Of a DNA stretch of 64,000 bases, positions 1 to 64,000 are shown one piece after another. Both the position numbers and the translations under genes were made by a program. This DNA is from Paracoccus ravus (lineage in GTDB: Bacteria; Pseudomonadota; Alphaproteobacteria; Rhodobacterales; Rhodobacteraceae). Every line of letters begins with the position of its first letter. The first letter of the stretch is position 1. The stretch is taken from assembly GCF_004522175.1 (NCBI RefSeq), contig NZ_SDEB01000011.1, positions 1-64,000 on the forward strand, in the 5' to 3' direction. The notes below the pieces were generated by a model. The model did no database searches, was not told where the DNA came from, and saw only the letters and a program-made list of their open reading frames with translations.

Positions 1-23
1 TCTGCCGTCTTCTTGTCGCTCAT
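1..23 (-). CDS. Possible start of a gene running off the left edge
   Basis: On the minus strand an ATG at 21-23 opens a frame reading MSDKKTA before the window ends. Only seven codons are visible and no convincing ribosome binding site precedes them, so neither function nor reality can be judged. The stretch 24-201 shows no other gene. Confidence 0.2.
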
Positions 24-201
24 GTCGAAAAGTGTCGCCCCTGCCACGCTGTCCTCATGTTTGTTTCACACTCTGCCCGGCCGGGCAATCAGCGCGCCGG
101 TGTTCACGAGTTGTTCCAATCTGACCCCATATAACGGAATTTGCAAGCACCGACGTCACTCAGGGCCGGGGCAAAGGATGGCGCGGCGGATTTTCTGCCG
201 A

Positions 202-1029
202 TCATTCGGCCCAAAGGCGCTGGCGATCCTCCCAGCGCCGTTCTCCGACAAGGCAATCGCTGGATCGGACCTGAGCGCGGGTCACCGCCTCGCGCGAGAC
301 CGGCTCCTGCCCGGCAACTTCGAGAACCAGCTTGCGCCGCACCGCTGCCGCGAATTGATCCCAGTCGGTGACGGCGATAGAAAACGCCCCCATGCCGCCG
401 ATCACGCAGTCGATATAGTAGCGATCCAGATCGGGAATGGTGCTCCAGCCCCCGCCGCCCTCGGCATCATCGACCTGCAAGGGCAATCCGTTGATCGTGA
501 TGCCGCGCGCCAGGGCGGCGTCACGGGCATCGGTGACCATGCGGCCCTGATTATTCGGGCCATCGCCCGACACGTCGATCACGCGCCTTCCCCCGGAATA
601 GCCATTGCCTTCGAAGAGTTCCGCCGCAAAATCAATCGCCCCGGAAATCGAGGTCCGGGAAACGGGAAGCGACGCCCCGGATTCGATCCGGCCCGCAAAC
701 TCCTCGGCGGCGGCAGGACTGTCGATCAAGGTCCAGGGGATCGTGATGGTCTGGGATCCGGCCCCCGCCCATTCCACATAGGTGACCGCGATCCGCTTCC
801 AATCGCCCAGCAGGATCGCCTTTTGCATCTGCACGCTGCGAAACGCCTCGGCATAGCCCCGGCGCTGGATGGCCTGTTCGGCGGGATCGATCGATCGGGA
901 AATATCGACGGCGAGCACAAGTTCGACCCCCACGCCCAGATCGCCGGCCGGCGATTGCGCGTGAACCGGGCCAGTCAGCCCGGTCACCGCCAGAAGCGGA
1001 CAAAGAAAGGCGAACTGAGAGTGTTTCAC
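202..1029 (-). CDS. DUF1194 exported von Willebrand factor A-like protein
   Basis: About 275 residues. I chose the GTG at 1027-1029 because it gives a compact signal peptide (MKHSQ, a hydrophobic core, then an Ala-rich cleavage region ending VHAQ) and has GGCGAGG upstream; a TTG ten codons earlier is the alternative. The body matches DUF1194, a vWA-fold family: a MIDAS-like start ([12 protein letters not shown]), then [10 protein letters not shown] and [13 protein letters not shown]. These families bind a divalent metal through DxSxS-type motifs. The cellular role is unknown, and it is presumably periplasmic. Its upstream region is shared with divergent wrbA. Confidence 0.8.
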
Positions 1030-1199
1030 CAGAAGAGCCTCGCCAAAACCACGATGCAAACCAAATCACAATTCCGAAAGTTCGGCCTGCTGCGCCCGGA
1101 TCCTGCCTTTCGAAGGCCAAATCGAGCTTTGCAATCGACAAGGGATCTGTCGCATGCTGCGCTCAGATGCCCCGGTCCAACAGTTCAGAGGAGCCCCTG

Positions 1200-1793
1200 A
1201 TGGGACAACCCAAGATCGCCGTCGTCTTTTATTCCACCTATGGCACGAACCATCAGGTCGCCTCGGCCGCTGCTGAGGCCGCCCGCGCCGCCGGGGCCGA
1301 GGTGCGCCTGCTGCGCATCGCTGAAACCGCGCCCGAATCCGTGGTGAATGGTCAGGAAGCCTGGAAAGCCACGCTCGAGAAAATCAAGGACATCCCCACC
1401 GTGACGGCCGATGACATGGTCTGGGCGGATGGCTATTTCATCAGCGCACCGACCCGTTTCGGCGGCGGCCCCAGCCAGTTGCGCGCCTTTATCGACACTC
1501 TGGGCGGGATCTGGTCTCAGGGCCAGCTTGCCGGAAAGACCTTTACCGCGACGACGAGCGCGCAGAATGCGCATGGCGGACAAGAGGCGACGATCCTTGG
1601 GCTCTACACGACCGCGATGCATTGGGGCGCGATCATCGTGCCGCCCGGCTATACCGATCCGGTCCTCTACGAGGCCGGAGGCAACCCCTATGGGTTCTCG
1701 ACCGAGGCAGGAAAGTTCGACGAAAAGGGCCGCGCGGCCGTTGCCCATCAGGCCCGTCGGCTGGTCGAGATCACCCAACGCCTGACCGCATAG
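1200..1793 (+). CDS. wrbA: NAD(P)H:quinone oxidoreductase, WrbA family
   Basis: 197-residue flavodoxin-like protein of normal WrbA length. The start at 1200 is preceded by AGAGGAG at good spacing; an upstream in-frame ATG adds twelve residues with no such signal. The N-terminal FMN phosphate loop reads [12 protein letters not shown], followed by [16 protein letters not shown] and [14 protein letters not shown], the usual WrbA flavin-contacting segments. Family enzymes reduce quinones by two electrons with NAD(P)H, limiting semiquinone formation during oxidative stress. It stands alone and faces the DUF1236 gene across a terminator hairpin. Confidence 0.93.
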
Positions 1794-1818
1794 ACATCCC
1801 GTCTCCGGGTCGGAATGC

Positions 1819-1845
1819 AAAAAGCCCCCGCCACTGGCGGGGGCT
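1819..1845 (-). terminator. Rho-independent terminator for the DUF1236 gene
   Basis: A perfect stem (AGCCCCCGCC pairing with GGCGGGGGCT around a short loop, 1823-1845) is followed on the minus strand by a T run (A run at 1819-1823). It lies 30 nt past the stop of the minus-strand gene and 26 nt past the wrbA stop, so it could act in both directions but has the T tract only for the minus strand. Confidence 0.85.
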
Positions 1846-1874
1846 CGCGTTCAGAACGCGGCGTCTTTGCCGTG

Positions 1875-2342
1875 TTACTGGACGATGTGAACGACCTTGC
1901 GGCTGTTCGGATCGACGATCACGGGCTGCTCGTTGACATAGACATAGCGATATTCCGAATCCGGGATCTGCTGGATCTGGACGGTCTGCGGCAATTCGGT
2001 GCCGACGACCACCTGGCCCTGAACCGGGACGGATTGGACACGGTTTTCCAGCACATAGGTCCGGGTCTCAGCCGTCATCGCGTCTTCGGCGACATCACCT
2101 GCGACAGCGCCCACGACACCGCCCACGACAGCCCCGACGGGACCGCCGGCGATCGCGCCGGCAACCATGCCGGTCGTCGCACCGCCAGCCGCGCCGCCGC
2201 CCGAGGTGTCCTGGCCGGGCTCGACCTTTTGCTGGACAACAACGGGCTCGGCCGTGGTGGTGACGGTGGTCTGGGCAAGGGCGACACCGGCGGTGGAGGC
2301 AAGCGTGAACGCGCCCACCGAAAGGGCAAGAATGCTGTTCAT
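1875..2342 (-). CDS. DUF1236 exported protein with glycine-rich linker
   Basis: 155 residues from an ATG at 2342 with GAGGAAACA just upstream; the longer reading frame lacks a signal at its start. The protein has a clear signal peptide (MNSILALSVGAFTLASTAGVALAQ), a Thr/Val-rich segment, a Gly/Ala-rich hydrophobic block resembling a glycine-zipper region (residues about 50-85), and a C-terminal DUF1236-like part with YVYVNEQPVIVDP. Members are small envelope proteins of alphaproteobacteria of unknown function. Monocistronic, ended by the hairpin at 1819-1845. Confidence 0.8.
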   Translation of the reverse strand: MNSILALSVGAFTLASTAGVALAQTTVTTTAEPVVVQQKVEPGQDTSGGGAAGGATTGMVAGAIAGGPVGAVVGGVVGAVAGDVAEDAMTAETRTYVLENRVQSVPVQGQVVVGTELPQTVQIQQIPDSEYRYVYVNEQPVIVDPNSRKVVHIVQ

Positions 2343-2561
2343 CGTATTGTTTCCTCTGTTCTTTTGCTTTCGGCGACACAACCACGCCGCCGCAGCAAGG
2401 TTCCGGAAAAACCTGCCCGGCATCCCTGCGTCGCACCGTCCCCCTCGGGTGAATGCGCCAAATCTTTTGCATCAAATGCATGACTTGGCGGCGAAAAACC
2501 GAGCATCGGCCAAAACATGCGCAAGGCGGAAATTTTGGTCCGCGACCCCCGCTTTCCGGGC

Positions 2562-3290
2562 CTATTCCGGGTCGGGCTGGGTCGTCAGGCGCAGTTCCCG
2601 CATCTCATCGGGATCGAGAATGGTGATCTCTTCGGGCGGGGTGCGCAGGGCATGGATGACGAGGCGCAGATCGATCCCCATCCGGGTCAGGAAATCCATC
2701 ACCTTGGCCTGGGCCTGCTGCACATCGCTGACCGCCATGAAGGCGGGAAGCAGAGTGTTTTTGCCGAAATAGCTTTGATGGACCCCGACTACGGCACCCG
2801 CCGCGGCTTCGCGCCTGACCCCTCCGGCGAGGATATAGGGACAGGCGGAAAGACAGACCGAACCCGCCTCGACCAAGGTATCATATCCGGCCGAGCGAAT
2901 GGTCTCACCGATGGCCAATGCATCCGAGACCGAGCCTCCGGAACTGTCCAGCGCGACCCGGACGATCCCGGCGCGGCTTTCATCGAGCCAGTCCAGGAAG
3001 CGATCGGCATCCCCCGGCGCGATCTGCCCGGACAGGCGCAGAACATCGCCGTCGAGCGTGAAATCAAGCCGGTCCGCCATCGGACGCATGGGCGGCCCAC
3101 CCGGTTCGGCCGGGCCGCGGTCGGGCCGATAGGGCCGCGTCGCGGGGGCATCGGTCGCGGGGGCAAAGAGGCCGGGCGCGACTGCCGCGGGGCTTCGCGC
3201 CAGATCCAGCCCGATGATCGCCGCCGCCAGCACCACCTGCGAGATCAGGACAGCACGGATCGCCCGCTGCGGCGAGGCCAGGAACCGCAT
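2562..3290 (-). CDS. ClpP/crotonase-fold exported protein (COG3904-like)
   Basis: 242 residues with one N-terminal membrane anchor (residues about 12-30) and then a Pro-rich linker. The C-terminal domain has features of the ClpP-fold periplasmic proteins grouped as COG3904: DSSGGSVSDAL, then CLSACPYILAGG with a candidate nucleophilic Ser, and VGVHQSYFG with a candidate His. Whether it is an active peptidase is unknown. It starts one base after the preceding minus-strand gene ends (stop at 3292), so the two are almost certainly co-translated. Confidence 0.72.
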   Translation of the reverse strand: MRFLASPQRAIRAVLISQVVLAAAIIGLDLARSPAAVAPGLFAPATDAPATRPYRPDRGPAEPGGPPMRPMADRLDFTLDGDVLRLSGQIAPGDADRFLDWLDESRAGIVRVALDSSGGSVSDALAIGETIRSAGYDTLVEAGSVCLSACPYILAGGVRREAAAGAVVGVHQSYFGKNTLLPAFMAVSDVQQAQAKVMDFLTRMGIDLRLVIHALRTPPEEITILDPDEMRELRLTTQPDPE

Positions 3291-3291
3291 C

Positions 3292-4551
3292 CTAGCCCTC
3301 GGGTCCCTTGATGGCGCGGGGGGGCTCGACCGCCGCCTCGGCCCGGCGCAGCTGTTCGGCGGCGGCCAAAGCGGCGCGCAACTCCCCCACCGTCATGCGG
3401 TCGTCGCTCTCATGTTCCCCGCGCCCCGAGCGGATCGCCGCCTGCACCACCATGACGATCAGCACCAGAACCGCCGGAAGTAGGTCGATCGAGATCGCCC
3501 CCGCCCAGGCCGGAACGAAATTCCGGGCATAGACGATGACCGCATCCGCCGCGGACATCGGGGTATAGATGGTTTCGTCCGGCTGAGGCAGGCTCTCGAC
3601 CTCGGCGGCGGCGGTCGAAAGTGTCCGGCCCCGCTGCTCGACCAGCGCCAGAACCGAGGTGATCGTGCTGGACTGCCCCGCGCGCATTTCCGGGGTCGAG
3701 CCGTCAAGCTCGGGCAGGACCACCGCGTCGGCCAGATCCTTGGCCGCGCGCGTCACCTGCGGCGCGGGATTGAGCTGGCGCAATTCGGTGATCAACCCGG
3801 CCAGTTCGACCGCGTCCTCGGAAAACCGGACCGTCCTTTCTTCCAGCGCGCCGGGCTCGACCGAGACGCCGCGCATGCGCGACAGGATCCGGTTGCCTTC
3901 GGCAAATGTTTCCTCGATAGGGTCGGAAACGCTTGAAAGCTGTGCTTCAAGCGCCTGTAATTCTGCGCCTTTTTGCGTAAGGACGCGGAAAACCGCCCCC
4001 CGCCCGGAAAAGCCCGATAGTGTGCCCCCTGCCTCTTGCTCGGAGAGATCGGCAAAGCTTTGCCTGACCCGCGCCACATCGCGCGCCAGCGCCTGACCGG
4101 CGACCGCATTGGAATGGGCGCGTTCCAGCGATGCCTGGTAATGCTGGACGGTCACCGCCATATGGGTCTCGACCGCTGCCGATCCGGCCAGCGCCGCGGC
4201 ATTCAGCCAGGACGACATCGCGACGATCGCCACGCTGCCCAGAGCCATGGCCAGCAGCAGCCCGACCCGCGACGCCGCGCTGCGCACGGCCGGAAGCAGG
4301 CGCATCATATAGGACCAGAAGACGAAGATCCCGACAGAGACGGCGATCGAATAGGACAGCGCGGCAAAGGTGGTCCAAAGCCCGGGACTGTCCAGAAGCG
4401 TGCGCACGCCCAGATAGGTATATATCCCCGATGCCGCTGCAAGCACGCCCAGGGCGGTCGAGGAAAACGTGTCGAGCCAGTCCAGATGGCGTTCCAGCTC
4501 ACGGGCATATCGATCGCCCGAGCTTCCCAATGGTCGTGAAGTCTCGTCCAT
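3292..4551 (-). CDS. Coiled-coil inner-membrane protein of unknown function
   Basis: 419 residues starting MDETSRPLG; I prefer this ATG (4551) because the 97 codons upstream in frame do not look like protein and GGGCGGGGG precedes the start. Membrane segments are predicted near residues 30-50, 60-80 and 100-120, then a long helical, coiled-coil-like periplasmic region (about 130-360), another membrane segment near IDLLPAVLVLIVMVVQAA, and an acidic cytoplasmic tail. I recognise no named family. Close coupling to the ClpP-fold gene suggests a joint envelope role, perhaps proteolytic, but this is inference. Confidence 0.7.
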   Translation of the reverse strand: MDETSRPLGSSGDRYARELERHLDWLDTFSSTALGVLAAASGIYTYLGVRTLLDSPGLWTTFAALSYSIAVSVGIFVFWSYMMRLLPAVRSAASRVGLLLAMALGSVAIVAMSSWLNAAALAGSAAVETHMAVTVQHYQASLERAHSNAVAGQALARDVARVRQSFADLSEQEAGGTLSGFSGRGAVFRVLTQKGAELQALEAQLSSVSDPIEETFAEGNRILSRMRGVSVEPGALEERTVRFSEDAVELAGLITELRQLNPAPQVTRAAKDLADAVVLPELDGSTPEMRAGQSSTITSVLALVEQRGRTLSTAAAEVESLPQPDETIYTPMSAADAVIVYARNFVPAWAGAISIDLLPAVLVLIVMVVQAAIRSGRGEHESDDRMTVGELRAALAAAEQLRRAEAAVEPPRAIKGPEG

Positions 4552-4728
4552 GCCGCCCCCGCCCAAAGATCCGTGATCCCAAGACAGATACACTGCCCAC
4601 CGGCAAAGTGCATCCGCAGCCCGATCACGCGCCTTCACAGCCGCGACATTCCCTGCCGCCCGCTTGCAAGAGTTTCGGAACCCGAACTCCGTGGCAAGCG
4701 TCACGTTTGCAGGACATAACAGGCGGAA

Positions 4729-5583
4729 ATGGCGATGGGCAGCGAAATAGACGACAGGAAGCCGGCTGATCCGGAAACCGCCAAGGCGATTCCCGAGGAG
4801 GAACTGGACGACCGGATGCCCTCCAAGGCGGCGACGGTCCATGAACTTTTGCGCCGCGAAGGCGAACGCGAGCTTTCGCGTGAGGCGGCCGCGCTTTTCT
4901 GGTCGGCGCTGGCGGGCGGGATCACCATGAGCCTTTCACTGGTGGCGCGCGGGATCTTTCAGGCGAACCTGCCCGAGATCGAACTGGGATTTCTGATCGA
5001 GGCCGTGGGCTACACTTTCGGCTTCATGTTCGTCATCGCGGCGGGCCAGCAGCTTTTCACCGAGAACACCGTCACTCCGGTCATTCCCGTGCTGCGCCAC
5101 CCCAGCTTGGGCAATCTGGGCCGACTTCTTCGGCTCTGGGGATCGGTGCTCGGCGGGAATATCCTGGGGGGCATGATCGCGGCGGCGGTGTTTGTCTGGA
5201 TGCCGCTCTTCAGCGCCGAAACCACCGAGGCCTTCCTGTCGATCAGCCTGCATCTGATGGAAAAGACCCCGACCCAGATGTTCACTGGCGGGATCGTGTC
5301 GGGCTGGATGATCGGCACGATGGTCTGGGCCATCCGCGGCCTCGAGGCCTCCAAGCTGGTCCTCGTCTTTCTGGCCACCTATCTGGTCGCGATCGGCGAT
5401 TTCCCGCATGTCATCGTCGGCGCGATCGAGGTCGCCTACCTGCTCTTCATGGGCGAGACCTCCGTCACCGCCGCGATCGGGGATTTCCTCATCCCCGTGA
5501 CGCTGGGCAATATTCTGGGCGGAACCGCGATATTCGCGCTGGTCACCCATCTTGAGGTTCGCGCCGACGAAGAGGGCAATTAG
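4729..5583 (+). CDS. Formate/nitrite transporter (FNT) family channel
   Basis: 284 residues, about the family norm, with a charged N-terminal extension of some 50 residues and six hydrophobic segments. FNT-type landmarks include the Gly-rich LWGSVLGGNILGG helix and LIPVTLGNILGGTAIF near the C terminus. FNT pentamers conduct small monovalent anions such as formate, nitrite or hydrosulfide across the inner membrane; the substrate here cannot be read from the sequence. An ATG two codons downstream is an equally possible start. Divergent from the coiled-coil gene. Confidence 0.85.
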   Translation: MAMGSEIDDRKPADPETAKAIPEEELDDRMPSKAATVHELLRREGERELSREAAALFWSALAGGITMSLSLVARGIFQANLPEIELGFLIEAVGYTFGFMFVIAAGQQLFTENTVTPVIPVLRHPSLGNLGRLLRLWGSVLGGNILGGMIAAAVFVWMPLFSAETTEAFLSISLHLMEKTPTQMFTGGIVSGWMIGTMVWAIRGLEASKLVLVFLATYLVAIGDFPHVIVGAIEVAYLLFMGETSVTAAIGDFLIPVTLGNILGGTAIFALVTHLEVRADEEGN

Positions 5584-5714
5584 GCCCCGGGTTCAGGCGG
5601 CGGACTGCCGCTTTCGCGCGCTGACCCGGCCGGGACTTGCCTTTCGGCCAGGGTCTTCGGAACCCGCGTAAGCAACGCCGTGTTTGGCTGGTTTGATGAA
5701 AACAGCGAGGTCCG

Positions 5715-6761
5715 ATGCAACCCTGGATGCATACCACCTTGATTTTCCTGCTGGCGCTCATCGTCGCCTGGAGCGCGGGCTACCTGATCTATCGCGCGGC
5801 GCTGAAAGCCATCCGTCACCGCGATGAGTTCTGGCGGCGCATGGTCGTCCGTGCGCGCGGCCCGGTCCAACTGGGCCTGATGATCATGGCCCTGTCCTTT
5901 GCGGCCAATATCGCACCCCTGCCGCCGCAACAGGGCGCGATCCTGCGCCATGTGCTGCTGATCGCCTTCATCGCCTGCATCACGTGGATCGTGACGATCA
6001 TGCTGGATGTGTGGATGGCGCTGCATCTGCGAAAATTCCGGCTCGATGTCGAGGACAATCTGCTGGCCCGCAAGCATGTCACCCAGACGCGCATCCTGCA
6101 GCGCGTGACGGTGGTTCTGGTCATCGCCGTGGGGGTCAGCGCCGCGCTGATGACCTTCGACCGTGTCTGGCAATATGGCGTCAGTCTCTTGGCATCGGCG
6201 GGGGCGGCGGGGATCGTGCTCGGCCTTGCCCTGCAACCGGTGCTGCGCAATATCTTGGCCGGGATCCAGCTTGCGCTGACCCAGCCGATCCGGATCGACG
6301 ATGCGGTGATTGTCGAGGGCGAATGGGGCAATGTCGAGGAAATCACCGCGACCTATGTGGTGATCCGTGTCTGGGACAAGCGCCGCCTGATCGTGCCGCT
6401 GAACTACTTCATGGAGACGCCCTTCCAGAACTGGACCCGCAAGGACGCCGCGCTGATCGGCACAGTGATGATCTATCTGGATTACGGCGTCTCGATCCCG
6501 GAATTGCGGGCCGAGGCCGAGCGCATCACGCGGGCGTCGCCCCTCTGGAATGGCGATGTCTTTGCCCTGCAAGTCACCGAGTTCCGTCAAAGAGAGGTCG
6601 AGATCCGCATCCTCGCCAGCGCGAACCATGCCGGAAAGGCCTTTGATCTGCGCTGCGAAATCCGCGAAAAGCTGCTGGCCTATCTGCAGCGCGTGCAGCC
6701 GAGCGCCCTGCCGCAGACCCGCGCCAGCATCACCGAGGCGGCCGCAGTCGCCTTGAATTAG
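5715..6761 (+). CDS. Mechanosensitive ion channel, MscS family
   Basis: 348 residues with GAGGTCCG before the ATG. Four or five transmembrane segments occupy the first 190 residues. The MscS pore helix and beta domain follow: GLALQPVLRNILAGIQLALTQ, then PIRIDDAVIVEGEWGNVEEI and the strand VPLNYFMETPFQNWTR. This is the standard arrangement for small-conductance channels that open under membrane tension to release solutes. It is longer at the N terminus than E. coli MscS (286 residues). Monocistronic as far as can be seen. Confidence 0.9.
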   Translation: MQPWMHTTLIFLLALIVAWSAGYLIYRAALKAIRHRDEFWRRMVVRARGPVQLGLMIMALSFAANIAPLPPQQGAILRHVLLIAFIACITWIVTIMLDVWMALHLRKFRLDVEDNLLARKHVTQTRILQRVTVVLVIAVGVSAALMTFDRVWQYGVSLLASAGAAGIVLGLALQPVLRNILAGIQLALTQPIRIDDAVIVEGEWGNVEEITATYVVIRVWDKRRLIVPLNYFMETPFQNWTRKDAALIGTVMIYLDYGVSIPELRAEAERITRASPLWNGDVFALQVTEFRQREVEIRILASANHAGKAFDLRCEIREKLLAYLQRVQPSALPQTRASITEAAAVALN

Positions 6762-7284
6762 GCGCTGCGGAGATTCACAACAATGCGATAGGGTTGCGTC
6801 GCGATTCCAGTGCGCGGCGGAACTCCGGCTCGTCGCTCCCTAGCGGGTCGCGATGGCCCTGAATTCCGTAATCTCCGCGTAGAAGTTTTCGACGAAGCCC
6901 AGCTATCACCTTGCTAATCCGTCACACTTTCACGGAATCCTGCGGTTAGCTTCTTGCCAGTCAGAGAGGCGACAAAGACCACGATCCGGCCCAGCGACGC
7001 CCTTCATCGCCGGGCCTGACCTCACTGTGAACAGCGTGCATCAGACGCCGAGGGTTCTGAAGATCCAGCCCCTAGCCGCTACCGGGGCGCGATCACGACT
7101 CGGTCGTTTTCGCGTTCCACAGGAATTCTGCAGGAACCCATCCGGCATGCCCGTGTTGTGACTTCCATATCCGGACAGTCGAATTCGGATCACAGCAATA
7201 GAAATACCCGAGGATAGTCAAATTTCTGACCTCATCGAACCGATCCGTATCATGCCCCATGCCCGTTTCTGTGGGGATCGCGAC
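6762..7284. other. Intergenic stretch with a transposase fossil
   Basis: About 520 bases with no convincing gene. A short transposase-like remnant lies at 6841-6899 on the minus strand. The remainder shows stop codons in all frames beyond short lengths, apart from the antisense shadow of the following methyltransferase. Confidence 0.5.
6841..6899 (-). pseudogene. Possible IS5-family transposase C-terminal remnant
   Basis: The minus-strand frame reads FVENFYAEITEFRAIATR and then stops. The pattern ExFxxxxxxFRxIATR resembles the C-terminal end of IS5-group transposases, which usually continues RYDK or RFEK. Only about twenty residues match, there are no recognisable terminal repeats, and the assignment is tentative. 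Confidence 0.35.
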
Positions 7285-7881
7285 ATGCGATTCCGGCCGC
7301 CTTGCGCTGCAAACCGCCCCGACGGTCCGGCCGATCCGATAGGTCACGAGGATGCGGTCGCACGCGCGCTCGTCGCGCGGCTGGGTCGTCACCACTATTC
7401 CAGCATTCTCAAGATCGGATGCGGCACGGCGCCGCTGAATGTCGAGCTTGCCCGACGCGCCGACCGGTTCCTGATGCTCGACCGCTCGGCCGCAGCCGTC
7501 ACGCAGGCCCGCAAGTTCCTGCTCAGCCGACCGCAGGCGCGGGTCCGGCAGGCTTCGCCGCAGCACTGGCCCCGGCGGAATTTCGACCTTGTCGTCCTGT
7601 CGGAACTGCCGCTTGGGATGACCCGTTTCGAACCCCGGCTGCTCGCGCGGCGCTGTGCCGCGAGCCTTAGCGAATGCGGCGAGATCGTGGTGCTTTGCGC
7701 CGGGCGCGATGACCGGATGCAGCGCCCCGGTCCGGCCGAGGCATTCCTGTCCGAGTTTCGCAAGTTCCGCGAAATGACGACCGTCTGGCATCCCGATCTC
7801 TGCGCCTATATGCATCAGACGCTTTCCGCCGCACCATCTGCCGGTGCGAATGAAGCCCCGGCAAACGAGGCGATCGCATGA
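7285..7881 (+). CDS. SAM-dependent methyltransferase, NodS-like
   Basis: 198 residues from the ATG at 7285, which has GGGGA seven bases upstream; an ATG eleven codons earlier has no such signal. The Rossmann core shows motif I ILKIGCGTAPLNVELA, an acidic end of strand 2 (LMLDRSAAAV) and motif IV FDLVVLSELP, in the order typical of class I methyltransferases, closest in style to the NodS/SAM family. The substrate is unknown. The stop overlaps the start of the next gene (ATGA at 7878-7881), so it is co-translated with the YihY protein. Confidence 0.72.
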   Translation: MRFRPPCAANRPDGPADPIGHEDAVARALVARLGRHHYSSILKIGCGTAPLNVELARRADRFLMLDRSAAAVTQARKFLLSRPQARVRQASPQHWPRRNFDLVVLSELPLGMTRFEPRLLARRCAASLSECGEIVVLCAGRDDRMQRPGPAEAFLSEFRKFREMTTVWHPDLCAYMHQTLSAAPSAGANEAPANEAIA

Positions 7882-8984
7882 CTCTCGCCGCGCCCCGCAG
7901 CACATCCACGGGGCGCAAGGCCCGCTCGCCGGCGGCAATTCCCTTGCGCGGCTGGCGGCAGATCCTGACCCGGCTTCGCAAGGAGATCGCCGAGGATCAT
8001 GTCTCGGTGGTCGCGGCGGGGATTGCCTTTTATGGCCTGATCGCGCTTTTCCCCGCCATCGCCGCGCTGGTGGGGCTTTCGGGATTCTTTCTGGACCCGT
8101 CGGATCTCGGCAGCGAACTGACGCGGCTGGCCTCGCGGCTTCCGCCCAGTGCCGCGTCGATCATCGAGGGTCAGGTGTTCGCGGTGACTGGCGGCAGCGG
8201 CGCAGGCAGTGGCTTGGTGGCGCTTTCCGGCCTCGCCGTGGCGGTCTATGGCGCGATGAAGGGCGTGATGACCCTGATCGAAGGCCTGAATATCGCCTAT
8301 GACGAGACCGAGGACAGGGGCTTTTTCCGCCTTTACCTGACCGCCCTGATCCTGACACTGGCCATCCTCGTCGGCTTCCTCGCCACGCTGGCTCTGGCGA
8401 TCATCCTGCCCTCGATCCTGCAATTCCTGCCCTTGGGCGGCGTGATCGAGGCGGTCCTGCCTTGGGCCAGCTGGCTGATCCTTGCCCTGTTCACCATGCT
8501 GGGACTTGCCTTCATCTACCGTTTCGGGCCGTCGCGGCGTCCGGCGCGCTGGCGCTGGGTCAGCCCCGGCGCCTGTCTTGCCACCCTTGTCTGGATCGCG
8601 GGAACGATTGGGTTCTCCGTCTATGTGCAGAATCTTGGCACCTATGCCGAAACCTATGGCGCGCTTGGAGGCGTGATCATCCTGCTGACATGGCTGTGGC
8701 TTTCCGCCTTTGTCGTGCTTGCCGGGGCGGAACTGAATGCCGAGATCGAGCAACAGGCCGGACGAGATCCAGCCTCCGAAAACTCGGCCCCGGATAAGTC
8801 AGCCCCGCAAACGGATAGCACGCCCGAGCCCCGCCACGCCTTTTTCTCGCCGCCAACGCCGGGAAAGGCAGGCCGGACTGCGCCCGAAACGCAGGAACGC
8901 CCTGCGCTGGTGCCACTCATCGCTCTGGGCGGGCTGGTGCTCTGGCACGCGCTGAGCCGCAAGGACGGCGGCGCCCCGCGCTGA
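7878..8984 (+). CDS. YihY/BrkB family inner-membrane protein
   Basis: 368 residues. About six transmembrane helices fill residues 35-290, including the family-typical VAAGIAFYGLIALFPAIAALVGL near the N terminus and YGALGGVIILLTWLWLSAFVVLAGAELNAEIE at the end of the membrane domain. The last 80 residues are a Ser/Pro-rich cytoplasmic tail ending in a further hydrophobic stretch. The family was once labelled ribonuclease BN, an assignment since withdrawn; the function is not established. Convergent with the next regulator, five bases apart. Confidence 0.87.
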   Translation: MTLAAPRSTSTGRKARSPAAIPLRGWRQILTRLRKEIAEDHVSVVAAGIAFYGLIALFPAIAALVGLSGFFLDPSDLGSELTRLASRLPPSAASIIEGQVFAVTGGSGAGSGLVALSGLAVAVYGAMKGVMTLIEGLNIAYDETEDRGFFRLYLTALILTLAILVGFLATLALAIILPSILQFLPLGGVIEAVLPWASWLILALFTMLGLAFIYRFGPSRRPARWRWVSPGACLATLVWIAGTIGFSVYVQNLGTYAETYGALGGVIILLTWLWLSAFVVLAGAELNAEIEQQAGRDPASENSAPDKSAPQTDSTPEPRHAFFSPPTPGKAGRTAPETQERPALVPLIALGGLVLWHALSRKDGGAPR

Positions 8985-8989
8985 GCGGC

Positions 8990-9694
8990 TCAGGCCGGAC
9001 GGCGCGCCCGCGCGGCCCCTTTTGCCCCCGTCACCGCAGCGCGGTAGCCCGCCACCAGATCCGCGAATCCGTCGCCCTGCACCGCAATATGGCGACGCAA
9101 TTCGCAAGAGACCGCCGCTTCGTCCCCGCCCACAATCGCTTCGAAAATCCGCGTGTGCTCGGCCAGGGATTCGGGGATCCGTCCCCGGACCCGCAATTGC
9201 AGCCGGCGGAAGGGCTTGAGGCGACGGTGCAGCCGCTCGGCCTCATTGGCCAGAAACCGATTGCCCGAAGCCCGATAGATCGCGGCATGGAAATCATGGT
9301 TCGCGCGGTAATAGGCCTCGACATCGGGAATGGACGCCGCATCCTCGCAGGCCCGCAGCGCGTCGCCCATGGCCAGCCGGTCGGCCTGGGCAAGCCGGCG
9401 CGCGGCATAGCGGCCGCACAGCGCCTCGATCTCGGCCATGACGTCGAACATCTCGACCACATCTTCGAGCGAGGGAAAGCGCACGAATGTTCCGCGGCGC
9501 GCCCGGATCTCGACCAGACCCGAGCTTGCCAGCGCCTGAAATGCCTCGCGGAGCGGTGTCCGGGACACGCCGAAACTCTTGGACAGGCTGACCTCGTCCA
9601 GCCGCTCGCCATCGGCGAAACGTCCCTCGACGATCATCTCTTCCAAAGCCTCGCGGATACGGTCGGTACGACGGCTGTCCGATCTGTCCTGCAT
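8990..9694 (-). CDS. GntR-family regulator with FCD domain, likely malonate-responsive
   Basis: 234 residues from MQDRSD; a start 13 codons upstream would run into the operator palindrome. The N-terminal winged helix includes FGVSRTPLREAFQALASSGLVEI. The C-terminal FCD domain has the metal or ligand His pattern NHDFHAAIYRASGN. It is divergent from the malonate genes, the position held by MatR in Rhizobium and GtrA in Sinorhizobium mat loci, so it probably controls that operon with malonate or malonyl-CoA as effector. The effector is inferred from context. Confidence 0.85.
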   Translation of the reverse strand: MQDRSDSRRTDRIREALEEMIVEGRFADGERLDEVSLSKSFGVSRTPLREAFQALASSGLVEIRARRGTFVRFPSLEDVVEMFDVMAEIEALCGRYAARRLAQADRLAMGDALRACEDAASIPDVEAYYRANHDFHAAIYRASGNRFLANEAERLHRRLKPFRRLQLRVRGRIPESLAEHTRIFEAIVGGDEAAVSCELRRHIAVQGDGFADLVAGYRAAVTGAKGAARARRPA

Positions 9695-9721
9695 CTTGCT
9701 GCCTGCATTCACCGCACAAAT

Positions 9722-9735
9722 TCTTGCATACAAGA
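9722..9735. promoter_or_regulatory. Candidate GntR/FCD operator upstream of the malonate operon
   Basis: TCTTG-CATA-CAAGA is a perfect inverted repeat with 5-bp arms, between the divergent regulator and the TRAP gene. FCD-subfamily GntR proteins bind short palindromes of this size. It is 79 nt upstream of the transporter start. Suggested by position and symmetry only. Confidence 0.55.
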
Positions 9736-9813
9736 TTATTGACTGGGAATGCAGATAATCGCAAGCTGCATCAATCGTGAGAAAAGCACGGTACCTTTGG
9801 GAGGAGGTTTTCG

Positions 9814-10800
9814 ATGAAATTTGCTAAGATGGCAGCCTTTGCTGCGATCCCTCTGGCGCTTGCCGTTTCCGCCGCCGGAGCCGAAGAACTGCGCCTGTCA
9901 CATCAATTTGCGCCGGGCGACCTGCGCCACAAGATTGCCCAGATGGTCGCGGATGACGTTGCTGCGGCGAATGTGGATCTGACGATCAAGATCTTCCCCT
10001 CGGGTTCGCTGTTCAAGGCGACCGAGCAATATCAGCCACTGAGCCGTGGTCAGTTGGACATGACGGTGCTGCCGCTGTCCTATGCGGGCGGACAGCGCCC
10101 AGAATACAACCTGACCCTGATGCCGGGCCTGATCAAGAGCCACGATCACGCCGCGCGAATGAACGCCTCGCCCTTCATGGCCGAGATCGAGCGCGTGTTG
10201 AACGAGGATGACGTGATGACGCTGGTCCACGGCTATCTTGCCGGGGGCTTTGCCAGCGTGGATGGCTGCATCACCAAGCCCGAGGACGTCAAGGGCAAGA
10301 CCGTGCGCGCCGCGGGCAAGGGCTTCGAGGAAATGCTGCAGGCGGCGGGAGCCTCGATCGCCTCGATGCCATCCTCGGAGACCTATAACGCCATGCAGCA
10401 GAACGTCTTGCAGGCGCTGAACACCTCGTCCTCATCCTTCGTGTCGTTCCGGCTTCAGGAACTGGCGAAATGCTACACCCCCGCCGCGGATGTCGCGCTG
10501 TGGTTCATGTATCAGCCGCTTCTGGTCAACAAGACCACCTTCGACAAGCTGAAACCCGAACAGCAAGAGGCCCTGCGCGCCGCTTCGGCCAAGGCCGAAG
10601 CCTATTACCTCGAGGAAGCCAAGAAAGAGGATGCCGCCTCGGTCGAGGCCTTCAAGGCAGCCGGCGTCGAGATCGCCGAAATGACCCAGGCCGATTTCGA
10701 CGCCTGGAAGAAGCTGGCCGAGGAATCGTCCTACAAGCAATTCGTCAAGGACGTGCCGGACGGGCAGAAGCTGCTCGACATGGCGCTTTCGGTCGAGTGA
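9814..10800 (+). CDS. matP: TRAP transporter periplasmic binding protein for malonate
   Basis: 328 residues, with a very strong GGGAGGAGG upstream of the ATG. A signal peptide (MKFAKMAAFAAIPLALAVSAAGA) precedes a DctP-fold body; GKTVRAAGKGFEEMLQAAGASI contains the arginine that in DctP proteins bridges the substrate carboxylate. The order binding protein, small permease, large permease, malonyl-CoA decarboxylase, malonyl-CoA synthetase matches the Sinorhizobium matPQMAB arrangement, so malonate is the likely ligand. The symbol is given by that synteny. Confidence 0.85.
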   Translation: MKFAKMAAFAAIPLALAVSAAGAEELRLSHQFAPGDLRHKIAQMVADDVAAANVDLTIKIFPSGSLFKATEQYQPLSRGQLDMTVLPLSYAGGQRPEYNLTLMPGLIKSHDHAARMNASPFMAEIERVLNEDDVMTLVHGYLAGGFASVDGCITKPEDVKGKTVRAAGKGFEEMLQAAGASIASMPSSETYNAMQQNVLQALNTSSSSFVSFRLQELAKCYTPAADVALWFMYQPLLVNKTTFDKLKPEQQEALRAASAKAEAYYLEEAKKEDAASVEAFKAAGVEIAEMTQADFDAWKKLAEESSYKQFVKDVPDGQKLLDMALSVE

Positions 10801-10807
10801 CGGCAGG

Positions 10808-10827
10808 CGGGCACCCTTTGGTGTCCG
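10808..10827. other. Intercistronic hairpin after the malonate binding-protein gene
   Basis: CGGGCACC pairs with GGTGTCCG (one G-U) around a CTTT loop, 8 nt after the matP stop and 25 nt before matQ. No T run follows. Hairpins in this position commonly protect the upstream message, giving more binding protein than permease. Confidence 0.5.
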
Positions 10828-10851
10828 CAACTTTCGATACGGAGTAATCCC

Positions 10852-11400
10852 ATGTCCGCATCCCCCGCGGTCGTTTCGTCCCGGAAGGGCGGAACTGTCT
10901 TTGTGCGCGCTGTCGAAGCGGTGACGGCGGTGTTCGGCTGGATCGCGGCCGCGCTGACCATCATCGCGCTTTTCGTAACCTGCCAGATGATTTTTGTCCG
11001 CTATGTCCTTGGCCAATCGACCATCTGGCAGACCGAGGCGGTGATCTACCTGATGATCGCCGCGACCACGCTGGGGCTTGGATATGTCCAGCAGATGCGC
11101 GGGCATGTGAATGTCGATCTGATCCCGATGGCGCTGGGTCCGCGGTCACGCCGCGTGCTGGCCTATGCCGTCCTGCTGGCCACCATCGCGGTTACCTTGG
11201 TGATCACCTGGTATTCCTGGGACTTGTGGCACCAATCCTTTGAACGGAATTGGAAATCCTCGACCGTCTGGGCGCCGCCGCTATGGGTTCCCTATCTGTC
11301 CCTGCCGCTGGGCTTTGGCCTGTTCCTGCTGCAACTCGTCGCGGATCTGGTCAAGCTCGTGACCGGGGCCGAACCGCCCTTTGGCATCAAGGAGGGGTGA
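10852..11400 (+). CDS. matQ: TRAP transporter small permease (DctQ-like)
   Basis: 182 residues, four hydrophobic segments, with the DctQ signatures FVRYVLGQSTIWQTEAVIYLMIAATTLGL and MRGHVNVDLI. TRAP small permeases pair with the large subunit to couple uptake to a sodium gradient. Its TGA at 11398-11400 abuts the ATG of the large permease, so the two are co-translated. Assigned to malonate by operon position. Confidence 0.87.
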   Translation: MSASPAVVSSRKGGTVFVRAVEAVTAVFGWIAAALTIIALFVTCQMIFVRYVLGQSTIWQTEAVIYLMIAATTLGLGYVQQMRGHVNVDLIPMALGPRSRRVLAYAVLLATIAVTLVITWYSWDLWHQSFERNWKSSTVWAPPLWVPYLSLPLGFGLFLLQLVADLVKLVTGAEPPFGIKEG

Positions 11401-12714
11401 ATGGACCCGCTTTCGCTTGGCCTTCTGGTCGCCGTCGCCACCATCGTCATCCTGTTTTCCGGCGTGTCGGTGGCGGTCGGGCTGCTGCTTGTCGCGGCAT
11501 TCTTCCTGCTGGTCTTTGACGGCACGCGTTCGCTGGAAATGATCCCCGAGATCTTTTTCGCCGACCTCAACAGCTTTACCATCCTGTCGATCCCGATGTT
11601 CATCATCATGGGCGCGGCGGTCGCCTCGACGCGGGCGGGGGCGGATCTGTTCGAGGCGCTGGAACGCTGGCTGACCCGCGTGCCGGGCGGCTTGGTCGTG
11701 TCCAATCTGGGGGCCTGCGCGCTCTTTGCCGCATTGTCGGGCTCGTCGCCCGCGACCTGTGCCGCCATCGGCAAGATGGGCATCCCCGAGATGCAGAAGC
11801 GCGGCTATCCCGACGGCGTCGCGGCGGGTGCCATCGCGGCAGGCGGGACGCTCGGTATCCTGATCCCGCCCTCGGTCACGATGATCGTCTATGGCATCGC
11901 CACCGAGACCTCGATCGGGCGCCTGTTTCTGGCAGGGATCATCCCCGGCCTGCTGCTGACGGCGCTGTTCATGGGTTGGGCGATATTCGCGACATGGCGC
12001 TCGGGGAATACCGCGGTGCTGTCGCCGCGCAGCTACAGCCTGCGCGAACGCTTCGAGATCCTGCCGCGGGTCTTGCCCTTCCTGCTGGTCATCGCGGGGG
12101 TGCTGTATTCGATGTATGGCGGGATCGCCACGACCTCGGAAACGGCCGCCGTCGGCGCGGTGCTGTGCCTGCTGATGGCGATCCTGATCTACCGGCTGTG
12201 GAACCCGCGCGCGATCTGGGGCGTGCTGCGCGACAGCACCCGCGAAAGCGTCATGATCCTGTTCATCATGGCGGCGGCGGGCGTGTTTGCCTATATGATG
12301 TCCTCGCTCTTCATCACGCAGTCGATCGCGCAATGGATCGCGGGGCTCGAGGTCAACCGTTGGGTGCTGATGGCGCTCATCAATCTCTTCCTGCTGATCG
12401 CCGGCTTCTTCCTGCCGCCGGTGGCGGTGATCCTGATGACCGCGCCGATCCTGATGCCGATCCTCGAGGCCGCGCAATTCGACCCCTATTGGTTCGCCGT
12501 CATCCTGACGATCAACATGGAGGTCGGGCTGATCACGCCGCCGGTCGGGCTGAACCTTTTCGTCATCAACTCGATCGCGCCCAATATCTCGCTGCGCACG
12601 ATCCTGATGGGATCGGCCCCCTTCGTGGGCTGCATGTTCGCGGCGATCATCATCCTGTGCATTTTCCCCGGCCTTGCAACCTGGTTGCCGAACCTCGTGA
12701 TGGGCCAGATCTGA
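11401..12714 (+). CDS. matM: TRAP transporter large permease (DctM-like)
   Basis: 437 residues, normal for DctM proteins, with about eleven or twelve membrane segments. Typical stretches are LSGSSPATCAAIGKMGIPEM, GGTLGILIPPSVTMIVYGIATETSIGRLF and VGLITPPVGLNLFVI. It forms the transport channel with the small permease, taking substrate from the periplasmic binding protein. It starts directly at the stop of matQ and is followed 13 nt later by the decarboxylase, with AAAGGAGG between. Confidence 0.9.
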   Translation: MDPLSLGLLVAVATIVILFSGVSVAVGLLLVAAFFLLVFDGTRSLEMIPEIFFADLNSFTILSIPMFIIMGAAVASTRAGADLFEALERWLTRVPGGLVVSNLGACALFAALSGSSPATCAAIGKMGIPEMQKRGYPDGVAAGAIAAGGTLGILIPPSVTMIVYGIATETSIGRLFLAGIIPGLLLTALFMGWAIFATWRSGNTAVLSPRSYSLRERFEILPRVLPFLLVIAGVLYSMYGGIATTSETAAVGAVLCLLMAILIYRLWNPRAIWGVLRDSTRESVMILFIMAAAGVFAYMMSSLFITQSIAQWIAGLEVNRWVLMALINLFLLIAGFFLPPVAVILMTAPILMPILEAAQFDPYWFAVILTINMEVGLITPPVGLNLFVINSIAPNISLRTILMGSAPFVGCMFAAIIILCIFPGLATWLPNLVMGQI

Positions 12715-12727
12715 CAAAGGAGGCAAA

Positions 12728-14020
12728 ATGGCCCGCATCGCGTTCTTTTCGGAACTGATGTCCACGATTTTCGAGCGCCGGGCCACGACACCGCCCGGCC
12801 CCAGCCAGCGCCCGATCACCGAGCTTTGCGACGCGCTCTTGTCCTCGCAAGGCGAGGTCTCGGGGGTGCGGCTCGCGCGGGACATCCTGTCGCATTACCG
12901 GGCCATGTCCGCCGAAGCGCGCCGCGCCTTTTTCGACCATCTCGCGCAGGCTCTCGACCTTGACCCTGCCGCCGTGATCGAGGCCGCAAAGCGCTATGGC
13001 GCGTCCCATGCCCCGGGCGATCTCGCGCGGCTCTCGCGCGAGGCCGAGCCGCGCCGGCAGGAATTGTTCCGCCGCCTCAATCAGGCCCCCGGCGCGACCG
13101 AGACGCTGGTGCGGATGCGGCTCGATCTGTTGCGGCTTCTGCCCGACGCGCCGCGGCTGGGCGTGATCGACACGGATTTTCAGCATCTTTTCGCAAGTTG
13201 GTTCAACCGCGGTTTCCTGGTGCTGCGTCATATCGACTGGCGCACGCCCGCGAATATCCTGGAAAAGATCATCGAATACGAGGCGGTCCATGCCATCAAC
13301 GATTGGCACGATCTGCAACGCCGCTTGCGTCCCGATGACCGGCGCTGCTTTGCCTTCTTCCATCCCGCCATGCCCGAAGAGCCGCTGATCTTTGTCGAGG
13401 TCGCGCTGTGCAAGGGCATCCCCGGATCGGTTCAGGCGCTGCTGGCCGAAGAGCGCAGCGCCGAGACCGAGTTCGACACCGCCGTCTTTTATTCCATCTC
13501 GAATTGCCAGGAGGGCCTGCGCGGCATTTCCTTTGGCAATTCGCTGATCAAGCAGGTGGTCGAGGAACTCAAGCGCGACCTGCCGCAGGTCAGCCGTTTC
13601 GTCACCCTTTCGCCCATCCCCGGCTTGGTCCGCTGGCTGAAAGAACGCGCCCCCGAGCGCCCCGAGGCCGCCGCCCTGATCGAGGCCGCCGATCCTGAAA
13701 CCCTGCGCCCCCATGCCGAGGATCTGCGCCGCCTGACCGCGGAATATCTGCTGAAAGCCAAGCGCGGGGATGGTCTGCCCGTAGACCCCGTCGCGCGCTT
13801 TCACCTTGGCAATGGTGCGGCCCTGCACGACATCCACGCCCTGGCCGACATCTCGGCCAACGGGTTGCGCCAAAGCCGGACGGCGATGGTGAATTACCTT
13901 TACGACCCCGAAAAGGTCGAACAGAACAACGAGTGTTTCGTCACCCAGCGCGAGGTGACTGCCTCGAAACAGGTTCACGCCCTGCTCGCGCAGCGCAATA
14001 CGACAGGAAGAAGACAATGA
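12728..14020 (+). CDS. matA: Malonyl-CoA decarboxylase
   Basis: 430 residues. It matches the malonyl-CoA decarboxylase family along its length: an N-terminal helical domain (residues about 1-150), then the GNAT-like catalytic domain with HLFASWFNRGFLVLRHIDW, EAVHAINDWHDLQRRL, FYSISNCQEGLRGISFGNSL and the C-terminal ARFHLGNGAALHDIH with a conserved His and Asn. It converts malonyl-CoA to acetyl-CoA and CO2. The stop overlaps the next start (ATGA), coupling it to the synthetase that supplies its substrate. Confidence 0.93.
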   Translation: MARIAFFSELMSTIFERRATTPPGPSQRPITELCDALLSSQGEVSGVRLARDILSHYRAMSAEARRAFFDHLAQALDLDPAAVIEAAKRYGASHAPGDLARLSREAEPRRQELFRRLNQAPGATETLVRMRLDLLRLLPDAPRLGVIDTDFQHLFASWFNRGFLVLRHIDWRTPANILEKIIEYEAVHAINDWHDLQRRLRPDDRRCFAFFHPAMPEEPLIFVEVALCKGIPGSVQALLAEERSAETEFDTAVFYSISNCQEGLRGISFGNSLIKQVVEELKRDLPQVSRFVTLSPIPGLVRWLKERAPERPEAAALIEAADPETLRPHAEDLRRLTAEYLLKAKRGDGLPVDPVARFHLGNGAALHDIHALADISANGLRQSRTAMVNYLYDPEKVEQNNECFVTQREVTASKQVHALLAQRNTTGRRQ

Positions 14021-15534
14021 CCAATCCGCTTTACGACGCCCTCGTCGCACCTCTGGCCGAACGCCGTGACGATGTGCTGATCGATGCCGTGGGGGCCGGA
14101 ATGTCAGGCGCAGAGCTTTACGGCAGGGCCATGCGCCTTGCCGCAGCGCTGGCGGGCGCGGGATTGGTTCCGGGCGACCGGCTTGCCGTCCAGATCGAAA
14201 AATCCCCGCAAGCGCTGGCGCTGTATCTGGGCGCTGTCGCGGCCGGGGTCGTTTTCCTGCCCCTCAACACCGCCTATACCCCCGAAGAGGTGGATTACTT
14301 TGTCGGCAATTCCCGCGCCGCCATGCTGGTGGGCGACCCCGCCAAGGCCGAGGCCCTGCATGCCGTCGCGGCCCGGCATGGCGCGCGGTTCCAGACGATG
14401 GACGGCGCGGGCGCGGGCAGCCTGCCCGATCTGGCCGCCGAGGCAGGGGATTTCACGCCCGCCGCGCGAAACCCGGACGATCTGGCCGCCATTCTTTATA
14501 CCTCGGGAACGACCGGCCGGTCGAAAGGGGCGATGTTGAGCCAGTCGAACCTGTTGTCGAACGCCGAGGTTCTGGTCCGGGAATGGCGCTTCACCAAGGA
14601 TGATGTGCTGCTTCACGCGCTGCCGATCTTTCACACGCATGGGCTTTTCGTCGCCTCGAACGTGGTGCTGCGGTCAGGCGGCAGGATGATCTTTTTGCCG
14701 GGGTTCAAGCTGGATCAGGTGATCGAACTCTTGCCGCGCGCGACCACCATGATGGGAGTTCCGACATTTTACACCCGTTTGCTGAACGATCCGCGTTTTG
14801 ACCGCGATCTGGTCGGGCATATGCGGCTGTTCACCTCGGGTTCGGCGCCGCTGCTTGCCGAAACCCATCGTCAATTCGAAGACCGCACCGGCCATCGCAT
14901 CCTCGAGCGCTATGGCATGACCGAAACGAACATGAACACCTCAAACCCCTATGACGGCGAGCGCCGCGCGGGGACGGTGGGCTTCCCGCTGCCGGGGGTC
15001 GAGTTGAAAATCACCGATCCCGCGACCGGCGCGACACTGCCCGATGGCGAGCCGGGCATGATCGAGGTGCGTGGCCCCAATGTCTTTCTGGGCTATTGGG
15101 AAATGCCCGAAAAGACCCGTGAGGAATTGCGCGAGGACGGCTTTTTCCTGACCGGCGATATCGGCGTGATCGACCCGGATGGCTATGTCAGCATTGTCGG
15201 GCGGCAAAAGGATCTGATCATCACCGGGGGCTTCAATGTCTATCCCAAGGAGATCGAACTGATCCTCGACGAGCAGCCCGGCGTTCTGGAAAGTGCCGTG
15301 GTCGGCGTGCCGCATCCGGATTTCGGAGAAGGCGTGGTTGCGGTGCTGGTCGCGGCCCCTGATTCTGCCCCCGACCTTGTCCGGATCAGGACCGCGCTGG
15401 AGCAAAGCCTCGCCCGCTTCAAGCAACCGAAACATATCGCGGTGCTGCCGGAACTGCCCCGCAACACGATGGGCAAGGTGCAAAAGAACCTGCTCCGCAA
15501 GGAACTTGAATCGGTCTTTGCGCTGCAGCGCTAG
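14017..15534 (+). CDS. matB: Malonyl-CoA synthetase (malonate-CoA ligase)
   Basis: 505 residues from the ATG overlapping the matA stop; a longer frame starts inside matA. It is an ANL-superfamily acyl-CoA synthetase with the P-loop YTSGTTGRSKGAMLSQSNL, the ERYGMTETNM motif, LTGDIGVIDPDGYVSIVGR at the hinge, and a C-terminal catalytic Lys in PRNTMGKVQKN. Context with malonyl-CoA decarboxylase makes malonate the substrate: malonate plus ATP plus CoA gives malonyl-CoA. It is the last gene of the operon and ends at a strong hairpin. Confidence 0.92.
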   Translation: MTNPLYDALVAPLAERRDDVLIDAVGAGMSGAELYGRAMRLAAALAGAGLVPGDRLAVQIEKSPQALALYLGAVAAGVVFLPLNTAYTPEEVDYFVGNSRAAMLVGDPAKAEALHAVAARHGARFQTMDGAGAGSLPDLAAEAGDFTPAARNPDDLAAILYTSGTTGRSKGAMLSQSNLLSNAEVLVREWRFTKDDVLLHALPIFHTHGLFVASNVVLRSGGRMIFLPGFKLDQVIELLPRATTMMGVPTFYTRLLNDPRFDRDLVGHMRLFTSGSAPLLAETHRQFEDRTGHRILERYGMTETNMNTSNPYDGERRAGTVGFPLPGVELKITDPATGATLPDGEPGMIEVRGPNVFLGYWEMPEKTREELREDGFFLTGDIGVIDPDGYVSIVGRQKDLIITGGFNVYPKEIELILDEQPGVLESAVVGVPHPDFGEGVVAVLVAAPDSAPDLVRIRTALEQSLARFKQPKHIAVLPELPRNTMGKVQKNLLRKELESVFALQR

Positions 15535-15544
15535 GCCCTCGGGC

Positions 15545-15568
15545 GGCCGCAGCGATGACGCTGCGGCC
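15545..15568. terminator. Bidirectional terminator hairpin between convergent operons
   Basis: GGCCGCAGCG and CGCTGCGGCC form a perfect 10-bp stem with an ATGA loop. It sits between matB (plus) and the end of the second TRAP operon (minus). There is no T run on either side, so termination may need Rho or the stem may protect 3' ends. Confidence 0.65.
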
Positions 15569-15585
15569 ACGGTCCCGAGCGATAG

Positions 15586-16902
15586 CTACATCGGTGCATT
15601 CGCCGCGCCATAGATCAGATCGGGCAGCAAGAGCGAGATCTGCGGAAAGGCCGACAGCGCGACGAGCACCATCAGCATGGCGAGCAGGAAAGGCATCACC
15701 TCGCGCGCGTAATCCATCATCGGCACGCGCAGGATCTGGGACGAGATATACATCATCCCTCCGACCGGCGGCGTGATCCCGGCGATGGTCAGGTTGGTGA
15801 TGAAGACGATGCCGAAATGCACCGGGTCGATGCCGACCTTGGTGACGATGGGCATCAGCATCGGGGTCAGGATGATCAGGGCGGCCGAGCCTTCGATCGC
15901 CGTGCCCAGCACGATCAGCACGACATTGATCAGCACGAGCATCAGCAGCGGATCGTCCGTCGCGCCCGCAATCCAGCCGGAAAGGCTTTGCGGCACGGCC
16001 TCCCAGCTCAGGTAGAAGCCAAAGGCGGCGGCGGCGCAGATCATCACCATGACGGTGGCGGAATCGCGCGCGGCCTCGGCCAGCACCTCGGGCAGGTCGC
16101 GCAGCCGGAACTCGCGATAGACAAAGATCGAGATGAACAGGACATAGACGACCACGACTGCGCCGGATTCCGTCGTGGTAAAGATCCCGTAACGCGTGCC
16201 CGCAAGGATCACGACCGGGATGGACAGAGCCCATAACCCGTCGTGCAAGGCGCTGCGGATCTCGGGCCAGCGCGCGCGTTCGGCGCGCTGCGGCAGATAG
16301 CCCCGGCGTGCCGCGACGATGCGGGTCGTGGCCATCAGCGCCACCGCCAGCACGAAGCCCGGCAGAAGGCCCGCGGCGAAAAGACGGCCGATCGACGTTT
16401 CGGACAGGTAGCCATAGATGATCAACCCGATCGAGGGCGGGATCAGCGCCGTGATGATCGAGGCCGACGAGGTGATGACCGCCGCGAAAGCCGCCGAATA
16501 GCCCTTGCGGATCATCTGGTGACCCAGCGTCTTGGACAGCATGGCGGCATCGGCATTGCTCGAGGCGGTCAGCCCGCCCAACAGGGTCCCCAGCACCGTG
16601 CACATCTGGGCCAGCGCGCCCATCATGTGGCCGACCAGCACATCGGCCAGATTGATCAGCCTGCGCGTGATCCCCGAGGCGTTCATGATGCAGCCCGCCA
16701 GCACGAAAAGCGGCAGCGCCAGCAGCGAGACGGACTGGCTGCCCTCTGCCATTTCCTGCGCGAAATTCGACAGCGGGATCATGTCCCTGTTCAGGACAAA
16801 GAAGAACAGCGCCCCCAGCGCCATCGCCCAGGTGATCGGCGTGCGCAGCAGGAAAAGCAGGGTCACGACAAGGGCCGGACCGGCAAGGTGAAGCAGGGTC
16901 AT
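15586..16902 (-). CDS. TRAP transporter large permease (DctM-like), second system
   Basis: 438 residues from the ATG at 16902, which overlaps the small permease stop as ATGA; the longer frame would run 37 codons into that gene. About eleven membrane segments. Signature stretches: LPLFVLAGCIMNASGITRRLINLADVLVG, GGLTASSNADAAMLSKTLG, IPPSIGLIIYGYLSETSIGRLF and GITPPVGGMMYI. It belongs with the two genes above it. The substrate is probably a carboxylate; the adjoining L-lactate dehydrogenase makes a 2-hydroxy acid attractive. Confidence 0.88.
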   Translation of the reverse strand: MTLLHLAGPALVVTLLFLLRTPITWAMALGALFFFVLNRDMIPLSNFAQEMAEGSQSVSLLALPLFVLAGCIMNASGITRRLINLADVLVGHMMGALAQMCTVLGTLLGGLTASSNADAAMLSKTLGHQMIRKGYSAAFAAVITSSASIITALIPPSIGLIIYGYLSETSIGRLFAAGLLPGFVLAVALMATTRIVAARRGYLPQRAERARWPEIRSALHDGLWALSIPVVILAGTRYGIFTTTESGAVVVVYVLFISIFVYREFRLRDLPEVLAEAARDSATVMVMICAAAAFGFYLSWEAVPQSLSGWIAGATDDPLLMLVLINVVLIVLGTAIEGSAALIILTPMLMPIVTKVGIDPVHFGIVFITNLTIAGITPPVGGMMYISSQILRVPMMDYAREVMPFLLAMLMVLVALSAFPQISLLLPDLIYGAANAPM

Positions 16903-17402
16903 ATCATTGCATCCGCATGGCGTTCGAGGGTCTCGCCGCGCCAGGGGCGATCCGAGACCAGATGCTGCACGAACATCCCCGCCGAGGCGAAGGCGAGCGG
17001 GCCGTAATACCACGCGCGCGACAGGTTCAGCGCGACGCTGCGCGCGCCAGCGGAAATAATCGCCTGCTGGCAGAACAGCACTGCGAGGGTGACGAAAAGC
17101 CCCCCGACAAGGATGTAGTTGAACCAGGCCACGGCCCGGCGATAGCCCATCGGCATGGCATCGACCAGGACGTCGATCGCGGCATGCGCGCCAAAACGGA
17201 TCCCGGCAATCGCGCCGAAAAAGACCAGATAGGCAAACGCAAGGCTCGCCACCTCATAGGTCCAGGCGGCGGGGGTGGGCAGGACATAGCGGCTGACCAC
17301 GCCCCAGCTGATCGCCAGCACGATGACAACCAGAGAGGCGGCGGCGATCATCTCGTCCCAGCGCTTCCATTGCAGCAGGCTTCCGGGGCCTTGCTCGGTC
17401 AT
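16899..17402 (-). CDS. TRAP transporter small permease, second system
   Basis: 167 residues with four hydrophobic segments. DctQ-type sequence: VVSRYVLPTPAAWTYEVASLAFAYLVFFGAIAG followed by FGAHAAIDVLVDAMP. It sits between the binding protein and the large permease genes. The gap to the binding-protein stop (61 nt) holds a strong hairpin, while the gap to the large permease is closed by a 4-base overlap. Confidence 0.85.
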   Translation of the reverse strand: MTEQGPGSLLQWKRWDEMIAAASLVVIVLAISWGVVSRYVLPTPAAWTYEVASLAFAYLVFFGAIAGIRFGAHAAIDVLVDAMPMGYRRAVAWFNYILVGGLFVTLAVLFCQQAIISAGARSVALNLSRAWYYGPLAFASAGMFVQHLVSDRPWRGETLERHADAMI

Positions 17403-17428
17403 GGCGGGGTTCCTTTCGGGCTTGCGGG

Positions 17429-17456
17429 GGCCGCGCGGCGCAGATCGCGCGCGGCC
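17429..17456. other. Intercistronic hairpin after the second TRAP binding-protein gene
   Basis: GGCCGCGCG pairs with CGCGCGGCC, a 9-bp perfect stem with a 10-nt loop, between the binding-protein stop (17464) and the small-permease start (17402). No T run. This is the same arrangement as after the other binding-protein genes here and probably protects that message. Confidence 0.55.
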
Positions 17457-17463
17457 TGTGGTG

Positions 17464-18447
17464 TCACTGCGCGACGACGGCGCGGACCTGATCGACGATG
17501 CCCGGCGTCAGCCCCGGCACCGCATCGAACGCGCCCTTGGCCGCCGCCTGAAAGGCCGCGACATCGACATCCTCCACGATCTCGACGCCCTGCGCCTTCA
17601 ACTCGTCGGCATAGCGCTGGTCGGTTTCCAGCGTCAGCGCGGTCAGTTCCTTGGCGGTCTTCTGGCCTTCTTCCAGCAGGATCTGCTGCAGATCGGGATC
17701 GAGCCCGTCGAAATAGGATTTGCTTGTCACCCATGCGGTGAACATCATCTGATGCCCGGTGCGCGAAATCACCTTGCGGGTTTCCTGCAGTTTCGATCCG
17801 GCGATGGAGCCAAAGGGCGCTTCGGCGGCATCCACCACATTGGTCTGCAGCGCGTTATAGACATCGCCCCAAGGCAGTTCGGTGGGACGTGCCCCAAAGG
17901 CGGTGAAGGTCGAGACCATCATCGGCGAGGACGGCACGCGGATCGTGACCCCCTCCATCTCGGCGGGGCTGCGATAGGCCTGCGAGCCGATGACATGGCG
18001 CAGCCCGAACAGGCCCGAGGGCATCACGACCTTGAACCCCTTGGCCTCAAGCTGGGCTTCGAGCCCCTTGAACACATCCGAGGCGAAAAGCTTGTCGGCG
18101 GCGGCCAGATCGGCAAAGACATAGGGACCGGCGATCACCCCCACATCCGGCGCAAAGATCGAAAGCTGGCCGTAATCGGTGGCGCTGATCATTTTAGCAC
18201 CGCTCGCGACCATCTCGTTGACCTTTTTCTGCGGCCCAAGCTGGTCGCCGGTCAGGATCTCAAGCTGCAATCTTCCGTCGCTGCGTGCGCCGACGCGCTC
18301 GGCAAATCCCTTCATCGCCACCACGATCGGCTCGCTGGGATTGACCTGCGAGGTGGTGAAGCGCAGCTTCTGCGTCTCGGCATGTCCGGCCATGGGCAGT
18401 GCCAGGGCAATGGCTGTCGCCGCAGCGATCAGTCTGAAAACATTCAT
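17464..18447 (-). CDS. TRAP transporter periplasmic binding protein, second system
   Basis: 327 residues. I chose the second of two close ATGs (18447) because GGGAGGA lies directly against the first and seven bases from this one. Signal peptide MNVFRLIAAATAIALALPMAGHA. DctP fold with MEGVTIRVPSSPMMVSTFTAFG, which contains the substrate-carboxylate arginine, and LPWGDVYNALQTNVVDAAEAP. It follows the L-lactate dehydrogenase gene by 84 nt and is probably in the same transcript. Ligand unknown; a hydroxycarboxylate is the best guess. Confidence 0.85.
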   Translation of the reverse strand: MNVFRLIAAATAIALALPMAGHAETQKLRFTTSQVNPSEPIVVAMKGFAERVGARSDGRLQLEILTGDQLGPQKKVNEMVASGAKMISATDYGQLSIFAPDVGVIAGPYVFADLAAADKLFASDVFKGLEAQLEAKGFKVVMPSGLFGLRHVIGSQAYRSPAEMEGVTIRVPSSPMMVSTFTAFGARPTELPWGDVYNALQTNVVDAAEAPFGSIAGSKLQETRKVISRTGHQMMFTAWVTSKSYFDGLDPDLQQILLEEGQKTAKELTALTLETDQRYADELKAQGVEIVEDVDVAAFQAAAKGAFDAVPGLTPGIVDQVRAVVAQ

Positions 18448-18464
18448 CGTCATTCCTCCCTCAT

Positions 18465-18479
18465 GCTCCTGACAGGAGC
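18465..18479. other. Small hairpin between lldD and the TRAP binding-protein gene
   Basis: GCTCCT-GAC-AGGAGC forms a 6-bp stem 18 nt upstream of the binding-protein start. It is next to a 13-bp direct repeat GGCCCGCCCTTCC (18498-18510 and 18516-18528). It may be a processing or leader structure; too small to call a terminator. Confidence 0.35.
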
Positions 18480-18531
18480 GGTTTGTGTCCCCGGACCGGC
18501 CCGCCCTTCCCCGCGGGCCCGCCCTTCCTCC

Positions 18532-19677
18532 CTAGCGGAAGCGCAGCTTGTCGCGGTTCAGATCAGCGACGCTGCGCGCGCCCATCAGCCGCATGTCGCG
18601 CAAGAGTTCCGCGCGCATCTGTGTCAGCGCGCGCTCGATTCCGGGCTGTCCGGCAGCGGCCAGCGCGTAAAGATAGAACCGCCCCAGCCCGACCGCCTTG
18701 GCCCCGAGGCTCAGCGCCTTGAGGACATGCGTGCCGCGCTGGATGCCGCCATCCATCATCACGTCGATGCGATCCCCCACGGCCTGCACGATCTCGTCCA
18801 GCTGGTCGAAGCCCGTGCGCGAGCCGTCAAGCTGCCTGCCGCCGTGATTGGACAGAACGATGCCCGAACAGCCGATATCGGCGGCCCGGCGCGCATCCAC
18901 GGCGCTCATCACGCCCTTGAGGCAGAACGCGCCGCCCCATTCCTCGACCATCTGCGCCACATCATCCCAGTTCATCGACGGGTCGAGCATCTCGGTGAAA
19001 TAGCGCCCGATGGTCAGGCTGTCGCCTTTCATGTCGATATGGGCGTCGAGTTGCGGCAGCGAGAATTTCTCGTGCCGCAGATAGTCGATGCCCCAGCGCG
19101 GCTTCAGCGCGAATTGCGCCATGCCGCCCGGCGTCAGGCGGAATGGGATCGAAAAGCCGGTGCGCAGATCGCGCTCGCGATTGCCGCCGGTGATGCTGTC
19201 CACGGTCAGCATCATCACCTTGATGCCGATCTCTTTGGCGGTCTGCATCATGGCGCGGTTGAGGCCGCGATCCTTGTGGAAATAAAACTGGTAGCATTGC
19301 GGGGTCCGGTGCTTCTTCGCCAGTTCCGCCATCCCCACCGTCCCGAGCGAGGACACGCCGAACATCGTGCCGAAGGTCTCGGCTGCCGCTGCGGTCGCGC
19401 GTTCGCCCTGATGATGGAAAAGCCGCTGCAACGCGGTCGGCGACAGATAGACCGGAAGCGCCAGCTTCTGACCCATGACCGTCACCGAAAGATCCACATC
19501 GGTCACGCCGCGCAGCACATCCGGCACCAGATCGACCGTCTCGAAGGCTGCGCTGTTGCGGCGCAGCGTCACCTCGTCATCGGCCCCGCCATCGATATAG
19601 TTGAAGATCGGCCCCGGCAGGCGGCGCTTGGCCAGCCGCCGGAAATCGTGGAAATTATGGCAATCGGCCAAGCGCAT
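18532..19677 (-). CDS. lldD: FMN-dependent L-lactate dehydrogenase / 2-hydroxy-acid oxidase
   Basis: 381 residues, the usual LldD length. It has the alpha-hydroxy-acid oxidase pattern: FNYIDGGADDE near residue 26, a Lys in the FCLKGV strand (about 254), the active-site SNHGGRQLDGS (residues 276-286; His278 and Arg281) and the FMN-phosphate DGGIQRGTHVLKAL. The family oxidises L-lactate or related 2-hydroxy acids with FMN, passing electrons to quinone. Its start lies 11 nt below the permease stop, inside a transport operon. Fits oxidation of the L-lactate expected from the nearby deoxy-sugar pathway. Confidence 0.85.
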   Translation of the reverse strand: MRLADCHNFHDFRRLAKRRLPGPIFNYIDGGADDEVTLRRNSAAFETVDLVPDVLRGVTDVDLSVTVMGQKLALPVYLSPTALQRLFHHQGERATAAAAETFGTMFGVSSLGTVGMAELAKKHRTPQCYQFYFHKDRGLNRAMMQTAKEIGIKVMMLTVDSITGGNRERDLRTGFSIPFRLTPGGMAQFALKPRWGIDYLRHEKFSLPQLDAHIDMKGDSLTIGRYFTEMLDPSMNWDDVAQMVEEWGGAFCLKGVMSAVDARRAADIGCSGIVLSNHGGRQLDGSRTGFDQLDEIVQAVGDRIDVMMDGGIQRGTHVLKALSLGAKAVGLGRFYLYALAAAGQPGIERALTQMRAELLRDMRLMGARSVADLNRDKLRFR

Positions 19678-19688
19678 CGCAGTTTCCC

Positions 19689-20651
19689 TCAGACGGTGGT
19701 TCGGAAATGCCGCTCGCGGCCGTAAAGCGAGACGAGCAGCAGGATGATCGCCCCGAAGGCGGCCTGCACCGAGGCCGGCGCGAAGTTCAGCCCGATCAGC
19801 AGCGTGTTGATCTCGGTCAGGACCAGAACCCCGGCCAGCGTGCCGACGAAACTGCCGCGACCGCCGACCAGCGCCGCCCCTCCGACCACCACGGCGGCGA
19901 TGGTCTGGAACAGATAGGGCTGGCCGACATCGCCGTAGGCCGAGCCTGTGAAGCCCAGCAGAAGAACTCCCGCCAGCGCCGCGAACAGCGCCGAAATGGC
20001 AAAGGTCACGGTCCAGATCCGCAATGGCCGGATCAGTGCATAGGGCGCCGCGCCCGGATTGGCCCCCAGCGCGTAAAGCTGGCGGCCATAGGGGGTGCGC
20101 TCAAGGACCAAGAGGATCAGCAGGGTCAGCACCACAAGCGCCGGGATCAGCGCCGGAACCGGCAAGGGGCCGAAATGCCCGCCGATGGACACGAAGGCCG
20201 AAACCGCCTTGGGTGCCGATCCCGAGGGGAAGCCCTTGGTCCAGATCAGCACCAGACCCTGCACGATCATCCCCACGCCAAGCGTGACGATCAGCGGGTG
20301 GATGTTCAGCCCGCGCGACAGCGCCCCGTTCAGCGCCCCGATCAAACCGGCAAGGCCAAAGACGACGACGCAGACCAGTGCGAAATGCCAGCCCTGCCCG
20401 TAAAGCTGGGCCGCCACGACATTGGCAAAACCGATCACGAAGGGGATCGAGAGATCGATTCCGCCAAGGATCACCACCAGCGTCTGCCCGACCGAGGCCA
20501 CCGCGAGAAGCGCCGCGATGACCAGCATGGCACGGATCGCGAAGGGCGCGGAATAGCCGGGGATCAGCGCCGTGCCGATGGCATGCAGCGCCAGCGCCAC
20601 GCCGAATGCGCCAAGGATGCGGATGGACATGGCGTCACGACGAAGGGTCAT
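19689..20651 (-). CDS. ABC transporter permease, RbsC family (second permease)
   Basis: 320 residues from the ATG at 20651, with AAGGAG six bases upstream and a 4-base overlap with the preceding gene's stop; a much longer open frame above it is an out-of-frame shadow. About nine membrane segments with RbsC landmarks: LVVILGGIDLSIPFVIGFANV, GLNIHPLIVTLGVGMIVQGL and VVVGGAALVGGRGSFVGTLAG. It forms the inner-membrane channel with the preceding permease for a sugar-type importer. Confidence 0.87.
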   Translation of the reverse strand: MTLRRDAMSIRILGAFGVALALHAIGTALIPGYSAPFAIRAMLVIAALLAVASVGQTLVVILGGIDLSIPFVIGFANVVAAQLYGQGWHFALVCVVVFGLAGLIGALNGALSRGLNIHPLIVTLGVGMIVQGLVLIWTKGFPSGSAPKAVSAFVSIGGHFGPLPVPALIPALVVLTLLILLVLERTPYGRQLYALGANPGAAPYALIRPLRIWTVTFAISALFAALAGVLLLGFTGSAYGDVGQPYLFQTIAAVVVGGAALVGGRGSFVGTLAGVLVLTEINTLLIGLNFAPASVQAAFGAIILLLVSLYGRERHFRTTV

Positions 20652-21583
20652 GCCGGGCTCCTTTCTGCGTGCCGGTCCTGCAGCGCGATCAGGACGACCG
20701 CCGTGACGAGGATCGCGCCATAGGCGACCTGAAGGACATAGGTCGAAACATTGAGCGTGGTGAGCAGGCTTTGCAGCAGGAAGATGTCGATCGCGCCGAT
20801 GGCCGCGCCCAGCAACCCGCCCCTGCCGCCCGCAAGGCTGACGCCGCCAAGCGCCACGGCCGCAATGGCGATCAGGGTGTAATTCGCGCCGACCTTGGGA
20901 TCGGCCGAACCGATCAGCGCGGTCAGCATCATGCCCGCCGCCCCGGCAAGAAGGCCAGTGAGCACATAGGCCAGAAACCGCACCAGGCTGACATTGACCC
21001 CGGCGGTGTAGGCGGCGCGATCGTCGCTGCCCACCGCCATCAGCTGCCCGTGGAACGGCAACCGCGTCAGTGCACACCAGCTCAGCGCGATCAGCCCCAG
21101 CGGCAGAAAGGACCAGCCGCCCGCCATGGCCTTCAGCCAGTCTGGCGCGGGTCCTACGGGCGCGGGCAGGATGGTCAGGGTCACGCCGCCAAGGATCAGA
21201 TAGGTCCCCAGCGTCGCCACGATGGGCTGGACCCGGACCACCACCGCCATGAAGCCGTTGAAGGCCCCGATCGCGGCGCCGATCGCCAGGGCGGCGGGCC
21301 ACAGCAGGAAGGGCGACGAGATCCCCGCGCCCAGGAAAAGGAGCTTGATCACCACCGCGCCGACCAGCCCCATGACCGGCCCGACCGAGATGTCGATGCC
21401 ACCCCGCCCGGCAAGGATCACCGGGGTCGAGGCCAAGGCGGCCCCGATCAGCGGCGCGGCCATGCCCAGAAGCGTGCCCCATGCGGCGGGATGGAATCGC
21501 GCCGGGTTCATCATCAGATTTGCCGCCAGCAAAACGGCAAGAATGGCCAGGGCAAAGCCATTGCGACCAAGGATGCGGGTCAT
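20648..21583 (-). CDS. ABC transporter permease, RbsC family (first permease)
   Basis: 311 residues, RbsC-like: AGRGGIDISVGPVMGLVGAVVIK, then VVRVQPIVATLGTYLILGG and GVSLAGGRGGLLGAAIGAIDIF. Two non-identical RbsC-type permeases occur in tandem, as in autoinducer-2 or rhamnose type importers. Overlaps the second ATPase gene by four bases at its start and the next permease by four bases at its end. Confidence 0.87.
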   Translation of the reverse strand: MTRILGRNGFALAILAVLLAANLMMNPARFHPAAWGTLLGMAAPLIGAALASTPVILAGRGGIDISVGPVMGLVGAVVIKLLFLGAGISSPFLLWPAALAIGAAIGAFNGFMAVVVRVQPIVATLGTYLILGGVTLTILPAPVGPAPDWLKAMAGGWSFLPLGLIALSWCALTRLPFHGQLMAVGSDDRAAYTAGVNVSLVRFLAYVLTGLLAGAAGMMLTALIGSADPKVGANYTLIAIAAVALGGVSLAGGRGGLLGAAIGAIDIFLLQSLLTTLNVSTYVLQVAYGAILVTAVVLIALQDRHAERSPA

Positions 21584-22302
21584 GCTGCCCTCCCGAACAT
21601 GGCGGCGATCACGGAGCCGGTCTGCATCGCCGCGCCCGACATTTCAGCCGCCATGGCATGGTCGCGAAAGACCAGCACGCGGTCGCAAAGGACAAGGATT
21701 TCTTCGATCTCCGAGGACAGGATGACCAGCGCCATGCCTTCGGCAGCCAGATCGCGAAAGAGATCGTAAAGCACATGCCGGGTCGCGACATCTACGCCGC
21801 GCGTCGGGTCGTTCAGCAGCAGCACCTTGGGATCGCGGGCCAGCGCCCGCGCCAGCAGCACCTTTTGCTGGTTGCCCCCTGACAGCGCGGTGATCGGCGC
21901 CTCGGGCGAAGGAGCCACGATCTTCAGCCGCTCCTTCCAGCGGTCGTAGCGCGCGCGGCGCGCGCGCGTGCTGATAAAGACGCCGCGCCGGTCCCGCCCC
22001 GCGGTCGCGATGGCGAAATTGTCGAGGATCGAGAGGCCCGGAAATATCCCCGTCGAACGGCGGTCGCGTGGGACATAGACCACGCCATTGCGCTCGGCAT
22101 CGCGGGCAGCGTTGATCGCACGGCCTTGCATCTCGAGCCCGCCCGCGCTGCGCTCAAGCCCGGCGAGGCGGCGCAGGAAAACCTCTTGGCCATGCCCGTC
22201 AAGCCCCGCAAGACCAAGGATTTCGCCCGCCCGCAAGCCCGTCGAAAAGGGCGCGGCGCCCGGTTTCAGGGTAAGGTCAAGGATATTCATCATATCAGGC
22301 AT
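21580..22302 (-). CDS. ABC transporter ATP-binding protein, C-terminal half of an RbsA-type ATPase
   Basis: 240 residues. It corresponds to the second ATPase domain of RbsA/MglA-type proteins, which are normally single polypeptides of about 500 residues. As usual for that domain the Walker A is degenerate (GLDGHGQEVFLRRLAG, no GKS). The signature LSGGNQQKVLLARALA and the Walker B LLLNDPTRGVDVATR are intact. Its first codons overlap the end of the N-terminal half by eight bases in a different frame, so this is either a natural gene split or a frameshift in the linker. Confidence 0.82.
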   Translation of the reverse strand: MPDMMNILDLTLKPGAAPFSTGLRAGEILGLAGLDGHGQEVFLRRLAGLERSAGGLEMQGRAINAARDAERNGVVYVPRDRRSTGIFPGLSILDNFAIATAGRDRRGVFISTRARRARYDRWKERLKIVAPSPEAPITALSGGNQQKVLLARALARDPKVLLLNDPTRGVDVATRHVLYDLFRDLAAEGMALVILSSEIEEILVLCDRVLVFRDHAMAAEMSGAAMQTGSVIAAMFGRAA

Positions 22303-23041
22303 GCTGGGTCTCGGTGAGTTCGCGCGCGGTCTGCGGGGCCATTTTTTTCAGCAGCGCTGCCGGGGTCGCGTCGCCGCGCGGACCGGTCGCGACGACCCGC
22401 CCCGAACGCAGCACCGAAATATCGTCGGAAAGCGCCATGACCTCATCCATGCGATGGGTGATGAAAAGGATCAGGCAGCCCGCCGCAGCCTGTTCGCGCA
22501 TGAAATCAAAGACCGATTCACGATCCGCGTAATCCAGCGCGGCGGTGATCTCGTCGAGGATCAGAATGCGCGGCTCGCGCGCGACTGCGCGGGCCAGTAC
22601 CACGAGTTGCTGGGCGGCCAGGGGCAGGGAACCGGCCTGCGCATCCGGATCGATGGGCGTGCGGGCAAAGCGCGCCAGCACCTCGGCGGCGCGGGTGCGG
22701 CGCTCGCCGCGTGGGATGCGGCGGGTGAAAAGCCCGTCGAGGCCCAGCAGGATATTGTCGGTCACGCTGCGATCCGGGGCGATCAGAACCTCCTGAAAGG
22801 CGGTGGCAAAGCCCGCCGCCTGAAACCCCGCCGGGTCGCGCGCCGTGACCGGGCGGCCCTCGAAACGGATCTGCCCGGCATCGGGCAGGACGATCCCCGA
22901 CAGCAGCTTCACAAGGGTGCTCTTGCCCGAACCATTCTCGCCAAGGATCGTGTGCACCGTACCGGCGCGGAAGGCGATATCCGCGCGGTCCAATGCCTTG
23001 GTCTCGCCGTAATGCTTGGTCAGGCCGGAGATTTCCAGCAT
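22295..23041 (-). CDS. ABC transporter ATP-binding protein, N-terminal half of an RbsA-type ATPase
   Basis: 248 residues from the ATG at 23041 (GGAG upstream; a GTG three codons earlier is possible). Walker A GENGSGKST at about residues 34-42, the RbsA first-domain style signature LPLAAQQLVVLARAVA in place of LSGGQ, and Walker B ILILDEITAALD. It ends right after TARELTETQ, the point where full-length RbsA proteins continue through a linker into the second domain. The pair together would energise the two RbsC-type permeases. Confidence 0.82.
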   Translation of the reverse strand: MLEISGLTKHYGETKALDRADIAFRAGTVHTILGENGSGKSTLVKLLSGIVLPDAGQIRFEGRPVTARDPAGFQAAGFATAFQEVLIAPDRSVTDNILLGLDGLFTRRIPRGERRTRAAEVLARFARTPIDPDAQAGSLPLAAQQLVVLARAVAREPRILILDEITAALDYADRESVFDFMREQAAAGCLILFITHRMDEVMALSDDISVLRSGRVVATGPRGDATPAALLKKMAPQTARELTETQHA

Positions 23042-23062
23042 GGCTCTCACTCCGTGGGTGGG

Positions 23063-23085
23063 GGCCGCGCGCGTGAGGCGCGGCC
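23063..23085. other. Intercistronic hairpin after the RbsB-type binding-protein gene
   Basis: GGCCGCGC and GCGCGGCC form a perfect 8-bp stem with a 7-nt loop, eight bases past the binding-protein stop and upstream of the ATPase. No T run. Likely a message-stabilising or partial-termination element. Confidence 0.55.
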
Positions 23086-23092
23086 GGCTTTC

Positions 23093-24274
23093 TTATTTCG
23101 CGCAAGCCGATGGCACGGCCGCATAGTCCCAGGCGGGGCTGGGCGCGGGATTCGAGAAATAGGCGTTCAGCCATTCCTCGGGCATCGGATCGGCGGGCGG
23201 GACCGGAAACACCGAGACCGCATCCGGCGTCATGCAATCCTGATGCCAATTCGCCAGATCCGCGCCATGAACCGGCGGCAGAGGGATCATCAGCGTGTTC
23301 AGGACCGGCTTCTGCCCCGCCATGATGCGGCCCGCGACACGGAACAGGGTCTGCGCGGTCCAGCCCGGCAGCACGGCATGGCCCTCGAAACGGTAGCCCT
23401 CGGGATTGGCCTTCCAATGCCCCAAGGCATCGCCGGTGATCGAGCCGGTGATCAGCGGCACCGGGCGACCCGCCTCGGCAAAAGCCTCGGCGATGACGCG
23501 CGATTCCGAACCGGCCGACCAGACCGCGTCAATCGGCGCGGGATTGGTCGCAAGCGTCTGCAAGACCACGGTCTTGGTGACATTGGCGGTCCAGTCGCCG
23601 TTCACGACGCGGGCGGTACGCAGCTTGGGATGCTCGGCCATCGCGGCATCGCCTCCGGCGCGTTCTTGCGCGACGATGGGATGGCCCGCGATGCCCTCGA
23701 CGATCAGCACATTGCCGCCCTCGGGCAGCGCCTTACCGATGGCCGCCATCATCTCATAGCCCCATCGGGTATAGTTGCTGTCCACGTTGACAGCCGAAGG
23801 CGCGGTGACCGAACCGGCAGCGGTGACGAAGGGAATGCCCGCCTTGGCTGCGGCGGCAATGGCCTCGTCCAGCCCGGTGGCCGAGCCGGGGATCGAGGTG
23901 ATGATGCCGCAATCCTTGTCGATGAAGGCGCGGATCTGGTTGATCTGCTGGCCGACATCGCCGTTCGAATCCGAGACCTCGAAGCTCGACACCGTACCGT
24001 CGGCGATCAGCCCATCGACAAGGCGCTTCAATTCATTCGTGACCGAGACGCGCCACGGATTTCCCTGATAACTTTCCGAATGGCACCATTTCCACGGCTT
24101 CGCCTTGGGCGTGAAATCGCCAAGCGGCCCTGCCGTGACATTCTGAGGCGCGTTCTCATATTGCGCGGCCAGTTCGGCGGGCAGGCCTGCGATTACATCC
24201 TTGACCGCCGTCTCTGCCGCGGCGGGCAGAGCCAGCGCGGTCGCGGCCAGGATGCCGCATAGTCTTCCTTTCAT
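23093..24274 (-). CDS. Sugar-type ABC transporter periplasmic binding protein
   Basis: 393 residues with GGAGGAGG upstream and a signal peptide (MKGRLCGILAATALALPAAAE). The body is a type I (ribose-like) periplasmic binding fold: ESYQGNPWRVSVTNELKRLV, DVGQQINQIRAFIDKDCGII, IPGSATGLDEAIAAAAKAGIPFVT and AVWSAGSESRVIAEAF. It is longer than E. coli RbsB (296) because of an N-terminal insert and a C-terminal extension. The ligand is unknown. First gene of the importer, followed by a hairpin and then the split ATPase. Confidence 0.85.
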   Translation of the reverse strand: MKGRLCGILAATALALPAAAETAVKDVIAGLPAELAAQYENAPQNVTAGPLGDFTPKAKPWKWCHSESYQGNPWRVSVTNELKRLVDGLIADGTVSSFEVSDSNGDVGQQINQIRAFIDKDCGIITSIPGSATGLDEAIAAAAKAGIPFVTAAGSVTAPSAVNVDSNYTRWGYEMMAAIGKALPEGGNVLIVEGIAGHPIVAQERAGGDAAMAEHPKLRTARVVNGDWTANVTKTVVLQTLATNPAPIDAVWSAGSESRVIAEAFAEAGRPVPLITGSITGDALGHWKANPEGYRFEGHAVLPGWTAQTLFRVAGRIMAGQKPVLNTLMIPLPPVHGADLANWHQDCMTPDAVSVFPVPPADPMPEEWLNAYFSNPAPSPAWDYAAVPSACAK

Positions 24275-24296
24275 CGGGTTCCTCCTCCCTTATGGT

Positions 24297-24312
24297 CCCG
24301 GAAGCGTCCGGG
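24297..24312. other. Hairpin upstream of the RbsB-type gene
   Basis: CCCGGA-AGCG-TCCGGG forms a 6-bp stem with a tetraloop in the 52-nt gap between the solute-binding-like gene (stop at 24327) and the periplasmic binding-protein start. It may be a processing site; too weak for a confident terminator. Confidence 0.35.
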
Positions 24313-24326
24313 GGCGTCTTGGACTG

Positions 24327-25451
24327 TCAGAAACTCTCCCGGAACAGGCGGTTGAGGTCGGAAAGTACCGGCGCGAATTCCTCGCGTGCGGCGAGCCCTT
24401 CGGTGATCCGTTGCGCTGCGGCCTCTTGGAAATTCATGTAGCCGTCATGGCGCGGGCGGACCCATGCGCCTTCCAGCGTCGCGCGGGTGGCCCGATAAAA
24501 CTCACTCGTGGCCGCGTTCACGGTGCCATCTTCCCAAGCGTCGGCATGACCCGGCTGACCTCCGGCCTTGGCGAAAGGACCGCGCTGGATCTCACCGCTG
24601 GCGATCCAATAGGCGAAGTCGATGGCGGCGTCGCGGGCCGTCGAGAAGCCCGAGACCGCAATCCCGGTCCCGCCAAGCGCCGAGCCCACCGAGCCCAGCG
24701 TCCCAGCCAGAGGCATATCGGCAAAGCGGATGAGGCTGGGGCGGAAGCCCGGAATGGCGTAATTCACATAGCCATAGATCAGCGGCGCGCAGGCGATGCG
24801 CGAGCCGGGCTGGGCCATTTCCTCGAAAACCGCGATCGGGTCCATGCTGGCGCAGGACGGATCGACCAGTTCCGAAATCTCGCGCAGCATTGCCCAGACC
24901 TGCGACCCGGTCGCGGCATCGACGAAGCTATCCCCTTCGATGGCGCAGGGTCGGCCCAGATTGCCCGCGAGGGTGAAGAAGCACATCAGCGAATGCGGCG
25001 GGCGCAGCGGGATCATCACCCTGCCCGCACGGGCGAGATCAAGCATCTCGTCCCAAGTCGCCGGGGCCGCTTCGATCAGATCGGGCCGCCACGCCATGAC
25101 CTGCGTCGCCGCATCGATTGGAAAAGCCCATTGGCTCCCGCGCCAGTTATAACTCGGATAGCTCTGCCCGACCGAGCCTGCCGCCAGGGCCGCGCGCTCG
25201 GCCTCGCGACCCGGCACATCCAATGGCGCAAGGCATCCCTCATCGGTGATCTGGCCGACATGCGGGTGGTCGATGACGATCAGGTCGTAATTGCGGGCCA
25301 GTTCCTCGACCGGAAAGCTCTCGAAATCCTGCAGCGAACGCTTTTCCCAGTCGATCTTCACGCCGGTCTTTTCGGCCCAGATCGCCGAGCAGGCCACCAT
25401 CGGATCATAGCCGCGCGGATGGCTCCAAGTCATGCCTTTCAGTCGGGTCAC
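24327..25451 (-). CDS. Solute-binding-protein-like protein without a signal peptide
   Basis: 374 residues that read as a type II solute-binding fold: a start MTRLKGMTWSHPRGYDP like the first strand of family 1 binding proteins, DLIVIDHPHVGQI, NWRGSQWAFPIDAATQVMAWRPDL and ATWDEML. There is no N-terminal signal, and the start is fixed by a 4-base overlap with the CoA-transferase stop, so the protein should stay in the cytoplasm. No permease is paired with it. Coupling to a CaiB/BaiF enzyme suggests a cytosolic sensor, carrier or enzyme on the binding-protein scaffold. The function is not known to me. Confidence 0.72.
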   Translation of the reverse strand: MTRLKGMTWSHPRGYDPMVACSAIWAEKTGVKIDWEKRSLQDFESFPVEELARNYDLIVIDHPHVGQITDEGCLAPLDVPGREAERAALAAGSVGQSYPSYNWRGSQWAFPIDAATQVMAWRPDLIEAAPATWDEMLDLARAGRVMIPLRPPHSLMCFFTLAGNLGRPCAIEGDSFVDAATGSQVWAMLREISELVDPSCASMDPIAVFEEMAQPGSRIACAPLIYGYVNYAIPGFRPSLIRFADMPLAGTLGSVGSALGGTGIAVSGFSTARDAAIDFAYWIASGEIQRGPFAKAGGQPGHADAWEDGTVNAATSEFYRATRATLEGAWVRPRHDGYMNFQEAAAQRITEGLAAREEFAPVLSDLNRLFRESF

Positions 25452-26611
25452 AGCGCGAACTCCTTGCGGATGGCGGCGCTATGCGCGCCGATCAGGGGGG
25501 CGGCCTCGGGCCGGGTCGGGCGCAACCCGTTCAGGCGCAAAGGCAGGCGGGTGGTCTCGATCGAGACGCCGTCCGCGCGGGTCACCGTTTGCAGCATGTC
25601 AAGGGTGCGGAACCCTTCCGAGGCCAGAAGTTCCGGCCAATCCATCACGCGGGCGCACCAGATATCGGCGGGCTCGAGGATCTCCAGCCAGTCCTGCACG
25701 CTGCGCGTCGCGACGGTGGCCGCGATGATCCGCTTGATCTCGTCGCGGCGGGTGAAGGCCAGTTTCGGCTCGTCGATAAAGGGGGCAAGCCCCTCGATCC
25801 CCATCAGCCCCGAAAGCCGCGCCAAGGGCGTCATGGCAATCGCAAGCCAGCCATCGCTCGCCTGATAGACGCCGTAAGGCGCCGACAGATAGGCATGGGC
25901 CGAGCGGAAATTCGAGCGCGTCGGCACCCGGCGGCCATCGTTCAGATGCGTGGTCAGGACCTCGAACTGGAAGTCGATCAGCGCCTCGATCAGGCTGGTC
26001 CTGACCTCCATCCCCTGCCCCGAGATGCCGCGCCGCACCAAAGCGGCGAGAATGCCCTGACAGCAGGCCGCGCCCGCCAGCATATCGGCAATGGCGAGGC
26101 CGAAAGGCACCGGCCCCTGATCCTCGTCGCCATTGAGCCACATCACCCCCGAGCGCGCCTGCGCCAGCAGGTCCTGCCCCGGCCGCATGACCCAAGGCCC
26201 CTCATCGCCATAGCCCGAGATCGAGGCATAGACCAAACGCGGGTTGATCTCACGCAGCGCGGCATAGTCCAGACCCAGCCGCTCGATCACGCCGGGGCGG
26301 AAATTCTGGATCACGACGTCGGCCTTGGCGATCAGTTTTTTCAGCGCCGCGAGATCGCCCTCATCCTTCATGTTGATGGCAAGGCTTTCCTTGCCGCGGT
26401 TGATGGCATGGAAAATCGTCGAATCGCCGCCGATCTCGGTATCGGACAGATAAAGCCTGCGCGACAGATCGCCACCATCGGGGCGTTCGATCTTAATCAC
26501 CCGCGCGCCCATATCCGCGAGCCGCAGCGAGCAATAAGGCCCGGACAGGAACTGGCTCATATCCAGCACAAGCAGGCCGTCAAGCGGCAGGGCGGTGTCA
26601 GTCTCGTTCAA
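25448..26611 (-). CDS. CaiB/BaiF family (type III) CoA-transferase
   Basis: 387 residues; the start is a TTG at 26609-26611 with GGGAG upstream. Family III CoA-transferase features: LDGLLVLDMSQFLSGPYCSLRLADMGARVIKIE at the N terminus, NRGKESLAINMK, and the catalytic Asp expected in GLAIADMLAG (Asp176 by comparison with formyl-CoA transferase). These enzymes move CoA between carboxylic acids. Its donor and acceptor here are unknown; a MaoC protein in the neighbouring operon could act on a CoA ester it makes. It is preceded by an IclR-box-like sequence. Confidence 0.85.
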   Translation of the reverse strand: MNETDTALPLDGLLVLDMSQFLSGPYCSLRLADMGARVIKIERPDGGDLSRRLYLSDTEIGGDSTIFHAINRGKESLAINMKDEGDLAALKKLIAKADVVIQNFRPGVIERLGLDYAALREINPRLVYASISGYGDEGPWVMRPGQDLLAQARSGVMWLNGDEDQGPVPFGLAIADMLAGAACCQGILAALVRRGISGQGMEVRTSLIEALIDFQFEVLTTHLNDGRRVPTRSNFRSAHAYLSAPYGVYQASDGWLAIAMTPLARLSGLMGIEGLAPFIDEPKLAFTRRDEIKRIIAATVATRSVQDWLEILEPADIWCARVMDWPELLASEGFRTLDMLQTVTRADGVSIETTRLPLRLNGLRPTRPEAAPLIGAHSAAIRKEFAL

Positions 26612-26686
26612 GATCGTCTCTCCCAGCGATGCCGCGCCGCCCGCCTCCCCTGCGGTTTTGCGGCACTACATTTCTTATGTGAATGA

Positions 26687-26704
26687 CAATTTCATTTATG
26701 GAAC
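26687..26704 (-). promoter_or_regulatory. Candidate IclR box upstream of the CoA-transferase operon
   Basis: On the minus strand this 18-mer reads GTTCCATAAATGAAATTG, 76 nt before the CoA-transferase start. It matches two other sites in the island (27624-27641 and 37652-37669) at 12-14 of 18 positions and carries the TTCCA half-site seen in IclR-type operators. Confidence 0.5.
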
Positions 26705-26743
26705 GGTTCTGCAAGCGCGAATCCGAGAGCTACGAAAAAGAAA

Positions 26744-26765
26744 ACCCCAGCCACAGGGCCGGGGT
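26744..26765 (-). terminator. Terminator of the iclR-type gene
   Basis: On the minus strand CCCCGGCC pairs with GGCTGGGG (one G-U) around a short loop and is followed by TTTTC. It lies 26 nt past the stop of the regulator gene. Confidence 0.7.
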
Positions 26766-26790
26766 GGGAAAGGACTGGGTTGAGACCGGA

Positions 26791-27546
26791 TCAGCCGCCG
26801 GACAATTCGCGCCCCGCCTCCAGAAGCATGCGCAGCACGCTTTCGCGATCGGGCGCATTGGGGTTTTCGAGCCGCCGCAGGAAGGGGCAGGTCAGCACCG
26901 CCAAAACTGCACCATTCGCCCCCATGATCGGAACGGAGAGGTTCGAGACAGCGGGCGTTTGCTGGCTTTCCATCGCCTCATACCCTTGCTTGCGCACCTC
27001 GGCCAGACGCGCGTCAAGCGCGGGCGGCGCGACCTCGAAGGGCATGGTCTCATGCTCTTCAAACATCAGCGCCTTTTCCTCTTCCGAGGCGAAGGCCAGA
27101 AAAACATGACCCGAGCCCGAATTCACCAGCCCGATCCGCGCGCCGGTGCGGATATTCACGCCCCAATAGCCCGGCGCCTCGACCTGCGCGATCACCACCA
27201 GATCGCCGCGATCATATTGCACCAGATGGCAGGCCTGCTCGGCGCTGCTGGTGAATCGGCGCATCACCGGCAAGGCATGGCGCACCAGCCGCCGGATCGG
27301 CGGGCGCTGATGTGCAAGGATAAAAAGCTTCAGCGTCAGGTCATAGGTATCGCCCTGCCGCGCGACATAGCCGCGCCGCGCCAGCCGGTCGAGCATCCGG
27401 TAGAGCTCGGTCGGCGAGCGCCCGAGCGCCGTCGCGATGTCCTTGAGCGTCATCCCCTCGTCGCGGGCAGCCAGCAGTTCCAGCATGTCCAGCCCCTTGT
27501 CCAGCGCAGGGGCGCGATAGCGGCCTTCATCTTCGTCTTCCGACAT
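26791..27546 (-). CDS. IclR-family transcriptional regulator of the sugar island
   Basis: 251 residues. The N-terminal winged helix (residues about 12-75) includes MTLKDIATALGRSPTELYRMLDRLARRGYVAR. The C-terminal effector domain has VNIRTGARIGLVNSGSGHVFLAF and NLSVPIMGANGAVLAVL, the usual IclR ligand-pocket segments. It is divergent from the lactonase and central to the catabolic island. Shared IclR-like boxes at three promoters suggest it controls the importer-enzyme operon, the lactonase (and itself) and the CoA-transferase operon. Effector unknown, probably a sugar acid. Confidence 0.87.
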   Translation of the reverse strand: MSEDEDEGRYRAPALDKGLDMLELLAARDEGMTLKDIATALGRSPTELYRMLDRLARRGYVARQGDTYDLTLKLFILAHQRPPIRRLVRHALPVMRRFTSSAEQACHLVQYDRGDLVVIAQVEAPGYWGVNIRTGARIGLVNSGSGHVFLAFASEEEKALMFEEHETMPFEVAPPALDARLAEVRKQGYEAMESQQTPAVSNLSVPIMGANGAVLAVLTCPFLRRLENPNAPDRESVLRMLLEAGRELSGG

Positions 27547-27623
27547 GGTTTCACCTCTGGAGCCGGCATCCCGAGATGCGGCGGATTGACCTGATCATAT
27601 GTATTGAGTTTACTGGCGGTACA

Positions 27624-27641
27624 CAATTTTAAATATGGAAA
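27624..27641. promoter_or_regulatory. Candidate IclR box between the regulator and lactonase genes
   Basis: The minus-strand reading TTTCCATATTTAAAATTG shares 14 of 18 positions with the site at 26687-26704. It is 42 nt upstream of the lactonase start and 78 nt upstream of the regulator start, so it could serve both directions. Confidence 0.5.
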
Positions 27642-27682
27642 CGTCGGGTCACGGGAGGACCGGACCAGACGGGAGGGGGGAC

Positions 27683-28771
27683 ATGGAATTTCGACTTTTC
27701 ATCGGCGCGCTCAATCGCGAGACGCCGTATTTTCAAGGCGCACGCGGCGACGGTCTTAGCGTTTACGCCTTTGACGAAGAAGCGCTGACGTTCCGCCGCC
27801 TCGCGCATTTTCCAGATATCGAAAACCCCACCTATCTTTCGGTGACACCGGATGGACGCCATGTCTATGCCAATTCCGAGGTGGCCGAGTGGCGCGAGGG
27901 GCTGGTCACTGCCTTCTCCTATGAGAGCGACACCGACCGCCTGGATTATCTCAATACCCAGCCGACCCTTGGCAGCATCGCCGCGCATAATATGATCTCG
28001 CGCGACGGCAAGCGGCTTTATGTGGCGAATTATGCTGTCGGCAGCGGCGGACCGGATCAATCGCTGACGGTCTTCGATATCCGCATGGATGGCACCCTGT
28101 CCCCCGCCATCGCCAGCGTCGCGCATCGGGGCTCTGGCCCGAACCCCGAGCGTCAGGAACGATCCCATGCCCATAGCGTGACCGAAATCCTGCAAGGCGG
28201 CCGCGTCATCGTCGCCGATCTGGGGACCGATACGCTCGTCACCTATCGGATTGCAACGGACGGCACGCCCGAGCGTCTGGCCAGCACGCCCACTGCCCCC
28301 GGCGCGGGCCCGCGCCATATCGCGCTGCATCCGAACGGGCGCTTTGTCTTCGTGATGAATGAGCTTGATTCCACTGTCACCGCCCATGCGCTTGACCCCG
28401 AGACCGGCATCCTGACCCTGATCGACAGCCAGCCCGCCGTGCCGGATGAGGCGCGGGCGCATAACCATTGCTCGGATATCCAGATCTCGCCCGATGGTCG
28501 TTTCCTTTATGGCGGCAACAGGGGGCATGACAGCATCGCGGTGCTTGAGGTGTCCGGGACCGGAACGCTCACCCCGCGCGGCTTCGCCCCCAGCGGCGGC
28601 GCGACGCCGCGCCATCTGGCGCTGACGCCCACGGGGCGGCATCTGCTGGTGGCGAACCAGAATGCGGATCGCGTCTCGATCCTTGCCCGCGATGCCGAGA
28701 CCGGCGCGCTCTCCGATACCGGCAAGTTCATCCCCATCGGCACGCCGATGTGCGTGAAATTCGCGCCGTAA
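27683..28771 (+). CDS. Beta-propeller lactonase (6-phosphogluconolactonase / YbhE family)
   Basis: 362 residues from the ATG at 27683 with GGGAGGGGG upstream; an earlier in-frame ATG has none. The sequence is a run of blade-like repeats: ENPTYLSVTPDGRHVYANSE, SIAAHNMISRDGKRLYVANY, GPRHIALHPNGRFVFVMNE and ATPRHLALTPTGRHLLVANQ, as in the seven-bladed lactonase family. No signal peptide, so it is cytosolic. In this setting it most likely opens the sugar lactone made by the Gfo/Idh/MocA dehydrogenase, yielding the acid for the enolase-superfamily dehydratase. Confidence 0.85.
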   Translation: MEFRLFIGALNRETPYFQGARGDGLSVYAFDEEALTFRRLAHFPDIENPTYLSVTPDGRHVYANSEVAEWREGLVTAFSYESDTDRLDYLNTQPTLGSIAAHNMISRDGKRLYVANYAVGSGGPDQSLTVFDIRMDGTLSPAIASVAHRGSGPNPERQERSHAHSVTEILQGGRVIVADLGTDTLVTYRIATDGTPERLASTPTAPGAGPRHIALHPNGRFVFVMNELDSTVTAHALDPETGILTLIDSQPAVPDEARAHNHCSDIQISPDGRFLYGGNRGHDSIAVLEVSGTGTLTPRGFAPSGGATPRHLALTPTGRHLLVANQNADRVSILARDAETGALSDTGKFIPIGTPMCVKFAP

Positions 28772-28773
28772 GC

Positions 28774-28794
28774 GAGGGGGCGTTCAGCCCCCTC
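28774..28794. terminator. Bidirectional terminator between lactonase and FAH hydrolase
   Basis: GAGGGGGC pairs with GCCCCCTC (8 bp, GTTCA loop) three bases after the lactonase stop and eight bases beyond the end of the convergent hydrolase gene. Only a short T stretch follows on the plus strand. Confidence 0.7.
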
Positions 28795-28801
28795 CTCGGT
28801 T

Positions 28802-29641
28802 TCAGATGTCGTTGACGCAGATCTGGCGCTGCTCACCCAGGCCCTCGATCCCCAGCGTCACCACATCGCCCGCCTTCAGATAGCGCGGCGGCTTCATCCC
28901 CAGCCCGACGCCGGGCGGCGTCCCGGTCGAGATCACATCGCCCGGATGCAGGGTGAAGAACTGCGACAGATACGAGACAAGGAACGGCACGTCATAGACC
29001 ATGGTCTTGGTCGAGCCGTCCTGCATCTGCTCGCCATTGACCTTGAGCCACATGCGCAGATCGTTCGGGTTCTCGATCTCGTCGCGGGTCACGAGCCAAG
29101 GGCCGATGGGGCCGAAATTGTCCTGACTTTTACCCTTGGACCACTGCCCCGAACGCTCGATCTGATAGGAACGCTCGGACACGTCATTGCAGACGCAATA
29201 GCCCGCGACATGCTCCATTGCCTGTTCCGGCGAGACATATTTCGCGCGCTTGCCGATGACGACGGCCAGTTCGACCTCCCAATCGGTCTTTTCCGAGCCG
29301 CGCGGGATGATGATCGGATCATTCGCGCCGCAGATCGCCGAGGTGTATTTGGCAAAGATCACCGGTTCGGGCGGCACCTCCATGCCGGATTCGGCAGCAT
29401 GGTCGGAGTAGTTCAACCCGATGCAGATGAATTTCCCCACCTGCCCGACGCAGGCCCCGAAGCGCGGATCGCCTTCGACCAAGGGCAGGGTTTCGGGATC
29501 GATCGCGGCCAGCTTACCCAGATCGGCCAGCATTTCGCCGCCAATATCGGTGACATGGGCGGACAGATCGCGCAGGCGACCCTGGGCATCGACCAGACCG
29601 GGCTTTTCCGCGCCGCGCTCGCCATAACGTACTAGTTTCAT
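28802..29641 (-). CDS. Fumarylacetoacetate-hydrolase family protein, probable 2,4-diketo-3-deoxy-sugar-acid hydrolase
   Basis: 279 residues, the size of the short FAH family. The catalytic core shows FICIGLNYSDHAAESG, PVIFAKYTSAICGANDPI, the metal-binding WEVELAVVIGKRA and the lid-side VISTGTPPGVGLGMKP. In the L-fuconate and L-rhamnonate routes such an enzyme cleaves 2,4-diketo-3-deoxy acid to pyruvate and a 2-hydroxy acid (L-lactate from 6-deoxy sugars). It is the last gene of a long operon, 11 nt below the SDR that would make its substrate. The exact substrate is inferred. Confidence 0.82.
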   Translation of the reverse strand: MKLVRYGERGAEKPGLVDAQGRLRDLSAHVTDIGGEMLADLGKLAAIDPETLPLVEGDPRFGACVGQVGKFICIGLNYSDHAAESGMEVPPEPVIFAKYTSAICGANDPIIIPRGSEKTDWEVELAVVIGKRAKYVSPEQAMEHVAGYCVCNDVSERSYQIERSGQWSKGKSQDNFGPIGPWLVTRDEIENPNDLRMWLKVNGEQMQDGSTKTMVYDVPFLVSYLSQFFTLHPGDVISTGTPPGVGLGMKPPRYLKAGDVVTLGIEGLGEQRQICVNDI

Positions 29642-29652
29642 TGGGATGCTCC

Positions 29653-30393
29653 TCAGATGGTCCAGCCGCCGTCCAGCGCGAAAAGCTGGCCGGTGGTATA
29701 GGCGGATTCGTCGGCCGCGAGATAGGCGACCATGGCGGCGATTTCCTCGGGCTTGCCGATGCGGCCCATCGGCTGGCGGGCGATAAAGCCCTCAAGTGCC
29801 GCCTCGTAATTCCCGGTATCGCGCAGGCGCTGGTGCAGCGAGGGGCTGTCCACGGTGCCCGGGCAGACCGCGTTGCAGCGGATGCCCTGCTTGACATAGT
29901 CCTGCGCCACGGCGCGGGTGATCCCGGCCACGGTCGCCTTGGAGGCCGAATAGACGAAGCGGTTCGCGGGCGCGGTGATCGGCCCGGCCACCGAGGCCAT
30001 GTTGATGATCGACCCGCCCCCTTGCGCCAGCATCCCCGGCAGCACGGCGCGGATCATCCGATACATCGCCTTGGCATTCAGATCGAAGGCGAAGTCCCAT
30101 TCCTCTTCGGTCGAGGCGAGGATATCGCCGGCATGAACCACGCCCGCGCAGTTGAACAGCACGTCGATCCGACCGGCCTCGGCGATGGTGGCGGTGATTG
30201 CCGCGCCGTCGAGCACGTTCAGCACGCGCGTCTCGATGCCCGGCGTGCCCGCGAGTTCCGCCAGCGCCGCCTCGTTCACATCGGTCGCGATGACCTCGGC
30301 CCCTTCCTCGGCCAGCCGCAGGGCGGTGGCCCGGCCAATGCCCTGTCCGGCAGCGGTGATCAGGGCGCGCTTGCCCGCAAGTCTTTGCATCAT
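29653..30393 (-). CDS. Short-chain dehydrogenase, probable 2-keto-3-deoxy-sugar-acid dehydrogenase
   Basis: 246 residues (two adjacent ATGs; the second starts one codon later). Classical SDR: the cofactor loop TAAGQGIGRA near residue 13, an acidic residue after strand 2 (IATDVNEA) pointing to NAD preference, NCAG, and the catalytic YSASK with an upstream Ser in MASVAG. The sequence resembles the BDH2/ketodeoxyfuconate dehydrogenase type. Its place between the dehydratase and the FAH hydrolase fits oxidation of 2-keto-3-deoxy acid to the 2,4-diketo acid. Confidence 0.82.
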   Translation of the reverse strand: MMQRLAGKRALITAAGQGIGRATALRLAEEGAEVIATDVNEAALAELAGTPGIETRVLNVLDGAAITATIAEAGRIDVLFNCAGVVHAGDILASTEEEWDFAFDLNAKAMYRMIRAVLPGMLAQGGGSIINMASVAGPITAPANRFVYSASKATVAGITRAVAQDYVKQGIRCNAVCPGTVDSPSLHQRLRDTGNYEAALEGFIARQPMGRIGKPEEIAAMVAYLAADESAYTTGQLFALDGGWTI

Positions 30394-30420
30394 CAGTCCC
30401 TCAGTTTGAATCGGTTAGGC

Positions 30421-30867
30421 TCACGGCCGGCACTCGACCATGTAGATATGGTCGGCCACAAGGGCGGTTTCCCCGGTCTGCTTGGTCACGGTCAGCCTTT
30501 CGGTGACGCGGCCGTAGCCGGGGCGTTTCTCCAGCAGTTCCTTGCCGATAATCTCGACCCGCGAGCGCAGCGTGTCGCCGATGAAGACCGGCTTCACGAA
30601 GCGCATCCGGTCATAGCCATAGGAAAAGGCGACCGGGTTGATCACTGTCGCGGTCAAGCCGACGCCGATGGTAAAGACCATCGTCCCATGCGCGATGCGC
30701 TGGCCGAAAGGGAGCGTCTTGCAGAATTCGGCATCGAGGTGATGCGGGAAGAAATCGCCGGAATGCCCGGCATGGACGACGAAATCGGTCTCGGTGATGG
30801 TGCGCCCGACGGTGTCGCGGCCCTCGCCGATCTCGTAATCTTCGTAATATTTCACTTGCTCAAGCAT
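30421..30867 (-). CDS. MaoC-like (R)-specific enoyl-CoA hydratase/dehydratase
   Basis: 148 residues from MLEQVKYYEDYEIGEG; the ATG at 30867 overlaps the preceding stop by eight bases, and the longer frame lies inside the Gfo/Idh/MocA gene. Single hot-dog domain with the hydratase-2 motif: DFVVHAGHSGDFFPHHLD followed by RIAHGTMVFTIGVGL. Such proteins hydrate or dehydrate CoA esters. It has no obvious step in the diketo-acid route, which needs no CoA, so it may work with the CoA-transferase 5 kb away on a side branch. Confidence 0.8.
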   Translation of the reverse strand: MLEQVKYYEDYEIGEGRDTVGRTITETDFVVHAGHSGDFFPHHLDAEFCKTLPFGQRIAHGTMVFTIGVGLTATVINPVAFSYGYDRMRFVKPVFIGDTLRSRVEIIGKELLEKRPGYGRVTERLTVTKQTGETALVADHIYMVECRP

Positions 30868-31915
30868 CGGGGGAAGTCCTGATCGGATGCGCCGGAAGGG
30901 CGCTGCTTTCATAGGCGGCCTCGACAAGGGCCATGGTGTGCCAGGCGTCCTCGGCGGAACCCTGCAGGTCCGCGTCCTCGCCCGTGGCGAAGCGCATGAC
31001 CTGTGTGATGCGGCCGACGAAGGCCTCGATGAACCAGTTGCCGACCAGCGGAACCTGCCGCCATTCGCCATCCGTGTTCAGCCAAAGCTCGTCCGGCTCA
31101 CCCTTGGGATAGTCGAGATTGACCCCCAGTTTCATGTAAGCCGCGCCTTTGGTCCCCGAGATGCGGAACTCGCAGGCTTGGAATTTCCGGCCAAAAGCGT
31201 GGTTGTGATTGATCGACAAAGCCGCCCGCGCGCGCGGCCCGTAATCAAGGATCATCGCCGTGCGCGTATTCGAGACACTCGACGAGGGATGCCCCATGGT
31301 CCGCGCATGGACCCCCGCCGGGTTTCCGAGAAGGTCGCGGACGAAATCGAGGTAATGGATCGAATGCAGCAGGATCTCGACCCGCGGCAGGTCCTTCAGA
31401 AAGGCCCAGAGATGCCAAGGTGTATCCAGCGCGAGCCATGCGTCGAAATCGACGACCTCGCCCAGAAGTCCCTGCCCTATCGCGTCCTTCAGCGCCAGCG
31501 CCATGGGCGCGAAACGCAACTGAAAATTCACCGCCGCGCGGATGTTTCGTGCGCGCAGAATGCCGATGATCCGGTCGGCCTCGGCCAGATCAGAGCCCAG
31601 AGGCTTCTGGATCAAGGCGACCGCGCCTTCGGGCAAAGCCTCAAGAATCGTCGGGATTGCGGCGGGCGGCACGGCGAGGTCATAGATTGCGGCCGTGCCA
31701 AGAGCGGTCGCCTCAGCCATATCGGCATAGGCCGTGGCCCCCGCTGGCAGCAGCGCTTCGGCCTTTTCGCGGTCGGGGTCGTAAATGCCCGCGACGGTGA
31801 AACCGGCCTCAGCATAGGCGGGCAAATGCGCGTCTTTGACGATAGAACCCGCACCAAAAATCACGATGGGCAGGCTGGTCTTTGGCGGGGTCACCCGCTG
31901 GCGCAACTCAGTCAT
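30860..31915 (-). CDS. Gfo/Idh/MocA family oxidoreductase, probable sugar 1-dehydrogenase
   Basis: 351 residues. Rossmann N terminus LPIVIFGAGSIVKDAHLPAYAEAGFTVAGIYDPD, the family EKPL-type motif as LIQKPLGSDLAEADRI (residues about 118-133), and a second domain with the substrate-side LLHSIHYLDFVRDLLG. Family members oxidise sugars or cyclitols with NAD(P). Placed between a mutarotase and the MaoC gene, it most likely oxidises the imported sugar at C1 to a lactone. Overlaps both neighbours by eight bases. Confidence 0.82.
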   Translation of the reverse strand: MTELRQRVTPPKTSLPIVIFGAGSIVKDAHLPAYAEAGFTVAGIYDPDREKAEALLPAGATAYADMAEATALGTAAIYDLAVPPAAIPTILEALPEGAVALIQKPLGSDLAEADRIIGILRARNIRAAVNFQLRFAPMALALKDAIGQGLLGEVVDFDAWLALDTPWHLWAFLKDLPRVEILLHSIHYLDFVRDLLGNPAGVHARTMGHPSSSVSNTRTAMILDYGPRARAALSINHNHAFGRKFQACEFRISGTKGAAYMKLGVNLDYPKGEPDELWLNTDGEWRQVPLVGNWFIEAFVGRITQVMRFATGEDADLQGSAEDAWHTMALVEAAYESSALPAHPIRTSPDA

Positions 31916-32237
31916 GGTGGAAAATCTCGCGCATCCCGGCCCACCATTCGCCCTCGGCGCGGGTCTCCAGCGGGCGCTGCAGCGGCATGTTCAGCGCCCA
32001 CCAGCGCTGGGTCTCGGTGTCTTCGGCCATTTTCGCCATATCGGCGTCGTAATCCGAGCCGTGATATTCGAAATAAGAGAACAGCAGGTTTTCGGGCTCT
32101 TTCAGGAAGATCGAGTAATTGCGGATATTGCAGGCGCTGATCTTCGCCAGAACTCCGGGCCAGACCTCGGCATGCAGGCGGACATACTCTGCCTTGCCTT
32201 CCTCGCTCAGACCCAGAACGGAACCATAGCGCTTCAT
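31908..32237 (-). CDS. Sugar mutarotase, L-rhamnose/L-fucose mutarotase family
   Basis: 109 residues, the standard RhaM/RhaU size, from MKRYGSVLGL (ATGA overlap with the dehydratase stop). Family pattern: VRLHAEVWPGVLAKISACNIRNYSIFL near residue 22 with the conserved His, LFSYFEYHG, and the C-terminal EIFHHD. These enzymes interconvert anomers of L-rhamnose or L-fucose so a stereospecific dehydrogenase can use the correct one. Its presence is the best sequence clue that the substrate is a 6-deoxy-L-sugar or a close analogue. Confidence 0.85.
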   Translation of the reverse strand: MKRYGSVLGLSEEGKAEYVRLHAEVWPGVLAKISACNIRNYSIFLKEPENLLFSYFEYHGSDYDADMAKMAEDTETQRWWALNMPLQRPLETRAEGEWWAGMREIFHHD

Positions 32238-33352
32238 GCCTGTCCCTCGGTCACGGTGAATGCCGATCCCTCGGCCAGACGGGCCTTGAGCGCGTCCATG
32301 TCCCAAGCGATGCCAAGACCCGGCGCGGTCGGAGCCAGCGCAAAGCCACCCTCGCGGCCCATCGGTGCCGCGATATCATCCAGCTGCGGGATATATTCGA
32401 GCCACGGCGCGTTCGGCACGGCGCAGACGAGGCTCACATGCAGTTCCATCAGGAAATGCGGGCAGATCATCAGATTATGCGCCTCGGCCAGATGCGCGAC
32501 CTTGAGCCAAGGGGTGATGCCGCCGATCCGCGCCACGTCGGCCTGCACGATGCCGCAGGCATCGGCGGCGATGTAATCCGCGAATTGCCCCGGCGAATAC
32601 ATGCTTTCGCCCACCGCGATCGGCACGCGCGACAGGCGGTTCAGCCGCGCATGTCCGGCAATGTCATCGGCGGGCAAGGGTTCCTCGAACCACGCGATAT
32701 TGAGGTCTTCAAGCAGGCCAAGCCGCCGCGTCGCCTCGGGCTGGGTCATCGACTGGTTGGCATCGGTCATGATCTCGTAATCTTCGCCAAGAGCCTCGCG
32801 CACCGCCGAAAGCCGCGCGGCGTCGCCCGCAACCGTGGGCTTGCCGATCTTGATCTTCGATCCCCGGAACCCGCCCTCGCGCATGGCCAGCGCATCCTCG
32901 ACCAAAGCAGCGGGTTCCAGATGCAGCCAGCCTCCTTCCGTCGAATACATCGGCACGCGGGTCTTGGCGCCCCCCGCCAGCAGATGCAGCGGCAGGCCGG
33001 TGCGATGCCCGCGCAGATCCCAGAGCGCGGTGTCGATGGCGGCCAGCGCCAAGGACATGATCGGCCCCACTGCCGTCGCATGGCTTACGAATAGAAGATC
33101 GCGCCAGATCGCCTCGATTTGATCGGCCTCGCGCCCCATCAATGCGGGCAGAAGGGTGCGGCGCAGCAGTTCCAGCACCGAATAGCCGCCATCGCCGATG
33201 GTGTAGCTATAGCCCATGCCTTGCGCGCCCTCGGCATCCGTGACGCGGACAAAGATGGTCTCTTGGCTCTTGAAGGACTGGATCGCGTCGGTGCGCTTCA
33301 CCTTGGGCACCAGATCGACAAGGAAAGCCTCGGCTTGCGTAATGCGCGGCAT
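32234..33352 (-). CDS. Enolase-superfamily acid-sugar dehydratase (mandelate racemase subgroup)
   Basis: 372 residues. Mandelate-racemase-type features: the KIKIGKP strand (KxK base pair near residues 169-171), DANQS as first metal ligand, WFEEPL as second, GESM as third, and a C-terminal His in ICPHFLMELH. This set abstracts the C2 proton of an aldonic acid and removes the C3 hydroxyl to give 2-keto-3-deoxy acid. It is shorter than typical L-fuconate dehydratases (about 440 residues) and resembles galactarate/talarate dehydratases in layout, so the sugar acid is not fixed. Confidence 0.83.
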   Translation of the reverse strand: MPRITQAEAFLVDLVPKVKRTDAIQSFKSQETIFVRVTDAEGAQGMGYSYTIGDGGYSVLELLRRTLLPALMGREADQIEAIWRDLLFVSHATAVGPIMSLALAAIDTALWDLRGHRTGLPLHLLAGGAKTRVPMYSTEGGWLHLEPAALVEDALAMREGGFRGSKIKIGKPTVAGDAARLSAVREALGEDYEIMTDANQSMTQPEATRRLGLLEDLNIAWFEEPLPADDIAGHARLNRLSRVPIAVGESMYSPGQFADYIAADACGIVQADVARIGGITPWLKVAHLAEAHNLMICPHFLMELHVSLVCAVPNAPWLEYIPQLDDIAAPMGREGGFALAPTAPGLGIAWDMDALKARLAEGSAFTVTEGQA

Positions 33353-33355
33353 GGG

Positions 33356-34441
33356 TCAGCTCCTCAGGCTTGCGCCGGTCTCGGCGTCGAAAAGGTGGCA
33401 TTTGTCGAGCGCGATGCCGAAACGCAGCACCTCGCCGGGGCGGACCGGGCGCGGGTTCAGCATCTTGGCCTGCACCTCGGTCCCGGCAAGCTGGGTGAAA
33501 AGCAGCGTCTCGGTGCCAAGCGGTTCGGTCAGCAGAACCGGCATCTCGACCTGCGCCATATGGGCCGAGGGCGGCAGGGAATGCCCCTCGGGCATGATAT
33601 TGTCAGCCCGGATGCCAAGGCTGACTTTGCGACCCTCGGCCACGCGCAGATCCGGCGGGGTTGGGATAGTCGTCCCGTCCGCCAACACGACCGCCCCATC
33701 TTGGATCACCCCGCTGAGCAGGTTCATCGGCGGGCTGCCGATAAAGGTCGCGACAAAGGTGTTCAGCGGACGCTCGAACACCTCGAGAGGGGTGCCGACC
33801 TGCACGATATGGCCGTCGCGCATAATGACGATGCGGTCGGCCAAGGTCATCGCCTCGATCTGGTCATGGGTGACATAGATCACCGTCGAGCCGACCTTCT
33901 GATGCAGCTTCTTGATCTCGACCCGCATCTGGGTCCGCAGCTTCGCATCCAGATTCGACAGCGGCTCGTCGAACAGAAAGACATCCGGCTGACGCACAAT
34001 GGCGCGGCCCATGGCAACGCGCTGACGCTGCCCGCCCGACAAGGCACCGGGCTTGCGATCCATCAAGGGCGTCAGCGCCAGAATTTCTGCCGCCTCATTC
34101 ACGGCGGCGTCGATTTCGCGCTGAGACCGCTTGGCGATCTTCAGCGAGAAGCCAAGGTTCTCGCGTACCGTCATATGCGGGTAAAGCGCATAGTTCTGGA
34201 ACACCATCGCGAGGTTACGCTCGCGCGGGGGCAGGTCGTTCACGACGCGATCGCCGATGCGGACCTCGCCATCCGAGATTGCCTCAAGCCCCGCGACCAT
34301 GCGCAAGGTGGTGGACTTGCCGCAGCCCGAGGGGCCGACGAGGACGACGAACTCGCCCTCGGAAATGCTAAGATTGATGGAATGGACGACATCCAGCGCA
34401 CCATAGCGCTTGACCACGTCTTTGAGATGGACCTGAGCCAT
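33356..34441 (-). CDS. Carbohydrate ABC transporter ATP-binding protein (UgpC/MalK type)
   Basis: 361 residues with both MalK-type parts. Walker A GPSGCGKST at about residues 37-45, signature LSGGQRQRVAMGRAIVR, Walker B VFLFDEPLSNLDAKLR, then a C-terminal OB-fold regulatory region (about 235-361). It energises the two permeases upstream and may also serve other family 1 importers. It starts three bases after the permease stop and ends three bases before the dehydratase start. Confidence 0.9.
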   Translation of the reverse strand: MAQVHLKDVVKRYGALDVVHSINLSISEGEFVVLVGPSGCGKSTTLRMVAGLEAISDGEVRIGDRVVNDLPPRERNLAMVFQNYALYPHMTVRENLGFSLKIAKRSQREIDAAVNEAAEILALTPLMDRKPGALSGGQRQRVAMGRAIVRQPDVFLFDEPLSNLDAKLRTQMRVEIKKLHQKVGSTVIYVTHDQIEAMTLADRIVIMRDGHIVQVGTPLEVFERPLNTFVATFIGSPPMNLLSGVIQDGAVVLADGTTIPTPPDLRVAEGRKVSLGIRADNIMPEGHSLPPSAHMAQVEMPVLLTEPLGTETLLFTQLAGTEVQAKMLNPRPVRPGEVLRFGIALDKCHLFDAETGASLRS

Positions 34442-34444
34442 GAC

Positions 34445-35311
34445 TTATCCTTTCACGCCGCCAAAGGTCAGGCCAGCGATGAGGTGTTTCTGAACGAGGA
34501 AGGTCAGCGCCAAGGCCGGGATGATCATCAAGACCGCCAGCGCACACATGCCGCCCCAGTTCAGAGTGAATTGCGAGGTGAAATCCAAAAGCCCCACGGG
34601 CATGGTCTTGGAATTCGCGGACCGCGTGAGCTGGCTCGCCAAGGCATATTCGTTCCACGAGGTCAGGAAGGCAAAGATCCCGGCGCTGGCGATCCCCGCT
34701 CGCGCCACCGGAAACTCGACGCGCCAGAACGCCTGCCAGCGGGTGCAGCCGTCGATCTCGGCGGCCTCGGCCAGTTCCTTCGGGACCTGCCGGAAGAAGC
34801 CGTCGATCAGCCAGATCGTGAACGGCACGTTCATCGAGACATAGACGAGGATCAGCCCGAAATGCGTGTCGATGATCCCGGTCCGGCCAAAGATGATGAA
34901 CAGCGGCAGCGACAGCGCCACCCCCGGCACGGCGCGGCTGGCCATCAAGGCCACGAACATTGCGGCCTTGCCCTTGAACTTGTAGCGCGCAAAGGCATAG
35001 CCCCCCGCCATGCCGACCAGAAGCGCGATCAGCGTCGAGGTGACCGAGACGATCAGAGAGTTCCTGAAATAGGTCAGGACCGGAATCCCCCCCTCGCCCG
35101 CGCCACCGAACATGGCACGGTAATGGTCGAGGCTCAGGCTTTGCGGCACCCAGACCGGAGGCTTGGCCATGATCTCGACCGTGGGGCGGAAACTGTTCAG
35201 GACAACCCAAAGCCCCGGCAGGCAGATCACGCACATGGCGAGGAACAGACCCGTCAGATGCGCGACCCTCAGCAGGCGCTTGCGGAGACGATGTTGCGAT
35301 GCGGATGCCAT
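34445..35311 (-). CDS. Carbohydrate ABC transporter permease, MalG type
   Basis: 288 residues, six membrane helices. The cytoplasmic EAA loop reads ELAEAAEIDGCTRWQAFWRVEFPVARAGI, the docking site for the ATPase. Other typical sequence: NSLIVSVTSTLIALLVGMAGGYAFARYKFKG. The start overlaps the other permease's stop (TGATG). It forms the channel of the island's main importer. Confidence 0.9.
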   Translation of the reverse strand: MASASQHRLRKRLLRVAHLTGLFLAMCVICLPGLWVVLNSFRPTVEIMAKPPVWVPQSLSLDHYRAMFGGAGEGGIPVLTYFRNSLIVSVTSTLIALLVGMAGGYAFARYKFKGKAAMFVALMASRAVPGVALSLPLFIIFGRTGIIDTHFGLILVYVSMNVPFTIWLIDGFFRQVPKELAEAAEIDGCTRWQAFWRVEFPVARAGIASAGIFAFLTSWNEYALASQLTRSANSKTMPVGLLDFTSQFTLNWGGMCALAVLMIIPALALTFLVQKHLIAGLTFGGVKG

Positions 35312-36207
35312 CAGTCTGCCATCCCCAATTCACGCCGCGCCGATTGCAGCTTGCGGAAGAAATATACTGTGAAGGCAATGGATAGCAGGATCGCGATATA
35401 GCCCATGGCATTGGCGTAACCCATGCGCGCATCGACATAGCCGGTGCGCCCGATCAGCGTCCAGAGCAGCTCGGTCCGCCGCGCTGGCCCGCCATTCGTC
35501 ATCACCTGCACGATGTCATAGGCCCGCGCCACATCCAGCGAGCGGATCGCCATGGCGATATAGATGAACGGCATCAGGAACGGCAGCGTCACATAGCGGA
35601 AGCTCTGCCAGGGCGTGCAACCATCGACCTTGGCGGCCTCCAAAGGGTCCTGCGGCAGAGCAAATAGCCCCGCGAGGATCAGGATCGCGAAGACCGAGGT
35701 CGATGTCCAGACCTCGGCCATGATGATCGCGAATAGCGCCAGGTTGCCATCGACAAGCCAAGGGATCGCGCGTTCGGTCAGGCCGAGCGATTGCAGGGCG
35801 TTGTTCACCAGCCCGACATTGTCGTTGAAGATGAACTTGAACTGAAAACCCACGAGGATGGGCGAGAACATCATCGGGAACATCATCGCCGTACGCAGCA
35901 GGCGCTGGCCCTGCGTCACCTTCGACACCATCAGCGCAAGGCCTAGGCCCAGAAGCATCTCAAGGTTCAGCGCGATGGTCAGCAACAGCACGGTGCGGCC
36001 AAAGGCGCGCCAGAAATTCGGGTCCGTCGCCGCCTTCACATAGTTGAAAGTCCCGATCCATTTCCACAGCGTCTCGGGCCGGGTCAGGTGATAGGGCGTG
36101 AAGCTGGAATATAGCGACAGCAGCAAGGGGACCATCACCACCGCAAGGATGATGACGATCGCGGGCAGCAGAAGAACCAGCCATGGCGGCAGTTTTGCGC
36201 GGGTCAT
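35311..36207 (-). CDS. Carbohydrate ABC transporter permease, MalF type
   Basis: 298 residues with six membrane helices. The EAA loop is DPLEAAKVDGCTPWQSFRYVTLPFLMPF. LYSSFTPYHLTRPETLWKWIGTFNYVKAA near the N terminus is typical for sugar permeases of the UgpA/MalF group without the extra MalF periplasmic domain. Second gene of the operon, 86 nt after the binding-protein stop across a perfect 10-bp hairpin. Confidence 0.9.
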   Translation of the reverse strand: MTRAKLPPWLVLLLPAIVIILAVVMVPLLLSLYSSFTPYHLTRPETLWKWIGTFNYVKAATDPNFWRAFGRTVLLLTIALNLEMLLGLGLALMVSKVTQGQRLLRTAMMFPMMFSPILVGFQFKFIFNDNVGLVNNALQSLGLTERAIPWLVDGNLALFAIIMAEVWTSTSVFAILILAGLFALPQDPLEAAKVDGCTPWQSFRYVTLPFLMPFIYIAMAIRSLDVARAYDIVQVMTNGGPARRTELLWTLIGRTGYVDARMGYANAMGYIAILLSIAFTVYFFRKLQSARRELGMAD

Positions 36208-36259
36208 GGACTATCCGGGCATTGGCGCCCGTCAGGGGGCACAGGTGTATCGGGAAGAA

Positions 36260-36284
36260 CCGGACGGCAGGCGATGCCGTCCGG
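36260..36284. other. Intercistronic hairpin after the family 1 binding-protein gene
   Basis: CCGGACGGCA and TGCCGTCCGG form a perfect 10-bp stem with a GGCGA loop, nine bases past the binding-protein stop. No T run follows. This is the strongest of the recurring hairpins located just after binding-protein genes in this window. Confidence 0.65.
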
Positions 36285-36293
36285 CGTCGAGCG

Positions 36294-37604
36294 TCAGATG
36301 ACGCCGTTCTCGCGCATCAGTTCCTCGACGGCGTCGGAGGCATCCTCAAGCGCCTGATCGACCGTCTTGTCGCCCAGGATCGCGGCCTGAAGCTCCGGGA
36401 AGATCAGGTTGCCGGACTCGATCCAATAAGGGGTCGGGGGCACCGGGAAGGCCGTTTTCGCAGTCTCCTGGAAGGCGGCCAGCACCTCGGATTTATAGGG
36501 ATCGCTCTTGGCCTCGGCGATCACGTGATCCCAGACAGCGGTACGAGAGGGCAGCGGTCCGGCGGCGGATTCGAGCTTCTGGCTGTCCTCATTGGTCAGG
36601 AAATCGACCAGCGAGGCGGCGGCCTCTTTCGTCGCGCAATTCTCGGTCACCGAGAAGCCGTGGAAGCCCGACCAGCCGGTGCGCACCCCCGCCGATCCCT
36701 GGGGCGCAGGCGCGACGCCGACATTCCCCGCAAGCTTGGAGCTCGCCGGATCGTTGAAGAAGCCCGACCAACCCGGCCAATCGAGGTTCAGCGCGACGGT
36801 CCCCGAGGCAAAGCCATTGCCCAGATCGTCCCACAGATAGTTGGTCGTCCCCGGAGGCACCGCCCCCGCCTTGTAAAGATCGACGAACCATTGCAGCGCC
36901 TGCTTTCCGGCATCCGAGTTGAAGGCGGGAGTCCAGTCGTCGTTGAACATCTTGCCGCCATTGGCGACGACAAGCTCATAGAAGCGCCCGTTGATCGCCT
37001 CATCCTTGCCAGCATATTGCGTGCCATAGAAATTCGGCGGCGCGGCAAAGAACATGGCCTGATCGCGGAACTGGTCCCAAGTTTCAGGCGGCGCGAGGTC
37101 ATAGCCGAACTTCGCCTTGAACGCCTCGGCCTTGGCCGGATCGGTGTAAAGCGACTTCTGGTAATAGAGTGCCGAGACATCGAATTGCGCGCGCGGCAGC
37201 ATCACCAGCTTACCCTCGATGGTGGCGGCCTTGATGTTGGCCGGCACGAAGCCGGCGACGGTCTCGGCCGGAAGAAGCGGCGCGAGGTCGGTATAGAGGC
37301 TCGGATATTGCGAAGCGAATGAGGAATGGTTCGAGCCCACGCACCAATTCGTCGTGCCAGCGGCGATATCGGCCTTATATTCCTTGTCCAGTTCGAAATG
37401 GTTCTTCTGGCTGATGATCTTGACCTTCGCGCCAGTCGCCTTTTCCCAATCGGCGATACGGGCGTAAAGCGCCTCGTATTGCTGCCCGCCGATCAGCTTG
37501 GCCTCGACGGTGACGCCGGCGAATTCGCCATCCGCCAGCGCCGCAGTGGCAAACCCGAACCCGGCGAGAAGTGCCAGCACTGAGCCGGCCATCGGTCCCT
37601 TCAT
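36294..37604 (-). CDS. Carbohydrate ABC transporter periplasmic binding protein (family 1)
   Basis: 436 residues from MKGPMAGSVL, with GGAGGAGAG upstream; a start seven codons earlier is less likely. Signal peptide ends near ATAALADG. Type II sugar-binding fold: VEAKLIGGQQYEALYARIADWEKATGAKVKII, LPRAQFDVSALYYQKSLY, and the central GTVALNLDWPGWSGFF. It is the first gene of a ten-gene operon carrying the importer and the whole catabolic set, and it is preceded by an IclR-box-like sequence. The ligand is presumably the sugar that the operon degrades. Confidence 0.88.
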   Translation of the reverse strand: MKGPMAGSVLALLAGFGFATAALADGEFAGVTVEAKLIGGQQYEALYARIADWEKATGAKVKIISQKNHFELDKEYKADIAAGTTNWCVGSNHSSFASQYPSLYTDLAPLLPAETVAGFVPANIKAATIEGKLVMLPRAQFDVSALYYQKSLYTDPAKAEAFKAKFGYDLAPPETWDQFRDQAMFFAAPPNFYGTQYAGKDEAINGRFYELVVANGGKMFNDDWTPAFNSDAGKQALQWFVDLYKAGAVPPGTTNYLWDDLGNGFASGTVALNLDWPGWSGFFNDPASSKLAGNVGVAPAPQGSAGVRTGWSGFHGFSVTENCATKEAAASLVDFLTNEDSQKLESAAGPLPSRTAVWDHVIAEAKSDPYKSEVLAAFQETAKTAFPVPPTPYWIESGNLIFPELQAAILGDKTVDQALEDASDAVEELMRENGVI

Positions 37605-37651
37605 GGTCTCTCCTCCCTGTGGCAATGTTCCGCGGCTGCTCCCGTCGCCGC

Positions 37652-37669
37652 ATTTTATATTCGGAACAT
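37652..37669 (-). promoter_or_regulatory. Candidate IclR box upstream of the sugar importer operon
   Basis: The minus strand reads GTTCCGAATATAAAATGC, 47 nt before the binding-protein start. It shares 12 of 18 positions with the site upstream of the CoA-transferase, including the GTTCC half-site and the AAAT end. Confidence 0.45.
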
Positions 37670-38672
37670 CATTTCATTCTTAAACGTGACGCGAAGGCGC
37701 AAGTCAAGTCGCTCGTTCTGCGCACCGCCGATAGAAGCAGCCGGACCCCTCCGCGCGTCTGGACGCGTTGGTTCCGGTCGATCACCGCATCCCTGAGCCA
37801 GCTGATCGGGAAACTCATCGGCCAGGATCGTGCGACACCCTATCACGCGCTCTACTTGGCTGTGACACTCCCAAGAGCAGACGAAAAAAGCGCGAGACCG
37901 CACTGGTCCGGCGGACCAAGGAACCGCGCCAGCATCGCGCAGACCGATCCGGGCCGTTGTGCCAGTACTCTGAATTTGCGGTCGCGCATCCTCTTGCCGC
38001 TCCGCCTTTTCCGATCAACTGGCTGCGCAGGTTTCTAAAAGGACGGCGGAACACCGCTTCGAGAAGTTCAGCCGGATGGGCCGGAGCCCCGCGCGATTCA
38101 TACCGAACTCAACAAGCGCGCAGTCGGCACGCTGGCCACATTTTGCACTGGCCCTGATCGGGCCGATGCGGGGGATGGTTGCCAAGCCAAGGCTCGCGTC
38201 GTTTGTCGGTTGCCATCTGAGGACTTCCGCCGCGATCTGCTCGTCCTGTCCAGTCAGGAAATCGGACGTCTGGGATCAATGCGCGAACCGCCACTGCCGA
38301 TGACCGGGCCAATTCTCACACCTGATGCGGAAACGTGCATTCGCCGCCTTCAGGCCATCCGAGCGGCGATGGTGTCAAACTCAGCCAAATGCGACCGTAT
38401 GGGATTTGTGATGCATCCTGCGTTGCTGAACCAGAAGTTCGCGCGCCTTGCGCGGCATCGGCACTGCCTGCTGGTCTTTGGTCTTGATCGCGGCAAAGCG
38501 TATTCTTCTGCTTTGAAACATCTCCCCGATCATTCAATCCGCTGGCGCGGCCCAGTTTGCGCTTGGGCCGTGACCTCCTTGCAGGGCTTTGCAAAGAGGC
38601 GACCGATCTCCCGCACTTGGCATCGACTGCCCGGACCTGGAACAAGCCCTTCGCGAAGTGAGATGTCAGTCC
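37670..38672. other. One-kilobase gene desert separating sugar island and phosphonate locus
   Basis: No intact gene is recognisable between the sugar importer promoter and the end of phnM. The right-hand part carries an IS110-family transposase fossil (38145-38521). The left part (about 37700-38140) has only short frames without family resemblance. Confidence 0.6.
38145..38521 (-). pseudogene. Frameshifted IS110-family transposase remnant
   Basis: Three collinear pieces on the minus strand resemble an IS110/IS1111 transposase in different frames. About 38426-38521 reads IRFAAIKTKDQQAV and then RKARELLVQQR. About 38351-38392 gives HLAEFDTIAARMA. 38145-38257 gives LTGQDEQIAAEVLRWQ followed by LATIPRIGPIRASA, the hallmark helix-hairpin-helix motif of that family. 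Frameshifts and stops make it non-functional. No ends of the element were identified. Confidence 0.6.
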
Positions 38673-39815
38673 TCACCGACGCGCGCCCTCGACCCAGATG
38701 CCGCTCACGCGCGCGGTCCGGTGGACGTCCTCGAGCCGGATGAGATCCGCGCGAAGCCCGGTCTTGATCCGGCCGCGATCCGTCAGGCCCGTCGCGCGGG
38801 CGGGCGCATCCGTCACGGTGGCGAAGGCACGCGGCAGATCGTTCCAGAGTCGCGCCAGGTGGCACGCGCCCATGAGCAGGCTCGAGGGGATGTAATCCGA
38901 CGAGAGGATCTCGAGATCGCCGTTCCGCGCCAATGTCTCGGCGGCGACGTTTCCGGAATGCGAACCGCCGCGGATCAGGTTCGGGCCGCCCATCATCACG
39001 GCTATGCCATGCGTACGGCAGGCCCGCGCGGCCAATTCGGTCGTGGGGAACTCGGCCAGCCGAACGCCATGGGCGGCGCTGGTCTCGACCTGATCGGCGG
39101 TGGTGTCGTCATGGCTGGCCAGCACCGCGCCAAGGCGGTGGGCCGCGGCGACGGCGCCCGCCTCATGCGCATCGCCGAAGCGCGCGCGCAACTCCATGAG
39201 ACGGGCGACATGCGCGGCAAATTCGGCATCGCTGAGGCCCTTCTTGCCCCGGACATATTGCGCGAGCTTGGCGATGTCGCGGAACTGGCGCTGGCCAGGC
39301 GTGTGGTCCATCAGGCTGACCAGCCGCACGCGGTCATCCGCGCCGAATTCTGCCAGCTCGTCCAGGAGCGTCTCGCTGCAAATCTCGGCACGCATATGGA
39401 TGAAATGGCTGATCCGCATCCGTCCGGCCTTGCACAGGGCATTGATCGCGGTCACCAGCGGACGGGCATATTTCGCATAGCCTGCGCCGTCATTCGGGAT
39501 CGATCCCACGCGCACCGCGTCAAAGACCGTGGTGATGCCGGTCGAGGCCAGCTCGCCGTCATGGGCGAAGATCGCGGCGGAATGCGGCCAGTCCACGCCG
39601 GGCCGGGGCTGGATGTGGCGCTCGAGATTGTCGGTATGCAGCTCGATCAGGCCGGGGGCGAGATGCGCGCCCCGGCAATCGGTCGCACCGGGCGGGACCG
39701 ACCCTCCCTCGACGATCTCGGCGATGACGCCATCCTCGACATGGACGCGGCCGCGCATCACGCGGTCGGGCAGGATCAACTCTGCATTGGCGAGGGTCAC
39801 GGAAGCATTCGTCAT
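38673..39815 (-). CDS. phnM: Alpha-D-ribose 1-methylphosphonate 5-triphosphate diphosphatase
   Basis: 380 residues, an amidohydrolase-fold enzyme of the C-P lyase pathway that releases pyrophosphate from ribose 1-phosphonate 5-triphosphate. Metal-site and family motifs: APGLIELHTDNLERHIQPRPGVDWP (residues about 52-76), ISHFIHMRAEICS, VRLVSLMDHTPGQRQFRD and LASHDDTT. ATGA overlap with phnN upstream. It is the last gene of the phnGHIJKLNM operon; beyond it lies the gene-poor stretch. Confidence 0.92.
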   Translation of the reverse strand: MTNASVTLANAELILPDRVMRGRVHVEDGVIAEIVEGGSVPPGATDCRGAHLAPGLIELHTDNLERHIQPRPGVDWPHSAAIFAHDGELASTGITTVFDAVRVGSIPNDGAGYAKYARPLVTAINALCKAGRMRISHFIHMRAEICSETLLDELAEFGADDRVRLVSLMDHTPGQRQFRDIAKLAQYVRGKKGLSDAEFAAHVARLMELRARFGDAHEAGAVAAAHRLGAVLASHDDTTADQVETSAAHGVRLAEFPTTELAARACRTHGIAVMMGGPNLIRGGSHSGNVAAETLARNGDLEILSSDYIPSSLLMGACHLARLWNDLPRAFATVTDAPARATGLTDRGRIKTGLRADLIRLEDVHRTARVSGIWVEGARR

Positions 39816-40342
39816 TGGATTGGCACCTGGTCCAGCGCGGCGAGGAAATCGGCGGTCGCCGCCTGAAGATCGCCGGAATTGTCGATATGGGTCACCGGCA
39901 GCGGGCCGGGGTCGAACTGAGCCTCGCGGGCGATCCGCAGGACGATCTGCGCGGCGGATTCGCGGCCGCGCGCAGCAAGACGGGCGGCGCGGATCCGGGG
40001 TGCGGCATCGACATGGATGATCCGAAGGCCGGGAAAGACCTGCGCCGCCTGCGGTAGAACCGCGCGGGACAGATTGACCAGCATCACGCCATCCCCCTGG
40101 GGATGCGGGATGCCGTAGGCCAGCCCATGCGCCTGCCAGTGCAGCGCGAAGCGTCCCGCGTCCCGCATAGGGGCAAACTGCTCGGGCGTGACGCCCTGAA
40201 AATCCTCACCTCCTGATTCGGAGGGGCGGGTGATGACCCGGCGCAGCAGATGAAGGTCGGGCCGTCGCAACATGGCTTCGCGCATCAGCGTGTCTTTGCC
40301 GGCCCCTGACGGGCCGACAACGGCGATGAGGCGGGCGCTCAT
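39812..40342 (-). CDS. phnN: Ribose 1,5-bisphosphate phosphokinase
   Basis: 176 residues with the guanylate-kinase-like P-loop VVGPSGAGKDTLMREA at residues about 7-22, then RRVITRPSESGGEDFQGVT. PhnN phosphorylates ribose 1,5-bisphosphate to PRPP, the last step in recycling the ribose moiety after C-P bond cleavage. It sits between phnL and phnM with 4-base overlaps on both sides. Confidence 0.9.
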   Translation of the reverse strand: MSARLIAVVGPSGAGKDTLMREAMLRRPDLHLLRRVITRPSESGGEDFQGVTPEQFAPMRDAGRFALHWQAHGLAYGIPHPQGDGVMLVNLSRAVLPQAAQVFPGLRIIHVDAAPRIRAARLAARGRESAAQIVLRIAREAQFDPGPLPVTHIDNSGDLQAATADFLAALDQVPIQ

Positions 40343-41022
40343 CCGATGCGCTCCGGCGTGAAGGCGGTGACGTCGATCACCCGGTCGCAGAGCCGCTCGC
40401 GGGCGGCCTCGTCATGGAAGATGCCGATGATGGCGGCACCCCGCGCCTTGGCTTCCTCGATCAGGTGCAGGACGGTCTCGCGGTTCTGGGCATCGAGGCT
40501 GGCGGTCGGCTCATCGAGCAGCAGCGCCGGATAGGGATGGATGAAGCCACGCGCGATGTTCACCCGCTGCTGCTCGCCGCCCGAGAAGGTCGTGGGCGAG
40601 AGGCCCAAAAGGCTTTCGCCGATCCTGAGCCGCGTCAGCAATTCGGCGGCGCGGGCCTCGGCCCTTTTTTCGGGCACGCCCAAGCTCAGCAGGGGTTCGG
40701 CCACGACGCGCAGGGTGGGGACGCGTGGCACGACGCGCAGGAACTGGCTGACATAGCCCAGAGTAGCCCGGCGCAGCGCGATGATCCGGCGCGGCTCGGC
40801 CCCCGAAACCTCGGTCCCGCCCACCCGGATCATGCCGTGATCGGTGCGGTAATTACCCCAGATCATCCGCATCAGCGTGGACTTGCCCGCGCCCGAGGCC
40901 CCGGTCAGGGCGATACATTCGCCGGGCGCGACGGAAAGGTTAGCACCCTCCATCACCCGCAGCACCGTCCCGCCCTGATTGTGCAGGGTGAAATCCTTGG
41001 CGACATTTCTGACTTCGATCAT
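40339..41022 (-). CDS. phnL: C-P lyase complex ABC-type protein PhnL
   Basis: 227 residues from ATG 41022; a GTG two codons earlier overlaps the phnK stop. Single ABC domain: Walker [19 protein letters not shown], signature FSGGEQQRVNIARGFI, Walker B LLLDEPTASLD. PhnL is required with PhnG, H and I for attaching the phosphonate to ribose triphosphate in the C-P lyase pathway; it associates with the core complex rather than with a permease. Confidence 0.92.
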   Translation of the reverse strand: MIEVRNVAKDFTLHNQGGTVLRVMEGANLSVAPGECIALTGASGAGKSTLMRMIWGNYRTDHGMIRVGGTEVSGAEPRRIIALRRATLGYVSQFLRVVPRVPTLRVVAEPLLSLGVPEKRAEARAAELLTRLRIGESLLGLSPTTFSGGEQQRVNIARGFIHPYPALLLDEPTASLDAQNRETVLHLIEEAKARGAAIIGIFHDEAARERLCDRVIDVTAFTPERIG

Positions 41023-41024
41023 CT

Positions 41025-41882
41025 TCACACCTGCAGAACCGAGGAGACCAGCAACTGGGTATATGCATGCTGCGGATCGTCCAGAACCTGATCGGTCAGC
41101 CCGGCTTCGACGACCCGACCGCCTTTCATCACCATCAGCCGGTCGGCGAGCAGCCGGACCACCGCCAGATCATGCGTGACCAGTACCGCCGAGAGGCCCA
41201 TGTCGCGCACCAGCCCGCGCAGCAGATCCAGAAGCCGCGCCTGCACGCTGACATCGAGCCCCCCGGTCGGCTCGTCCATGAAGACCAGCCGCGGCCCCGA
41301 GACGAGGTTCCTCGCGATTTGCAGCCGCTGCTGCATCCCGCCCGAGAATTGCCTTGGCCGGTCGTCGATGCGGGTGGGGTCGATCTCGACCCGGCCCAGC
41401 CAATCCTCGGCGCTGGCGCGGATGCGACCATAATGCCGCGCGCCTGTCGCCATCAGCCTTTCGCCGACATTGCCGCCCGCGCTGACGCCCATGCGCAGCC
41501 CGTCGCGCGGGTTCTGGTGGACAAAGGCCCAATCGGTGCGCGCAAGCAGGCGGCGCTGCGGCTCGGCCAGCTTCAGCGTGTCGACCGGACCCTGCGCCGA
41601 GGTGTCAAAGATCACCTCGCCCGCATCGGGCCGGAGTTGCCCCGACAGGCAACCCAGCAGCGTCGATTTGCCCGAACCGCTTTCGCCGACGATCCCCAGA
41701 ACCTCGCCTGGCCACAGATCAAAGCTGACCGCCGCGCAGCCGATGCGGCCACCATACATTTTGGTCACGCCCTTCACGCGCAGCAAGGGCGTGGCGGGGG
41801 CCTGATCGGGGGCGGCGTCGGGGGCGGCGTCGTCGGGGGCAGCGTGGCGGGCCGTTTCCTCAAGGGCTTCGGTGAGCGCCAT
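41025..41882 (-). CDS. phnK: C-P lyase complex ABC-type protein PhnK
   Basis: 285 residues. Walker A IVGESGSGKSTLLGCLSG, signature FSGGMQQRLQIARNLV and Walker B LVFMDEPTGGLDVSVQ. PhnK binds the PhnGHIJ core and is needed for turnover. The first 35 residues are an Ala/Asp/Pro-rich extension absent from typical PhnK proteins, partly encoded by 12-bp tandem repeats at 41808-41831. Overlaps the phnJ stop by one base (TGATG). Confidence 0.92.
   Translation of the reverse strand: MALTEALEETARHAAPDDAAPDAAPDQAPATPLLRVKGVTKMYGGRIGCAAVSFDLWPGEVLGIVGESGSGKSTLLGCLSGQLRPDAGEVIFDTSAQGPVDTLKLAEPQRRLLARTDWAFVHQNPRDGLRMGVSAGGNVGERLMATGARHYGRIRASAEDWLGRVEIDPTRIDDRPRQFSGGMQQRLQIARNLVSGPRLVFMDEPTGGLDVSVQARLLDLLRGLVRDMGLSAVLVTHDLAVVRLLADRLMVMKGGRVVEAGLTDQVLDDPQHAYTQLLVSSVLQV
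41808..41831. repeat. Short tandem repeat in the 5' part of phnK
   Basis: Two exact copies of GGGGGCGGCGTC in tandem, followed by an imperfect third. They encode the repeated Asp-Ala-Ala-Pro units of the PhnK N-terminal extension. Copy-number change would keep the frame because the unit is 12 bases. Confidence 0.7.
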
Positions 41883-42721
41883 CACGCGTCTCCTTTCGCG
41901 TTTTCCGCGCAGAAATCGGTATCCGAGCAGACGAACATCCTGCCGCCGGCATCATCGGTGATCACCTCGTCGAGATAGCTCTTGCGCGATCCGCAGAGGG
42001 CGCAGGCGTGATCGGCTTTGGAGGCGATGAAGGGGTGGTCCTCGAAATCCAGACTGCGGATTCGGGTATAGGGCGGCACGGCATGGATGCGCTGCTCGCG
42101 GCCCGCGCCGAACAGCTGGATCGCCGGGCAGTCATCGAGTTTGGGATTGTCGAATTTGGGAATGGGCGAAGGATCCATGACATAGCGCCCCGCCACCTCG
42201 ACCGGATAGGCATAAGAGGTCGCAATCTCGCCATGGCGCGCGATGTCCTCGTAAAGCCGCACCTGCATCAGCCCGTAATCGGCCAGCGCGTGGATGCGCC
42301 GCGTCTCGGTCTCGCGCGGTTCCAGAAAGCGCATCGGCTCGGGGATCGGCACCTGATAGACAAGGATCTGATCCTCGGTCAAAGGCGTCTCGGGGATGCG
42401 GTGGCGGGTCTGGATCACGGTGGCGTCCCGCGTCCGCTCGGTCGTGGCGACGCCGGCGGTGCGCTGAAAGAACTTGCGGATGCTGACGGCGTTCGTCGTG
42501 TCGTCGGCGCCCTGGTCGATGACCTTCAGAACGTCCTCGGGGACCAGCGTCGCTGCCGTGACCTGCACGCCGCCGGTGCCCCAGCCGTAAGGCATGGGCA
42601 TCTCGCGGCTGGCGAAGGGAACCTGGTAGCCGGGGATCGCGATGGCCTTGAGGATGGCGCGGCGGATCATCCGCTTGGTGTCCTCGTCGAGATAGGCGAA
42701 ATTATAGGCCTGATCGGTCAT
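41882..42721 (-). CDS. phnJ: Carbon-phosphorus lyase, radical SAM subunit
   Basis: 279 residues from MTDQAYNFAYLDED; the start overlaps the phnI stop (ATGA), and the longer frame lies within phnI. PhnJ cleaves the C-P bond of ribose 1-phosphonate 5-phosphate by a glycyl/thiyl radical mechanism using a 4Fe-4S cluster and SAM. The four conserved cysteines occur near the C terminus in CALCGSRKSYLDE and FVCSDTDFC. The N-terminal YGWGTGGVQVTAATL contains the Gly-rich region associated with the glycyl radical. Length matches E. coli PhnJ (281). Confidence 0.95.
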   Translation of the reverse strand: MTDQAYNFAYLDEDTKRMIRRAILKAIAIPGYQVPFASREMPMPYGWGTGGVQVTAATLVPEDVLKVIDQGADDTTNAVSIRKFFQRTAGVATTERTRDATVIQTRHRIPETPLTEDQILVYQVPIPEPMRFLEPRETETRRIHALADYGLMQVRLYEDIARHGEIATSYAYPVEVAGRYVMDPSPIPKFDNPKLDDCPAIQLFGAGREQRIHAVPPYTRIRSLDFEDHPFIASKADHACALCGSRKSYLDEVITDDAGGRMFVCSDTDFCAENAKGDA

Positions 42722-43806
42722 GCCGCATCCTCCTGCCCGGCGCTGCCGTCCCGCAGGCGGCGGACGAGCTCCAGTTCGGCTTGGAAATCGACGTAATGGG
42801 GCAGCTTGATATGTTCGAGAAAACCCGTGGCCTGAATATTGTCGCAATGCGACAGGACGAATTCCTGGTCCTGCGCAGGGGCGCCCTGGCCGTCCTCGCC
42901 CAACTCCTCCCAGCGCAGGGCGCGGTCGACCAGAGCCATCGAGAGCGCCTTGCGCTCGGTCTGGCCGAAGGTCAGGCCGTAGCCCCGGGTGAATTGCGCG
43001 GGTTCGGTCCGGCTGCCCTTGAACTGGTTCACCGTCTCGCATTCGGTGAGTTCGATCTCGCCAATCTCGATGGAAAAGCCCAGTTCGGGGATCTCCATTT
43101 CGACCGGGACCGTGCCGATGCGCAGTTCGCCGACAAAGGCGTGGTTGCGAGCATAGCCGCGCTGGGTCGAATAGGCGAGGCCCAGCAGGAAGCCCTCGTC
43201 CCCGCGCGCCAGTGCCTGCAGGCGCAGTGCGCGTTCCGCGGGTAGTTCCATCGGCTCGCGCGTCAGGTCGGCAGGCTCGGCCTGGTCGGGCTCGGCCGTT
43301 TCGATCATGCCATCGCGGTCAAGGAAGGACAGGATGCGCGGCGCAGGCTCCGGCAAGGTCTCGCAGGCTTCGGCCGGATCGGTCGCGGGCAGCGCGCCAT
43401 CGGCCAGCAGGCGGAAGTCCAGCAGCCGATGGGTATAGTCGAAGGTCGGCCCCAGGATCTGCCCACCCGGCACGTCCTTGAACGTGGCCGAGATCCGGCG
43501 CGCGATCCGCATCGCGCCTGTCTTGACGGGACGCGAAGCGCCAAAGCGGGGCAAGGTGGTGCGATAGGCGCGGATCAGGAAGATCGCCTCGATTAGATCG
43601 CCACGCGCCTGCTTGATCGCGAGCGCCGCCAGATCGGGATCGTAAAGCGAGCCCTCGGCCATGACGCGGGCGACCGCAAGGCTCATCTGGTCACGGATCT
43701 GGGCGGTGTCCAGCACCGGTTGCTCGGCGGGGCCGCGCCGGGCGCGATCCAGCCAGGAATGAGCGGCGTCGATGGCACGCTCGCCCCCTTTTACGGCGAC
43801 ATACAT
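42718..43806 (-). CDS. phnI: C-P lyase core subunit PhnI
   Basis: 362 residues, close to E. coli PhnI (354). Recognisable parts are the N-terminal MYVAVKGGERAIDAAHSWLD, QIRDQMSLAVARVMAEGSLYDPDLAALAIKQARGD, and the C-terminal CDNIQATGFLEHIKLPHYVDFQAELELVR. PhnI is the nucleosidase that attacks ATP and, with G, H and L, forms the ribose phosphonate triphosphate. It overlaps phnH by one base and phnJ by four. Confidence 0.95.
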   Translation of the reverse strand: MYVAVKGGERAIDAAHSWLDRARRGPAEQPVLDTAQIRDQMSLAVARVMAEGSLYDPDLAALAIKQARGDLIEAIFLIRAYRTTLPRFGASRPVKTGAMRIARRISATFKDVPGGQILGPTFDYTHRLLDFRLLADGALPATDPAEACETLPEPAPRILSFLDRDGMIETAEPDQAEPADLTREPMELPAERALRLQALARGDEGFLLGLAYSTQRGYARNHAFVGELRIGTVPVEMEIPELGFSIEIGEIELTECETVNQFKGSRTEPAQFTRGYGLTFGQTERKALSMALVDRALRWEELGEDGQGAPAQDQEFVLSHCDNIQATGFLEHIKLPHYVDFQAELELVRRLRDGSAGQEDAA

Positions 43807-44369
43807 CAGCGTATCTCCGTCGAGCGCGGCAGGGCGGCAAGATGCCTGCCGGAGGTCAGGATCGCATCCCAGCCCAGCGGGAAGCGGGCATGGTTGGCGA
43901 CGAAGGCCCGGGCATCGGGAAGCGCCAATGCAGCCGTCCCACGGATGCCGGGGCCGGTCAGGCGCGCGGGCATGCCCTCGAAATCATGATTGTCGATGAT
44001 CAGCGTCGCGGCCCGGTCGGGATATTCGGGCGTGCCGATGGCAAAGCGGTCCAGCGGCTGCAGCGCGTCCCAACGGCCAAGCGCGAAGGCGGCGTCCTGC
44101 GCCGCAACGATGGGCGCGGCGCAGTGAAAGGCAATCCAGGTCCGCAGCGCCGCATTGTCATGGTCCCCGGCAAGGTGCAAAGGCGTCGTGCGGTCGCAAA
44201 GCGTCAGAAGGACCGTCGCCGCGGCGACCGAGATGGGTTCAGGCCCCGTCGCAGCCGAAAGCGCGACGATGGTGCCGGGACGGGCCATCGCGTTCAGGAC
44301 AGCGCGGAAGGCATGGGCGCCGTCCCAGGCCGCCACGGCAAAGCCGCCGGAAAGCTCAGATGCGGTCAT
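43806..44369 (-). CDS. phnH: C-P lyase core subunit PhnH
   Basis: 187 residues, a normal PhnH. Typical sequence: FRAVLNAMARPGTIVAL near residue 22 and LLTLCDRTTPLHL. PhnH joins PhnG, I and J in the membrane-free C-P lyase core complex; it has a PLP-transferase-like fold without the cofactor. Overlaps phnG by four bases at its start. Confidence 0.92.
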   Translation of the reverse strand: MTASELSGGFAVAAWDGAHAFRAVLNAMARPGTIVALSAATGPEPISVAAATVLLTLCDRTTPLHLAGDHDNAALRTWIAFHCAAPIVAAQDAAFALGRWDALQPLDRFAIGTPEYPDRAATLIIDNHDFEGMPARLTGPGIRGTAALALPDARAFVANHARFPLGWDAILTSGRHLAALPRSTEIR

Positions 44370-44815
44370 TCGTCCTCTCCTCGGGCAAGGGTGAAGAATT
44401 CCACCTTGGTCGCCGCGGCCTCGGCGGCGCGGGCGGCGCGGCGCAGATGCTCTTCGCGGCGCAACGGCGCGAGGATTTCGACCTCGATCCGCTTCGGGTC
44501 ATGCTGGGCCAGGGCATCGATGGCTGCGGCACGCAAGGCATGCGCCTTGTCGCGACCCTGCACATAGCCATGTCCGACATGCCCCGAGGGCAAGCGCACG
44601 CTGGCCCGCGTCACGGTGATCTCGCCAAGGTTGAAGCTGCTTCCGGTGCCGCCGGCGCGGCCACGGACCATGACGGAGCCGGTCTCGGGGCGGCGCAGGA
44701 TCTCCTGCTCGGGCAGGTCCGGGAAAAGTTCGCCGAGACGCGCCGAGGGCGCGCGGGCAAGCAATCCGAGGGCCTCGCGGCGGAAAGGATCGGGATCGTC
44801 TTCAGGGGATGACAT
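44366..44815 (-). CDS. phnG: C-P lyase core subunit PhnG
   Basis: 149 residues. Family sequence: FNLGEITVTRASVRLPSGHVGHGYVQGRDKAHALRAAAIDAL, the conserved second half of PhnG. It is the first gene of the C-P lyase operon and faces phnF across 90 bases that hold a PhnF-type palindrome and a Pho-box-like repeat. Confidence 0.92.
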   Translation of the reverse strand: MSSPEDDPDPFRREALGLLARAPSARLGELFPDLPEQEILRRPETGSVMVRGRAGGTGSSFNLGEITVTRASVRLPSGHVGHGYVQGRDKAHALRAAAIDALAQHDPKRIEVEILAPLRREEHLRRAARAAEAAATKVEFFTLARGEDE

Positions 44816-44833
44816 GGTGTAGCCTATGGCCTA

Positions 44834-44852
44834 TACAACTAGACAAGTTGTA
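44834..44852. promoter_or_regulatory. Candidate PhnF operator
   Basis: TACAACT-AGACA-AGTTGTA is a perfect inverted repeat with 7-bp arms, 19 nt before phnG and 54 nt before phnF. GntR/HutC-type regulators such as PhnF bind palindromes of this length in their own intergenic regions. Confidence 0.7.
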
Positions 44853-44886
44853 GGAGGGTGGCAGGCTTGCGGCAATCCTGAAAAAT

Positions 44887-44903
44887 GTGAATTTTTGGTG
44901 ACG
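44887..44903 (-). promoter_or_regulatory. Candidate Pho box upstream of phnG
   Basis: On the minus strand CGTCAC and ATTCAC occur as a direct repeat with 11-base periodicity (plus-strand GTGAAT at 44887 and GTGACG at 44898), 72-88 nt upstream of phnG. The periodicity and the TCA core fit PhoB binding sites. Only two units are clear. Confidence 0.4.
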
Positions 44904-44905
44904 AC

Positions 44906-45607
44906 ATGACGCTATGGCAGAGCATCGCGGACCTTCTGCGCGCAGAGATCGCGCGCGGCCTCTGGCCGCCCGGCACCCGGCTTCCGGCCGAGGCCGATCT
45001 GGCGGCGCGCTTCGGTGTGAACCGCCACACGCTGCGCAATGCGACAAGGGCGCTGGCGGATGAGGGCCTGCTTTATTCGCGTCAGGGCGCGGGGGTTTTC
45101 GTCGCGGCCAGCCCGGTCGATTACCCGCTGGGTGACAGGGTGCGTTTTCACCGCAATATCGAGCTGGCGGGCAAGGTGCCCGGCCGTGCGCTCGACGCGG
45201 TGATGACGCGTCCCTCGGACGCGGCCGAGGCGCTGGCGCTCGGGCTTGCGACCGGCGAGCGGGTGCATGTGGCCGAGGGTGTCTCGCTGGTGGATTTCAG
45301 GCCGGTGGCACTGTTTCGCACCGTCTTTCCGGCAGATGCGCTGCCCGATCTTGCGCGCCACCTGCGCGACATCCAGTCGATCACCGCCGCGCTAGCGGCA
45401 TGCGGGATCGCGGATTACCGCCGCGTCTCGACCCGCGTCACCGCGCGCGTCGCGGATGCGGCGCAGGCCGCCAGGCTGCAGATCGACGCCGGAGACCCGC
45501 TTTTGCGAACCGAGGCGATCAGCGAGGCCGGGGGCCGTCCGGTCGAGCGTGGCCTGACCTGGTGGGTGGCCGAGCGCGTGACCCTGACCCTGCCTCACGT
45601 TTCATAG
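44906..45607 (+). CDS. phnF: Phosphonate-operon regulator, GntR family with UTRA domain
   Basis: 233 residues. The N-terminal GntR winged helix reads [47 protein letters not shown]. The C-terminal UTRA domain (about 90-230) is of the HutC/PhnF type. Divergent from phnG with a palindromic operator between, so it probably represses the C-P lyase operon and itself. Its last 13 bases overlap the end of the convergent acetyltransferase gene. Confidence 0.9.
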
Positions 45608-46212
45608 CGGTCGAGGAAGCGGGCGACCGGCAGGGCGCGGAAATCGGACAATGCCTCGCGCAGACGATCATGGTCCCAGTCCCACCAGGCAAGCCGCGTC
45701 AGCCGCTCGCCGATTTGGGCGGGAAAGCGCGGGCGCAACACTCTCGCCGGACAGCCTGCGACGATCATCCAGTCGGGCACGTCACGGGTCACGACGGCTC
45801 CGGCGGCGACGATCGCGCCATTGCCGATGGTCACCTCGGGTTTCACGATCGCGCCGTGCCCGATCCAGGTGTCGTGCCCGATCACCGTGCGGCGGGCGGC
45901 GCGGGCGGTGAAGAAACCGGCATCCGGCTCGACATCGTCCCAGTAATATTCCGAGCGATACAGGAAATGGTGCAGGCTCGCCGTGGTCATCGGATGGTCG
46001 GTCGGCCCGATCCGGGTCATCGCGGCGATATTCGCGAACTTGCCGACGGAGGTATTGGCGATATCGGCCAGCCGGTCGCAATAGGCGTAATCAGCGAAAT
46101 CCGAGTTCAGGACCCGCGATCCGGCGCCGACCTCGCAATAGCGACCGAATCGCGCGTTCAGGATTTCGACGCCCTCATGGAGAAAGGGCGCATCGGCAGT
46201 CAGTCTGGGCAT
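45595..46212 (-). CDS. Hexapeptide-repeat acetyltransferase of phosphonate loci
   Basis: 205 residues with left-handed beta-helix repeats: [20 protein letters not shown], then [55 protein letters not shown]. This matches the transferase-hexapeptide family found beside phosphonate genes. It may acetylate aminophosphonates to allow their use or detoxify them; the substrate is unproved. It follows phnE with a 16-base gap. Confidence 0.82.
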
Positions 46213-46228
46213 GGATCAGCCTTTGGGG

Positions 46229-47542
46229 TCAGCCTTTGATGAGACGCGCGCGGATGCGACCCGAGAGCCAGTCCATGAAGATCACCGTCAGCACGATGAG
46301 CACGATGTAATAGGTGACGTGCTCCCAATCCTTCTGGGTCTGCATGGCCTGCACCAGCATGAGGCCGATTCCGCCCCCCGTGATCGCGCCGATGATCGTC
46401 GCGCTGCGGGTGTTCGATTCGAGATAATAGAGAAGCTGCGACAGGATCACCGGCGCGACCTGCGGAATGACGGCCCAGCGTGCTCGTGAAAGCGATCCGG
46501 CCCCGGTCGAGCGCAGCCCCTCGACCGGCTTTTCGTCGATATTCTCGAGCGCCTCCGAGAAGAGCTTCCCGAAGGTTCCGGTCTCGGTCAGGAGAATCGC
46601 GAGGCTTCCGGTCATCGGTCCGGGCCCGAAGGCGCGCGACAGCACGATGGTCCAGATCAGCGCATCGACACCGCGCAGGAAGTCGAAGAAGCGCCGGAAG
46701 ACCTGCCGCAAACCACGCGAGGGCGCGAAATTCTGCGCCGCCATGAAGGCGATCGGCAGCGAGATCAGCCCCGCGCCGAAAGTGCCCAGAAAGGCCATCA
46801 GAACGGTCTCGAACATGGCCCAGGCGACGTCGCCATGATGCCAGACGCTGTTGGCCCAAAAATCCTGCGCCATCGCGGCGATATTCGACTGCTCCGGGCG
46901 GATCCTGTCGGCGCTGAGCGCATGGCGCGCCAGTTCGGACCAGGACATGGCGCTGAACGGGCTGGAGAGGTCGAAGAAGAACAGCTCCCAGCCCGTCTGG
47001 CGGCGAAAGATCTCGGTCCGCGAGCGGGTGACGGTCAACCTTGCCCCTTCTGGAAGATCTGCCGCGAAGAGCTTGTCCGAAATACTGAAATTTTCGGGCG
47101 GGTCGGGGATCTCGACCTCAATGCCAGTGGCGGTGGGGCGGATCTCGTAGCGGCCTTCGGGCGTCGTCAGGGTGACGGCGCCTTCACCCGCGAGGGTGAC
47201 GGCATGGTCCTGCGGCAGCGCGATTTCGCGTCCGCCATCGGCGCGGGGGTTGATCCATTCCGGCTCACGCTCGGGCGTGAATGTCGCATTGCGCATCCCT
47301 TCGACCGAGGCCGAGATGGCGCCTCCGGCACGATTGTCGCGGGTGACATGGATCTTGTAGGACCAGAAGTCCTGCAAAAGCAGCCGGCCGTTATCCCAGC
47401 GTGCGCGCCCGGCAAGACCCGCCAGGTCGAAGGCCAGGGCGACATAAAGAAGATAGGCCAGCATCAAACCCGGCACGGCGAGCGAGATCAGCCGCCTGCG
47501 GCCCATCGCGCCATGGGCGGCGGCAAGTTCCGGCATGCTCAT
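46229..47542 (-). CDS. phnE: Phosphonate ABC transporter permease with an inserted periplasmic domain
   Basis: 437 residues, against about 260-290 for ordinary PhnE. After the first membrane segment (LISLAVPGLMLAYLLYVALAF) there is a soluble, beta-rich stretch of roughly 170 residues that would lie in the periplasm. The usual permease core follows, with LLTETGTFGKLFSEALENIDEKPVEGLRSTGAGSLSRARWAVIPQVAP as the ATPase-docking loop and ATIIGAITGGGIGLMLV. Overlaps the other permease's stop by one base. Confidence 0.88.
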   Translation of the reverse strand: MSMPELAAAHGAMGRRRLISLAVPGLMLAYLLYVALAFDLAGLAGRARWDNGRLLLQDFWSYKIHVTRDNRAGGAISASVEGMRNATFTPEREPEWINPRADGGREIALPQDHAVTLAGEGAVTLTTPEGRYEIRPTATGIEVEIPDPPENFSISDKLFAADLPEGARLTVTRSRTEIFRRQTGWELFFFDLSSPFSAMSWSELARHALSADRIRPEQSNIAAMAQDFWANSVWHHGDVAWAMFETVLMAFLGTFGAGLISLPIAFMAAQNFAPSRGLRQVFRRFFDFLRGVDALIWTIVLSRAFGPGPMTGSLAILLTETGTFGKLFSEALENIDEKPVEGLRSTGAGSLSRARWAVIPQVAPVILSQLLYYLESNTRSATIIGAITGGGIGLMLVQAMQTQKDWEHVTYYIVLIVLTVIFMDWLSGRIRARLIKG

Positions 47543-48411
47543 CAGATTTGCCCTCCGGCGCGGCTGCCCGGCTGGCCATGCGTCAGCCGGTCGCGGGCAA
47601 TTGACGTGAGCTGGTCAAAGAGGAAGATGGTCGCGAAGAGCAGCAGGAAGATCGCCGCCGCCGCATCATAGCGGCCCTGGCCCCAGCTGATCGCATTGCG
47701 CAGCTCGTATCCGATCCCGCCCGCGCCGACGAAGCCAAGGATGGCACTGGCGCGAATATTGATCTCAAAGCGCAGCATGGCGTAGCTCGCCCAGTTCGGC
47801 GCGACCTGTGGCAGGATGCCAAGCCAGATGCGCTGCACCCAGTTCGCTCCGACCGATTCCAGCCCCTCGACCGGCTTCAGGCTGGCATTCTCGACCACTT
47901 CCGAGAAGAGCTTGCCCAATGCGCCCACCGTATGAAAGGCGATGGCCAGTGCCGCCGGTACGGGTCCGCCGCCCAGCACGAAGATCAGGACAAGCGCGAT
48001 GACAAGCTCGGGGATGGCCCGCGAGATGTCGAGCAGCCGGCGGAAAACGGGGACGAGTCTCGGCCAGGGAGCAAGGCCGCGCGTCGCCAGCAGCGCGACG
48101 ATGCCGCCTCCGATCGCGCCGAGGATCGTCGAGAAGGCTGCGATGTTCAATGTCTCGACCAGCGCTGGCACGGCGGCCCACATCAGGCCGGGCAGGTTCG
48201 CGACCTTCTGGATCGCCTCGGTCACCAGCTCCTGCGGGTAGTCCAGCACATGCGGCAGCCCGTCGAGAAAGCCGCCGGCATTGCGCTCGTTTGCGAGGCG
48301 AAACCCGGAAATCATCAGCAGGGCGAATATGCCCCAGAGCAGCGCGCCATAGCTGCGGCGGCGGGCCAGCTGCGCCCGGTAGGCGGCGGCGATCTCGGAA
48401 GCATCGGTCAT
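47542..48411 (-). CDS. phnE: Phosphonate ABC transporter permease
   Basis: 289 residues from MTDASE (ATG 48411, AGGA upstream; a longer frame lacks a better signal). Six membrane helices with the docking loop FSEVVENASLKPVEGLESVGANWVQRIWLGILPQVAPNW and SAILGFVGAGGIGYELRNA. The two PhnE-type permeases presumably form a heterodimer in the PhnCDE importer for phosphonates. Confidence 0.9.
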   Translation of the reverse strand: MTDASEIAAAYRAQLARRRSYGALLWGIFALLMISGFRLANERNAGGFLDGLPHVLDYPQELVTEAIQKVANLPGLMWAAVPALVETLNIAAFSTILGAIGGGIVALLATRGLAPWPRLVPVFRRLLDISRAIPELVIALVLIFVLGGGPVPAALAIAFHTVGALGKLFSEVVENASLKPVEGLESVGANWVQRIWLGILPQVAPNWASYAMLRFEINIRASAILGFVGAGGIGYELRNAISWGQGRYDAAAAIFLLLFATIFLFDQLTSIARDRLTHGQPGSRAGGQI

Positions 48412-48432
48412 CGGGACGTCCTGAAATGAAAC

Positions 48433-48459
48433 GGGGCGCAGGCGGCATGCCCGCGCCCC
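48433..48459. other. Intercistronic hairpin after phnD
   Basis: GGGGCGC pairs with GCGCCCC, extended inside by GGC/GCC pairs around a GGCAT loop. It lies 18 nt past the phnD stop and 22 nt before the first permease start. No T run. Consistent with differential expression of the binding protein. Confidence 0.5.
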
Positions 48460-48476
48460 CATGTCGGCTTGGCAGA

Positions 48477-49388
48477 TCAGCCGTTGGCTTCCTGACGTTT
48501 GCGCACTTCGATGATGGTCTGATAGGCCTCATGCGAGACCGGCTTGAAGCCGGCGGTCTCGCCCGCGGCGACGCCATAGGTGCAGTCCTTGTCCTGGTCG
48601 ATCAGCCCAGCGAGCATCGCCGTCATCCTTTCCTTGACCTCCAGCGGCAGGGCCTTGCGCAGCACGACCGGACCTTCCGGGATCGGCTTCGAACGCCAGA
48701 CCTCGACCATGGCGTTCATGTCGACGAGACCCGCATCGACCGCCTTTCGCAGCGCGCCCGAGTTGTAGCCGTCCTCCCATTCGCCCTGCCCGTCGGCCCA
48801 GGTCACGCCGGCGTCGATATCGCCGTTCTTGACCGCGACGATGGTCTGCTCATGCCCGCCGGTGAACTTCACATCCGCGAAGAACTCGCCCGGTTCGACC
48901 GAATAGCCGGCATCGGGCAGTTCGACGGCGGGGATCAGGTAGCCCGAGGTCGAATTGGGATCACCAAAGCCCAGAACCTTGCCCTTGGCCTCGGCGATCG
49001 AGGCAATGCCCTGATCCTTGCGGGCGATTCCGATCGCGTAATAGGTCGTGCTGCCGTCGAGATTGGCCTTGACCAGAACCGGCTCGACCGCCTCGGGATC
49101 GGTCAGATAGGCCTTGGCATAGGCCGAGGCGCCCAGCCAGGCCATGTCGAGCGACCCGCCCAGCAGGCCCTGCACCACACCGTCGTAATCGGCCGGGGTG
49201 AACAGCTTGACCGGGACGCCCAATTCTTCCTCGGCATATTTTCGCAGGCATTCGTTGCTCGTCATGCGGTCCTGGGCGTTTTCGCCGCCCATGACACCGA
49301 TGTTGAATTCCTTGATCTCCTGCGCGGCGGCGAGGTTCGGCAGAACCAGCGCCGAGGTCAGGGCAAGAAGGGTGAGGGTCCGAGTCAT
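48477..49388 (-). CDS. phnD: Phosphonate ABC transporter periplasmic binding protein
   Basis: 303 residues from MTRTLTLLAL (GGAGATC upstream). Signal peptide ends at NLAAAQE. PhnD family features: FNIGVMGGENAQDRMTSNECLRKYAEEELGVPVKLFTPADYDGVVQGLLGG and ITWADGQGEW-like residues as VTWADGQGEW. It captures phosphonates in the periplasm for the PhnE permeases and PhnC ATPase. Confidence 0.93.
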   Translation of the reverse strand: MTRTLTLLALTSALVLPNLAAAQEIKEFNIGVMGGENAQDRMTSNECLRKYAEEELGVPVKLFTPADYDGVVQGLLGGSLDMAWLGASAYAKAYLTDPEAVEPVLVKANLDGSTTYYAIGIARKDQGIASIAEAKGKVLGFGDPNSTSGYLIPAVELPDAGYSVEPGEFFADVKFTGGHEQTIVAVKNGDIDAGVTWADGQGEWEDGYNSGALRKAVDAGLVDMNAMVEVWRSKPIPEGPVVLRKALPLEVKERMTAMLAGLIDQDKDCTYGVAAGETAGFKPVSHEAYQTIIEVRKRQEANG

Positions 49389-49420
49389 GTTGATCTCCGG
49401 GGTTGAAATATGCTTGGCCG

Positions 49421-50245
49421 TCAATCGGCCATGAGGCGCGCGGCGTAATCCGCATTCCGCGCGCGCTCGGTTTCGATGGCGGTCGAGGTCGTCGCTTCGG
49501 TGAAGCCGATCCCGGCGCCGTATATGTCGCGCGCAACGCCGGTGGTCAGTTGCTCGGGCACGCCGTCAAAGACGATCCGCCCTTTGCGCATGCCGATGAC
49601 CCGGTCGCAGTAGCGCCGCGCGGTATCCAATGTGTGCAGGTTGGCGATGACGGTGCGCCCGTCCTCGTCGTGGATGCGGCGCAGCGTATCCATCACCACC
49701 TGCGCGTTCATCGGGTCGAGGCTGGCGATGGGCTCGTCCGCCAGAATGATCCTTGGGTCCTGCATCAATGCGCGGGCAATGGCGACGCGCTGCTGCTGGC
49801 CGCCCGACAGCGCCTCGGCGCGCTTCACCGCCTGCTCTGCGATGCCCAGCCGGTCGAGGATCTGCACGGCGCGGTCGATATCCGCCCGCGACCACATATT
49901 GAAAAGCGCGCTCGCCATGCCCCGCTTGTTCAAAAGCCCATGCAGGACGTTGCTGACGACATCCAGACGGGGCACGAGATTGAACTGCTGGAAGATCATC
50001 GCGCATTCCGCCTGCCAGGCGCGTTTTTCCCGACCTCGCAGCGCGAGCATGTCGCGACCGTCCACCACCAGCCTGCCGGCGCTGGCATCGGTCAGGCGGT
50101 TGATCATGCGCAGAAGCGTGGATTTTCCCGCCCCCGAACTGCCGATCACGCCGATCATCATCGGCCTTTCGATGACGAAGCTGGCCCGATCGACCGCACG
50201 GGTGCTGCCGAACTCGCGCGTGATGTCCTGAGCTTCGATCCGCAT
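49421..50245 (-). CDS. phnC: Phosphonate ABC transporter ATP-binding protein
   Basis: 274 residues from [13 protein letters not shown] (AAGGGC upstream; the longer frame runs through the Pho-box region). Walker [18 protein letters not shown], signature [16 protein letters not shown], Walker [18 protein letters not shown]. First gene of phnCDEE plus the acetyltransferase, all minus strand. The promoter region carries a four-unit 11-base repeat typical of PhoB control, so uptake is likely induced by phosphate starvation. Confidence 0.93.
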
Positions 50246-50287
50246 GAAGGGCCCTTTTCCTGATCGGCGCAGATGTGGCGGCAAAGC

Positions 50288-50326
50288 ATGACAAACAAGA
50301 AAACCGACTGTGAAGCTTCGATGAAA
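50288..50326 (-). promoter_or_regulatory. Candidate Pho box upstream of phnC
   Basis: On the minus strand TTTCAT, CTTCAC, GTTTTC and TGTCAT follow each other with exact 11-base spacing (plus-strand hexamers start at 50321, 50310, 50299 and 50288). Three of the four keep the TCA core of PhoB half-sites. The block is 43-81 nt upstream of the phnC start. Confidence 0.65.
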
Positions 50327-50576
50327 CTTCGGTCGGAACAGGGCCCGATTGCACCAGCCGCTCCAAGGGCTTGGGTCGTGCATCCGGCAGCTTTCGGGTC
50401 TGATGAGCAGAGGGCAAACCTCCCGCGAGATCAGGAGTTGGGGCGATTGCGCCGCATCGCCGACGGACGGGAATTGGCTGAGGATCCGGTTTGACCGCGA
50501 CAGGTTGGCGAGGCGGTCAAGTCGCAAACTTCGCGGCAAGGTTCACCGAGCGTATCCGATACGTCCAGACCACGGC

Positions 50577-50687
50577 ATGACGCAGTCCTTGCCTGCCCGC
50601 TCCCGAGCCACAAACCGGAAGTCCCATCATTTGGCGCTGAAGCGAGGTGGCCCTTTGCTGATCTGGTTCGACAAGAACAGGCTGTGA
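50577..50687 (+). pseudogene. Truncated IS5-family transposase N terminus
   Basis: The frame reads MTQSLPARSRATNRKS, then HHLALKRGGPLLIWFDKN before a stop after 36 codons. The TNxxxxNxALKRRGSLLIWFD pattern is the usual start of IS5-group transposases of alphaproteobacteria. The rest of the gene is missing and no terminal repeats were found. It marks past insertion activity at the edge of the polysaccharide/lasso region. Confidence 0.6.
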
Positions 50688-50829
50688 CGGACGCCCCGGG
50701 CAGATCGCAATTGCCCTTCAGCGCTGCTTTCCAGTGCCCATCCGCGTTCAGAAGCGCGAATTCCCTATGGGCTCTGTATTTGCCACGCGCTGGACTTCAT
50801 GCATGATACGCCGCAAAGGGAGCTAAGAT

Positions 50830-51021
50830 TTGTTCATCATCCGGTTTGCCTTGGCTCTGTCGGTCCTCGCCGCCGCCGCGGTGGGGTACGGGGTTTTGAC
50901 GGGCGCGGGTTGGTGGGCAATCTGTCTGGGCGTGGTCGGGATGGTGGTTTGTGCCCAGCTTTTGGTGGTGATCTATGTCGCCCTTCGGGCCTATGTCACC
51001 GGCAAGCGGCCCCTCAGGTGA
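50830..51021 (+). CDS. Small two-helix membrane protein, ExoX-like exopolysaccharide repressor candidate
   Basis: 63 residues from a TTG at 50830 with AAGGGAG upstream. Two hydrophobic helices (about 5-24 and 27-51) and a basic end (TGKRPLR). The topology and sequence style resemble ExoX of Sinorhizobium, a small inner-membrane protein that lowers exopolysaccharide output by acting against the ExoY sugar transferase; an ExoY-like gene lies 5.7 kb away. Its last eight bases overlap the convergent ABC exporter gene. The assignment is tentative. Confidence 0.55.
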   Translation: MFIIRFALALSVLAAAAVGYGVLTGAGWWAICLGVVGMVVCAQLLVVIYVALRAYVTGKRPLR

Positions 51022-52795
51022 TCGAAACGGCGGGGGATATCTGAGCCTCGCGCCTCGGCCCGTCAGGCGACTTCCCAATGGCCCGCCCGTTTTCCATGAC
51101 ATAGACGGCATCCGCGATGGCGACCAGGGCGGGGCGATGGGTGATCACCAGAATGGTCGTCTTGCCCCGCAGGCTCTGGACGGTTCTGACCAGGCTTTCT
51201 TCGTTCTGCAAATCCAATGCGCTGGTCGCCTCGTCCAGGACCAGCAGATCCGGATTGCGCATCAATCCTCGGGCAAAGGCGATCCGCTGCCTTTCTCCGC
51301 CCGAAAGGAGGCCTCCCTGATCGCCGACGCCGTGATCGAGCCCCCCGGGCAGGCGAGACACGAAATCCGCGGCCGCAGCCCGCAATGCGCGTTGCATGGT
51401 TTCCTCGGCCTCGGGATCCGAACCGGGCATGGCCAAGGCTAGATTGGCGCGGATGCTGGCATTCATCAGCAGCGGGTCCTGCGTGATATAGGCGGCGCGG
51501 TCCCGCCAGGATCGCAGTTGCGACGCCGCAAGCGGAACACCATCGACCAGAACCTTCCCATGCTGCGGACGGATCAGGCCCATGACGATATCCGCGACCG
51601 TGCTCTTGCCGGCACCGGACGGACCGGTCAGCACGGTGATCTGTCCGGCGCGCATCGTCAGCGACATTCGATCCAGCGTGTCGCGCGGTGCATCGGGGAA
51701 ACGCCAGGTCACATTGCACAAAGAAATCTCGCTGAGGGGCCGGGCCGCCGGCTCTTCGACGGATGGATCGGGATCACGAGAGCAGGAAAGTTCCGCTTGC
51801 AGGCGGCGGACCGCGTCCCAGGCGGGCAGGTCCACGAGAATTTGCTGGAGCGAGGCCTGAACGCCTGAAAACCGTGGCACGGCGCGCAGGAACAGCAAGA
51901 GCAGGACCGCGATCCTGGCCAGATCCATCTGTGCCCAGGACCGGGCCACCCAGATGAACAGCGCGGCCCCGGTCGCGGCCGCAAGCTGAAAAAGGCCCGA
52001 GCCGACCAGAGATTTGCGGACGTAGCTCAGAGAGCCGTCTCTTGTCTGGCGCAGCATCTCGCCAAGAAGAGACTGATAGCGCGGCTCGAGATTCATGCTT
52101 CGGGCGAGCTTCATCGCGCGCGTGAACTCTTTGATCGTCTGGCTTAGTCGCAGACGCTGCGATTGCAGGCTTGCGCCATAGGCCGTGGCGGCGCGGCGAT
52201 AAGGGCGCAAAAGCGTCAATGCCAAACCGCCTATGGCGAGGCAGAGCAGGGTCATCAAAGGTGATATCATCAGGCCGAGGCCAAGATAGATTACCAGCCC
52301 GACGACGCTCTGCAGGATGTTGAGCAGGCTATAGGCCGCCACATGAACGCGATCGATATCTTCGGTCAGCGCATGTTCCAGCCGCGACCGGGGAATGCGG
52401 ATGACCTGCGACCAGTCAGCCGCCGCGACATCCGAAAACAGGCCCAGTCGCAAACGGTCGCTGAAGTCATAGACCAACCGGGCGAGATACACGCCCTTGA
52501 GACGCCCGAAGAGGACCAGCCCCCCGGTCAGGCATATGATCGCCAAGAGTAGCATGGAAAGCGGGGCCGAGTCGGGGAAGCCCTGCGGAAGTGGCAGGCC
52601 CGTCAGATCGACGACATCCCTGCCCTCGCTGACCAGGTGTATGACAGGCAGAAAGAGCAGCAGGGATAGCCCCTCGGTGAGCGTCCCCAGCACAAGGAAC
52701 AATGTCGCGATGCCCAAGCGGCGCGGATGAAGACCGATGATCGCCCGCAGAAAGGACAAGCCGCTCTTGGCGGGAGATGGGGTCGTCTCCCTCAC
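51014..52795 (-). CDS. Lasso peptide ABC exporter (McjD-like)
   Basis: 593 residues; GTG start overlapping the kinase stop. An N-terminal six-helix exporter domain (residues about 20-310) fused to an ATPase: Walker A GPSGAGKST (391-399), signature LSGGE (497-501), Walker B LLVLDEATSALD (517-528) and a switch His in ITHRPA. This is the half-size exporter type that expels mature lasso peptides and gives self-immunity, like McjD. As the last gene of A-B1-B2-C-K-D it most likely exports the product. A polysaccharide or lipid role is possible but the coupling argues against it. Confidence 0.82.
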   Translation of the reverse strand: MRETTPSPAKSGLSFLRAIIGLHPRRLGIATLFLVLGTLTEGLSLLLFLPVIHLVSEGRDVVDLTGLPLPQGFPDSAPLSMLLLAIICLTGGLVLFGRLKGVYLARLVYDFSDRLRLGLFSDVAAADWSQVIRIPRSRLEHALTEDIDRVHVAAYSLLNILQSVVGLVIYLGLGLMISPLMTLLCLAIGGLALTLLRPYRRAATAYGASLQSQRLRLSQTIKEFTRAMKLARSMNLEPRYQSLLGEMLRQTRDGSLSYVRKSLVGSGLFQLAAATGAALFIWVARSWAQMDLARIAVLLLLFLRAVPRFSGVQASLQQILVDLPAWDAVRRLQAELSCSRDPDPSVEEPAARPLSEISLCNVTWRFPDAPRDTLDRMSLTMRAGQITVLTGPSGAGKSTVADIVMGLIRPQHGKVLVDGVPLAASQLRSWRDRAAYITQDPLLMNASIRANLALAMPGSDPEAEETMQRALRAAAADFVSRLPGGLDHGVGDQGGLLSGGERQRIAFARGLMRNPDLLVLDEATSALDLQNEESLVRTVQSLRGKTTILVITHRPALVAIADAVYVMENGRAIGKSPDGPRREAQISPAVSIT

Positions 52796-53703
52796 GCTGC
52801 CCCCCGCAAATCCGCTGAAATGGCCCGGGCGATGTCATCTGCGAACTCCAGCCCCTCGCTGAGTCGCAAATGGCGCGGGGGGCAAAGGCGCGTGATATGG
52901 GCCGCCGCGCGAAGATGCTCTGCCGCCGCCCGCCCCTGCAAGAGGGCATTCCCGAAACGCGCGGCATAGGAAAATCGCATCGTGACCTGCAAGGCCGCGC
53001 TGGCCGCGATTCCACCGACCTCGCTCGTGCGGCCAAGGGGCAATCTTTCAAGGACATAGAGCCTTGATGCGGGCAATGCCTGCTCGGCGAGCGTCGCCGG
53101 AGGCAGGCGGATGCGTGTCTTGTCGATGAGATGATGGACCGTTCCACGCGCCATGGAGCCGGTCGGCGCGAATGCCGCCGCGGCCTGAGACAGCTTCAGC
53201 TGGGCAAATCCCGGCAGGATGCGGCCCGCCGGGTCGATCGCGACGATATCATCTGCAAGAATGCGCGCGCCGCGCGCGATCAGGGCCGAGGCAGTCGTGG
53301 ATTTTCCGGTTCCCTTGTCCGCCAGAAAGGCGATGGCATGACCGCGATAGAGCACCGCGCTGGCATGAAGCGCAAAGCAGCCGCGACGCCGCAGCACCTC
53401 GGCCAGGACCGGACCCAATAGCGGAAATGCGAGCAGTTCCGCAGCCGCGCCTGCGGCCGGCGAGATCGTGACGCTGCGCCCGTCTGCCGAGACGTGGAAT
53501 GCCCCGACCTCTGGCCAGTAGAAATGAGATTCCCGCGATGAAAACCGCATGCGTGGCCGCGTATCGGGATCGACCGTTCCAGAGGGCCGAAGCGTGATCG
53601 ACAGATCCGGCGCACGGGTCCGGTCGGCGGGCGCAAGCTCGGGAAGTGCCAGGTCAGAACGGATGCAAAGCCCGTAAGCGGCATAGCAATGCGCAGCAGT
53701 CAT
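52792..53703 (-). CDS. HPr kinase-like protein, putative lasso peptide kinase
   Basis: 303 residues. The C-terminal half carries the HPr-kinase-type core: ALHASAVLYRGHAIAFL, P-loop ADKGTGKST (128-136), and ARILADDIVAID (acidic pair at 151-152). The N-terminal half (1-100) is variable, as in lasso kinases. Homologues in kinase-containing lasso clusters (paeninodin and Thermobacillus types) phosphorylate the C-terminal Ser of the precursor, and the precursor here ends in Ser. The gene is coupled by 4-base overlaps to the cyclase before and the exporter after it. Confidence 0.8.
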   Translation of the reverse strand: MTAAHCYAAYGLCIRSDLALPELAPADRTRAPDLSITLRPSGTVDPDTRPRMRFSSRESHFYWPEVGAFHVSADGRSVTISPAAGAAAELLAFPLLGPVLAEVLRRRGCFALHASAVLYRGHAIAFLADKGTGKSTTASALIARGARILADDIVAIDPAGRILPGFAQLKLSQAAAAFAPTGSMARGTVHHLIDKTRIRLPPATLAEQALPASRLYVLERLPLGRTSEVGGIAASAALQVTMRFSYAARFGNALLQGRAAAEHLRAAAHITRLCPPRHLRLSEGLEFADDIARAISADLRGAA

Positions 53704-55535
53704 GTCGTCTCCATGATGGCGGGTTTGCTGGGGGCGGCCTCGCGCGCTTCGAGCCAGTCCGCCAGGGACAGGGCACGGCTGAGCCGAAAGGCGGTGCGCG
53801 CGTCCGGCACCGGATTCCGCAGCCGTTGGCCGTCAGCCCGAAGCCTGTCGATATTCACCCATCCCTGGAGTGATGCGGGATTGGCGAGCATGCGGGCAAC
53901 GCGTTTTTCGCGCGTGAGACATAGCCAGAAATGGGGCAGAAAATTCGTCTTTCCCGTCCGCTGCCGAATCTTTTCGGGCAGGATCCCGCGCATCGCCTCG
54001 CGCAGCAGGCTGCGAGGCTGGCCGCCATGGATGCGCGCATGATCCGGCTGAGCGGCGCAGATCTCGATGACGCGATGATCGTAGAAAGGGTAATGCGGCG
54101 TCACCCCGGCATCCCGCGCCGCGGCATCGAGAATCTCGAGCGCGGTTGCCGTCAGCGGTGCTCCGAGCAGCGCCACCTGATCGCGGATGGCGAGGGGAAG
54201 GCGGCTCTCGGCCATGCCCGCCCGATAGGCCCTTACCCTTTCGACAAGATCGGTTGCCGCGGCCAGGTGCGGATCGACCAGCGCACGCCAGGCCATGCGG
54301 TCTTCGACAGGCCCTGCGACGAATTGCGTGAGCTTGCGCAAGATCCGGCTGTCGCCATGGGTCGCGATCAGCTGGCCGCAATCGGTCAGAGGCGATGTCC
54401 CCACAAAACGCGCATGTTTCCATGTCAGTGCCAAGGCTTGCGCCCAGTGCCCTTGCCGCGCGATCTGTCCGATTGTCCAGGGTCCCCCATCGATGACCTC
54501 GTCACCGCCATGCCCGTCAATGATCTCGCTGCATCCCAGAGCCCGGGCCGCAGCATAAAGCTGGCGGCTGTCGGGCAGGCCCGGCGCAAAGACCGGCTGA
54601 CCCTGGTCATGGGGCGGAAGATCGAATGCTGCTCGTAAATCCACCGGCTTCAACCGCCCGCAGCCCTGAGACAGGACCATGTCGATATAGCCGCCCTCGT
54701 CCATCGCCGGGTCGTCATAGCGCAAGGACAAGGCGGGACGGCTCTGCCCCTGCCGGACCGACAGCAAGGCAAGCGAACTGGAATCCAACCCGCCGCTGAG
54801 TAAGACCGCCGTCGGGCGCTCCATGCAGCGCTGCGCCGTGGCATGGGCCAGCGCCTCGCGCAGCGCCTCGGAGGCATCACGTTCACAGGGCGTGATCCGG
54901 CTGCCGAGATCATACCATTTTTCCGGCGCGACGCGCCGCCCTTCTGCGAACCGCATCACCTGTCCCGGCTCCAGACGATGGATGCCGGAATGCGCCGTGC
55001 GGCTGGCATCCGTTTCCTGCCCGGCCAGAAAATCCGCGACCCATTCCGCGCTGATTTCCGGCCGCTCGTCCAGACCCGCAAGCACTGCGGAAATCGTCGA
55101 GGCAATGACAATCCTGTCTTTGGTCGCTGCATAGAGGATCGGACGAATGCCCATGCGGTCGCGCACGACCCAAAGTGCATTTGAGCGCCGGTCATGCAGG
55201 CAAAAGGCGAAACTGCCGCAGAAATCCTGCAAGGCCGCCGCACCGCGTTGAAGCCAGCGCGCCATGATCAGCTGCTCGGGACTGTCAGCATCCGCCGTCC
55301 CGACCAAGTCCCGCAATTGGGCCAGATCGGTGAGTCCGAGGTCGCCGCACAGCGTCAAGGGGCCGCGCCGGGCGATCTTACCGCCTTCTGCTTGCATGAA
55401 GCAGCGCCCGTCCTCGGCAAGCAGCGCTCCCGCAGGGCCGTCACGACGGCGCATATCAGAGCGGATGGCGGATAATTCATGCGACAGGATCGAGACCGGG
55501 CCGCCAACGCTGGAAAGAACGGCAAAGCGGCTCAT
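53700..55535 (-). CDS. Lasso cyclase, asparagine-synthetase-like (McjC-like, protein C)
   Basis: 611 residues in the asparagine synthetase B fold. The N terminus starts MSRFAVLS, lacking the Cys2 nucleophile of true glutamine amidotransferases, as lasso cyclases do. The synthetase domain has the ATP-pyrophosphatase loop SGGLDSS (247-253) and IIDGHGGDEVIDGG. Lasso C proteins adenylate the side-chain carboxylate of Asp or Glu at core position 7-9 and close the macrolactam with the core N terminus. Coupled to B2 by ATGA at 55532-55535. Confidence 0.88.
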   Translation of the reverse strand: MSRFAVLSSVGGPVSILSHELSAIRSDMRRRDGPAGALLAEDGRCFMQAEGGKIARRGPLTLCGDLGLTDLAQLRDLVGTADADSPEQLIMARWLQRGAAALQDFCGSFAFCLHDRRSNALWVVRDRMGIRPILYAATKDRIVIASTISAVLAGLDERPEISAEWVADFLAGQETDASRTAHSGIHRLEPGQVMRFAEGRRVAPEKWYDLGSRITPCERDASEALREALAHATAQRCMERPTAVLLSGGLDSSSLALLSVRQGQSRPALSLRYDDPAMDEGGYIDMVLSQGCGRLKPVDLRAAFDLPPHDQGQPVFAPGLPDSRQLYAAARALGCSEIIDGHGGDEVIDGGPWTIGQIARQGHWAQALALTWKHARFVGTSPLTDCGQLIATHGDSRILRKLTQFVAGPVEDRMAWRALVDPHLAAATDLVERVRAYRAGMAESRLPLAIRDQVALLGAPLTATALEILDAAARDAGVTPHYPFYDHRVIEICAAQPDHARIHGGQPRSLLREAMRGILPEKIRQRTGKTNFLPHFWLCLTREKRVARMLANPASLQGWVNIDRLRADGQRLRNPVPDARTAFRLSRALSLADWLEAREAAPSKPAIMETT

Positions 55536-55975
55536 CTTGCGCTGCCCGACGCCGGAAGGGGGTAGTCATGCAACATCACGTGGGAATGATATTGCGCCGG
55601 CGTGCCCCCCAAGACGATCGTATCTCCGGACATGAGCCAGGCATGGGGCCGAGGGTCCGCCGCCGCACTGGGGCCGCGTGGCACCGAAATCCGGATGGTC
55701 GTCGCATAGCCCTGCCGCGCCAAGAGCCATTGGCCGACCGTCGCCTGCGTCAGGCAAGTCGCTTTCGGGAAATGGCGGGAGATCGCCGCCACGGCCCATG
55801 CCGTCTCGGAAAGCACATGATCGGGCGCCCTATCCCTCGCGCGGTTGCATTCTACCAGCTGGCGCAGCCGATGGCCGCGACGACGATCCAGATGCCATCG
55901 CACCAGGAGCAGCGCGACGAGCGCTTGCGCAAACAGTCCGACATGCCGCCACGAGAGCGAAGTGATCCGCCGCAT
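55532..55975 (-). CDS. Lasso leader peptidase, transglutaminase-like (B2 protein)
   Basis: 147 residues from the ATG at 55975, four bases after the B1 stop; the longer frame runs through B1. A short helical N-terminal part is followed by the transglutaminase-like protease core: Cys74 in ATCLTQATVGQWLLARQGY, His111 in PHAWLMSGDTIVLGG and a nearby Asp118, the expected Cys-His-Asp set. B2 proteins cut the leader after the Thr-Xaa pair and hand the core to the cyclase. Here the recognition domain is a separate protein, B1. Confidence 0.88.
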   Translation of the reverse strand: MRRITSLSWRHVGLFAQALVALLLVRWHLDRRRGHRLRQLVECNRARDRAPDHVLSETAWAVAAISRHFPKATCLTQATVGQWLLARQGYATTIRISVPRGPSAAADPRPHAWLMSGDTIVLGGTPAQYHSHVMLHDYPLPASGSAR

Positions 55976-55979
55976 CACG

Positions 55980-56240
55980 CTAGACCTGCCTGACCAGACC
56001 GTTCTGGCGCATCTCGGCAACCAGCGCCAAGACATCGTTGCTGCAATCGGCGGCGCAAACTTCATAATTCGAGAGAGTAAATTCGATCAGGTCGTCGATC
56101 GATCTTGGCTCTTCCAGATTTTTCCAGATCTCTGCCCCGATTCCGTCCAGCCCAAAATAAAGATTTGATTCCAGGTTGAGAATGACAAAGCCGTCTTCGA
56201 CCTCGCAGGCGACACAATCAGGAGAGATTTCGTAAAGCAT
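55980..56240 (-). CDS. PqqD-like leader-binding protein (lasso B1, RRE)
   Basis: 86 residues. A PqqD-family RiPP recognition element: a three-stranded sheet (YEISPDCVACEVEDGFVILNLESNLYFGLDGIGAEIW) followed by helices ending EMRQNGLVRQV. B1 proteins bind the YxxPxL part of the leader and present the precursor to B2. GGTGGTGA precedes the start. It lies 51 nt after the precursor stop, with a strong hairpin between, and four bases before B2. Confidence 0.88.
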   Translation of the reverse strand: MLYEISPDCVACEVEDGFVILNLESNLYFGLDGIGAEIWKNLEEPRSIDDLIEFTLSNYEVCAADCSNDVLALVAEMRQNGLVRQV

Positions 56241-56258
56241 GACATCACCACCATATTG

Positions 56259-56281
56259 GGCGCGGCAAGTCCCGCCGCGCC
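56259..56281. other. Hairpin between lasso precursor and B1 genes
   Basis: GGCGCGGC and GCCGCGCC form a perfect 8-bp GC stem with a 7-nt loop. It starts 11 nt after the precursor stop and ends 18 nt before B1. No T run follows, so it is more likely a partial terminator or an mRNA 3'-end protector that raises precursor over enzymes. Confidence 0.7.
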
Positions 56282-56291
56282 CGTTTGTTTT

Positions 56292-56429
56292 TCAGGAAAA
56301 GGTGAGATGCGAAATCGGGGTGCCCGTGTCAAAGGCCCGGTCCAGGACGGTCCCCGTGGACGCGCCCTGAGTCATCTTCTCAAGCGAGCCATGAAGTTTA
56401 AGCTCAGGCTTTTGGTATATTTTTTTCAT
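56292..56429 (-). CDS. Lasso peptide precursor (A gene)
   Basis: 45 codons from an ATG at 56429 with TGGATGG upstream, directly before B1. The leader fits the lasso rule exactly: Tyr5, Pro8, Leu10 (YQKPEL), Gly14, Thr20 at the minus-2 position and Gly22 as core residue 1. The predicted leader is residues 1-21. The core is residues 22-45 (24 residues), starting GASTGTVLD and ending SHLTFS. Asp30 is core position 9, so the ring would be Gly1-Asp9. The tail is 15 residues with Phe12, His20 and Phe23 as possible steric locks. The C-terminal residue is Ser, the target of the cluster's kinase. Hand-computed monoisotopic mass of the cyclised core is about 2432.2 Da. Confidence 0.92.
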   Translation of the reverse strand: MKKIYQKPELKLHGSLEKMTQGASTGTVLDRAFDTGTPISHLTFS

Positions 56430-56749
56430 GATTTACCATCCAGATTGCTACGTTAACGCTGCGGTATTCGGACGCAGTTCCCCCAGTTCAATAGGTTCTC
56501 GAGCCAGAGCAACCTGTCCTTCCAGTCAGGAAATTCGATTCACCGCAGAAATTCCAGCGATTATTGAATTAACCATGAATGGCTTTTCCAGCCGGGTTAA
56601 CCACTCCCATAAATTCAAACGCATTCCCTGACGAATTATCTTGAACCCATAAAATTTTATCGACATCCCATGAATTGAGATCCATGCCCCGTGCCGATCA
56701 GACCGCCATCGTTTCTTGTGATTATTTTTCTCGGTTGAGAGGATGATTA
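56430..56749. other. AT-richer intergenic region between lasso precursor and sugar transferase
   Basis: 320 bases separating divergent transcription units. It should contain the promoter of the lasso operon (leftward) and that of the ExoY-like gene (rightward). TTAACC and GGTTAA near 56569-56601 form a loose inverted repeat. I found no second precursor-like frame on either strand and no convincing promoter consensus. Confidence 0.5.
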
Positions 56750-57466
56750 ATGATGCCCTTTGACATTGAAAACACCATGCCGCGGCAAAGAACCGCCGCT
56801 TTGCCATTCGGATCAGACGGAGCGGAATTGGCCTCTGTCGGGGCAGCCGGTCCGCTTGGCGGGCGCCGCAAGCGGTTTCTGGATATCGCCTTCGTGCTGG
56901 CCTGCCTGCCCTTCGTCGCAATCCTGATGCTGGGGCTTTCCCTGCTGATCAAGGCAAGCAGCCCCGGTCCGGTCTTTTACGGTCACAGACGTGTCGGTTT
57001 TGGCGGCGCCGAGTTTCGATGCTGGAAATTCCGCACCATGGTCACCAATGGGGACGTGGTGCTCGAGCAGCATTTCCAGCGCAATCCGGCGGATCGGATC
57101 CTCTGGAAATCCGAGCGCAAGCTCGCCGACGATCCCCGGGTGACGCCGATCGGTGCGGTGCTGCGCAAGCTGAGCCTCGACGAATTGCCCCAGCTTCTGA
57201 ATATTCTGGCCGGTGACATGAGCATCGTCGGCCCCCGCCCGGTCGTGCGCGAAGAGCTCGACAACTATGGCCAGGCCGCACCGTTTTATCTCGCGACCCG
57301 ACCCGGACTGACGGGCCTGTGGCAAATCAGCGGACGAAGCGACACAAGCTACGCCGAGCGGGTGAGGCTGGATCGGAAATACGCCTCGGGCTGGAGCATC
57401 ATCGGCGACCTGGGGATCATCCTGCGCACGGTGCCGGCGCTGCTGACCGCCCGCGGGGCGCGCTAG
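56750..57466 (+). CDS. Undecaprenyl-phosphate sugar phosphotransferase, ExoY-like
   Basis: 238 residues (adjacent ATGs at 56750 and 56753; AGAGGA upstream). Bacterial sugar transferase domain: one membrane helix (about 43-67), then KASSPGPVFYGHRRVGFGGAEFRCWKFRTM, LRKLSLDELPQLLNILAGDMSIVGPRP and RPGLTGLWQISGRSD. It moves hexose 1-phosphate to undecaprenyl phosphate, the first step of exopolysaccharide repeat-unit assembly. The length and single membrane helix match ExoY rather than the larger WbaP type. Its last 50 bases overlap the convergent polymerase gene. Confidence 0.88.
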   Translation: MMPFDIENTMPRQRTAALPFGSDGAELASVGAAGPLGGRRKRFLDIAFVLACLPFVAILMLGLSLLIKASSPGPVFYGHRRVGFGGAEFRCWKFRTMVTNGDVVLEQHFQRNPADRILWKSERKLADDPRVTPIGAVLRKLSLDELPQLLNILAGDMSIVGPRPVVREELDNYGQAAPFYLATRPGLTGLWQISGRSDTSYAERVRLDRKYASGWSIIGDLGIILRTVPALLTARGAR

Positions 57467-58700
57467 CCCGGCAGGCCCTCCGGAACGCGCGGGCATAACA
57501 GATCGCGGCAATCGTCACGACGCCCGTCAGATCGAATTGAAAGAAGAATACCACTTCGACCCCCATCGAGATCGTCTGGCGGACCATGAACAAGGCAAAG
57601 AAAACCGCTGCTGCCGAATGCGACCGAAACACCCAATACAGCGCGGCCAGAGCACCGGAGAAAAACGCGACCGCCTGCAGCGTGGCCCCGACAAGCCCGA
57701 TTTCGACTGCGTTGGAAATCATCGTGTTGTGGAAATTGAACCCGGCCCGTGAAGCGATCCCGAATCGCGCCCAGAGATCCTCGGCCAAGGGGTTGCCGTG
57801 GACCCAGAATGCTTGGAACCCGGTCCCGATCAGAGGATGTCTTGCAATTTCCTCAAAGGCGACGAGCCATAGTTCCGTGCGCCCGGTCAGCGTCACGTCC
57901 TTGCCCGTCAGGGACAGGAATGCTGTTGCGAAACTGTCTGCCTCGGATGAAAGGGCAAGGCCGACGGAAGCAAGCAGAACGAGCGTCAGGCTGGCCAGAA
58001 CCAGACGCGAGGTCGCGTCGATCCGTCGCAAGAGCATCAGGGGAATGAGAAAGGCGGTCGCAACGATCACGGCCACGAGCGCCCCCGCCGATTTGCCCAT
58101 CACGAGTAATGCAAGCCCCATTCCACTTCCGATTAGCGCGACTGCCCGCCAGAACCGATTTTCCGCGCGGCCGACAGCAACAGCCAAGGAGACAAGGAAA
58201 AACGCCCCCATCGTCATCGCGAGCGCATTCTTGCTGCCATAGATGCCTAGAAACCCCATCCCCCCCTCCCGGCTGCGACCGGAGGCGAGGCTCAGCGCGG
58301 CCGCAAGAAGCAGCACAAGCAGAAGGATACGGACGAATGTGCCGGGAGGAATGCGCTGGCAGATGGTGATTGCGACAAGAAATGTCAGGGTCAGTTGAAG
58401 CCCGTATCGGAGCGACAATTCCGGGTAGTCGGACCAGGTGAACGAGCCAAGGCACCACGCCGCCAGGGCGACCAGCACCCCTTCCTGCCGCAGCCCCCGG
58501 ATGCATGCATCCGGGCCCGTGACGACCAGCGCTGCGCCAGCGATCAGAAAGATCAGGGCCCCCAGCGACCCCATGACCGGCTGCAGCCCCAGGCCGAGAA
58601 TGCTTAGAAACGCCAACAGGGCGGGAAGTGAAAAGGGAACCGCCCAAAGCCCTGGATTGCGCACGGCATGTGGCGAGGCTCGGTGCTCCAGGCTCAGCAT
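57417..58700 (-). CDS. O-antigen ligase/polymerase (Wzy-like) membrane protein
   Basis: 427 residues with ten or eleven hydrophobic segments and AGGAGCC before the ATG. The periplasmic loop with TLTGRTELWLVAFEEIARHPLIGTGFQAFWVHG and AGFNFHNTMISNAVEIGLVG is the Wzy_C / O-antigen ligase signature, including the conserved Arg and His. It probably polymerises exopolysaccharide repeats. It runs against the other exo-type genes, and its 3' end overlaps the ExoY-like gene by 50 bases on the opposite strand. Confidence 0.85.
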   Translation of the reverse strand: MLSLEHRASPHAVRNPGLWAVPFSLPALLAFLSILGLGLQPVMGSLGALIFLIAGAALVVTGPDACIRGLRQEGVLVALAAWCLGSFTWSDYPELSLRYGLQLTLTFLVAITICQRIPPGTFVRILLLVLLLAAALSLASGRSREGGMGFLGIYGSKNALAMTMGAFFLVSLAVAVGRAENRFWRAVALIGSGMGLALLVMGKSAGALVAVIVATAFLIPLMLLRRIDATSRLVLASLTLVLLASVGLALSSEADSFATAFLSLTGKDVTLTGRTELWLVAFEEIARHPLIGTGFQAFWVHGNPLAEDLWARFGIASRAGFNFHNTMISNAVEIGLVGATLQAVAFFSGALAALYWVFRSHSAAAVFFALFMVRQTISMGVEVVFFFQFDLTGVVTIAAICYARAFRRACRASAPRGRSAAPAPCAG

Positions 58701-58921
58701 GGCTCGGCTCCTGCAATCGCCAGAGGCATTCGCCGTCCTGCGGAGATCCTCACCACATCCGGTTCCTCGACGGGCTCAACAGAGCAGATAAATGAACAGC
58801 ACTGCCTCAGAAACATGAAAAGTTTTAACTACTTAGCCAGGACCGCCCAATTGCGCCGCTTTGCTCTTCCGGGGTATCAATCCCGCCAGACGCAGGTCAA
58901 TCAAAAGGCATCGTCAATCTT

Positions 58922-60040
58922 ATGGAAAATGCGAACAACCCTTCGCGCCAACCATTGATCAGCGTCATCATGGCCAATTACCAGGCTGCACGATGGATCG
59001 GAGCGGCCATGCGTTCGGTTCTTGCGCAAAGCTATCGCAATCTTGAGTTGATCGTTTGTGACGATGCCTCGGGCGATGACAGCGTCGCGATCGCTCGGGC
59101 CATTGCAGCGCGCGACGACCGGGTCCGCGTTCTGCCGCAGCCGCAGAATGCGGGGCCGGCGGCCGCCCGCAACAGCGCGATCGAGGTCGCCCGTGGCGAA
59201 TGGATCGCGATCGTTGACAGCGACGATCTGATTCATCCGTCTCGACTGGCCCGGCTGTGGCATCTCGCCATGGCACGAGACGCGGATCTGGTGGCCGATG
59301 ACATGGTCTGTTTCGGATCGGTCTCAGCCCCCCGGACGATTCTGCAGCCCTTGCAGCCGGCAATGCCCTTCCGTCTGGATGCGGCGCAATTTCTGCTGTC
59401 AAACAGTGGCGATGCGCGGGTACCCGGCTACGGTTACCTTAAGCCGATGATCTCGCGGCGGGTCTTGGACGCAAGACGATATGATCCGAGCTTGCGGATC
59501 GGCGAGGATTTCGCCCTTGTCATGCGCCTGCTGCACGATGGTGCCCGCTACATCGTCACCCCTGACCCGCTTTATGCGTATCGCAGGCATGATGGCTCGA
59601 TTTCGCATCGCATGACGGTGAAGTACATGGAGGCGATCCTGACCGCGCATCGCGCGATGCCCCCCATGCGCGACGCGCCCGGTCGGCTTGCGGCGCAAAG
59701 GGTGCAGCAGCATCTCTCGACCGCCTTGCGCTATGAACGGCTCGTCGCGGCGATCAAGTCGCGCCATTTCGGCCGCGCACTTCGCGGCATGCTCGACCCC
59801 GCGATGATTGGTTGCCTGGGCGAAAGCCTGGCCGACCGGCACCGGCGCCGACGGCCGCAGAAACCGCAAGAGCATCGGGAACGGTCGGGAGAACTTCCAG
59901 ACCTCCCCCCGGTCGAAGGCAGATGGCCGCGCCCACCCGCCGATGATGCGGCGCACCTGGCCGCGATGGCTGCCGTCTCGGACTTCGCGCTGCCTGAGAC
60001 GGCGCCCGATTGGGCAATCTGGTTGCGAAAGCTGGCCTGA
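58922..60040 (+). CDS. GT-A glycosyltransferase family 2, ExoO-like
   Basis: 372 residues. N-terminal GT2 fold: LISVIMANYQAARWIGAAMRSVLAQSYRNLELIVCDDASGDDS, GPAAARNSAIEVARGEWIAIVDSDDLIHPSRL (DSDD as the metal/nucleotide DXD element near residue 98) and GEDFALVMRLLHDGARY with the catalytic-base ED. The arrangement resembles ExoO/ExoU of the succinoglycan pathway. The last 100 residues are Pro/Arg-rich and not conserved. It probably adds one sugar to the lipid-linked repeat unit. Confidence 0.85.
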   Translation: MENANNPSRQPLISVIMANYQAARWIGAAMRSVLAQSYRNLELIVCDDASGDDSVAIARAIAARDDRVRVLPQPQNAGPAAARNSAIEVARGEWIAIVDSDDLIHPSRLARLWHLAMARDADLVADDMVCFGSVSAPRTILQPLQPAMPFRLDAAQFLLSNSGDARVPGYGYLKPMISRRVLDARRYDPSLRIGEDFALVMRLLHDGARYIVTPDPLYAYRRHDGSISHRMTVKYMEAILTAHRAMPPMRDAPGRLAAQRVQQHLSTALRYERLVAAIKSRHFGRALRGMLDPAMIGCLGESLADRHRRRRPQKPQEHRERSGELPDLPPVEGRWPRPPADDAAHLAAMAAVSDFALPETAPDWAIWLRKLA

Positions 60041-60092
60041 CCATGGCCCATGTCGAGTCCAACGCGCAGCACTCCCGAAACGAGCGGTCGCA

Positions 60093-61157
60093 ATGATCCA
60101 GATCCCCCCGGAATTGCGCCAGGATTGCACCGCCGAAATTCTTGCCCTGCTGGGTCAGAACCCGCTCTCTGAGTCCGACCCGATCCGGCTCTTCCACGTC
60201 GCGCGTTGCAACAAGTTGCTGCATCTGCTGCCGATCAATGACCCCGCGCTTCGCCCCATCCGGGCCGATCTGCTGCGGGCGCAGATTGCCACCGCCCAGA
60301 TGAACCGCAGGGCCATTGACCTCGCTTGCGAGACGTCGCATGCGCTTGCCGCTCTTGGCGTGCGGCATCTGGTGCTGAAGGGGCCATTCCAACAGATCCG
60401 GCTGCATGGCACCGGGCATCTTCGGCCTTCGGGCGATGTCGATCTTTATGTTTCACCCCGCCAGCGCAAGGCGGCCGCTGAAGCGATCCTTGCCGCAGGC
60501 TTTGCGGTGGTCGAGCCAGAAAAGGCGCGATGGTGGCTCGCCTTTATGGGCGAGCAGCATTTCCGTCGTGCCAAGGATGGTGCGATGATCGATTTGCACC
60601 ATCGCCTGCATCAATTCGGCCTGCCGGGCTGGCGGCACGCAGAAGCGATACTGGATCGGGCGGAACCCGTCATGCCCGAGGTCATTCCGGTCGCCGGAGA
60701 TGCGGATGGCTGTCTGCTGCTGGCGATTTCGATCGCGAAATCCCTTTTGGCGAAAGAGCCCTGCGGCTGGGCTGTCCGCGACCTTGCAATCTGGCTTGGA
60801 AAGCTGAGCGCAGAAGATCTGGCCCGGCTTTGGCATATCGCGAAAGAAGCCGGGCAGAGGCGCGTTCTGGAATTGTCGTTGCGGCTTGTCGACGCGGTGA
60901 CGGCCGCTAGTCCGCGGGTCGAGACCGGATCCGGCTTGCGCGGTCTGAACGCGTCGGATCTGCGGGACCTCGTCTACCAGCCGTGGCGCCTTTCGCCCGA
61001 AACCTCGCCGCGTCGCCGGCAACTATTGACCTCGCTCGGGCGGGGGCGCCCCGGCTCCGTTATGGCGCAGGCCGTCCTTTCGGGGCTTTCGCCATTCGTT
61101 CTGGGCTGGCAGACGGAAGGGGCCCGCACGCTATTCAGGCGCGCGCGCGACCGATAG
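60093..61157 (+). CDS. Nucleotidyltransferase-fold protein (NTP_transf_5 type)
   Basis: 354 residues from MIQIPPELRQ. The fold-defining residues are HLVLKGPFQQIRLHGTG (KG at 96-97) and RPSGDVDLYV (Asp115 and Asp117), the GS/GD-x-D-x-D pattern of DNA polymerase beta-type nucleotidyltransferases, then MIDLHHRLHQFGLPGW. Proteins of this family occur in lasso clusters (the pseudomycoidin cluster encodes one with a kinase) and in polysaccharide loci. It is 52 nt after a glycosyltransferase and 3.7 kb from the lasso precursor. Which pathway it serves is open. Confidence 0.75.
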   Translation: MIQIPPELRQDCTAEILALLGQNPLSESDPIRLFHVARCNKLLHLLPINDPALRPIRADLLRAQIATAQMNRRAIDLACETSHALAALGVRHLVLKGPFQQIRLHGTGHLRPSGDVDLYVSPRQRKAAAEAILAAGFAVVEPEKARWWLAFMGEQHFRRAKDGAMIDLHHRLHQFGLPGWRHAEAILDRAEPVMPEVIPVAGDADGCLLLAISIAKSLLAKEPCGWAVRDLAIWLGKLSAEDLARLWHIAKEAGQRRVLELSLRLVDAVTAASPRVETGSGLRGLNASDLRDLVYQPWRLSPETSPRRRQLLTSLGRGRPGSVMAQAVLSGLSPFVLGWQTEGARTLFRRARDR

Positions 61158-61194
61158 CGACTTGCTCCGTTTCCGGGGATTGCGGTCTTGCCGC

Positions 61195-62190
61195 TCAGCC
61201 CACTCGGTCCAGAAGCTCCAGATAGCGCCGCGCGCTTTTTTCTGGGCTGAGGTTGTCGGCGACAAACTGGCGCGGCCTGTATGAGTTCATCCCGGCCCAA
61301 AACCTGTCGAAGCGCTGTTCAAGGTTGTCTTCGCGAAAGGTCGCTCCGCACCGCTCGTCGAAATAGGGCACAGAGGAGACCCGTAGACCGACGGGGGCGA
61401 ACTGCCGCTCTGCCGGGTCAACCAGCTTGCCCTCGTCCCATGCAAAGATCGGGATGCCCGAGGCCATGGCCTCTTGATAAGCAAGTCCCTGTGTCTCATG
61501 CGCGCTCAGAAATGCCATGGCCCGGACCGATCGCAGCGCCATGCGGAATTCGTCAATGTGATGTCGGCCATAGCGAATACAGCGGAATGTCAGGCCGCGC
61601 GCAGTCAGATGCGCGATCAGCGCATCCGCAACCCGCGGCACCATGTTGTCGCGATGCCAATGGATCTTGTCATAGATCAGCAGGTCATGGCTCTTGTTCG
61701 CGCCCCCGACATCTGGCCAGTCCCGCAGGATGATCGGTGCAAAGAGCGGCTCGACACGCGATCCCAAAGCTGGCCTCCAGATCTTGCAGACCCATTCGGA
61801 TGGCAGCGTGAACAAGCGGATATTGTTGCCGGCCGTGACCATCTCAAGCTCGTGTGGCGGCGGAACATAGCCCGGTCCGAACAAGGCGGGATTGGACAGG
61901 CGGACCCGGTCATAGACGCCCGGGAAGCCGGAAATTCCAACTGGCATGGCCGGGTTGCGCCTGGCGTGTGAGAAGTCGTTCAGCCGGACGTCCACGCCCA
62001 AGGCTTCTAGCCCGTAACGAAGGTTCCGCAATGCGGTGAAGAACCCCGTATGGGGCTGACGGCGCCGCAGGCTCCGATAGCCACTGCGCGCCAAGAACCG
62101 CAATCCGGACTGCATCCGCCCGAAAGGACGATCGATCGCATGAATTTCGTAGCCATGGTAGAAAAAATCAATCCGCCGCCGATGAGCCAT
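61195..62190 (-). CDS. GT-B-like glycosyltransferase
   Basis: 331 residues. The C-terminal half has the family 1/4-type donor site: YGRHHIDEFRMALRSVRAMAFLSAHETQGLAYQEAMASGIPIFAWDEGKLV (the E-x7-E-like AHETQGLAYQEAMA). The N-terminal half includes TGFFTALRNLRYGLEALGVDVRLNDFS. It is on the minus strand among plus-strand glycosyltransferases. The sugar specificity cannot be told. About 180 bases upstream are AT-rich and hold the promoters for this gene and the next. Confidence 0.78.
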   Translation of the reverse strand: MAHRRRIDFFYHGYEIHAIDRPFGRMQSGLRFLARSGYRSLRRRQPHTGFFTALRNLRYGLEALGVDVRLNDFSHARRNPAMPVGISGFPGVYDRVRLSNPALFGPGYVPPPHELEMVTAGNNIRLFTLPSEWVCKIWRPALGSRVEPLFAPIILRDWPDVGGANKSHDLLIYDKIHWHRDNMVPRVADALIAHLTARGLTFRCIRYGRHHIDEFRMALRSVRAMAFLSAHETQGLAYQEAMASGIPIFAWDEGKLVDPAERQFAPVGLRVSSVPYFDERCGATFREDNLEQRFDRFWAGMNSYRPRQFVADNLSPEKSARRYLELLDRVG

Positions 62191-62371
62191 CTCCAGTCAC
62201 TTCCCGATTTCGAGCATTAAATTAATGGTCGATTAATTAAAACATGTACTAGCTGTTGCAATAAGTGGTTCGGATGCCTGATTAATACGGAACGCGGGAT
62301 AAGTCGACCATCACGACTCGGAAAATTTGAAACAAACTGGTTAATATTTCAAGGGTGCGTCGAGCGTCACG

Positions 62372-63385
62372 ATGGAAAAGGTTTCGGTCATTATACCGGC
62401 TTATAATGCCTTCCGCACAATTGGGCAGGCAGTCAGTTCGGCTTTGCTACAGCCCGAGGTCGCCGAGGTCGTGGTGGTGGATGATGCCTCGACCGACGAT
62501 ACCGCAGCGGCGGCCTGGCGGGCAGATGATGCCAGCGGTCGGCTCAAGGTGCTCCGTCTTGAAAGCAATGGCGGCCCCGCCCTTGCACGCAACAAGGCGA
62601 TCGCAGCCTCTTCGGCCCCTTGGATCGCGATTCTGGATTCGGACGACATGTTCCTGCCCGCGCGCTTCACGACCCTCTTCGCAGCAGGTCCCTTCGATCT
62701 GGCGGCCGACAACATCGCCTTGATCGCCGATCAACCCGCGAACCGCAGGGCGCAACTGGCGATTCCCCAACTCCCGGCATGCGCAAAAGAGCTTGCACTG
62801 ACGCAGTTCATTGCGGGGAACCTGACGCAAGGGGGCATGGGGCGCAACGAAACCGGCCTACTCAAACCCTTGATACGGCGAGATTTACTTCAGCGCACCG
62901 GGCTGAGCTATGACGAAGATCTGCGGCTTGGAGAAGATTTTATCCTCTATGTCCGCCTGATGGCGCGCGGGGCTCGTTTCATCACGATCAATTCCTGTGG
63001 CTACGTGGCATTTCAACGTGCCGACTCGCTCAGCGCCCGGCATCGCACTGACGATCTCCGCACCTTCAGCGAGGCCAGCGCGTGTATTTTAAGGACCGAG
63101 CGGATCCCCCCAGCCGCTCGAAAGATGCTGGTCCGCCAGCAACGATTGACCCGCGACAAATACCACCATCGGCTCTTTCTGGATCGCAAGGCAGAGGTTG
63201 GCCTTTTGGGCGCAGCGCGTGAAACCGTCGGATCCGCAGACCGCTTCTGGGCGGTATTTCGGCTCACCTTGCGGGACAAATTCATGGCCCTGAGAAAGCA
63301 TCTACGCCCGAATGCGCTAGCCCATGAGCATTCTGGCATCAGGCTGTTGATGAATATTAGAAACACGACCGACTTGAAAAATTAA
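62372..63385 (+). CDS. GT-A glycosyltransferase family 2, ExoO-like
   Basis: 337 residues. GT2 fold: VSVIIPAYNAFRTIGQAVSSALLQPEVAEVVVVDDASTDDT, GGPALARNKAIAASSAPWIAILDSDDMFLPARF (DSDD near residue 93) and LRLGEDFILYVRLMARGARF. It is a diverged relative of the glycosyltransferase at 58922, with the same ExoO-type layout. It probably acts in the same exopolysaccharide repeat unit. The region after it (63386-63522) is non-coding. Confidence 0.85.
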   Translation: MEKVSVIIPAYNAFRTIGQAVSSALLQPEVAEVVVVDDASTDDTAAAAWRADDASGRLKVLRLESNGGPALARNKAIAASSAPWIAILDSDDMFLPARFTTLFAAGPFDLAADNIALIADQPANRRAQLAIPQLPACAKELALTQFIAGNLTQGGMGRNETGLLKPLIRRDLLQRTGLSYDEDLRLGEDFILYVRLMARGARFITINSCGYVAFQRADSLSARHRTDDLRTFSEASACILRTERIPPAARKMLVRQQRLTRDKYHHRLFLDRKAEVGLLGAARETVGSADRFWAVFRLTLRDKFMALRKHLRPNALAHEHSGIRLLMNIRNTTDLKN

Positions 63386-63522
63386 CCACGAGATCAGAAT
63401 TTCATGCCAAGAGATGGATCATATCCCCATGATGTCTTATCTCGAACTCAGCGCGAAAGTTTTTCAGGACTGTAGGTTGTTTCATTTGATTGATCGAACT
63501 TGTTTTTTTCGGGGCCATCGTA

Positions 63523-64000
63523 ATGCTCGTCACCTATCTGGCGCATGATCTCGATGACCCGTCCATCTGGCGCCGGATCGACATGCTGCATCAAGGCGGC
63601 GCAAAGGTCCGCGTCCTCGGTTTTCGGCGCGGAGCGGGGCCACTGCCGCAGAGCGCGACGGTTCTGGGTCATACCGTCAACGGAGAAATGTGGCAGCGCC
63701 TTGCGGCCGTTCTGCGCAATTTGCCCCGCCTTCCGTGCAGGATCGCGCCAGCGGGCGCGAGAGAAACGATCCTCGCGCGAAATCTTGAGACGCTGGTTCT
63801 GGGCGCCCGTCTCGCCTCGGCGCGGCGGGCGCGCCTCTGCTATGAGCTGCTTGATATTCACAACATGATGCTGGGTAGCGGAGCCAGGGCAAAAACGCTT
63901 CGCCGGATCGAGGCGGGGCTGATGCGGCGCAGCGCGGCCGTGGTGACCTCGTCTCCGGGCTTCATCCGGAACTATCTGCGGCAATATGACCAGCCGGATA
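63523..64000 (+). CDS. Glycosyltransferase, ExoL-like, cut by the right edge
   Basis: 159 codons visible, open to the window end. It starts MLVTYLAHDLDDPSIWRRID, then MLHQGGAKVRVLGFRR, which resembles ExoL-type glycosyltransferases of succinoglycan clusters, and continues to RIEAGLMRRSAAVVTSSPGFI, the usual N-terminal-domain end of GT-B family 4 enzymes. It extends the exopolysaccharide cluster beyond this window. A frame on the opposite strand covering most of it is an antisense shadow. Confidence 0.75.
   Translation, partial: MLVTYLAHDLDDPSIWRRIDMLHQGGAKVRVLGFRRGAGPLPQSATVLGHTVNGEMWQRLAAVLRNLPRLPCRIAPAGARETILARNLETLVLGARLASARRARLCYELLDIHNMMLGSGARAKTLRRIEAGLMRRSAAVVTSSPGFIRNYLRQYDQPD

Follow-up and report, generated by a model that had tools for sequence, protein, structure and literature searches.

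The closest described relatives of the locus analysed here are lasso peptide clusters containing a kinase gene. According to reviews, paeninodin of Paenibacillus is specified by the same set of genes as that found in Paracoccus ravus (A, B1, B2, C, K, and D), and its kinase, PadeK, targets the terminal Ser of the precursor; core and phylum are different, and so is the gene order, as seen in a Paenibacillus relative (L208). A proteobacterial lasso kinase, SyanK, is also in print (PMC9266682, PMC8498205, partial texts), and SyanA/SyanK of Sphingobium yanoikuyae share with P. ravus the affiliation to Proteobacteria, the HPr-kinase homologue and the C-terminal Ser, a likeness drawn from review descriptions of the Syan cluster. 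Pseudomycoidin (Bacillus pseudomycoides), whose product bears a phosphate and a hexose at the terminal Ser in review accounts, has in common with P. ravus a kinase (PsmK) and a nucleotidyltransferase (PsmN); the latter is described as lying within the gene cluster, whereas its putative P. ravus counterpart, N, is encoded on the strand opposite to A and at a distance of 3.7 kb from it. As for PsmN, one review leaves undecided whether it acts as a glycosyltransferase at all.

A surface-polysaccharide setting has been disclosed for the paeninodin-like clusters and LPP peptides of capsule loci in Bacilli (Nat Commun 2026, PMC13381572), which, in the available sections, share with P. ravus an HprK-like kinase, an RRE, an NTP transferase and an MsbA-like exporter. 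These systems belong to Bacillota, and the text mentions neither Proteobacteria nor Pseudomonadota; the LPP core set, as given in those sections, relies on an enzyme resembling signal peptidases, and no cyclase is named for it, whereas P. ravus has one, and a biofilm role of the phosphorylated lasso peptide is merely speculated there for Bacilli. In the excerpts available, lasso clusters of rumen Firmicutes harbor HPr kinase and nucleotidyltransferase genes (PMC7533575), an Erythrobacteraceae halotolerance table contains lasso B2, nucleotidyltransferase, PqqD and asparagine-synthase genes without a lasso reading (PMC10040529), and a Sphingomonas cluster is of the benenodin type with an isopeptidase, i.e., of a different type from that of P. 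ravus (PMC11006600). Among the papers listed, judged by titles and abstract beginnings, with most subscription literature outside the search and absence therefore unproven, no publication dealt with the A-B1-B2-C-K-D lasso family of Paracoccus and Mesorhizobium, and none placed a lasso cluster within a polysaccharide locus of Alphaproteobacteria.

The six-gene cluster of Paracoccus ravus

The window, i.e., the whole stretch of DNA analysed, comprises 64,000 nt of P. ravus (GCF_004522175.1, contig NZ_SDEB01000011.1, positions 1-64,000, forward strand). Gene calls and family matches bear out the original prediction of six minus-strand genes at 51014-56429, encoding a precursor (A), an RRE (B1), a leader peptidase (B2), a cyclase (C), an HPr-kinase-like protein (K) and an ABC exporter (D). 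The coordinates also confirm its gene junctions, with B1 and B2 separated by 4 nt and overlaps of 4 nt at B2/C, C/K and K/D. Protein families, precursor and context support its reading as a complete kinase-containing lasso cluster of order A-B1-B2-C-K-D within an exopolysaccharide locus.

Gene A (56292..56429, minus strand) encodes a precursor of 45 aa, whose cleavage and ring are predicted from the family pattern. Both the lasso leader YxxPxL...T and an acidic residue at core positions 7-9 are present (Y5, P8, L10, T20, and core Asp9); the leader reads Y5..P8.L10...G14.....T20, and the cut predicted after residue 21 leaves a core of 24 residues, GASTGTVLDRAFDTGTPISHLTFS, with a predicted Gly1-Asp9 ring and a terminal Ser (Ser45 of A). 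Family profiles gave weak lasso-leader matches, below cut-off. Since a single-sequence search with the precursor returned its own protein alone, a profile search was used instead, which matched 396 proteins. Among the best 120 of these 396, which are those listed and include the P. ravus protein, core Gly1 and Asp9 are present in all 120, the core has a length of 24 in 118, the last residue is Ser in 118 (the other two end otherwise) and the last four residues are LTFS in 96; several already carry lasso or RiPP precursor names, and one relative is from Roseobacter denitrificans. Hence, the earlier statement that the product is not recognisable as a described lasso peptide stands for the exact core, but not for its relatives.

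All three lasso-class components (RRE, leader peptidase and asparagine-synthetase-like cyclase) are present. B1 (55980..56240, minus strand, 86 aa) is a PqqD-like RRE (Pfam PqqD, 60.7 bits) matching the lasso RREs TbiB1 (E 5e-9) and TfuB1 (E 2e-7) in the PDB. The cyclase C (53700..55535, minus strand, 611 aa; Asn_synthase, 102.5 bits) has an intact SGGLDSS motif and, as had been anticipated, lacks Cys2, residue 2 being Ser. D (51014..52795, minus strand, 593 aa, GTG start) has an ABC transporter family match. B2 (55532..55975, minus strand, 147 aa, ATG start) is a transglutaminase-like protein matching Transglut_core3 and the NCBIfam lasso B2 protein model (51.5 bits, cut-off 33), with zero matches to solved structures at E up to 0.1.

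A Cys-His-Asp triad defines B2 proteins of the McjB type, and its Asp stands 12 positions after the His. Of the triad originally ascribed to the P. ravus B2, Cys74 and His111 hold, being invariant in nine aligned proteins, but the Asp does not: the position 12 residues after the His is Gly in 86 of 87 proteins (P. ravus included, a few genomes being counted twice) and Glu in one. Two Bacillota B2 proteins (from loci L208 and L209) also have Gly there, so that the triad Asp is not a defining feature of the kinase-bearing lasso type. The B2 of L209 is annotated beside a paeninodin family peptide.

The kinase K (52792..53703, minus strand, 303 aa) scores 24.3 bits with Hpr_kinase_C, below the curated cut-off of 33.3; a profile built from 37 K proteins matches an HPr kinase in the PDB at E 1.6e-10. 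Its residues H113, K134, D151 and D152 correspond to the H-K-D-D set of known lasso kinases, which is invariant across 37 aligned kinases, one from Paenibacillus among them, and was found in every one of 91 kinases, a set in which some genomes occur twice. The match and the residues together uphold the assignment as an HPr-kinase-like protein, and both traits of kinase-type lasso clusters, such a homologue with His-Lys-Asp-Asp and a precursor with C-terminal Ser, are found here. None of C, K, B2 and N has a PADLOC match at E 1e-3, and a role as antiphage defence parts was discarded.

Between A and B1, a stem-loop (56258..56282, minus strand) of 10 bp is predicted (-22.6 kcal/mol, z -2.6), with a T run 3' of it on the plus strand and none on the minus strand; it is possibly a processing or attenuation element. 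The region 3' of A also forms stems in 11 relatives, for which the folding had no shuffle control. The promoter and terminator scan gave values close to those of shuffled sequence (promoters, 3 vs. a mean of 1.5; terminators, 5 vs. a mean of 4.8). A small membrane-like ORF of 63 aa (50830..51021, plus strand), with no family match above cut-off, occupies the same place in Paracoccus relatives.

Distribution of the cluster and its exopolysaccharide setting

The search by kinase similarity retrieved 80 loci, 55 of which are from Mesorhizobium, and related genomes are non-independent; the order A-B1-B2-C-K-D on one strand is found in 77 of the 80, under 16 of the 18 labels assigned to them from record titles. 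A precursor was found by script in 78 of the 80 named loci (76 ending in Ser, two in Thr), and, as the script required an acidic ring residue, the ring counts for these loci are partly selected. In the Mesorhizobium-type precursors (52 distinct sequences), pN/pS is 0.134, which looks like purifying selection and, together with the shared order, places the six-gene set above chance. The P. ravus cluster is thus a further member of an already known peptide class. Its gene combination, originally considered uncommon, is patchy per genome: of 394 genomes of the family, 7 (P. ravus itself among them) have a C match at E 1e-30, and K is present in 9 of 125 genus genomes. It is nevertheless widespread; the recurrence of the same gene order rules out rarity as such, and kinase-bearing lasso clusters, among them the proteobacterial one with SyanK, are published.

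Upstream of A lie a WbaP-type sugar transferase (Bac_transf; 56750..57466, plus strand), a Wzy_C/O-antigen-ligase family protein (57417..58700, minus strand), two family 2 glycosyltransferases (58922..60040 and 62372..63385, both plus strand) and a group 1 glycosyltransferase with a weak match below cut-off (61195..62190, minus strand), all belonging to the predicted exopolysaccharide locus. The sugar transferase occurs in 70/80 kinase-similarity loci (under 10 of the 18 labels) vs. 1/37 control stretches, and Wzy in 69/80 vs. 0/37, the profiles used having been built from the same clade, so that distant polysaccharide genes may escape, and some control stretches stopping at contig ends. Orthologues of Wzy and GT2 are found in the same 16 of 125 genus genomes: eight with the full lasso cluster, seven without K and one with K alone. 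Hence, the locus can persist without the peptide. One of the lasso genomes, G1046, has its GT2 match far from the lasso cluster. The complete cluster, flanked by polysaccharide genes, is also borne on a Paracoccus plasmid of 41.8 kb.

The nucleotidyltransferase N and the alternative readings

Since the original prediction ended the cluster at A, it overlooked gene N (60093..61157, plus strand), which encodes an NTP_transf_5 (PF14907) nucleotidyltransferase of 354 aa with conserved Lys96-Gly97 and D115xD117 and zero matches to solved structures at E up to 1. It is likely the seventh gene of the lasso cluster. PF14907 is present at the P. ravus locus, at a Paracoccus plasmid locus and at a Paenibacillus kinase-lasso locus (L208, with the order N-C-A-K-B1-B2-D, A having been picked by eye), and N is found in 75 of the 80 kinase-similarity loci. 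Among 37 B2 stretches of the wider class, it occurs in 12 of 21 with K vs. none of 16 without (Fisher 2e-4). Within the genus, N is restricted to 8 of 125 genomes, exactly the eight for which the complete A-B1-B2-C-K-D set was read; for the 16 genomes with exopolysaccharide genes, this means 8/8 with the lasso cluster vs. 0/8 others (Fisher 1.6e-4). We propose that N may act on the phosphorylated lasso peptide, a step modelled on PsmN as described in reviews.

A different assignment of N, to polysaccharide synthesis, would leave a lasso peptide that is phosphorylated and nothing more. Its position outside the A-D operon, on the opposite strand and beside a glycosyltransferase gene, speaks for this; yet N is missing from every genus genome having Wzy and GT2 without the full cluster and from all the K-less B2 stretches, and its family is also embedded in the Paenibacillus lasso cluster, so we regard this assignment as unlikely. 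Surface-polysaccharide loci are frequently exchanged, and an ordinary antimicrobial lasso peptide might simply ride in such a mobile locus, its neighbourhood being functionally meaningless, as the patchy occurrence of K and the plasmid copy could indicate. Bacteriocins, however, diversify, whereas here the length of the core and its ring hardly vary and the four residues at its end are usually constant, and Paracoccus, Thioclava, Palleronia, Mesorhizobium and others share the polysaccharide setting; this makes a mere passenger somewhat improbable. An unthreaded or linear peptide, with phosphorylation as the main act, would accord with the relative L048, which keeps A, B1, B2, K and a terminal Ser and has no acidic residue at core 7-9; a cyclase was found neither in its 20-kb locus nor genome-wide at E 1e-10, an empty answer that alone shows little. 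Given the intact P. ravus C, the Asp9 of every listed precursor and a leader, RRE and B2 of lasso-system type, such a peptide is most improbable here.

A predicted pathway and its meaning

The reading that we favour as rather probable, on the grounds of sequence, is that the six genes yield a 24-residue lasso peptide (Gly1-Asp9), whose C-terminal Ser is likely phosphorylated and whose phosphate is then likely glycosylated by N, the whole being an optional module of a predicted exopolysaccharide locus. Its basis is the set of genes and their order, the motifs and their conservation, the site that recurs across related loci, and the joint presence or absence of N and the lasso cluster within one genus; from these we infer all of the chemistry, the threading and export of the peptide and any polysaccharide role. 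B1 would bind the leader, K would phosphorylate the precursor, still linear, at its terminal Ser (PadeK and SyanK being the precedents), B2 would cut the leader after residue 21 and C would close the Gly1-Asp9 amide around the tail. Then, N might place one or more hexoses on the phosphate, with PsmN as the precedent, and D would export the product, whose site of action may be the cell surface or the sugar matrix. It is also conceivable, although very unlikely, that the peptide becomes covalently built into the surface sugar, the phospho-Ser receiving a sugar from N and being joined to the exopolysaccharide of the locus, priming or capping it, to give a lasso-decorated matrix; if so, both Bacilli and Alphaproteobacteria would have evolved the principle of covalent decoration or acquired it by spread.

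Within one genus, a single polysaccharide locus carries as an optional module the genes for a nearly fixed, predicted 24-residue product, and natural genomes with the module, without it or with K alone form matched sets for asking what the peptide does. The cluster also provides a prediction, testable in a second phylum, of what the nucleotidyltransferase family does, a role as yet unproved, and a handle on why such peptides accompany surface sugars.

Cluster genes and their order in related loci

The reading of the window ORFs bore out the original prediction of six lasso peptide genes and of their junctions (51014-56429, minus strand), i.e., a precursor (A), a PqqD-like RRE (B1), a leader peptidase (B2), a cyclase (C), an HPr-kinase-like protein (K), and an ABC exporter (D). 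The B2 start codon is the ATG at 55975, 4 nt past the B1 stop codon, and overlaps of 4 nt exist at B2/C, C/K, and K/D. Family scans assigned B1 to PqqD, B2 to Transglut_core3 and lasso B2 protein, C to Asn_synthase, and D to ABC transporter, while K matched Hpr_kinase_C with a score under the family cut-off. HPr kinases in the PDB were matched by a 37-row kinase profile (E 1.6e-10), and the lasso RREs TbiB1 and TfuB1 were matches of B1.

When contigs were scanned with the kinase alignment, 184 pattern matches were obtained and 142 of them confirmed; the genes of the best 80 loci were scored with in-house profiles built from the clade itself. In 77 of these best 80 loci of 142, the genes are arranged in the order A-B1-B2-C-K-D on one strand, the remaining three being two short contigs (L089 and L130) and a locus with K alone (L065). 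Mesorhizobium contributes 55 of the 80, and such relatives are not independent of each other; the full order is found under 16 of the 18 labels, which derive from record titles and are not always genera. The PF14907 (NTP_transf_5) nucleotidyltransferase N (window 60093-61157, plus strand, 3.7 kb from A) is present in 75 of the same 80 loci, under 17/18 labels, and in 69 it adjoins A divergently, counting profiled genes alone. As for the five loci without N, L121 and L130 are short, L065 is a remnant, and in L064 and L066 N lies farther along the same contig (as seen in the genomes G551 and G1045, the latter having the same precursor). A single 20-kb stretch (L188) contains three kinase, two B2, and three cyclase matches, which suggests stacked clusters.

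Twelve residues past the catalytic His of B2 (window 55532-55975 and relatives), Gly occurs in 86/87 clade proteins, and likewise in the Bacillota loci L208 (Paenibacillus) and L209. Among K-less loci, Asp occupies this position in L171, L172, L173, and L175, and Gly in the remaining scorable ones.

The precursor family

Since all matches of A to lasso-leader families were sub-threshold, the precursor was tested by comparison with its relatives. In ten precursors taken from related loci, the leader residues Y, P, L, G, E, and T are invariant, as are core Gly1, Gly5, Asp9, and the final Ser. With an E-value limit of 0.01, their profile matched 396 proteins; of the 120 listed, the window's own among them, all have Gly1 and Asp9, 118 have a core of 24 residues, 118 a final Ser, and 96 an LTFS ending. 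Several matches are named "lasso RiPP family leader peptide-containing protein" or "putative RiPP precursor" in their sources. A single-sequence search, which needs shared five-residue words, found no other copy of the exact window precursor. Across 52 distinct Mesorhizobium-type sequences, the leader has a pN/pS of 0.029, compared with 0.253 for the core.

Some loci depart from this scheme. In Cognatishimia (L072 7220-7366) and Salipiger (L085 7111-7257), the precursor ends in Thr rather than Ser and K is present; in the former, the ring Asp would fall at residue 10. L055 (8746-9280) represents a different type of locus that also bears a kinase and has three precursors in tandem, all ending in Ser. 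L048 (8548-10653) maintains A, B1, B2, and K, its precursor having the terminal Ser and no ring acceptor at core positions 7-9; no cyclase was found in this locus, nor genome-wide at E 1e-10.

The exopolysaccharide locus as a recurrent site

Within the best 80 loci of 142, a sugar transferase (Bac_transf, WbaP-type) was detected in 70 (10/18 labels) and Wzy in 69. In four loci with thin polysaccharide profile matches (L103, L119, L127, and L012), a Pfam scan of 43 neighbour proteins, counted together, disclosed glycosyltransferases, Wzz, GH16, a polysaccharide synthesis protein, and sulfotransferases. As a control, the lasso B2 family was searched class-wide in 385 genomes, with matches in 33 (own included), yielding 37 stretches (20 kb at most), own locus left out and some cut by contig ends. 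The same profiles found the sugar transferase in 1/37 and Wzy in 0/37 of them. N occurs in 12 of the 21 control stretches with K vs. none of the 16 without it (Fisher 2e-4), and in 0/9 of the K-less stretches with a C match (p 0.004, the K group not being so restricted). Since the own genome (4.2 Mb) has four Bac_transf genes, the chance of finding one within 10 kb is estimated at about 2%. The 41,778-base plasmid unnamed5 of Paracoccus sp. MC1862 carries the entire lasso cluster, its precursor annotated as "hypothetical protein", with N, GT2, GH16, O-antigen ligase, sugar transferase, a GNVR/Wzz protein, several glycosyltransferases, and sugar-nucleotide genes. On the window's own contig (about 69.6-71.1 kb; L008 9615-11149), ORFs that by eye resemble transposases lie where the polysaccharide locus has its far edge.

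Among 125 genomes of the genus, K (E 1e-20) was found in nine and N (E 1e-10) in eight. Wzy orthologues occur in 16 genomes below E 1e-100, with six more between 3e-21 and 2e-25, and these 16 also have GT2 orthologues (E 1e-40), the match in G1046 being distant from the lasso cluster. All eight N genomes harbor a complete A-B1-B2-C-K-D cluster (window, L045, and L260-L265), with K and N on one contig in 8/8. In the remaining genome with K, G1116 (its contig matching L065), a lone kinase (L065 10004-10930, also L257) has the sugar transferase on one side and a conserved small ORF on the other; the genes A, B1, B2, C, and D are missing at this site, and the genome lacks C (E 1e-10) and N. In four of the seven K-less genomes (L254, L255, L258, and L259), the sugar transferase and the small ORF adjoin with no lasso gene between them; the sugar transferase was not matched in the stretches L252 and L256, nor the small ORF in L253. 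In the window, the small ORF (50830-51021, plus strand) still abuts D, but the Wzc-like gene is on the far side (contig position 66.5-68.9 kb). This membrane-like ORF, which has no Pfam family above cut-off, stands beside D or Wzc in Paracoccus loci whether the lasso cluster is present or absent. On the basis of this presence/absence and of the empty sites, therefore, the lasso cluster is an optional module that the exopolysaccharide locus carries at a recurrent site, and N, sited elsewhere in the locus, is present or absent together with it (related genomes being counted singly).

Predicted product and relation to published clusters

K carries His-Lys-Asp-Asp, which we read as the four residues that PMC9266682 describes as essential in lasso kinases. 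According to PMC9266682 and PMC8498205, such kinases phosphorylate the final Ser of the linear precursor, and PsmN attaches hexoses where that Ser has been phosphorylated. N shows invariant Lys-Gly and Asp-x-Asp residues in aligned relatives, and the Paenibacillus locus enzyme belongs to the same PF14907 family; the comparison of this cluster with PsmN and with Syan draws on published descriptions. From the K residues, this chemistry, and the family of N, the product is read as putatively phosphorylated and is likely phosphoglycosylated. Its predicted monoisotopic mass is 2432.197 when cyclised, with +79.966 for a phosphate and +162.053 per hexose. The stem-loop 3' of A (z -2.6) may lift the precursor above enzyme levels.

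PMC13381572 (Nat Commun 2026) describes paeninodin-like and LPP clusters of Bacilli with an HprK-like kinase and an NTP transferase, often in capsule loci, and states their role as unknown. The same association is found here in Alphaproteobacteria, the genes being ordered differently and N standing apart. The cluster thus belongs to a kind already known; what is added is that its site recurs and that N occurs or is missing along with it.
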